The position numbers were made by a program, and so were the translations under genes. A stretch of 24,353 nucleotides of DNA. It comes from Candidatus Hydrogenedentota bacterium (GTDB lineage Bacteria; UBA8481; J006). Each line of letters opens with the position of its first letter. Within the stretch, counting starts at the first letter, position 1. The notes under the pieces are model-generated. The model worked only from the letters and a program-made list of their open reading frames with translations. It had not been told where the DNA came from and made no database searches. The stretch spans positions 1-24,353 of the forward strand of contig RFFU01000012.1 of NCBI GenBank assembly GCA_003697085.1. Reading direction: 5' to 3'. Shown here piece after piece: positions 1-24,353 of the stretch.

Positions 1-26
1 GCAGGCAGGCAGGCAGGCATCCTGCC
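1..26. repeat. GCAG tetranucleotide run ending in a small hairpin
   Basis: The first 18 bases are a GCAG tetranucleotide run of about four and a half units. The run ends in a perfect 6-bp inverted repeat (arms 12-17 and 21-26, loop CAT). The following text (GCAGGCATCCTGCC) resembles the hairpin elements at 24132-24154 and 24189-24210 read in the opposite direction. The run is cut by the window edge, so its full length is unknown. Confidence 0.6.
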
Positions 27-79
27 GGCGGAAACGGGTTTCTGGTGTCTCTTCCTTCGGCCCATCTTTCGCAACTCGA

Positions 80-104
80 CGTCAAAATCCACTTCGATTT
101 GACG
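80..104. other. Inverted repeat downstream of the nucleotidyltransferase gene
   Basis: Arms CGTCAAAATC (80-89) and GATTTGACG (96-104) pair over nine positions with one bulged A and a 6-nt loop. It lies about 55 nt beyond the stop codon of the minus-strand nucleotidyltransferase gene and could be its terminator, but no T-run follows on the minus strand. Nothing else convincing is seen in 27-157. Confidence 0.35.
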
Positions 105-157
105 AGCAGATATTTTGAAAGCGACGCCCCCGCCCCATTTACCGTCAGAAAGTTGGG

Positions 158-643
158 CTAGCTATCCTCGGCCTGATTTCGCATTGCGTCTCGAATTTTC
201 ATCAGCTCTTCCGCATCGGCCAGGTCTTTGGCCCGCCCTGATGCAAGCTTATTACGGATTAATCCGTCAAGAGAGATGAAGTAGCAGTTCGGCACGTGAG
301 GAAACGGTTTTCTTCCCTGAGAAGCCGAGTCAAAATCGAGGCCGTCAATGCGGCTGATAAAATCGACGCGATTGGGCGGCGTACCAAATTGAACCACGTC
401 GGATTCAAGAAAATCTTTCGGTCCGGTTATCCCGGGCGGTTCGCAGGAAAAGAACTCTTTGAGAGCGTCATACAACTTTTGCGCGTTCTCCTTGTCTCTT
501 CTAATAAAGACATCCAGATCGACGGTAAACCGCGGATAACCGTAGCCGATGACGGCCCAACCTCCGACAATCAAATACTCGACTCCGTGTTTATCGAGAA
601 GTTCAATGAGTTCCCGATAATCCGGATTTAGTTCCGGTTCCAA
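158..643 (-). CDS. Nucleotidyltransferase, DUF6036/MNT-like, second gene of a two-gene unit
   Basis: A 161-residue protein of the small nucleotidyltransferase superfamily. The signature is visible: G27-G28 of VGGWAV, then D42-L43-D44 in TVDLDVFI, the two metal-binding acidic residues of the pol-beta-type active site. The segment from residue 7 (PDYRELIELL) through the GYPR loop matches the common DUF6036-like family, whose members are often paired with a short upstream gene. The chosen start is TTG at 641-643. The frame overlaps the upstream small gene by 16 nt, so the two are probably translationally coupled. By family, a toxin-antitoxin or AbiEii-type role is possible, but no substrate can be named and no HEPN partner is present. 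The fold assignment is strong, the function weak. Confidence 0.8.
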   Translation of the reverse strand: MEPELNPDYRELIELLDKHGVEYLIVGGWAVIGYGYPRFTVDLDVFIRRDKENAQKLYDALKEFFSCEPPGITGPKDFLESDVVQFGTPPNRVDFISRIDGLDFDSASQGRKPFPHVPNCYFISLDGLIRNKLASGRAKDLADAEELMKIRDAMRNQAEDS

Positions 644-888
644 TTTTGTTTTACGACCTTTAGTGTGCCGTCTCGCGCGGCCTGGCGAAGAGACACTGGT
701 TTCACTCCTGAACGTTCCTGCATTGAAAGAACCAGAGCGATATTCTCGGCCGGCGATCGAATCACGTTCCGCCTCGTTTCCTCCTCGTCAGCCTCGCGAA
801 ACGTCGCGAATTTCCGTCCGGCGCCGACGCGCAAGGAGTCGGAGTTCGAACACGCTCGCTCCTCTTTCTTTGATGAGGCGTCCTCCAT
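628..888 (-). CDS. Small partner protein of the nucleotidyltransferase
   Basis: An 86-residue hydrophilic protein directly upstream of the nucleotidyltransferase gene, overlapping it by 16 nt. The middle (about residues 27-60: FATFREADEEE, then SPAENIALVLSM) resembles the short proteins of the type 'F-x-x-F-E-E-A-D ... T-P-E-E-R' that commonly precede DUF6036-like nucleotidyltransferases. The start is taken at ATG 886-888. An in-frame ATG at 975 would add 29 residues but has no family resemblance. A perfect TATAAT lies 6 nt upstream of this ATG and no Shine-Dalgarno sequence is present, so the mRNA may be leaderless. No catalytic motif is seen; an antitoxin or chaperone-like role is inference from pairing alone. 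Confidence 0.65.
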   Translation of the reverse strand: MEDASSKKEERACSNSDSLRVGAGRKFATFREADEEETRRNVIRSPAENIALVLSMQERSGVKPVSLRQAARDGTLKVVKQNWNRN

Positions 889-894
889 ACCGCC

Positions 895-900
895 ATTATA
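895..900 (-). promoter_or_regulatory. Candidate -10 box for the two-gene unit (leaderless start)
   Basis: The minus strand reads a perfect TATAAT ending 6 nt before the ATG at 888, so transcription would begin at or next to the start codon. No good -35 hexamer is found at 16-18 nt spacing, which weakens the call. Confidence 0.4.
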
Positions 901-1166
901 GACCGGATACTTTCCCGAGGATACCAAATTGAATTCGCAACTCAAGGATGAACACAATTTCTCGGATCGTTCCAAGGGCCGTGTCAGAGTGCGAACTCGA
1001 GGTTAGGCGTTGATACTGGCGGCCTGAAATACGGTTTTGGATTTGTCCTTTCTCGTTCGCTCGAAAAACGAAACCCGGCGTAAACACCTCTGGAGGCCAT
1101 TTCCGATCAAACCACGTCTGGAAAGAAGCGCCGGTTTCTCGTCACACATCCCTTCCACCCGACCGG
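901..1166. other. Intergenic stretch without recognised gene
   Basis: This lies between the small partner gene and the hairpin after glnS. Short frames exist on both strands, but none has a ribosome binding site or a recognisable protein sequence. No tRNA, riboswitch or repeat was recognised. Confidence 0.5.
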
Positions 1167-1191
1167 AACGCCCCTTCTCGGAAGAGGCGTT
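1167..1191 (-). terminator. Strong hairpin at the glnS stop codon
   Basis: On the minus strand an 11-bp stem (AACGCCTCTTC paired with GAAGGGGCGTT, one G-T wobble) with a 3-nt loop begins within the glnS stop codon. No T-tract follows, so it may be a non-canonical terminator or an mRNA 3'-end stabiliser rather than a textbook intrinsic terminator. Confidence 0.45.
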
Positions 1192-2929
1192 ATCTCTTCA
1201 CCTTGGCCCAGGTATCCCGCAGGCCGATCGTCTTGTTGAAGATGGGATGATTTGGTTTCGAATCGATATCCTCGATGAAATATCCCATCCGAAGGAATTG
1301 CAGCGGCATCGGTCCGCTGGAAGTTCGCTGCACCGCCGCCGGTTCAACCAAAGCGGAACACTTTCGTGAAAAGGAATTTTCGTTCATCCCCTCGAGAAAT
1401 TCCTCGCCGGCCCCCTCCGGATTCTCGATCCGAAAGAGACGTTCATACACACGGATTTCCGCCGGCACCGCCGTCTTCTCCTCGACCCAATGAATTGTTC
1501 CCTTCACGCGCCGCCCGTCCGGCGTATTTCCTCCGCGGCTCGCGGGATCGTAACGACAAAGAACCTCCTTCACCTCTCCGGTTTCCGGATCCTTCTTCAC
1601 CCCCGTACAGGTGACAAGATAGGCTCCCTTCAGCCGGACCTCGCGCCCCACGGCCAGACGGAAAAATTTCTTCGGCGGATCCTCCAAAAAATCTTCTCGT
1701 TCGATGAACAAGTTTCGGGAAAAAGCAACCTTTCTCGTTCCCGCCGCCGCATCCTCCGGATTATTCTCCACCTCGAACTCCTCGATCCGATCCTCCGGAT
1801 AATTTTCGATCGTCAATTTCACGGGATCAAGCACCGCCATCACCCGCCGCGCCGTCTTGTTCAGTACCTCCCGAATGCAGTGTTCGAAGAGTTCGATCTC
1901 GACGACGCTGTTCGTCTTCGCCACGCCGATCCGATCGCAGAACCGACGGATGGCTTCCGGCGGTACCCCCCGCCGGCGCAAACCGGCCAGAGTCGGCATT
2001 CGCGGATCGTCCCAACCGTTAACGTGTCCCTCCCGCACCAAACGAGCCAGTTTTCTCTTCGAAAGCACCGTATAGGTCATATTCAAACGCGCGAATTCGT
2101 ACTGGTACGGCCTCGAGGGGGGAGTCACATTATCCAAGACCCAGTCGTACAGCGGCCTGTGATCCTCGAACTCCAACGTACAGATCGAATGAGTGACCCC
2201 CTCGATGGCGTCGCCGAGGCAGTGGGCGAAATCGTACATCGGATAGATACACCACGTGGTACCTGTGCGCGGATGAGCCGCACGACGAATTCTGTAGAGA
2301 ACCGGATCGCGCATATTGAGATTCGGAGAGGCCATATCGATCTTCGCGCGAAGAACCCGCGAGCCCTCGGGAAACTCACCTTTCCGCATCCGCCGGAAGA
2401 GATCCAGGTTCTCCTCGACGGATCGGTTTCGGTACGGGCTCTCCTTTCCCGGTTCCGTCAAGGTCCCGCGGTCACGCCTGATCTCTTCCAATGTCTGATC
2501 ACATACGAATGCCAAGCCCTTCTCGATGAGTTCCTCCGCAAAAGCGTACATCCGCTCGAAATAGTCCGACGCGAAATAGAGGTGGGAACCCCAATCGAAC
2601 CCGAGCCACGCGACGTCCCGTTTGATCGCCTCGATGAATTCCTCTTCCTCTTTCTCCGGGTTCGTATCGTCGAAGCGAAGATGACACCGTCCACCGTACC
2701 GACGCGGCAAACCGAAATTGAGGCAGATCGACTTCGCGTGTCCGATGTGAAGATAGCCGTTCGGCTCCGGCGGAAACCGCGTTATGACCTCGGAACACCG
2801 GCCGGCCGTGAGGTCCTCTTCAATAATCTTCTCGATAAAATTCTTCATAAGTTCGGGAACTCTATCGCCTCCACCGCCCTCCGACAACCCACGTTTCGTC
2901 GGTTCGGCCCGAGTCTCCACATCTTTCAT
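1190..2929 (-). CDS. glnS: Glutaminyl-tRNA synthetase
   Basis: A class I aminoacyl-tRNA synthetase that charges tRNA-Gln with glutamine in the cytoplasm. The 579-residue length is close to the usual bacterial GlnRS (about 550). The HIGH signature is in [14 protein letters not shown] (residues 54-67), followed by FDDTNPEKE (86-94), and the KMSKS-equivalent is VLSKRK (288-293). The C-terminal half carries the anticodon-binding beta-barrel region. [20 protein letters not shown] and a MSK-less VLSKRK distinguish GlnRS from GluRS. The start at ATG 2927-2929 is preceded by TTGAGGGA. A second in-frame ATG (residue 28, position 2848) lies just before the conserved [11 protein letters not shown] region but lacks a ribosome binding site, so the longer form is preferred. 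A direct GlnRS means this organism need not rely on GatCAB for Gln-tRNA. Confidence 0.97.
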
Positions 2930-3052
2930 TCCCTCAATATCATGTGACTTTGGGCGCGCCCCGCCTTGCCTCTCTTATCTTCCTCACTTTATTCCCGTGT
3001 TTCCATTCGTGCCCTTTCCCCCGCCCTTGCCCTCATCGCCTTCTTTCTTTTC

Positions 3053-3080
3053 CCTTTTGATTTTTGACTTTTTCCTTTTT
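3053..3080. repeat. T-rich heptanucleotide tract
   Basis: Four consecutive 7-nt units of the type (C/A)(C/T)TTTT(G/T) lie in register, starting with CCTTTTG. The same unit recurs at 3237-3285, 23989-24037 and 24248-24282. Confidence 0.7.
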
Positions 3081-3116
3081 CTCCTCCGTGTCCTTCCGTG
3101 TCTTCCGTGGTTTTTT

Positions 3117-3151
3117 CGTTCACCGTTCTTCCTTTACCGTTATCCGTTTTT
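3117..3151. repeat. CGTTNNN heptanucleotide tract
   Basis: Five 7-nt units lie in register; four begin CGTT and the third is CCTTTAC. The first two units plus flanking bases (17 nt, TTCGTTCACCGTTCTTC) are identical to a tract starting at 24059. Confidence 0.7.
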
Positions 3152-3180
3152 CATCCTTGGACATCGATCGGTGTATTTAA

Positions 3181-3208
3181 AACGTTAAACGATAAACGAT
3201 GAACGGAA
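3181..3208. repeat. AACGNNN heptanucleotide tract, inverted relative to 3117-3151
   Basis: Four 7-nt units each begin AACG. This is the reverse complement of the CGTTNNN unit, so with 3117-3151 it forms a large imperfect inverted repeat with a 29-nt spacer. Confidence 0.65.
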
Positions 3209-3236
3209 AGCCTGAACGGGCATTCCTTGTTTGTTC

Positions 3237-3285
3237 CCTTTTTCCTTTTGCCTTTTGACTTTTGCTTTTTGACTTTCTCTTTTTC
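3237..3285. repeat. T-rich heptanucleotide tract
   Basis: Seven units of 7 nt lie in register, with two exact CCTTTTG copies (3244-3257) followed by ACTTTTG and CTTTTTG variants. It continues directly into the 27-nt direct repeat at 3283. Confidence 0.7.
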
Positions 3286-3309
3286 CGCGTTATTCCGTGT
3301 GTTCCGTGG
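3283..3309. repeat. 27-nt direct repeat, copy A
   Basis: This copy begins TTCCGCGTTATTCCGTGT. It matches copy B at 3319-3345 with two mismatches, the copies being offset by 36 nt. Confidence 0.75.
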
Positions 3310-3318
3310 TTTATTCCC

Positions 3319-3345
3319 TTCCGCGTTATTCCGTGTCTTCCGCGG
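3319..3345. repeat. 27-nt direct repeat, copy B, running into mqnA
   Basis: This second copy overlaps the last 20 nt of the mqnA coding frame. It supplies the TAA stop codon (3326-3328) and the final codons of the protein. Confidence 0.75.
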
Positions 3346-4153
3346 TCTCCCATTCTCGTCGGAATACCTCCAACCCCTCCTCCAACTTCAAATCCTTCCG
3401 GCTTCGCTCAAAGATGTCGAGATATTCCTGTGCGGGAATGAGCCACTCGTCCGAGGAAACCTCATCGAGAAGTTCCGAGGAATGTCTTCGGCTCCATTTC
3501 AAACATTGCTGAAAGGTCTTCGCAAGAATTCCCTTCTTCTCTTCCACCGCCTCACGCACCGCCATGACCGCATACACCATCGGAAGACGAAATTCCTGCC
3601 ACCACAGTTCCCCCAGATCATAGATATGAGCAAATCCCTTTCTTTTCCTTAGAGCCGCGTCTCCAATGAGCAGTGCTCCTTCCCCTCGATCCTCCGATGC
3701 CGAAAGTTTTCCCAAGGGATCGGAGGACCAGACGAATGTGGGCCGAAGACGGAGGCGACGAAGGAGGATTTTGAGCATCGAGAAGGATGTCGCCGTTTCC
3801 GAGGTCACGTAAATTCGTTCGAGTTTTTCGAGGGAATCGGTACAAAAGAGCCTGATGGAGCCCACACGTCCCGCCGCCGCGATTTCCAATCCGGAGATTC
3901 GTACCGCGCCCTCCCCTTGCCCTCTCGAGGCCCTGCGTTGCATTCGAAAGAAGGCGGCCGTCGAGATCAAGCCGGCATCGGCCGTGCCTTCCCAAAGCGC
4001 CTTGTTCGCCTCGGCGGGCGTCATCAGTTCAATCGTGAAATTGTGCGGAACCTTTTTCCGGAACAAGGGATAGAAGAACGGGCGGGCGTTGAGATACGAG
4101 ATTCCGGCTATCTTCGTCGCACCGCCGCGCTCCGTCGTTCCTAACGGCGCCAC
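3326..4153 (-). CDS. mqnA: Chorismate dehydratase MqnA (futalosine menaquinone pathway)
   Basis: A 275-residue periplasmic-binding-protein-fold enzyme that by family converts chorismate to 3-enolpyruvoyl-benzoate, the first step of futalosine-dependent menaquinone synthesis. Visible family hallmarks are ISYLNARPF (residues 18-26, with the conserved Asn22), the VGSIRLF segment (97-103) and the SETATSFSMLKILL helix (118-131). The start is GTG at 4151-4153, which overlaps the ruvC stop by 13 nt; no better in-frame start lies between it and the conserved region. It is the last gene of yebC-ruvC-mqnA. The C-terminal residues (about TAEDTE) are encoded by an intergenic repeat copy, so the tail is probably not ancestral. 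No other mqn genes are in the window. Confidence 0.88.
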   Translation of the reverse strand: MAPLGTTERGGATKIAGISYLNARPFFYPLFRKKVPHNFTIELMTPAEANKALWEGTADAGLISTAAFFRMQRRASRGQGEGAVRISGLEIAAAGRVGSIRLFCTDSLEKLERIYVTSETATSFSMLKILLRRLRLRPTFVWSSDPLGKLSASEDRGEGALLIGDAALRKRKGFAHIYDLGELWWQEFRLPMVYAVMAVREAVEEKKGILAKTFQQCLKWSRRHSSELLDEVSSDEWLIPAQEYLDIFERSRKDLKLEEGLEVFRREWETAEDTE

Positions 4154-4620
4154 GCCGGCTCCTGAGAAGCACTCAACGCCACCGCCAACGCGTCCGCCGC
4201 ATCGTCCGGTCGCGGAATGTCCGCCAGTTGCAAAAGCCGCCGGACCATCAACTGAACCTGACGCTTGTCAGCATTGCCGTTCTGAGTCACGGACATCTTG
4301 ACCTGGTTCGGCGTGAGTTCGATGACGGGAATTCCAGCCGCCGCCGCCGTGAAAAGCACCACGCCCTGCGCCTGCGCGACCGAAATCGCCGTCTTCACAT
4401 TCGTCGAGAAGAAAAGTTTTTCCATTCCAATGAGCGACGGCGTAAACCGTTCAACCAACGTGCAGAGTTTCTCGTGCAGGATCATCAACCGCTCGCCCTG
4501 TGGAAGTCCGTAGGGCGTTCGAATGACTCCGTGAAGAAGATGGAGCCGGCGTGTACCGACAGCCTCGATGACCCCATAACCCGTCGTCGCGGTTCCGGGA
4601 TCGATCCCCAGGCAGATCAC
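4141..4620 (-). CDS. ruvC: Holliday-junction resolvase RuvC
   Basis: A dimeric endonuclease that by family cuts four-way junctions together with RuvAB. At 159 residues it is of usual length. All four catalytic acids of the RNase H-like fold are visible: D7 in GIDPG, E67 in GMEKLFF, and D140 and D143 in DDAADAL. The start is GTG at 4618-4620 behind an AAGGAG sequence. It lies 63 nt after yebC and overlaps mqnA by 13 nt. The yebC-ruvC order is widespread in bacteria, but ruvA and ruvB do not follow here; mqnA takes that place. Confidence 0.95.
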   Translation of the reverse strand: MICLGIDPGTATTGYGVIEAVGTRRLHLLHGVIRTPYGLPQGERLMILHEKLCTLVERFTPSLIGMEKLFFSTNVKTAISVAQAQGVVLFTAAAAGIPVIELTPNQVKMSVTQNGNADKRQVQLMVRRLLQLADIPRPDDAADALAVALSASQEPAWRR

Positions 4621-4683
4621 AAGCGTCTCCTTCGCTCCGGATCTTTTCCGTTCTTTCCGGCCGAACGGCTCTCTCCGTTCACC

Positions 4684-5430
4684 TCACTCCAGTTCCGAGA
4701 GGAGTTCCTCCGGAGGATCGAGGTTCGAGTGCACCGCTTGAACGTCCTCGTCCTCCTCCAGAGCCTCCAGAAGCGTCATCGCCGCCTTCGCTTCTTCCAG
4801 AGAAGGCCGAACCAGGTTCTTCGGAACAAGCGTCAGTTCCGATTCCGTCACAGCAATCCCCGCTTCCTCCAGGCCCGCACACACCTTGTGCAGATCCTCC
4901 GGACTCGTCAGAACACGAACCTCGCCGTCTTCGATAACCAGATCTTCTCCGCCGGCCTCCATCACCTTCTCCAAAAGAAATTCCTCTGGATACTTCCCTT
5001 CCGCGATACGAATCACCCCCCTCCGATCAAAAAGCCAACTCACGCAGCCGTTCTCACCGAGGTTCCCGCCCCGCTTCGAAAAGATATGCCTCACGGCGGC
5101 CGTCGTGCGATTCCGACTGTCCGTAAGACTCTCGACGATCACAGCAACTCCGCCGGGGGCGTAACCTTCATAAGTAATCTCTTCATAACTGACGCCCGGA
5201 AGCTGCCCGGTGCCCCGCTTAATGGCACGCTCGATGTTGTCCGCGGGCATCGAAGCGGCTTTCGCCCGGTCGATGGCCGCCCGCAAACGAATGTTGGCAT
5301 CCGGGTTCCCCCCGCCTTCCCTCGCCGCCACCGTGATCTCCTTGACCAGCCGCGAGAAGAGCGCTCCCCGCTTCTTGTCCAACGCCCCCTTCTTTCTCTT
5401 GATCTGTGCCCATTTGCTGTGTCCTGACAT
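4684..5430 (-). CDS. yebC: YebC/PmpR (TACO1) family protein
   Basis: A 248-residue member of the YebC/TACO1 family, long annotated as transcriptional regulators and more recently linked to translation of difficult sequences. The N-terminus MSGHSKWAQIKRKKG and the following KEITVAAREGGGNPDAN region are diagnostic, as are NIERAIKRGTG and YEGYAPGGVAVIVE in the middle domain. The start ATG (5428-5430) is fixed by the conserved N-terminus even though no clear Shine-Dalgarno sequence precedes it. It leads the yebC-ruvC-mqnA run and is divergent from the CDP-alcohol phosphotransferase gene across a 234-bp spacer. Confidence 0.95.
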   Translation of the reverse strand: MSGHSKWAQIKRKKGALDKKRGALFSRLVKEITVAAREGGGNPDANIRLRAAIDRAKAASMPADNIERAIKRGTGQLPGVSYEEITYEGYAPGGVAVIVESLTDSRNRTTAAVRHIFSKRGGNLGENGCVSWLFDRRGVIRIAEGKYPEEFLLEKVMEAGGEDLVIEDGEVRVLTSPEDLHKVCAGLEEAGIAVTESELTLVPKNLVRPSLEEAKAAMTLLEALEEDEDVQAVHSNLDPPEELLSELE

Positions 5431-5590
5431 AGCCGGTCTTAACTACACGAAATTCCCGCGCCTGACAAGAGTGCTTCCTCCCCTCCTCTCGGACGCGTAT
5501 CCAATATGTCGCAACTGAGACAAGAGGTTTCTGATACAAGATTTACAATTTCGGATCTGCCTTCTTCGCGACGTTTCCCCCCCTTTTCTC

Positions 5591-5619
5591 TTGACTTTCA
5601 CCGATATCATCCAAGATTC
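5591..5619 (+). promoter_or_regulatory. Weak candidate promoter for the plus-strand lipid gene
   Basis: TTGACT at 5591-5596 matches a -35 box at five of six positions. The -10 candidate 16-17 nt downstream (AAGATT/AGATTC) is poor. It lies in the yebC divergent spacer, about 45 nt before the start codon. Confidence 0.25.
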
Positions 5620-5664
5620 GTAACTAGTTCCGGGAAGAACCTCCCGTGAAAACGAAGAGGAGGG

Positions 5665-6963
5665 ATGATGCGGAGGAGTAACCACGTTCCACCTGCCCGT
5701 GACGTTTCCGTCGATTCGGTCGATATCGCCGTTGTCTCGGCAAACCTGGGCTTCGAATCCCCGGGAAAGATTCCTCCGTCCGAAAAAACCGGTGCCCGGG
5801 ACTCCGATCCCCGCCGTCTCCGCCCGGATTCGCGCGATCCTCTCGAGGGCCCCTGCGGTGGCCTCTCGCTTCCCGATCGACTCCTGCGTCAACTCCACCG
5901 CGAAGGCGTTCCGCGCGTCCTCTTCGCCGGACCTTCCGATACCCTTTCCAAAATTCGAGAACTTCTTCGAAGGGGCCGAAGGCCGGATCTTTGGCCTCGA
6001 ACGATCGAATTCCGCGTGGCGCGTGGTGAAGAAAAATATCCCGAGCCCTCTGGTCTTGGCGAAGGAAGAAAATTCCTTCTCCTGCCGCTCCACGCCGTCA
6101 TCGATTCCTATCTCCTTCGTCTTCTCTTGAGCGCCGAAAAGTCCCTTTTTGTCTCGGGAGGAGGAACGGAGGCTGGAGTCGTTTTTCCCGGTGCCGCAGA
6201 CACCACGGTTCTTCCCGTTGAACGTCTTGTTCATTACGACCCCTCGGTTCGCAAGACGCGACGACCGATTCTCCACGCAATCCGGAGTCGGGAGGACATC
6301 GAGGAGGCCGAAAGGCTTCTTCTCTCATCCGTTCAAAAGGAGGTTCTCGACCTTCCAGGCCGCTATTTCGATCCGATCTTCGAGGACCGGCTCGTTCGGC
6401 TCATCGCTCCAACCGCGATCACGCCGAATATGGTGACGGTGACGACGACGACCGTAGGCTTCGGTATTGCAGCCGCGTTCCGGCGGGGTTTCCTTCGCGC
6501 GGGCGCTCTGGCGACGCTGGCGATAAGCACGTTGGACGGCGTCGATGGAAAATTGGCCCGCCTTCGTATCGAAACCTCGCGCCTCGGAGAAGGGGAACAC
6601 TTCCTCGATTTCCTCTACGAAAACTCGTGGTACATCGCGCTCGGAAAGCGGCTGGGAATGCCGCGAACGGCGACGGCGATGGTCGCTTCCGATATCCTCG
6701 ACAATCTGGCCTATCTGACGATTCAAAAAACCGCGGGAAAAATGATCGATGAATTGAGCGAAGGAGATCGATTTTTTCGATTGATCGCCGGCCGCCGGAA
6801 TATCTATTCCTGGATTTTCGTCGTCGGATTCTGGTTCGGGCGGAAGAGAACGATCCTCCGCGCCGCGGCGTTCTGGGCTGCCTTCACGGCCGCGGTCCAC
6901 TGGATTCGCGTAGGAATGGTTCTCCTGGCCACCGCGGATCGGAGTACAAATCGTCAAGTTTGA
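5665..6963 (+). CDS. CDP-alcohol phosphotransferase with degenerate nucleotidyltransferase-like N-terminus and shifted active site
   Basis: A 432-residue membrane enzyme. The C-terminal half is a CDP-alcohol phosphotransferase: D291-G-V-D294-G-K-L-A-R299 supplies the first half of the signature, preceded by TAITPNMVTVT at 250-260. The second half is unusual. The positions expected to hold the third and fourth aspartates are H312 and F316, while D315 and E319 keep the D-x3-acid spacing three residues later. Residues about 60-90 (GGLSLPDRLLRQLHREGVPRV) look like the first helix of a GT-A nucleotidyltransferase, but the glycine-rich nucleotide loop is missing. By analogy with fused inositol-phosphate cytidylyltransferase/phosphotransferase proteins it may make a cyclitol-phosphate lipid. 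The start ATG (5665 or 5668) directly follows GAGGAGGG. It is a distant paralogue of the gene at 8604-9761. Confidence 0.8.
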   Translation: MMRRSNHVPPARDVSVDSVDIAVVSANLGFESPGKIPPSEKTGARDSDPRRLRPDSRDPLEGPCGGLSLPDRLLRQLHREGVPRVLFAGPSDTLSKIRELLRRGRRPDLWPRTIEFRVARGEEKYPEPSGLGEGRKFLLLPLHAVIDSYLLRLLLSAEKSLFVSGGGTEAGVVFPGAADTTVLPVERLVHYDPSVRKTRRPILHAIRSREDIEEAERLLLSSVQKEVLDLPGRYFDPIFEDRLVRLIAPTAITPNMVTVTTTTVGFGIAAAFRRGFLRAGALATLAISTLDGVDGKLARLRIETSRLGEGEHFLDFLYENSWYIALGKRLGMPRTATAMVASDILDNLAYLTIQKTAGKMIDELSEGDRFFRLIAGRRNIYSWIFVVGFWFGRKRTILRAAAFWAAFTAAVHWIRVGMVLLATADRSTNRQV

Positions 6964-7092
6964 AACCCAAACGGCGTGGTGATCCCCCGTCCGCGTCGCG
7001 CTTGGACCGCCCGGCGCCCCCCCTTCCATGCCGTGAACGTGTGATCCGCTCCTCTCAAAGGCACTCTTTTTGCTATACATGACCGTCGCCCC

Positions 7093-7101
7093 TGCTACGA
7101 T
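7093..7101 (+). promoter_or_regulatory. Extended -10 candidate for mlaC-mlaA
   Basis: TGCTACGAT fits an extended -10 element (TG-n-TACGAT). It sits 21 nt upstream of the mlaC ATG and no strong -35 box is seen. Confidence 0.35.
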
Positions 7102-7111
7102 GATTTTCTGC

Positions 7112-7117
7112 GGAGGT
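7112..7117 (+). promoter_or_regulatory. Ribosome binding site of mlaC
   Basis: GGAGGT lies 5 nt before ATG 7123. It fixes this start and puts a signal peptide at the N-terminus. Confidence 0.8.
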
Positions 7118-7122
7118 AGAAC

Positions 7123-7782
7123 ATGCACCAAAGACGAATCGTTCTCCTTTTTCTGTTTTTGTTCCTTGCAACGGCGCCTTCGCGCGGAGCCGAAACCTCG
7201 CCCGGCGCAATCATTGAGCAAAACGCGGCCAAGGCGGTCGCCGCCATCCAGAAACGTTCTCAACACTCGTCGCTCGATGTCGGAGCGATTCGAACGATTT
7301 TCATCGAAACGATGGAACCGCTCTTCGATTACCGCGAGATGACACTGCGGACGCTGGGACGTTATGCGCGAAAATACGGGAAAGATCGGAAGGGAATCGA
7401 GGAATTGACGGGCGTCTTTCGGGAATTCCTCCGCCAACTCTTCCGCACAACGCTCCTACCGAAGACCGAGTTCGAACATCTCAAGGAGGTCCGTGTCACT
7501 GATGAACTGATCAAAGGACGCTACGCCCGCGTCAAGACCCAGAGCATTGTTGAAACCTCAGGGGAAACATCCGTACTCGACGTTAATTATATGCTGGTTC
7601 GTCACGGAAAGACTTGGCAAATCTACGACATGGAGATCGACGGTTACGGAATCGTCGGCAGTTACCGCTCCCAGTTCGCTTCCGTCCTGAAAAATCACGG
7701 TCTGAAGGACCTCATCCAGCGACTCCGGGAAAAAACCGCCGAAATGAAACGCGAAGAGACCTCAAAGAAAAAGACCTCTTGA
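7123..7782 (+). CDS. mlaC: MlaC/Ttg2D-family periplasmic lipid-transfer protein (HpnM-like)
   Basis: A 219-residue secreted protein. A basic start (MHQRR) is followed by a hydrophobic core (residues 6-16) and a likely signal-peptidase site near ATA (16-18). The mature part matches the MlaC/Ttg2D fold: LFDYREMTLRTLGRYARK, a central helical region, then the beta-sheet with DVNYMLVRHGKTWQIYDMEIDG and SYRSQFASVLKNHGLKDLIQRL. By family it ferries lipids across the periplasm. HpnM is the hopanoid-locus member of the family, which fits the setting, but the sequence alone does not separate HpnM from MlaC. It is followed by mlaA with a TTGA stop/start overlap. No MlaFEDB ABC genes are in the window. 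Confidence 0.88.
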   Translation: MHQRRIVLLFLFLFLATAPSRGAETSPGAIIEQNAAKAVAAIQKRSQHSSLDVGAIRTIFIETMEPLFDYREMTLRTLGRYARKYGKDRKGIEELTGVFREFLRQLFRTTLLPKTEFEHLKEVRVTDELIKGRYARVKTQSIVETSGETSVLDVNYMLVRHGKTWQIYDMEIDGYGIVGSYRSQFASVLKNHGLKDLIQRLREKTAEMKREETSKKKTS

Positions 7783-8597
7783 TATTCCGCGTCCGGCCAA
7801 TCCTCTTCCTCCCTCTCCTGATCTTCTTCCTTGCTCTGCCCTCAGCATCCGTTCCCACGCAAGAACCTCCCGTTCTCTCTACTAAGAAAAGCCCTTCCTT
7901 TCAGCCGGACATTTCCGAGGCTTCCGCGGCCGATTCCGAGATCGACTATGCGACCGATCCGTTCGCCGAGGAGGTGTCCGAGGAAAAGGTCCGCCTTTCC
8001 GACCCGCTGGAGCCGGTCAATCGCCTCTTCCTGAAGATCAACGGAGTCCTCTACTTGATCGTGATGAGACCGGCCGCCTCCGGATACAGGGCCGTCGTTC
8101 CCAAGCCGATCCGTACGGGAATTCGAAACGGCTTCCACAACCTCGAGGAACCAATCCACTTCGTCAGTTCGCTCCTCCAGGGAAAACCCAGGGATGCGGG
8201 TGTCGCTTTGGGACGCTTCTTTGTCAACTCGACCGTGGGAATCGCCGGATTCTTCGACGTCGCCGGAAAACACCGCAAGGCGATCGACCGGAGTCTCGAT
8301 CAGACATTCGCCAAGGCCGACGTTCCTCCCGGTCCCTACCTCGTTCTCCCGATATCCGGACCCTCGACCGTCCGCGGCAGCCTGGCTTCGGTCGCCGAGG
8401 GATTCCTCCAGCCGATCAATTATCTCTCGGGTGACGATTCCGAGGAGATTCTGACCGGTCTCTACGCCGGGAAAACCGTCAATGAAGTGAGTTTCCGGAT
8501 CGAAGAGATCGATTCCCTGAGTAAATCTTCGTTGGACCCCTATGTCACGGTCAAGGAATATTACGAACGGAAGTTGACGAAGGAGAAGGGCCGTTGA
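7779..8597 (+). CDS. mlaA: MlaA/VacJ-family outer-membrane lipid protein without lipobox cysteine
   Basis: A 272-residue protein of the MlaA (VacJ) family, which by family sits in the outer membrane and removes lipids from the outer leaflet to MlaC. The diagnostic segments are DPLEPVNRLFLKINGVLY, RPAASGYRAVVPKPIRTGIR, NLEEPIHFVSSLLQGK and RFFVNSTVGIAGFFDVA. The start is TTG at 7779-7781, overlapping the mlaC stop; it yields an N-terminal hydrophobic segment (IFRVRPILFLPLLIFFLALP). The protein contains no cysteine, so unlike typical MlaA it cannot be a lipoprotein and is probably anchored by the MlaA ring or the uncleaved signal. An acidic linker of about 45 residues separates signal and domain. 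It ends 6 nt from the oppositely oriented phosphotransferase gene. Confidence 0.88.
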   Translation: MIFRVRPILFLPLLIFFLALPSASVPTQEPPVLSTKKSPSFQPDISEASAADSEIDYATDPFAEEVSEEKVRLSDPLEPVNRLFLKINGVLYLIVMRPAASGYRAVVPKPIRTGIRNGFHNLEEPIHFVSSLLQGKPRDAGVALGRFFVNSTVGIAGFFDVAGKHRKAIDRSLDQTFAKADVPPGPYLVLPISGPSTVRGSLASVAEGFLQPINYLSGDDSEEILTGLYAGKTVNEVSFRIEEIDSLSKSSLDPYVTVKEYYERKLTKEKGR

Positions 8598-8603
8598 CTC
8601 CGG

Positions 8604-9761
8604 CTACGAAGCCAGTGGGCGGGGGGCGAGGGTAAGCCGCAGGAGGGCCAACGCATAGAGGGGGGCACCGAGCGCGGCCGCGACGAGAAACCAATGCGCC
8701 CGCCCGCGCAGCGAAAGCAAAAGGAGAAGATAAATAAAATCGCGGCGGGCCAGCGCATCCATCGCTTTCTCCATCCGCGTGTCCGGCTTCTCGACAATGT
8801 TTCTGAAGAGCGGCCCATCCGTGTTTTTGTTCCGCATCGTGCTCACGTAAACCACTCCCGCCGAAACCAATCCTCCCAATGTCGCCACCGCCCCCAGTAA
8901 CAACGGCCATCGGCGGTCAATCGTGCGAGCCCAACCGATGGAGATCGCGGAAAAAATCGCCGAATGAACCAGATTATCCCCCCAGAAATCCAGTTCACCC
9001 CCTCCCTTCGATTCCTGAAACGTCAATCGTGCCAGTTCCCCGTCGCAACCATCGAGAATGGAATGAGCCAGAAAGAGAAGAGACCCTGTCACCTGTTTCG
9101 TCGGCCTCACCGAAAGGAAGAACGGAGCCCCGAGGAGCCCGACGCCGATACTGATCAGACTCATTCCGTTCGGCGTGATTCCTGAATCGACGATCCGCCG
9201 TGTCACGAAAAGGGAAATCTTCCGTTCGAAATGTCGCGACATGAATCCTTCGTTATCCTTGATCAGATCGCGCAACAGGATCTCTTCCGCGCGCTCTCGA
9301 TCATCTTCGCCTTCCACTTCCACGACATTCCGATTCTGTGGTGGCGATTCCGTTCGCGCGACGTCTTCCGAAAGTCTCTCGAGAAACGTCTCGGCATCCG
9401 CGCCGGCGTCTCCCAATCCGATCCACCGGAATTCTTCCCCGACGTCGAATATCCCGCAGGAAGGACGGAAGCGGATCACCTCGTCCGGTCTCCACGTTCC
9501 TCCTGCCACGGTCTTCTGAAAACGCGGAGTCATCACCACGTTGGTTGCGCAAATGACAAGGCGATCCCCTCCTCGAGGAGCGAATTCTTCCAAGGAAACC
9601 TCCCCTCCTCCTCCCTCCGCAACCACCACGTTCCAACCGGCTCGGGTGGCCGAACGGATCAACCGATCCTTCAGGGACATTCCCAAAAGCCTTTCCATTC
9701 CTTGCGGACTCTCAAAAAGAAGAAGCAGCACGCGCCTTGGAAGAGAATCCCGGTCCTTCAC
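8604..9761 (-). CDS. CDP-alcohol phosphotransferase with degenerate nucleotidyltransferase-like N-terminus
   Basis: A 385-residue membrane enzyme with the complete CDP-alcohol phosphotransferase signature: D237, D240-G, A244-R245, G254, D258 and D262 in the canonical spacing. SGITPNGMSLISIGVG (193-208) precedes it, as in the fused inositol-phosphate enzymes, where EGFMSRHFERKIS-like linkers also occur (171-183). Residues about 10-50 (LLLLFESPQGMERLLGMSLKDRLIRSATRAGWNVVVA) retain the outline of a sugar-nucleotidyltransferase N-terminus, but the catalytic glycine-rich loop is gone, so cytidylyl transfer there is doubtful. Predicted membrane segments fill residues 195-380. The start is GTG at 9759-9761 behind AGGGCGAGGA. 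It is last in a run with ATP-grasp, aminotransferase and oxidoreductase genes (61-nt gap). The product is probably a phospholipid with a polyol or cyclitol head; this is inference. Confidence 0.85.
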   Translation of the reverse strand: MKDRDSLPRRVLLLLFESPQGMERLLGMSLKDRLIRSATRAGWNVVVAEGGGGEVSLEEFAPRGGDRLVICATNVVMTPRFQKTVAGGTWRPDEVIRFRPSCGIFDVGEEFRWIGLGDAGADAETFLERLSEDVARTESPPQNRNVVEVEGEDDRERAEEILLRDLIKDNEGFMSRHFERKISLFVTRRIVDSGITPNGMSLISIGVGLLGAPFFLSVRPTKQVTGSLLFLAHSILDGCDGELARLTFQESKGGGELDFWGDNLVHSAIFSAISIGWARTIDRRWPLLLGAVATLGGLVSAGVVYVSTMRNKNTDGPLFRNIVEKPDTRMEKAMDALARRDFIYLLLLLSLRGRAHWFLVAAALGAPLYALALLRLTLAPRPLAS

Positions 9762-9822
9762 CGATCCTCGCCCTTACCGCTGCTTCCCGACGCGAAAGAA
9801 AGAGGAAAAGCAAGAGAGATCG

Positions 9823-10878
9823 TCACGAAGACGCGCTCGTTCTCGCGCGGTGCCGCGTGATCCATTCTCCCCCTCGTTGATGCGAAAGCCGGGCCGCTTC
9901 CAGGACCGAGACACAAAAACGCGCCTCCTCCCGATTACGCTCTCTCGAACCTTCCCCCTCCATCGCCGAAAGAAATTCCCGAATGACACCGGGGAACCAT
10001 TTCCGATGATAGGAATCGCCGGCCAAGTCGTCGGCCAGTGTTTCCCGGATTCTTTCGTTCCTCGAAAAATCCTCGAGAATCCACTCGTCATTGCATGCGG
10101 AGATTCTTCCTCGTTCCCCCGAGATGACGAAGGTGTTCTTCCGTTCCGTACCGGCCCACGTCAAAAATATTTCGGCTCGTCCCTCACTCCCCTTCAATTC
10201 CAGTCTTACGGTATCCTCGACCCCCGATGCTTTTGAATCTTTCGCCCGACATTCGAAACGTGCCCGCACGGAATACGGACCCCCTCCCAACCACTCTTCA
10301 ACGATGTAGAAAGAATGCCAACCGTGATCGAGAAGAATCCCCCCCTCAGCGGCCGCCGCTTCCGTTCTCCAAGAGGCGCGGTCTGTTGTCGAACCAGCGG
10401 GGCGCGTTCGAATCGTCTCCCAACGACACGTTCTTTCTTCTCCAGGAAAACCCGTCCGAATCGCCTTCGACGCCCTCCTGACGGCCTCCGCGTGTTTCCA
10501 GTTGTGAACGGTAAAGAGGCACCGCTTCTTGCGGTCGGCCAGCGCCGTCAAGAGATCGAAATCGGCCACCGAGGACACAAGCGGCTTCTCGCAGAGAACG
10601 TGCACCCCCGCCTCTAGCGCCTCCGCAACGATGGACCTGTGCGAGGCCGGCGGAGCGCAGACATCGACGAAATCGAGGTGGGGGGTCGCCAGCAGTTCCC
10701 GAAGCGACCCGCACCACTTCGCCGCGGGCAGGTTCTCATCGGCCCACACTCGACAAAAAACGTCCGGATCGTACAGGGCTGCGATCTCCACCTCGGGGCA
10801 CGCAAGCCAGCCGGGAAGGTGGGCGTTCCGCGCAACGGCTCCGATTCCCACGACTGCTCCCCGCCACGTTCTCGTCAC
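9823..10878 (-). CDS. Gfo/Idh/MocA-family NAD(P)-dependent oxidoreductase
   Basis: A 351-residue cytosolic dehydrogenase of the Gfo/Idh/MocA family, which acts on sugars, cyclitols and sugar nucleotides. The Rossmann loop is VVGIGAVARNAHL (G11, G13), the family EKP motif is at residues 97-99 (VLCEKPL), and the catalytic-region motif is GGILLDHGWHSF. The start is GTG at 10876-10878, which overlaps the aminotransferase stop as GTGA; an upstream in-frame ATG exists but would overlap the aminotransferase by more than 150 nt. In context it could oxidise a hydroxyl that is then aminated, or reduce a ketone, in head-group or side-chain synthesis. The substrate cannot be read from sequence; inositol and sugar dehydrogenases share these motifs. 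Confidence 0.88.
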   Translation of the reverse strand: MTRTWRGAVVGIGAVARNAHLPGWLACPEVEIAALYDPDVFCRVWADENLPAAKWCGSLRELLATPHLDFVDVCAPPASHRSIVAEALEAGVHVLCEKPLVSSVADFDLLTALADRKKRCLFTVHNWKHAEAVRRASKAIRTGFPGEERTCRWETIRTRPAGSTTDRASWRTEAAAAEGGILLDHGWHSFYIVEEWLGGGPYSVRARFECRAKDSKASGVEDTVRLELKGSEGRAEIFLTWAGTERKNTFVISGERGRISACNDEWILEDFSRNERIRETLADDLAGDSYHRKWFPGVIREFLSAMEGEGSRERNREEARFCVSVLEAARLSHQRGGEWITRHRARTSASS

Positions 10879-12215
10879 AACAACTCCGGCGCCCCTTCCT
10901 TCAAAACCGCGACCAGGCTCGCCTCGAACCTCTCCAAACCTTCCATCGCGGTTCCTTCGTCGATGACGAGCGGCGGATTCAAACGAATGATCGGATTGTA
11001 GCACATCGCCACCAACCCCCGCCTCAGACATTCGTGAAAGAGGGCTCGCGTCAGTTTTTTCGGCAAGAATTCCCGCGCCTCCCGATCCCGGACCAGCTCA
11101 ATTCCGATCAGAAGCCCCCGCCCGCGCACGTCACCAATCACCCGGTACTTCTCTTGCATCTCCCGGAGTCGATTCAGCATTAAAGCACCGACCCTCGATG
11201 CGTTCTCCGTCAGTTTCTCATCCAGGATGATGCTCAAGGCGGCCCAGCCTGCCGCCGCGGCGAGGGGATTTCCGCCGTAACTCGAGGAACTATGGCTCGG
11301 AAGAGAAAACGGCCGGCTCGCCGTCAATTCCTCCGTCGAAACGACCGCCGACACCGGAAACCCGCCGCCGAGTCCCTTCCCCAGCGTCATAACATCGGGA
11401 ACGATCTCCTCCTCGTCACAGCCCCACATCTTCCCCGTTCGTCCAAACCCCGTGATCATCTCATCCGCGATCAGAAGGGCGTCGTTCTCCCGAGCGACTT
11501 CCTTCACCGCGGAGAGAAATCCTTCCGGAGGAACGATGTTTCCGGCCGTCCCCTGGATCGGTTCCACGATGATCGCGGCGATCTCCCCTTGTGTCTCATA
11601 CCGAATCACATCCCGCAACGCCTCGACGCAAGCCAGACCACACTCGGGATGCTTCGCTTTCAAGGGACAACGATAACAGTAGGCGTAGGGAGCGCTGTAG
11701 AGTCCGGGCATAAACGGACCGAGATGGTGTTTGAAGTCGCTTCCGAGAAGGCCCAAGACTCCCCCCGTCTTCCCGTGAAAAGCCCCTCGAAATCCGATGA
11801 ATTCGGTCTTCTTCGTTGCGGATTTCGCCAGCCGAAACGAAGCCTCGACCGCCTCGGCTCCGCCTGAAAACATCTGGATTCGCGTCAGTCCGTCGGGGGT
11901 TACGGAGGCAAGAAGATTGAGAAACTTTCGGCGGATATCCGTCGTAAAACTGCCGAAGGTCAATTTCCCCATCTGCTCTCGAAGCGTCTGGACGTAACGC
12001 GGATGACAGTGTCCGACACTCCCGACCGCAATCCCGGCCAGGAAATCGATGTACTCGTTCCCATCTGCATCGTAAAGTCGGCAGCCTTCCCCGCGGTCCA
12101 TCGCCAGTCCGGAGTAGAGCGCGAAGGATTGGAGCCCGGGCGACATATTCTTTTTTTCCTCTTCGAAAATCCGTTGCGAGCGAGGTCCGGGAATCCGATA
12201 GGAAGGAATCGTCAT
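10875..12215 (-). CDS. Class III aminotransferase, candidate HpnO-type
   Basis: A 446-residue PLP enzyme of the acetylornithine/GABA aminotransferase class. Visible motifs are SGGAEAVE (117-124), AFHGKTGG (145-152), the PLP-ring aspartate D251 in ADEMITGFGRTG, and the Schiff-base lysine K280 in LGKGLGGGFP. Four cysteines, C180, C183, C192 and C196, form a CxxC-x8-CxxxC cluster near the substrate loop, as seen in a subset of GABA-transaminase-like enzymes. The start ATG (12213-12215) overlaps the ATP-grasp stop as ATGA, and the next gene starts in its stop codon (GTGA). In a hopanoid locus a class III aminotransferase is a natural candidate for aminobacteriohopanetriol synthesis (HpnO), but head-group amination is an equal possibility. 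Confidence 0.9.
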   Translation of the reverse strand: MTIPSYRIPGPRSQRIFEEEKKNMSPGLQSFALYSGLAMDRGEGCRLYDADGNEYIDFLAGIAVGSVGHCHPRYVQTLREQMGKLTFGSFTTDIRRKFLNLLASVTPDGLTRIQMFSGGAEAVEASFRLAKSATKKTEFIGFRGAFHGKTGGVLGLLGSDFKHHLGPFMPGLYSAPYAYCYRCPLKAKHPECGLACVEALRDVIRYETQGEIAAIIVEPIQGTAGNIVPPEGFLSAVKEVARENDALLIADEMITGFGRTGKMWGCDEEEIVPDVMTLGKGLGGGFPVSAVVSTEELTASRPFSLPSHSSSSYGGNPLAAAAGWAALSIILDEKLTENASRVGALMLNRLREMQEKYRVIGDVRGRGLLIGIELVRDREAREFLPKKLTRALFHECLRRGLVAMCYNPIIRLNPPLVIDEGTAMEGLERFEASLVAVLKEGAPELL

Positions 12216-13084
12216 CGTCCCAGAAACCTGCGCGCCAGATACCGGCTGATCCGCTCCGAAGCCTCCTCGCGAAAAAGAGCAAAACTCGGCCATGCGTTTA
12301 CGTCGATGATGAAAAACTCGTTCTCCTCCGTGGCGATTGCATCTCCCCCGAAAATCTCCAGTCCCAAAACCCGCGCTGCCTCGAACGCCTTGCTTCGCAA
12401 TTCTTCCACGTCGAAGGGATACTTCTTCAGCGCTTGTTCCCGATGATAGAACCAGTGAAACCACTCGATCCCTTCCGCCGCTCCGACACCGTAGAACTTG
12501 ATCAAATCTCCCTCGATATGCCTCTGAACGACCGCCGACGTGATCCCTCTTCCCGCCATGGCTTCCAAAGCCTCCGCCATCGCTTCGGACGACGACGCAT
12601 ACACGACATCCCCCGGTTCGACGCAATGAACATCGCCGCGCTTAACCCAGACCGGATCGGCTCCCAACTCTTTCCACGCCGCCTCTCCACCTCCCCCCGG
12701 CTCCGTCGGAACAACGACTGAACGCGGGAAAGGCACGGACGTTCCCGAGAGAAGAGTGACCATATTCTCTCGATAGGTGTTCAGAACGCTTCGCGCGGAA
12801 TTGATTACCATGGCTCCCTCCTCCTCCCATCGACGAAGCCCCTCGATGGCCGACCGATGCTCGCACATTACAAACGCGTAATCCGGACAGGAGCCGTTTC
12901 CCCAAGAAATTTCCTCAGGCCGAAGCAGTTCTACCGCAAGACCGTACCGCTTCATTCCTTCTCCGGCCAAGCGAAGGATTCTTTCGTCATCCCATTCCCT
13001 GTCAGGTGAATTCTCTGTCTCTCGAAATACCCCGACACACCTCTTCAAAATAGAAGGCCGGGGGTTGATCCTGTGAGATGTCAC
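12212..13084 (-). CDS. ATP-grasp family ligase or kinase of unknown substrate
   Basis: A 290-residue protein with the ATP-grasp fold of the RimK/inositol-phosphate kinase kind. Features in order: INSARSVLNTYRENMVTLL (94-112, the RimK-like linker), WVKRGDVHC (146-154, with the ATP-binding Lys148), VVQRHIEGDLIKFYGV (185-200, hinge and adenine pocket), and the metal-binding end motif FFIIDVNAWPSF (257-268, D261 and N263). The start is GTG at 13082-13084, preceded by AAAGAG. It heads a run of four genes. RimK-type enzymes add amino acids to amines or carboxylates, so with the adjacent aminotransferase one attractive idea is conjugation of an amino-lipid. This is inference; phosphorylation of a cyclitol is the alternative. 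Confidence 0.82.
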   Translation of the reverse strand: MTSHRINPRPSILKRCVGVFRETENSPDREWDDERILRLAGEGMKRYGLAVELLRPEEISWGNGSCPDYAFVMCEHRSAIEGLRRWEEEGAMVINSARSVLNTYRENMVTLLSGTSVPFPRSVVVPTEPGGGGEAAWKELGADPVWVKRGDVHCVEPGDVVYASSSEAMAEALEAMAGRGITSAVVQRHIEGDLIKFYGVGAAEGIEWFHWFYHREQALKKYPFDVEELRSKAFEAARVLGLEIFGGDAIATEENEFFIIDVNAWPSFALFREEASERISRYLARRFLGR

Positions 13085-13096
13085 AACTCTTTTTCC

Positions 13097-13127
13097 ATTC
13101 TATCAAAAAACCGACGTTTCCTTTCAA
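13097..13127 (-). promoter_or_regulatory. Candidate promoter of the ATP-grasp operon
   Basis: The minus strand carries TTGAAA (13122-13127) and TAGAAT (13097-13102), each one mismatch from consensus, with a long 19-nt spacer. The -35 lies inside the small palindrome CCTTTGAAAGG (13120-13130), a possible operator. The -10 ends 12 nt before the GTG start. Confidence 0.4.
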
Positions 13128-13207
13128 AGGACACGATCCCTTTAACGAAAACCAAACGCACCGATGTCCTGTTATGGCGGGATACTCTCATTCGAAGTGT
13201 CACAGTG

Positions 13208-13894
13208 TCAACCTCCGCCCCATAATTCTTTCAGGGAAGTGATCGCGCGATCCCCCGGGCAGCAGAGTGTCGCCTGCTTCAAGCGCTCGGGCGGCAGCAG
13301 GCGGATATGAGGCATTCCCAAAGCCTTCGCTCCGGCCATGTCGCGATTCGGCGAGTCTCCGACAAAGAGGACGCGTTCCGGCGGCAACCGCCAGGGTTCG
13401 AAGCCGGCCCGAAAAATCTTCGGATCCGGCTTGCTCACCCCGACCACGGTCGAGTCGATCAGCGGATCGAAAAATTCCTCGATCTCCGCCTCCGCGCAGA
13501 CAGCCTGGAGATTTCCGTAAAAGTTCGAGACGATGCCGAGACGAAATCGCTTCGAAAGTCTCTCGAGAACAGGACGGTTCCTCCGGAAGAAATGAAAACT
13601 CTCCCTCAGAAAATTCTCCGCGACCTCGCGCCCGATACGATCGCCGGGCACCCCAAGATTCCGCGCAACGCCGACGGCAAGGCGATGAACCGTCTCGGTC
13701 AGATTTGCGTCAGCGGAGAGCCTTCCCACGAGTGCGTCGTCGGCATCGTAAAAGGCATGGTCGAATCTTTCCGGCCCGACCGTGACACCGAACTCCGAAA
13801 AGAGACGACGAAACCGCTCCTTCCACGGCACCCCGGCGGCATCCAGCGTGCCACCGAAATCGAAGAGAATTCCCTTCACCGAAAGAGAAATCAT
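13208..13894 (-). CDS. HAD-superfamily enzyme with altered motif I
   Basis: A 228-residue HAD-fold protein with an alpha-helical cap. Motif I is FDFGGTLD (nucleophile D12), motif II is the Ser in GIVSNFYGN (S123), motif III is K155 in VSKPDPKIF, and motif IV is GDSPNRD (D180, D185). The residue two after the nucleophile is Gly14 instead of the Asp that acts as general acid/base in phosphatases, although D18 follows the loop. This raises doubt about ordinary phosphatase activity; FDFGGT variants are nevertheless common among annotated HAD hydrolases. The ATG start overlaps the flippase-like gene's stop (ATGA). In context it could dephosphorylate a lipid head group or its precursor. It ends a three-gene run with hpnN. 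Confidence 0.87.
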   Translation of the reverse strand: MISLSVKGILFDFGGTLDAAGVPWKERFRRLFSEFGVTVGPERFDHAFYDADDALVGRLSADANLTETVHRLAVGVARNLGVPGDRIGREVAENFLRESFHFFRRNRPVLERLSKRFRLGIVSNFYGNLQAVCAEAEIEEFFDPLIDSTVVGVSKPDPKIFRAGFEPWRLPPERVLFVGDSPNRDMAGAKALGMPHIRLLPPERLKQATLCCPGDRAITSLKELWGGG

Positions 13895-14904
13895 TTCCCG
13901 GCCAGAAACGAAAGACTCATCGAGCCCAAAAGAATCGAAGCCAGTTGGACAGCGCGTTCAACAAGGGAGAGCGCGAATCCGAGGGGGGGGGGCAATCCGA
14001 GCGCCGTGAGTATCAGGACGCGCCCTCCTTCCTGAACTCCCACGCGCCCGGGAACGATCGACGTCGGGAGATCGATCAGAATCGAAAGTCCACTGACAGC
14101 CAGACAGATTCCCAAGCCGGTGGAGACGCCCAACGCGGAGAGGATAAGCCAGATCTGTCCGAGAGAAACGAGGCGCCCGGCCAGATGGGCTGCAACGGAA
14201 CCCCAGACCGCCCCGCGCTCGTGTGAAAAGATACGCCGCAGTCGTTCCTCCGTCTTCCCTGTTTCCGCAATGACGCTCTCCGCCTTCGCCTTCGAGAGAA
14301 CTTTCCCGACAACCGCCGAGAGGAGATACCCCCAGCCGCCCTCCTTCTGAATCTTGACGGCGGCGAAAAGCCCCGCGGCGAGCCCGAGAAACGTCACGAT
14401 CATGGCGACCTTGACGTTCACCGATACGCCCAGAAGCGGCAGAATGAAGACCAATGCGAAGAGAACGAAGATCATCTGAGCGATCATAAAGGTTGTTTGA
14501 GCAAGTATCACCGAGGCGAGGCCGTCCGGAATGGGAACCGTCGGCGCCAGAAGCATCGCCTTCAGAGGCTCACCGCCGAGCGTCGCCGTCGGGGTGACTT
14601 GATTGATCGTCGTCCCCGCCTGACGCACGAAAAAGAGTTTCCAGAACCCGGGAACGTTTCCCACTGGAAACGCCAGCCGCCACCCGACGGTGTTGGCGGC
14701 ATCGAAGACGAGTTCCAGAAAAAAGATCGGAAGGAATTTCCAACCGACGCCCCCAAGGGCTTCCCAGACCCTTTCCTCATTGCAAGATCGCAAGACCCAA
14801 ACGAACGTTCCGATTCCCAGGAAAAAGAGAGCGATTCGGAACCAGCGCCGTCCTCCGAAAGAAGAAGCCCTTGCCCGCGAGGCAACCATGCCGCCGTTCG
14901 TCAT
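13891..14904 (-). CDS. Flippase-like integral membrane protein (LPG-synthase TM domain, UPF0104)
   Basis: A 337-residue polytopic membrane protein of the lysylphosphatidylglycerol-synthase transmembrane family. The diagnostic stretch NQVTPTATLGGEPLKAMLL spans residues 101-119, and about seven to eight hydrophobic segments fill the rest (first about 22-38, last about 315-335). Only the membrane domain is present; the C-terminal aminoacyl-transferase domain of MprF is absent, so lipid translocation rather than lysylation is implied. Members of this family recur next to hopanoid and glycolipid genes. It overlaps hpnN upstream (ATGA at 14901-14904) and the HAD gene downstream (ATGA at 13891-13894), showing tight co-expression. 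The lipid carried is unknown. Confidence 0.85.
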   Translation of the reverse strand: MTNGGMVASRARASSFGGRRWFRIALFFLGIGTFVWVLRSCNEERVWEALGGVGWKFLPIFFLELVFDAANTVGWRLAFPVGNVPGFWKLFFVRQAGTTINQVTPTATLGGEPLKAMLLAPTVPIPDGLASVILAQTTFMIAQMIFVLFALVFILPLLGVSVNVKVAMIVTFLGLAAGLFAAVKIQKEGGWGYLLSAVVGKVLSKAKAESVIAETGKTEERLRRIFSHERGAVWGSVAAHLAGRLVSLGQIWLILSALGVSTGLGICLAVSGLSILIDLPTSIVPGRVGVQEGGRVLILTALGLPPPLGFALSLVERAVQLASILLGSMSLSFLAGK

Positions 14905-17594
14905 ATCCGTTTCCCCGCTCCCTTCTTCGCCACGCCGACCTTCGGTGCGGCTCCGGTCTCCTCCAGAATCACCGGAAGAACGAGCAGCGCCGCCAGCACG
15001 ATGAAGATCAGCCCAAGCGAAAGCATACCTCCCATACTGGCCATTCCCCGGTGGGGAGAAAAGATGAAGTTCCCCAGGCTTCCGACCGTCGTCAGCATAC
15101 TGAAAAAGATCGCTCGACCGGTGGGCGACGTGATGTCTTCCACCCCTCCCCTTTTCCGAGCGTGGAACCGGCGCACGATGTGAATGCCGTTATCGACGCC
15201 GATTCCGAGAAGAAGCGGAAGCACGATGACGTTCGCGAAATTGAACCGGATCCCCAGAAGCACGGACGCTCCGGCCAGATAAAGCCCGGCCAGTCCCAAT
15301 GGCAACAACACCAGGCCGACATCGCGCGGCGAATCCATCAGGAAGAAGAGAAGAAACGCCATTCCAAAGAGAGCCATGCCGAAGGCCTGCTGAAACGCTC
15401 GGATCACCGCACGGCTGGCCTCGACGAAGATCACCGGACTCCCGGTCGCCTTCGGCGCGACCTCCTGAACCTCCCGTACGAACTCCAGAAGATTTTCATT
15501 CTTCGTAATATCCTTCTCCGGAACGATCCGCAAGCGGTACCTTCCATCCACGGAAATCCACTCTTTCCGAATGCGATCCGGGACGTTCTCGATCGTCACC
15601 TCCTCGGACGGAGAAAGCGCCATCCGAAGTTCGTGAATCCTTCGCGGAAAGGTCCCCAGCAGGATCTCCCTCAACCGATCCAAGACTTCTCGCCTTTCGG
15701 CCTCGGAACGAGCGGAAAGTTGTGAAAGAAACAGCCGAGCGGAGCGCAAGCATCTTCGTGCGGCTTCTCGATCGGCCGTTCTCTCCGTCTCTTCCAAATA
15801 CCGGGCAAGAGCCTTGGAAAAGTCGTCAACGGCGGCGAATTCTTCCTTCGTTGTCCGCGGGCGTGGAAGCGGCGTCTCCCAGAATTCCGGTTGAAGCAGG
15901 AGAGCCAAATCGGTGATGGTTGAAATCTTCTCTTCCTGATTCTTCGGAATCAGTTTTCCGAGATGAACGACGTCGTGAACCGCGGGACGCTTCTCGAAAA
16001 GCGCCGTCTTTTTCCGGGCGGTTTCGAGATTCGGGACGAGAAGATTGAGCGCGTTGGCCGGAGCGGAGCGGCGCGAGAGGTCCCGATAAGCCGAAACCGA
16101 CTCCGAAGCGGGATCCCGCAGATTCATCGGATTGTAATCGAAGGAAGATCGGGGAAGGGCCAGGGCCGAAAGAAGCGCCAAGAAGAAGGCGCCGGCAATC
16201 ACCGCCCGTCGCCGCGGGAATTTCCGTGCGATATCAAGATGTGCCGGGAAAGTCCCTTCCGATCTCCGAGAAACGTATCGAAACTTTTCGAGAAAGGCCG
16301 GTAAGATCGTCAACGTCGCGAAGAAACTGATGAACATTCCGGTTCCGCCGATCAAGCCCAGTTCCGAGACACCCCGATAGGATGTCGGAAGAAAGGAATA
16401 AAATCCGAGGGAGGTCGTCAGCGCACAGAGGAGAAGCGATGTCCCGATCTCCTCGGCCGTGCGCCGCAGGGCTTCGGAATGCGGCGTTCCCCGATCGCGC
16501 CGGTCGCGATAATGCAGGCAGAAGTGAATGGCGTAGTCGATTCCCAAACCGATGTAGAGAACGGCGAACGCGACGGAGATGAGGTTGAGGGACCCGATGG
16601 CAAACGCGGCGAACGCGGTGGTCCAGAGCAGGCCGGCGACGAGCGCGAGGAACGACGCGGCCACAAGTTTCCAGGATCGAAGTGCCCAAAAGAGAATCGC
16701 CGTCACGAAGAGGAGGGAAAGAATTCCGGCATTCCGCGCGCTCTCCGCGGCACTCTTGAGTTCCTCGTAGGAGAGCGGTATCGAGCCGGTCAGACGAATT
16801 CGGACTCCGTATTCCTCCGGGAGTTTCTCCTTCTTCGCCGCCAAGTGGATTCGCCGCAGGATCGTCTTCGCGGTGAGGAAATCGTCTCCGAGATCGACGG
16901 GATGGATGCGAAGCAAGGCACGCCTCGACTCCGTATCCGCCCGCGTATCATCCATCAGGTTCGTCCAGGAAAAGCGGTACGGCTTGCCGTTCCGAGCGGA
17001 TTCGAAGGAGCGCGAAAGTTCCTCAAAAATCGATGTCATCCCACCGATCTCCAGATCCTCCGTAATCGTGTACGATTCCTCACCGCTTCGGCTCTTCACG
17101 GCGTCGGTCAGGAGGGAGAAGAAGGAAGGAATGTCGGGATCGACGATCAATTTCCTCAAGAACGGTTCGCGCGTAATGAGATCGTCGGCCAATGCTCTCA
17201 ATTCCTCGGTATCCTTGTAGAGAAAGGCGTTCCGGACGAAGAATGGATCTCTGTCGGGCCGCTCCACACTCTCGACGAGCGAATCGGAACGCAGGGATTC
17301 GAGGAGCCGGACGGCGGCGGAGGAGGCGGCATCCGGAGAGGGACCGTCGATGACAACGATCACCCCTCCCCCGGAACCCGGGAAGGCCTCGCGATACTCC
17401 TTGTACACCCGACGATACGGGAGTTTCGGCGAGATCATCTCGGCGGTGTCCGTACTGATCCTCAAATGGCCGGTTGCATAATAACCCGCCGCGATCGAAG
17501 CAACCACAGCCACCGCCAGAACGAATTCGGAGTATCTTCCCATCGCCACGGCCCAGCGGCCGAGTGTTCTGGAAATCCGCTCTGAAAAATTCAC
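14901..17594 (-). CDS. hpnN: Hopanoid transporter HpnN (RND/MMPL family)
   Basis: An 897-residue RND-type inner-membrane protein with the duplicated plan of one membrane helix, a large periplasmic domain and a five-helix bundle, twice. The first helix is about 22-40, the first bundle about 287-434 (with YIGLGIDYAIHFCLHYR near 347-363), the second single helix about 463-481, and the second bundle ends the protein (LGIGVDNGIHIVRRFHARKRG near 796-816). Length and motifs match HpnN, which by family moves hopanoids towards the outer membrane. The start is GTG at 17592-17594, chosen because it gives the usual short cytoplasmic N-terminus; its ribosome binding site is weak. It leads hpnN-flippase-HAD and is divergent from hpnA. 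Confidence 0.92.
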   Translation of the reverse strand: MNFSERISRTLGRWAVAMGRYSEFVLAVAVVASIAAGYYATGHLRISTDTAEMISPKLPYRRVYKEYREAFPGSGGGVIVVIDGPSPDAASSAAVRLLESLRSDSLVESVERPDRDPFFVRNAFLYKDTEELRALADDLITREPFLRKLIVDPDIPSFFSLLTDAVKSRSGEESYTITEDLEIGGMTSIFEELSRSFESARNGKPYRFSWTNLMDDTRADTESRRALLRIHPVDLGDDFLTAKTILRRIHLAAKKEKLPEEYGVRIRLTGSIPLSYEELKSAAESARNAGILSLLFVTAILFWALRSWKLVAASFLALVAGLLWTTAFAAFAIGSLNLISVAFAVLYIGLGIDYAIHFCLHYRDRRDRGTPHSEALRRTAEEIGTSLLLCALTTSLGFYSFLPTSYRGVSELGLIGGTGMFISFFATLTILPAFLEKFRYVSRRSEGTFPAHLDIARKFPRRRAVIAGAFFLALLSALALPRSSFDYNPMNLRDPASESVSAYRDLSRRSAPANALNLLVPNLETARKKTALFEKRPAVHDVVHLGKLIPKNQEEKISTITDLALLLQPEFWETPLPRPRTTKEEFAAVDDFSKALARYLEETERTADREAARRCLRSARLFLSQLSARSEAERREVLDRLREILLGTFPRRIHELRMALSPSEEVTIENVPDRIRKEWISVDGRYRLRIVPEKDITKNENLLEFVREVQEVAPKATGSPVIFVEASRAVIRAFQQAFGMALFGMAFLLFFLMDSPRDVGLVLLPLGLAGLYLAGASVLLGIRFNFANVIVLPLLLGIGVDNGIHIVRRFHARKRGGVEDITSPTGRAIFFSMLTTVGSLGNFIFSPHRGMASMGGMLSLGLIFIVLAALLVLPVILEETGAAPKVGVAKKGAGKRI

Positions 17595-17907
17595 CAGCGT
17601 CCCCGCCCGCCCTTAAACCAAACGGCGTTCCAATTCCTACCCCACCGGCGACCGCCGGAATTCCACCGTCTCCTCTTTTGACTTGCAATCTCCATCGTTT
17701 CCCTCACTCTACCTTCTCGACGGCGGAAGACGAAACGAAATGCGGCCTCCGCGCGAATCCCACGCGAAAATCGTGCCGAAGGTCGGAACGAATCGGGGAG
17801 ACGGCGAACTCTTGCCGCAACGCACGGACGACAGCGGGACAAGATCGAACGAGGGGACGTCGTTTCCCGGCTTCCGTGACGCTGGAAAGCATACGGCAGG
17901 AGGATGG
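17595..17907. other. Divergent spacer between hpnN and hpnA
   Basis: These 313 bp must hold the promoters of both genes. A TTGACT (17678-17683, plus) is present, but no acceptable -10 follows at normal spacing. The plus-strand frame is open back to 17683 but shows no protein-family signal, so it is not called as coding. No repeats were seen. Confidence 0.5.
17898..17904 (+). promoter_or_regulatory. Ribosome binding site that fixes the hpnA start
   Basis: AGGAGGA ends 3 nt before ATG 17908, directly ahead of the Rossmann N-terminus. It excludes the longer in-frame extension. Confidence 0.8.
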
Positions 17908-18906
17908 ATGGTTCCGAGAGAGAAAGTCTTGATCACGGGAGCCACCGGTTTCGTCGGCTCGGCCGTTCTCCGGCGGCTTCTGAACCGAGGATTCCCTGTT
18001 CGCGCGCTCGTCCGCCGCACCTCCGTGCGTGACAACATCCGGGGGCTCGCGGTTGAGACGGTCGAGGGTGACTTGCGGGATCGACCTTCCCTCGAAAAAG
18101 CCCTCGCCGGATGCTCCCTTCTCTTCCACGTCGCGGCCGATTACCGGTTCTACGCGCCCGACCCGACCGAAATCTTCTGCACAAATGTTGATGGAACCCG
18201 GAACCTGATGGAAGCCGCGCTGAAAGCCGGAATCAGAAGGATCGTTTACACCTCCAGCGTCGCCGTACTGGGACATCCACGCGACGGTTCGGAAGCGACC
18301 GAGGAAACGCCCGCCACTCTGGAGGCGATGATTGGACATTACAAGCGGTCGAAGTTCCTGGCCGAGGAAATCGTCCAGAGGATGGTTGAGAGTAAAAACC
18401 TTCCGGCGGTCATCGTCAATCCGACGGCCCCGGTGGGACCGCGGGACATCAAACCCACTCCCACCGGCCGAATGATCCTCGAAGCCTCTCGGGGGCGGAT
18501 TCCCGCCGTGATCGACACCGGCCTCAACATCGTTTCCGTGGACGACGTAGCCGAAGGTCATCTCTTGGCCCTCGAAAAGGGTGTTCTCGGCCGGCGGTAC
18601 ATACTCGGGGGAGAAAATATGACTTTGAAAACCATCATCTCGATCGCGGCCGAACATGCGGGCGTCCCGCCGCCCCGTTTCACTCTTCCCCGTGCTCCTC
18701 TCATTCCGATCGCCTTTCTCCTGGAGTCGATCGCCCTCCTGACCGGAAAGCCGCCCCGGTTCACGCGTGATGAACTGGAGATGGCGCGACACCCGATGTA
18801 CTTCTCGAGTCGGCGCGCCCGCGAGGAACTCGGTTATCGCCCCGGCCCCGCGGCGGACGCCATCCGCCGCGCCGTCGATTGGTTTCGCTCCAGCGGTTAT
18901 CGTTGA
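17908..18906 (+). CDS. hpnA: Hopanoid-associated sugar epimerase/dehydrogenase HpnA
   Basis: A 332-residue extended short-chain dehydrogenase. The NAD(P)-binding motif TGATGFVGSAV gives G11, G14 and G17; EGDLRD (53-58), FHVAADY (73-79) and NVDGTRNLMEAAL (93-105) follow; the active site is S116/S117 with Y145-x3-K149. The VNPTAPVGPRDIKPTPTG stretch and FNIV/LNIVSVDDVAEGH region are typical of HpnA-type proteins. HpnA is conserved in hopanoid loci but its exact reaction is not firmly established. The start ATG follows AGGAGGA. The gene stands alone on the plus strand, divergent from hpnN and convergent with hpnG (22-nt gap). Confidence 0.9.
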   Translation: MVPREKVLITGATGFVGSAVLRRLLNRGFPVRALVRRTSVRDNIRGLAVETVEGDLRDRPSLEKALAGCSLLFHVAADYRFYAPDPTEIFCTNVDGTRNLMEAALKAGIRRIVYTSSVAVLGHPRDGSEATEETPATLEAMIGHYKRSKFLAEEIVQRMVESKNLPAVIVNPTAPVGPRDIKPTPTGRMILEASRGRIPAVIDTGLNIVSVDDVAEGHLLALEKGVLGRRYILGGENMTLKTIISIAAEHAGVPPPRFTLPRAPLIPIAFLLESIALLTGKPPRFTRDELEMARHPMYFSSRRAREELGYRPGPAADAIRRAVDWFRSSGYR

Positions 18907-18923
18907 CGGAAGAACGTTCGTCA
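18904..18923. terminator. Hairpin between convergent hpnA and hpnG
   Basis: TGACGGA (18904-18910) pairs with TTCGTCA (18917-18923), seven pairs with one G-T wobble and a 6-nt loop, starting at the hpnA stop codon. Its position suits a bidirectional terminator, but neither side has a T-run. Confidence 0.35.
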
Positions 18924-18928
18924 TACTT

Positions 18929-19648
18929 TCAGAGGGACGATGGGAGAATCTCCTCGAGCATCCGCACCGCGCGGGCCAGTCCCACAGCCGCACGGCGATA
19001 CGAACGGAGGAGACGAAAGGCCGGAACGATCAATCTCGGGTGACGGAGGAGATAGGCCGAAAACTGACGCGCCGAGGGCTCCCGGTCTCGAACAAAAAGC
19101 GGAAAAAATCCCGAGAGATCCAATTCCGCTTCGTCCAGAACAACGCGGATTGCGACGCACGGAATTCCCTTTTTTTCCGCGATCTGAAGAACAACACCGC
19201 TCTCCATATCGATAACATCGACCGAATATTCTTCTCCTAATCCGTATTTCTCCTCTGGATCGGCGACGAGACGTCCGATCGTCAACCCGGCGCCGCGCGG
19301 GAACACTTCTTTCGGTCTTTCCGCCTCGGAAAGCAACTCCTCGATCGACCGTTTCAGGAAGTTCCGAGTCGGCCGCGGGTCCTCCGTTCTTTCTTCGACG
19401 GCGATCTCCTCGCATCGGATCTGATCGAGAAGCACGGCCTCTCCCGAGGAGAGATCGCTCCTCGCCGCCGCGCAGAATCCCATCAGCACACATCCGTCCG
19501 GACGGAATTCATCGAAGAGTTTTTCGGTTCTTTCCCGAGCGTGGTGCGGCCCGAGACCGCAGGAATGGATGGAGAACCCGCCCGAAAAAAACCTTCGCAG
19601 GATTCTCTCTTCCGAACGAAGGGGCGTCAGAATAAGCAGGTCGGCCAA
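18929..19648 (-). CDS. hpnG: Adenosylhopane nucleosidase/phosphorylase HpnG
   Basis: A 239-residue member of the purine-nucleoside-phosphorylase superfamily. By family HpnG removes adenine from adenosylhopane, giving a ribosyl (phosphate) hopane. Visible features are the N-terminal strand LLILTPLRSEERIL, the FCAAARSDLSSGEAVLLDQI segment corresponding to the G-x-A-G-x-L region, and the ribose-binding motif IDMESG (D147, M148, E149). The start is TTG at 19646-19648 behind GGTGAGG, only 3 nt after the hpnH stop, so translation is coupled. It is the last gene of the sqs-shc-hpnH-hpnG run. The order and adjacency to hpnH make the assignment firm despite modest motif conservation. Confidence 0.88.
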   Translation of the reverse strand: MADLLILTPLRSEERILRRFFSGGFSIHSCGLGPHHARERTEKLFDEFRPDGCVLMGFCAAARSDLSSGEAVLLDQIRCEEIAVEERTEDPRPTRNFLKRSIEELLSEAERPKEVFPRGAGLTIGRLVADPEEKYGLGEEYSVDVIDMESGVVLQIAEKKGIPCVAIRVVLDEAELDLSGFFPLFVRDREPSARQFSAYLLRHPRLIVPAFRLLRSYRRAAVGLARAVRMLEEILPSSL

Positions 19649-19651
19649 ACC

Positions 19652-20665
19652 TCACCCGGCTCGCAGCAGAGTCCGAAACACGCGGACGCCCGCGCGCAGA
19701 CTCCCGAAGGCCTCGTCGATCGCGGCTCCCTCGTAACCACAGTGCGCCATACATTGCGAGCAACGAGGGTCACGACCGTATCCGTATCGATCCCAGTCCG
19801 TCTCGCGCATCAACTCCTCAAATGTTCTCGCATACCCGTCCCCCAGCAAATAGCATGGCTTTTGCCAGCCGAAAACATTGCGCGTCGGATTCGACCACGG
19901 ATAACACTGATAATCCCGATCTCCCATCAAGAAATCGAGATAGAGCGGGGAATGGTTGAAATTCCAACCGTGACGGCGGCCGTCTCGCAGAATTTCGCGG
20001 AAAAGTTTCCGTGTCTCCTCCCGTCTTAGAAAATTCTCCTGATCCGGTGCCTTCTCGTAGGCGTACCCGGGTGAAATCATCATTCCATCCACGCCGATCT
20101 CCTCGAGATGATCGAACAGCCGGCGAAGTTCCTCGGGATCGTCGCCCCGAAAGACCGTCGTGTTCGTCGTAACACGGAACCCCCGTTCTCGAAGCCGCCG
20201 TATAGCCTTTACGGCCGTGTCGAAGACCCCTTCGCGACAGACCTTCCGGTCATGGCTTGAACGCATTCCATCAAGATGAACATTGAAGGTGAGGTACGGC
20301 GACGGGGCGAACCGATCGAGAAATTTCTCCAGAAGGATCGCATTCGTACAGAGGTAAAGGAAACGGCGTTGGCGCGTGATCTCCGCAACAATCTCCGCAA
20401 TTTCGGGGTGCAAAAGCGGCTCGCCCCCGGCGATCGAGACGATCGGGGCGCCGCATTCCCGCGCCGCGTCGGCGCATTCCTTCACCGTCAGCCTCTTTCT
20501 CAGAATTTCCGTCGGATACTGAATCTTCCCGCAGCCGGCGCATTCGAGATTGCAGGCAAAGAGCGGCTCGAGCATCAAAACGAGCGGGAATCGGTGAACC
20601 CCCCGCATCTTCTTCTCGAGCACGTAGCGCGCGACCGCCGCAGCCTGTTTCAAAGGAATCCCCAT
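19652..20665 (-). CDS. hpnH: Adenosylhopane synthase HpnH (radical SAM)
   Basis: A 337-residue radical-SAM enzyme that by family attaches the 5'-deoxyadenosyl group to hopene, starting the side chain of extended hopanoids. The N-terminus [19 protein letters not shown] and [16 protein letters not shown] are hallmark HpnH sequence; the [4Fe-4S] cysteines are C38, C42 and C45. GGEP is at 80-83. The C-terminal DUF3463 part carries C302, C305 and C309 ([11 protein letters not shown]). The start ATG at 20663-20665 shares one base with the squalene-hopene cyclase stop (TGATG), so the pair is translationally coupled; a longer in-frame extension is rejected for that reason and for lack of family match. 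Confidence 0.96.
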
Positions 20666-22608
20666 CAGGACACCGTCGTCTTGATGCGATTCAAACGGCG
20701 GTAACGCGCCAGCGCGATGATCGGGAAATTGTGCGAGTACATCGAATACCCGAGATAAAAGACCCTCGGAAAACCGGTTCCCGTGAAAACGTGTTCGTCC
20801 CATGTCCCATCGCTCTTTTGGGAACGACACAGGAACCCGACACCGCGCTTCACCGCCCGCCCTCGGCCGTAACCCGCCGCGATAAGTCCGATCACGGCCC
20901 ACGCCGTCTGGCTCGGCGTACTCTCGATCGCTTGATAAACCCCCGGCTCCTCATAAGACGAACAACTCTCCCCCCAACCACCGTCCTCGTTCTGCACGCT
21001 CTTGAGCCAACGCGCTCCGTTTTCGACGGCCCGCTTCACCTCCGAATCCCCTTGATACGCCGAAAGGGCGACCAGAACCGCCGACGTACCGTAGATGTAA
21101 TTCACGCCCCATCGACCGAACCAGGACCCGTTCGGCTCCTGATTCCGCAGAAGGAACGCCACCGCGCCCCGCCGCTCTTCCTCCGTGATCGATACTCCCG
21201 TCACAGAAAAGCACTCCAGAACGCGCGCCGTGATGTCCGCGGTACTGGGATCGAGAATCGCGTTGTGGTCCGCAAAAGGAACGTGCTCCAGAATCCGGCA
21301 ATCGACATCCTTATCGAAGGAGGCCCAGCCGCCGTCACGGTTCCGCATCCACCGAATCCAACGCGTCCCCTCCTCGATCGCCGCCCTCGCCCGGCTCCCC
21401 AGTTCCGCGTCAGTTCGAGCACCGGCAAGCGTAAGTGCCATAAGAACCGCCGCCGTATCGTCGATGTCAGGAAAGAACGGGTTCTGATACTCAAAACTCC
21501 AGGCCGCCATCGTCTCCCCCCGCTCGTTGCGCGCCGTCGGCGCCGGAAGTTTTTTCGAAAGAAGCCACACCACCCCGCGCCGCAACGCCGGATGGGAAAG
21601 AGTGAATCCGGCCTCCGCCAGAGCCGTCAGCGACCAGGCCGTATCCCACACGTGGGACGTGCACGGCTGAACACGAACCTCACCTCCCTCGAAGACATGC
21701 AACCCCTCGATCTCCTTCAACTGATCCCTGAGGAGAGGGCTGTCGAGGTCGAAGCCGAGTGTCTTCAAGGCCATGATCGAGTTCTGAATCGCGGGATAAA
21801 TCGCCCCTAATCCTCCTTCGACCAGATGGCGCCTCATCCATTCCTCCGCCTTCTTCAAGGCCACCGAACGTATCGGATTGAAAGGAATCTTCCCGTAAAG
21901 GCGCAGGATTCCGTCCAGGAAGAGGAAGAACCGTCCCCACCGACTCCGCGGCGGGGGTTTCTCGGCCCAGAATTCTTCGATCAACTCGCCAACCCCCCGC
22001 TCCGCGGGAACCTTCGCCACCGGCTCCAACGCCCGAATTATCATCATCGGAACCACGATGACGCGCGTCCAGGAAGAAAGTCCGTGCAGACCGATCGGAA
22101 GCGACTTCGGAAGAAGCATGATCTCGGGAGGAATGTCGGGAACCTTCGACCAGGGAATCTGCCCAAGCGCGGCGAGGTAAAAACGACAGTAGGTGTGAAT
22201 CCCCCGCAGCCCTCCCAAACCACGAATCGCCTCGCGGGCTTTTACAAGACAAGGTTCGTCCTTCGAAAGTCCGATCAGTTTCAGCGCGGTGTAAGCCTTC
22301 AATGTGGCATTGATCTCCGCCGGACCTCCCGGATAAATATTCCATCCGCCGTCGGAAAGTTGTCTGGAAAGGATGTGCCTCCGGTATTCCTCACTGCGCG
22401 GAATCGGATTCATTCCGAGAAAGGAATAGAGGATGACGGTATCCGCGGCCAAAGTGGCGTCCGCGAAGAGTTCTCCGGCCCAATATCCTTCCCGCGATTG
22501 CAATTTGAGGAGCACTTCCACGGCCCGCTCCACGGCCTTGGCCGGATCGATTTCACCCGAACCTTCTCCGGAACTCCGCCGTATCGCGCCCGCGTTGACG
22601 ACAATCAT
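20665..22608 (-). CDS. shc: Squalene-hopene cyclase
   Basis: A 647-residue class II triterpene cyclase, a monotopic membrane enzyme that turns squalene into hopene or hopanol. The protonating DxDD motif is D381-I-D-D384 in [15 protein letters not shown]. Several QW-type repeats are seen: [11 protein letters not shown] (37-47), [10 protein letters not shown] (86-95), then [19 protein letters not shown]-like [20 protein letters not shown] and QKSDGTWDE towards the C-terminus. The length is at the short end of the normal 630-720 range. The start ATG lies 52 nt after the squalene synthase stop, with no earlier in-frame start codon. It is directly followed by hpnH. Confidence 0.97.
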
Positions 22609-22660
22609 ATCCGGCTCTTTCGATTCCGAGGATACTTCCGAGGAGCGAATCGAGGTGTTC

Positions 22661-23689
22661 TCACGCGCAGAGGAATCGTTCCTGAAGCGCCCTCGAGGAA
22701 ATTCCTTCGAGATATTCGTTGCTTCGAATGCACTCCGGTACAGAGTTGAGAAGCAGCGTGACTTCTCCGCGGCTGACCTTGGCTCCGCGCGGAGTCAAGA
22801 CCGCGCCGACATCCCGCTCGATCACGTGGATTGTTCTCAGGGCCAGGAGGTACGGTACGATGCAGAACTCCCTCGCCTCAACCGATTCCGCAGGCAGCAT
22901 TCGAATATAACCCCGCGCCGCCTCAAGACAATTCTTCGAATGTACGATCAGACGCTTCACGGCTTCGCTCGCGGCTCCCGGAACAGCAAACATCGTCTCG
23001 GGTTCGGAAAGTCCCAGCGGGGCAAGAAAATCTCGCGGAACATAAACGCTGTCCTCGTCGTGATAATCCGTATAGATATCCTTGAGGATGTTTACCGACT
23101 GGAGAGCCTCTCCGAACAAGATCGCCTTCTCTTCAAGTTGCCCCCGCAGCCCCGAAGGCCACTCGTACCACGTCTCGAATATCTCGGTTAGGAGCCTCCC
23201 CACTGTTCCGGCCACGAAATAACAGTAGCGTCGAAACTCCTCCAAGGTTCCAATGCGAATCCTGTTGTCGTGCCTCTCTATGAATTCCCGCATTCCACGG
23301 ACCATCTCCGTCAGATTCCCAACCACCGCGCGCCTCACGCGCGAGGGAAACGTCTCCAAAACCCGAAAAACGCGCCGGCTGTTCGCGACAAGATTCCAGG
23401 AAGGGGTATCGTGACGATAAACGGAAATTCGACGAAGCACCTCATCGATTCGTTCCACACGTCTCTCTTCTTTCGCGAGTAATTCGGCGTAAAGTTCGAG
23501 CCACCGGCACTTTTCCTCGGTCGGAATGTGCTTGGCATCTTCGATGGTATCGGGAATACGACAGAGAAGATAGGGGACGCCGATGTGAAGATCCTTCGGC
23601 TCCGGAAGGCGGCCGATGCTTATGGCAAAGGTTCTCGACACCTCCGGCAGCGCCTTCCGGCAATATTCGCGGTCCTCATTCAACGACAT
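22661..23689 (-). CDS. Squalene synthase, single-enzyme (FDFT1/ERG9-like) type
   Basis: A 342-residue head-to-head prenyl synthase. The first aspartate-rich motif is D47-T-I-E50-D51 after SRTFAISIGRLPEP and YLLCRIP; the second is N200-I-L-K-D204-x3-D208 (NILKDIYTDYHDED). Between them YCYFVAGTVGRLLTEIF (155-171) is characteristic of squalene synthases that do both half reactions, turning two farnesyl diphosphates into squalene with NADPH. This explains why separate hpnC, hpnD and hpnE genes are not seen. It lacks the C-terminal membrane anchor of eukaryotic enzymes. The start ATG (23687-23689) follows AAGAAGAG. It leads the hopanoid operon and is followed by the cyclase. Confidence 0.9.
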   Translation of the reverse strand: MSLNEDREYCRKALPEVSRTFAISIGRLPEPKDLHIGVPYLLCRIPDTIEDAKHIPTEEKCRWLELYAELLAKEERRVERIDEVLRRISVYRHDTPSWNLVANSRRVFRVLETFPSRVRRAVVGNLTEMVRGMREFIERHDNRIRIGTLEEFRRYCYFVAGTVGRLLTEIFETWYEWPSGLRGQLEEKAILFGEALQSVNILKDIYTDYHDEDSVYVPRDFLAPLGLSEPETMFAVPGAASEAVKRLIVHSKNCLEAARGYIRMLPAESVEAREFCIVPYLLALRTIHVIERDVGAVLTPRGAKVSRGEVTLLLNSVPECIRSNEYLEGISSRALQERFLCA

Positions 23690-23823
23690 CTCTTCTTACT
23701 CCCAATCGTCCACTCCGCTTCTCTACACTCGGAAGCGCTGTTCCCGTTCTTTCCGCGGTTTTCACTTCACGACCAAGAAACACTAATCGAGAGTGAACCG
23801 GCTGACAAGTTCGCCCTCACCGG

Positions 23824-23856
23824 AATTTAGTCGCCGATCCCAACCAAAACTGTCAA
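23824..23856 (-). promoter_or_regulatory. Weak candidate promoter of the hopanoid operon
   Basis: The minus strand has a perfect TTGACA (23851-23856), but the best -10 (TAAATT, 23824-23829) is 21 nt away, longer than usual. The start codon is about 135 nt downstream. The call rests mainly on position. Confidence 0.25.
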
Positions 23857-23988
23857 ACAATATTACGGGCACGCCCTCCTTTTTTCGCGCATTCCGTCTC
23901 CTCCGCGTTCTTCTCCTTTCCCGTCCTCCCGCGTTACCCTCACCCTTCCCATGTCCTCGATTGATCAGCCCTTACCTTCTTCCTTTTC

Positions 23989-24037
23989 CCTTTTGATTTT
24001 TCCCATTTTCCCTTCGACTTTTGCCTTTTTCTTTTTC
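23989..24037. repeat. T-rich heptanucleotide tract
   Basis: Seven 7-nt units lie in register, beginning CCTTTTG ATTTTTC and ending CCTTTTT CTTTTTC. They are followed at once by the CCGTG-type repeat, the same order as at 3237-3309. Confidence 0.7.
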
Positions 24038-24060
24038 CGTGCTATTCCGTGGTTGCTCTT

Positions 24061-24095
24061 CGTTCACCGTTCTTCGTCCAGCGTTTTTCGTCTCT
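24061..24095. repeat. CGTTNNN heptanucleotide tract
   Basis: Five units of 7 nt lie in register; all begin CGT and three begin CGTT. The first two units are identical to those at 3117-3130. Confidence 0.7.
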
Positions 24096-24131
24096 TCGCT
24101 GAATTCCTTTGGAATGCCGGGCCGTTCTTTC

Positions 24132-24154
24132 GCAGACAAGAGTGCCTGCGCTCC
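24132..24154 (-). repeat. GCAGGCA hairpin element, copy 1
   Basis: The minus strand begins GGAGCGCAGGCA. The arms GCAGACA and TGCCTGC pair at six of seven positions around a short loop. It is related to copy 2 and to the window's first 26 bases. Confidence 0.6.
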
Positions 24155-24188
24155 ATCGTGTTCCATGCGAACCGCGAACTGGTCAACC

Positions 24189-24210
24189 GCGGGCAAGATG
24201 CCTGCGCTCC
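24189..24210 (-). repeat. GCAGGCA hairpin element, copy 2
   Basis: The minus strand begins GGAGCGCAGGCATCTTGCCC. The arms pair over seven positions with one wobble and a 3-nt loop. It lies 57 nt from copy 1. Confidence 0.65.
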
Positions 24211-24247
24211 CAGGATTTTCCCTCCTGCCCCTCGCCCTTGCCCTCTT

Positions 24248-24282
24248 CCTTTTGCCTTTTGCCTTTTGCCTTTTGACTTTTT
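24248..24282. repeat. Perfect CCTTTTG tandem with one variant unit
   Basis: Four exact head-to-tail copies of CCTTTTG (24248-24275) are followed by ACTTTTT. This is the cleanest instance of the heptad in the window. Confidence 0.85.
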
Positions 24283-24353
24283 CTTTATTCCGTGCCTTCC
24301 GTGGTTCGTTTCCGGCCGTTCCGAAAAACGAAATTGACAAATTGTAAGAATGA

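Follow-up and report, generated by a model that had tools for sequence, protein, structure and literature searches.

A cassette encoding six to eight enzymes, with its gene order fixed, is found in at least eight bacterial phyla, and we give roughly even odds (about 0.5) that its product is an inositol head group carrying an amine (inosamine), activated for attachment to a membrane lipid. Our best reading is that the cassette builds on the alternative inositol lipid cluster, itself putative, of gut Bacteroidetes, whose relatives keep the ATP-grasp enzyme without the oxidation and amination genes. More tentatively, and with slightly less confidence, we suggest a new class of polar lipid with an aminoinositol phosphate head group formed via CDP-inosamine, a conserved eight-gene pathway spread over at least eight phyla, a new bacterial ATP-grasp cyclitol kinase, and a Bacteroidetes alternative cluster that represents the non-aminated form.

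The cassette and its conservation

In the window, the 24,353-nucleotide stretch of DNA analysed here, the cassette lies on the minus strand in two runs. The first, read 5' to 3', comprises hpnN (14901..17594; TIGR03480, 875 bits, cut-off 752), an RND-type lipid transporter regarded as a neighbour and optional partner; an HpnL-like/LPG_synthase_TM membrane protein and putative lipid flippase (13891..14904, 337 aa; PF03706, 1.4e-20); and a HAD-IA hydrolase, the proposed inositol-phosphate phosphatase (13208..13894, 228 aa; PF00702, 1.7e-18). The best NCBIfam model of the membrane protein is HpnL (TIGR03476), with a score of 134 bits, under the model's cut-off of 196. The second run comprises an ATP-grasp enzyme, the proposed (amino)cyclitol kinase (12212..13084, 290 aa; invariants KR.D.H, KFY and D.N.WPSF); a class III PLP aminotransferase, the proposed inosose aminotransferase (10875..12215, 446 aa; PF00202, 3.7e-106); a Gfo/Idh/MocA dehydrogenase, the proposed inositol dehydrogenase (9823..10878, 351 aa, GTG start at 10878; PF01408, 4.6e-19); and a CDP-alcohol phosphotransferase of the AF2299/DIPPS type with an N-terminal cytidylyltransferase (CT)-like domain (8604..9761, 385 aa; PF01066; motif LDGCDGELAR). 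Overlaps of 4 bp (ATGA or GTGA) join hpnN to the flippase gene, to which it is translationally coupled, the flippase to the HAD, the ATP-grasp to the aminotransferase and the aminotransferase to the dehydrogenase; about 123 bp separate the HAD from the ATP-grasp gene, and about 61 bp the dehydrogenase from the CDP-alcohol phosphotransferase.

Around the cassette are hpnA, an hpnG-like gene, hpnH (531 bits), shc (633 bits), a squalene-synthase-like gene and, on the plus strand, two lipid-transport neighbours, an MlaC/HpnM-like protein (7123-7782; PF05494, 4.9e-26) and an MlaA lipoprotein (about 7779-8597; PF04333, 1e-56). The first-pass annotation had described six genes of these families in two coupled minus-strand runs joined to hpnN, within a hopanoid locus, and the coordinates, family matches, overlaps and flanking genes bear this out. 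Its ATP-grasp call, made by eye, was insightful, as no Pfam model reaches gathering score for that gene. Its list omits a further CDP-alcohol phosphotransferase belonging to the same family (5665..6963, plus strand, 432 aa; PF01066, 22.1 bits, cut-off 22). This protein is 25% identical to the cassette copy, and a 41% relative adjoins the cassette in the Rokubacteria locus L090; its place in the pathway is uncertain.

A contig search with the single window ATP-grasp sequence as query gave no matches; a profile search of genome contigs with the ATP-grasp alignment gave at least 575 loci. An ATP-grasp hit in genome G138 (L012) had no cassette around it and was dropped. Our census covers 80 loci in named genomes that carry the ATP-grasp gene, with an aminotransferase in 73, a Gfo/Idh/MocA dehydrogenase in 69, a CDP-alcohol enzyme in 68, an NTP transferase in 65, a HAD in 64 and a membrane protein in 33. 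The genes mostly overlap, and the aminotransferase lies directly downstream of the ATP-grasp gene at 68 of the loci. In another phylum, that of genome G062, HAD, NTP transferase, ATP-grasp and aminotransferase genes follow one another without interruption in 30 of 30 loci, a synteny that excludes chance clustering. The first-pass annotation would have been refuted had the co-occurrence been confined to this genome; the 80 named loci, and recurrence in at least eight phyla, clearly show that the association extends beyond it. A phosphonate lipid was also considered and rejected, with no PepM-type gene among the recurrent families.

A candidate route to an inosamine head group

Gene content, order, conservation and families are observed, as is the presence of the synthase and the NTP transferase in the genome; from these we infer all substrates, the order of reactions, the position of the amine, a lipid as acceptor and a kinase, not a ligase, in the ATP-grasp step, as follows. 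Inositol-3-phosphate synthase (MIPS), encoded here on another contig, would convert glucose-6-phosphate to inositol-3-phosphate, from which the HAD would remove the phosphate. The Gfo/Idh/MocA enzyme would then oxidise one hydroxyl to a ketone, giving an inosose, and the class III aminotransferase would replace the ketone with an amine. The resulting aminocyclitol would be phosphorylated by the ATP-grasp enzyme and converted with CTP to CDP-aminocyclitol by an NTP transferase, also on another contig here; the AF2299/DIPPS-type enzyme would hand the phospho-aminocyclitol on to an acceptor that is most probably a lipid, and the HpnL-like protein, with HpnN/Mla-type neighbours, would transport the lipid. 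Bacteroidetes relatives, without the oxidation and amination steps, would make the plain inositol version.

In relatives, the cassette itself includes MIPS and an NTP transferase that resembles cytidylyltransferases. MIPS, in two types (PF07994 and Ino1/TIGR03450), lies inside or beside the cassette at 33 of the 80 loci, and the copy in the window genome shares 66% identity with a cassette MIPS (Pfam, 2.7e-91). In one phylum the co-occurrence of ATP-grasp and MIPS is significant (26/27/3/39, p=1.1e-5). All 32 carriers in the phylum of G062 encode MIPS, as do 274 of its 298 genomes, and the association there is not significant (p=0.09). In a sample of 50 carrier genomes, PF07994 identified MIPS in 31, three more had an Ino1-type synthase at the locus which that model missed, and no MIPS was found in most Deltaproteobacteria carriers or in the Spartobacteria carriers. 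The NTP transferase, absent from the window locus, is encoded on another contig of the same genome (47% identity). Glucose-1-phosphate thymidylyltransferases are the nearest PDB matches of its profile, with a CTP:inositol-1-P cytidylyltransferase among the better ones (E 3.5e-11).

The carriers in which no MIPS was found and the closeness of the NTP transferase profile to sugar-1-phosphate nucleotidyltransferases would also suit an aminosugar-phosphate head group, kanosamine-like and derived from hexose phosphate, with no inositol and MIPS as a bystander; kanosamine formation (NtdABC) uses enzymes of the Gfo, aminotransferase and HAD types. We consider this improbable, given the two types of MIPS in or next to so many cassettes, their significant co-occurrence, a CDP-alcohol enzyme that points to an inositol or glycerol donor, and an ATP-grasp sequence that resembles inositol phosphate kinases.

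In an alignment of relatives, the second Asp of the HAD DxD motif is replaced by an invariant Gly (DFGGT), which counts against the proposed route. The EKP and Dx3H residues of the dehydrogenase are invariant and the catalytic K, D, H pattern is present; its best NCBIfam model is IolG (8e-15), although at 54.5 bits against a cut-off of 355 (TIGR04380) it falls outside the IolG equivalog. The aminotransferase is 50-70% identical across phyla. The proposed chemistry is known elsewhere: IolG and the aminotransferase MosB convert myo-inositol to scyllo-inosamine in vitro (PMC6668481).

The ATP-grasp enzyme could be a kinase or a ligase. Its AlphaFold2 (AF2) model (pLDDT 91.5) matches RimK (Z 23.1), RimK/LysX ligases (Z 22-23) and PPIP5K2 (Z 19.6). 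The top PDB sequence-profile match is the inositol phosphate kinase ITPK4, with a weak E value of 2.8e-4, and the fold comparison ranks RimK higher. These nearest folds, of the RimK/LysX type, together with weak NCBIfam matches to MptN and RimK, would fit a ligase for an amino acid or other acid, with an N-aminoacyl-inosamine lipid as product. The NCBIfam matches lie far below their cut-offs, at 17 bits against 143 for RimK (TIGR00768) and 22 against 350 for MptN. The protein shares KFY and DLN..PSF with ITPK4, and its metal-binding motif is D.N, as in ITPK, versus ELN in the aligned ligase PsnB. Its invariant motifs are unchanged in Bacteroidetes clusters without an aminotransferase or dehydrogenase, which themselves make no amine; the enzyme need not, therefore, act on an amine, and for this reason we prefer the kinase. 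If the HAD acts first, moreover, only a kinase would restore the phosphate that the cytidylyltransferase needs on the aminocyclitol. We thus regard a ligase as unlikely, with perhaps the strongest claim among the alternatives, and the protein as better explained, on its motifs, as an inositol-type kinase.

The acceptor and the hopanoid connection

In sequence and predicted structure, the nearest relatives of the cassette CDP-alcohol enzyme are phosphotransferases for CDP-glycerol and CDP-inositol. Its PDB profile matches are AF2299 (1.1e-39) and AfDIPPS (1.1e-23), and its AF2 model (pLDDT 86.2) superposes on AF2299 with Z 27.7 (rmsd 3.9, 328 residues) and on DIPPS with Z 23.3; PIPS models match it weakly. 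The signature DG(x)2AR...G(x)3D(x)3D appears as DGCDGELAR...GGELDFWGD (8604-9761), together with the N-terminal CT-like domain, and DGCDGE.AR is common to the cassette enzyme, AF2299 and DIPPS. This domain appears degenerate, and the NTP transferase is encoded by a gene of its own. AF2299 and DIPPS use CDP-glycerol and CDP-inositol as donors (PMC4634129), and the similarity suggests a soluble CDP-alcohol donor, inositol or glycerol, for the cassette enzyme.

The predicted membrane domain has about six helices, and for published six-helix prokaryotic members of the family the acceptors are soluble (PMC4634129), an argument against a lipid acceptor here. MIPS, a cytidylyltransferase, a DIPPS-type enzyme and a phosphatase, moreover, form the set of the di-myo-inositol-phosphate pathway. 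The product could thus be a soluble phosphodiester solute, made from CDP-(amino)inositol and inositol phosphate or another polyol phosphate and then dephosphorylated by the HAD, with the membrane CDP-alcohol enzyme working on soluble substrates. Such solutes are typical of hyperthermophiles, and the carriers, among the matches listed, come from soil, groundwater and animal gut. Mla/HpnM/HpnN and serine-palmitoyltransferase genes are recurrent neighbours (HpnN-like near 11 of the 80 cassettes, HpnM-like near 14), as are flippase-like genes, and Bacteroides vulgatus and P. veroralis, which carry the alternative cluster, make inositol lipids (PMC9246714). On this balance we hold both the solute and its soluble-substrate enzyme to be rather unlikely, and prefer a lipid acceptor.

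The link to hopanoids is real but optional. The coupling of the window cassette to hpnN between hopanoid genes, and the recurrence of cassettes physically linked with shc, hpnA, hpnH or squalene-synthase genes in L074, L077, L101, L108, L118 and L120, could mean that CDP-aminocyclitol decorates hopanoids specifically, with bacteriohopanetetrol as acceptor. Of the sampled genomes, 34 of the 45 that have the aminotransferase also encode squalene-hopene cyclase (SHC), against none of the five that lack it. In the phylum of G062, however, 29 of 32 carriers are without SHC and three have it (association not significant, p=0.08), although the aminotransferase is present in 30 of 30 loci examined; Ignavibacteria carriers with the aminotransferase also have no SHC, and in that of G085 nearly every genome has SHC, cassette or not (91 of 95), making co-occurrence there uninformative. 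A hopanoid-specific role is accordingly a poor prospect. An HpnO-type aminobacteriohopanetriol aminotransferase was rejected, as it leaves the other genes unexplained and the cassette is present without SHC. The first-pass annotation had offered two kinds of product, and the amino-cyclitol phospholipid gains from MIPS, the NTP transferase and the CDP-alcohol family, while an amino-acid-conjugated hopanoid exported by HpnN is disfavoured by the carriers without SHC and by the kinase reading of the ATP-grasp enzyme.

Relation to known inositol pathways

If real, an aminated inositol lipid would give bacterial membranes an inositol lipid of zwitterionic or cationic character, in lineages that matter in the environment and are mostly uncultured (Methylomirabilis, Rokubacteria, Elusimicrobia and others), and would offer a concrete mass for lipidomics and environmental biomarker searches. 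The cassette's association with hopanoid genes in certain lineages, and with sphingolipid genes elsewhere, would make the pairing of head group and backbone testable. Open-access papers on phospholipids with aminocyclitol or inosamine, on the lipids of Methylomirabilis and on CDP-inositol together with ATP-grasp contained no description of the cassette, and we found none of an aminated-inositol lipid class in bacteria.

Parts of the gene set occur elsewhere. The hpn clusters (HpnA, G, H, L, N and SHC) share the physical neighbourhood and HpnL-like/HpnN partners, whereas none of the cassette enzymes is an hpn gene product, and the cassette is widespread in genomes without SHC. Inositol dehydrogenase and a PLP aminotransferase lead to inosamine in streptomycin formation (StrI/StsC). 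The corresponding pair in rhizopine synthesis, IolG and MosB, forms scyllo-inosamine. The likeness is one of reaction type, and neither route involves a lipid or CDP activation. The phosphatidylinositol pathway of Bacteroides thetaiotaomicron and mycobacteria (MIPS, PIP synthase, PIP phosphatase) likewise carries de novo inositol to a phospholipid via a CDP-alcohol phosphotransferase, but from CDP-DAG and inositol phosphate, with no cytidylyltransferase and no amination. The archaeal and thermophile di-myo-inositol-phosphate pathway (IPCT-DIPPS, MIPS, phosphatase) and AF2299 share the fused CT-like and CDP-alcohol phosphotransferase architecture, DGCDGE.AR, MIPS and the NTP transferase; the cassette differs in its oxidation, amination and ATP-grasp steps, its degenerate-looking CT-like domain and its lipid-type neighbours.

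The closest counterpart is the alternative inositol-lipid cluster of Bacteroidetes (B. vulgatus BVU_RS13095-13115; Heaver et al. 2022, PMC9246714), published as putative. Both have MIPS, an NTP transferase, a CDP-alcohol phosphotransferase and a HAD, and in both an LPG-synthase-like gene lies nearby, which narrows the earlier statement that no named pathway has this gene set: it holds for the full set and not for this subset. MIPS is encoded in the window genome, on another contig and not at the locus; NTP transferase, CDP-alcohol enzyme and HAD are clustered in relatives (65, 68 and 64 of 80), with the window NTP transferase on another contig. The text of PMC9246714 does not mention the ATP-grasp or the aminotransferase and gives the HAD a different role, and our reading would supply missing steps of this unconfirmed second route of gut Bacteroidetes, namely a role for the ATP-grasp enzyme and another for the HAD. 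Bacteroidetes loci L138, L143 and L148 have the same alternative-cluster genes, with an ATP-grasp gene between the NTP transferase and the CDP-alcohol enzyme. To this set the cassette adds a Gfo/Idh/MocA dehydrogenase, a class III aminotransferase and, on its CDP-alcohol enzyme, an N-terminal CT-like domain.

The cassette in the window

Gene calls and family models confirmed the coordinates and families of the six genes that the first-pass annotation had grouped into a cassette, all on the minus strand. The first run begins with hpnN (17594-14901), followed by genes for an HpnL-like membrane protein (14904-13891) and a HAD-family protein (13894-13208), with each gene overlapping the next by 4 bp (ATGA). 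About 123 bp further on, a second run starts with an ATP-grasp gene (13084-12212) and continues, again through 4-bp overlaps, with a class III aminotransferase (12215-10875) and a Gfo/Idh/MocA dehydrogenase (10878-9823); a CDP-alcohol phosphotransferase (9761-8604) follows after a gap of ~61 bp. The flanking hopanoid genes are genuine, with squalene-hopene cyclase (SHC, 633 bits), HpnH (531), HpnA (465) and HpnN (875) all above model cut-offs, while the HpnG-like and squalene-synthase-like genes score under theirs.

The plus strand carries another CDP-alcohol phosphotransferase gene (5665-6963) upstream of MlaC/MlaA; its product belongs to the cassette enzyme's family, is 25% identical to that enzyme and possibly serves another head-group or acceptor. 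More members of this family occur near the cassette in Rokubacteria loci L073 and L093, which also have genes for a flippase-like protein and an inositol-3-phosphate synthase (MIPS) of the Ino1 type. The window's genome had only one same-order relative among the species sampled in the kinship search and therefore belongs to a sparsely sampled lineage.

Distribution and a probable link to inositol

The cassette's most distinctive member is the ATP-grasp protein, which reaches no Pfam gathering score. Used as a query, it identified relatives in two unrelated genomes, with the same neighbour genes at their loci. It was found in 53/95 genomes of the phylum of one of these, G085, which has Rokubacteria/Methylomirabilis as close relatives, and at E<1e-60 in 32/298 genomes of the phylum of the other, G062. 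A scan of named genomes returned at least 575 loci, and the best 80 of these belong to Rokubacteria/Methylomirabilis, Elusimicrobia, 'Deltaproteobacteria'/Desulfobacterales, Nitrospinota, Acidobacteria, Spartobacteria, Alphaproteobacteria, Ignavibacteria and Bacteroidetes. The co-occurrence that the first-pass annotation had suggested looking for is thus present in other genomes and not confined to the window's own. Profiles matched ATP-grasp at all 80 of these best loci, aminotransferase at 73, Gfo at 69, CDP-alcohol enzyme at 68, nucleotidyltransferase (NTP transferase) at 65, HAD at 64, and HpnL-like protein and MIPS at 33 each, counts that are lower bounds because several contigs stop within the cassette. 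Most often the genes run from HAD through NTP transferase, ATP-grasp, aminotransferase, Gfo and CDP-alcohol enzyme to MIPS, and at each of the first five junctions the median gap lies between -4 and +1 bp; the first four genes are contiguous in 30/30 loci of G062's phylum. Several Rokubacteria loci, among them L076, L080, L082 and L086, carry a gene for a CopD-like membrane protein (~523 aa), flanked by the CDP-alcohol enzyme on one side and the flippase-like gene on the other; this CopD-like family is present at 17 loci.

Two genes absent from the window, those for the NTP transferase and MIPS, point to inositol as the substrate. In relatives, the NTP transferase, whose profile matches sugar-1-phosphate and inositol-1-phosphate nucleotidyltransferases, occupies the site of the window's 123-bp gap, and contig C16 of the window's genome encodes a copy with 47% identity. 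The cassette-associated MIPS is of two types, PF07994/PF01658 and Ino1 (TIGR03450), the former occurring on contig C123 of the window's genome (66% identity to a cassette copy; Pfam 2.7e-91). Across G085's phylum, 26 genomes have both ATP-grasp and MIPS, 27 ATP-grasp alone, 3 MIPS alone and 39 neither (p=1.1e-5, kinship ignored); in G062's phylum, MIPS occurs in 32/32 carriers, but also in most non-carriers. Some carriers yielded no MIPS: PF07994 matched 31/50 of those sampled, and missed the Ino1 type of three further loci. Six deltaproteobacterial loci (L097, L114, L115, L116, L122 and L127) comprise only ATP-grasp, aminotransferase, Gfo and CDP-alcohol enzyme; MIPS, HAD and NTP transferase are all missing from their vicinity, and a PF07994 search of five of their genomes found no MIPS.

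Cassette enzymes and a proposed pathway

The predicted ATP-grasp model (pLDDT 91.5) is nearest to RimK/LysX (Z 22-23), with PPIP5K2 at Z 19.6; by sequence profile, ITPK4 ranks first among PDB matches (E 2.8e-4), with KFY and DLN..PSF in common. The motifs KR.D.H, KFY and D.N.WPSF are practically invariant over 71 family members, and are equally kept in Bacteroidetes members whose clusters have neither aminotransferase nor dehydrogenase. Those clusters produce no amine, yet an amino-acid ligase, the alternative suggested by the RimK/LysX fold, would require one; a cyclitol kinase would not. We therefore predict, with moderate confidence, a cyclitol kinase.

The Gfo family scores far under the IolG cut-off and keeps EKP and a D-x3-H pair, which we take to be the inositol dehydrogenase pattern. 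The aminotransferase, of class III, has no specific family match. In the HAD family to which the window's gene belongs, DxG replaces DxD in 15/15 aligned members; this invariant glycine is unusual for a phosphatase, and makes a phosphatase role a guess.

In the CDP-alcohol enzyme, an N-terminal cytidylyltransferase-like domain is combined with a membrane domain that has about six helices. The nearest relative of solved structure is AF2299 (E 1.1e-39 by profile; Z 27.7 by fold, over 328 residues with rmsd 3.9), followed by A. fulgidus IPCT-DIPPS (E 1.1e-23, Z 23.3), with PIP synthases more distant. The donors are CDP-glycerol for AF2299 and CDP-inositol for DIPPS (PMC4634129).

Assigning one role per gene, the pathway would run through synthase, phosphatase, dehydrogenase, aminotransferase, kinase, cytidylyltransferase, phosphotransferase and flippase. 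Its oxidation and amination steps have an in vitro precedent in IolG and MosB, which yield scyllo-inosamine (PMC6668481). Removing this pair would leave a minimal form, as in the gene sets of Parapedobacter, Dyadobacter and Dysgonomonas (L138, L143, L148); the related gut records L140 and L146 also have minimal-form clusters, although these are in part truncated or rearranged. The main weakness of a lipid pathway is the acceptor. The prokaryotic six-helix CDP-alcohol phosphotransferases of known substrate take soluble acceptors (PMC4634129), which makes a soluble product resembling di-inositol-phosphate a serious alternative.

Possible lipid partners and relation to known clusters

Hopanoid core genes lie close to the cassette in L074, L077, L101, L108, L118 and L120, and SHC was found in 34/45 sampled carriers with the aminotransferase versus 0/5 without it. 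SHC was not found in Ignavibacteria carriers. The first-pass reading of a polar-lipid cassette tied to hopanoids stands in part: the inositol-linked genes support its amino-cyclitol phospholipid half, but the hopanoid link, though real, is not obligatory, with SHC not found in 29/32 carriers of G062's phylum. A serine-palmitoyltransferase-like gene adjoins the cassette in Spartobacteria and some Bacteroidetes. In Spartobacteria L129, L133, L134, L141 and L152, it is joined by a GNAT gene and by as many as three CDP-alcohol phosphotransferases, which suggests that the product there is an aminoinositol sphingolipid. A head-group cassette that pairs with the host's own membrane lipids, whichever they are, fits best.

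The gene set is best filed as a variant of the known but unproven alternative inositol-lipid cluster, the putative Bacteroidetes cluster of Heaver et al. (PMC9246714), to which it adds an amination branch and the ATP-grasp protein, and its distribution is far wider than that described for that cluster.
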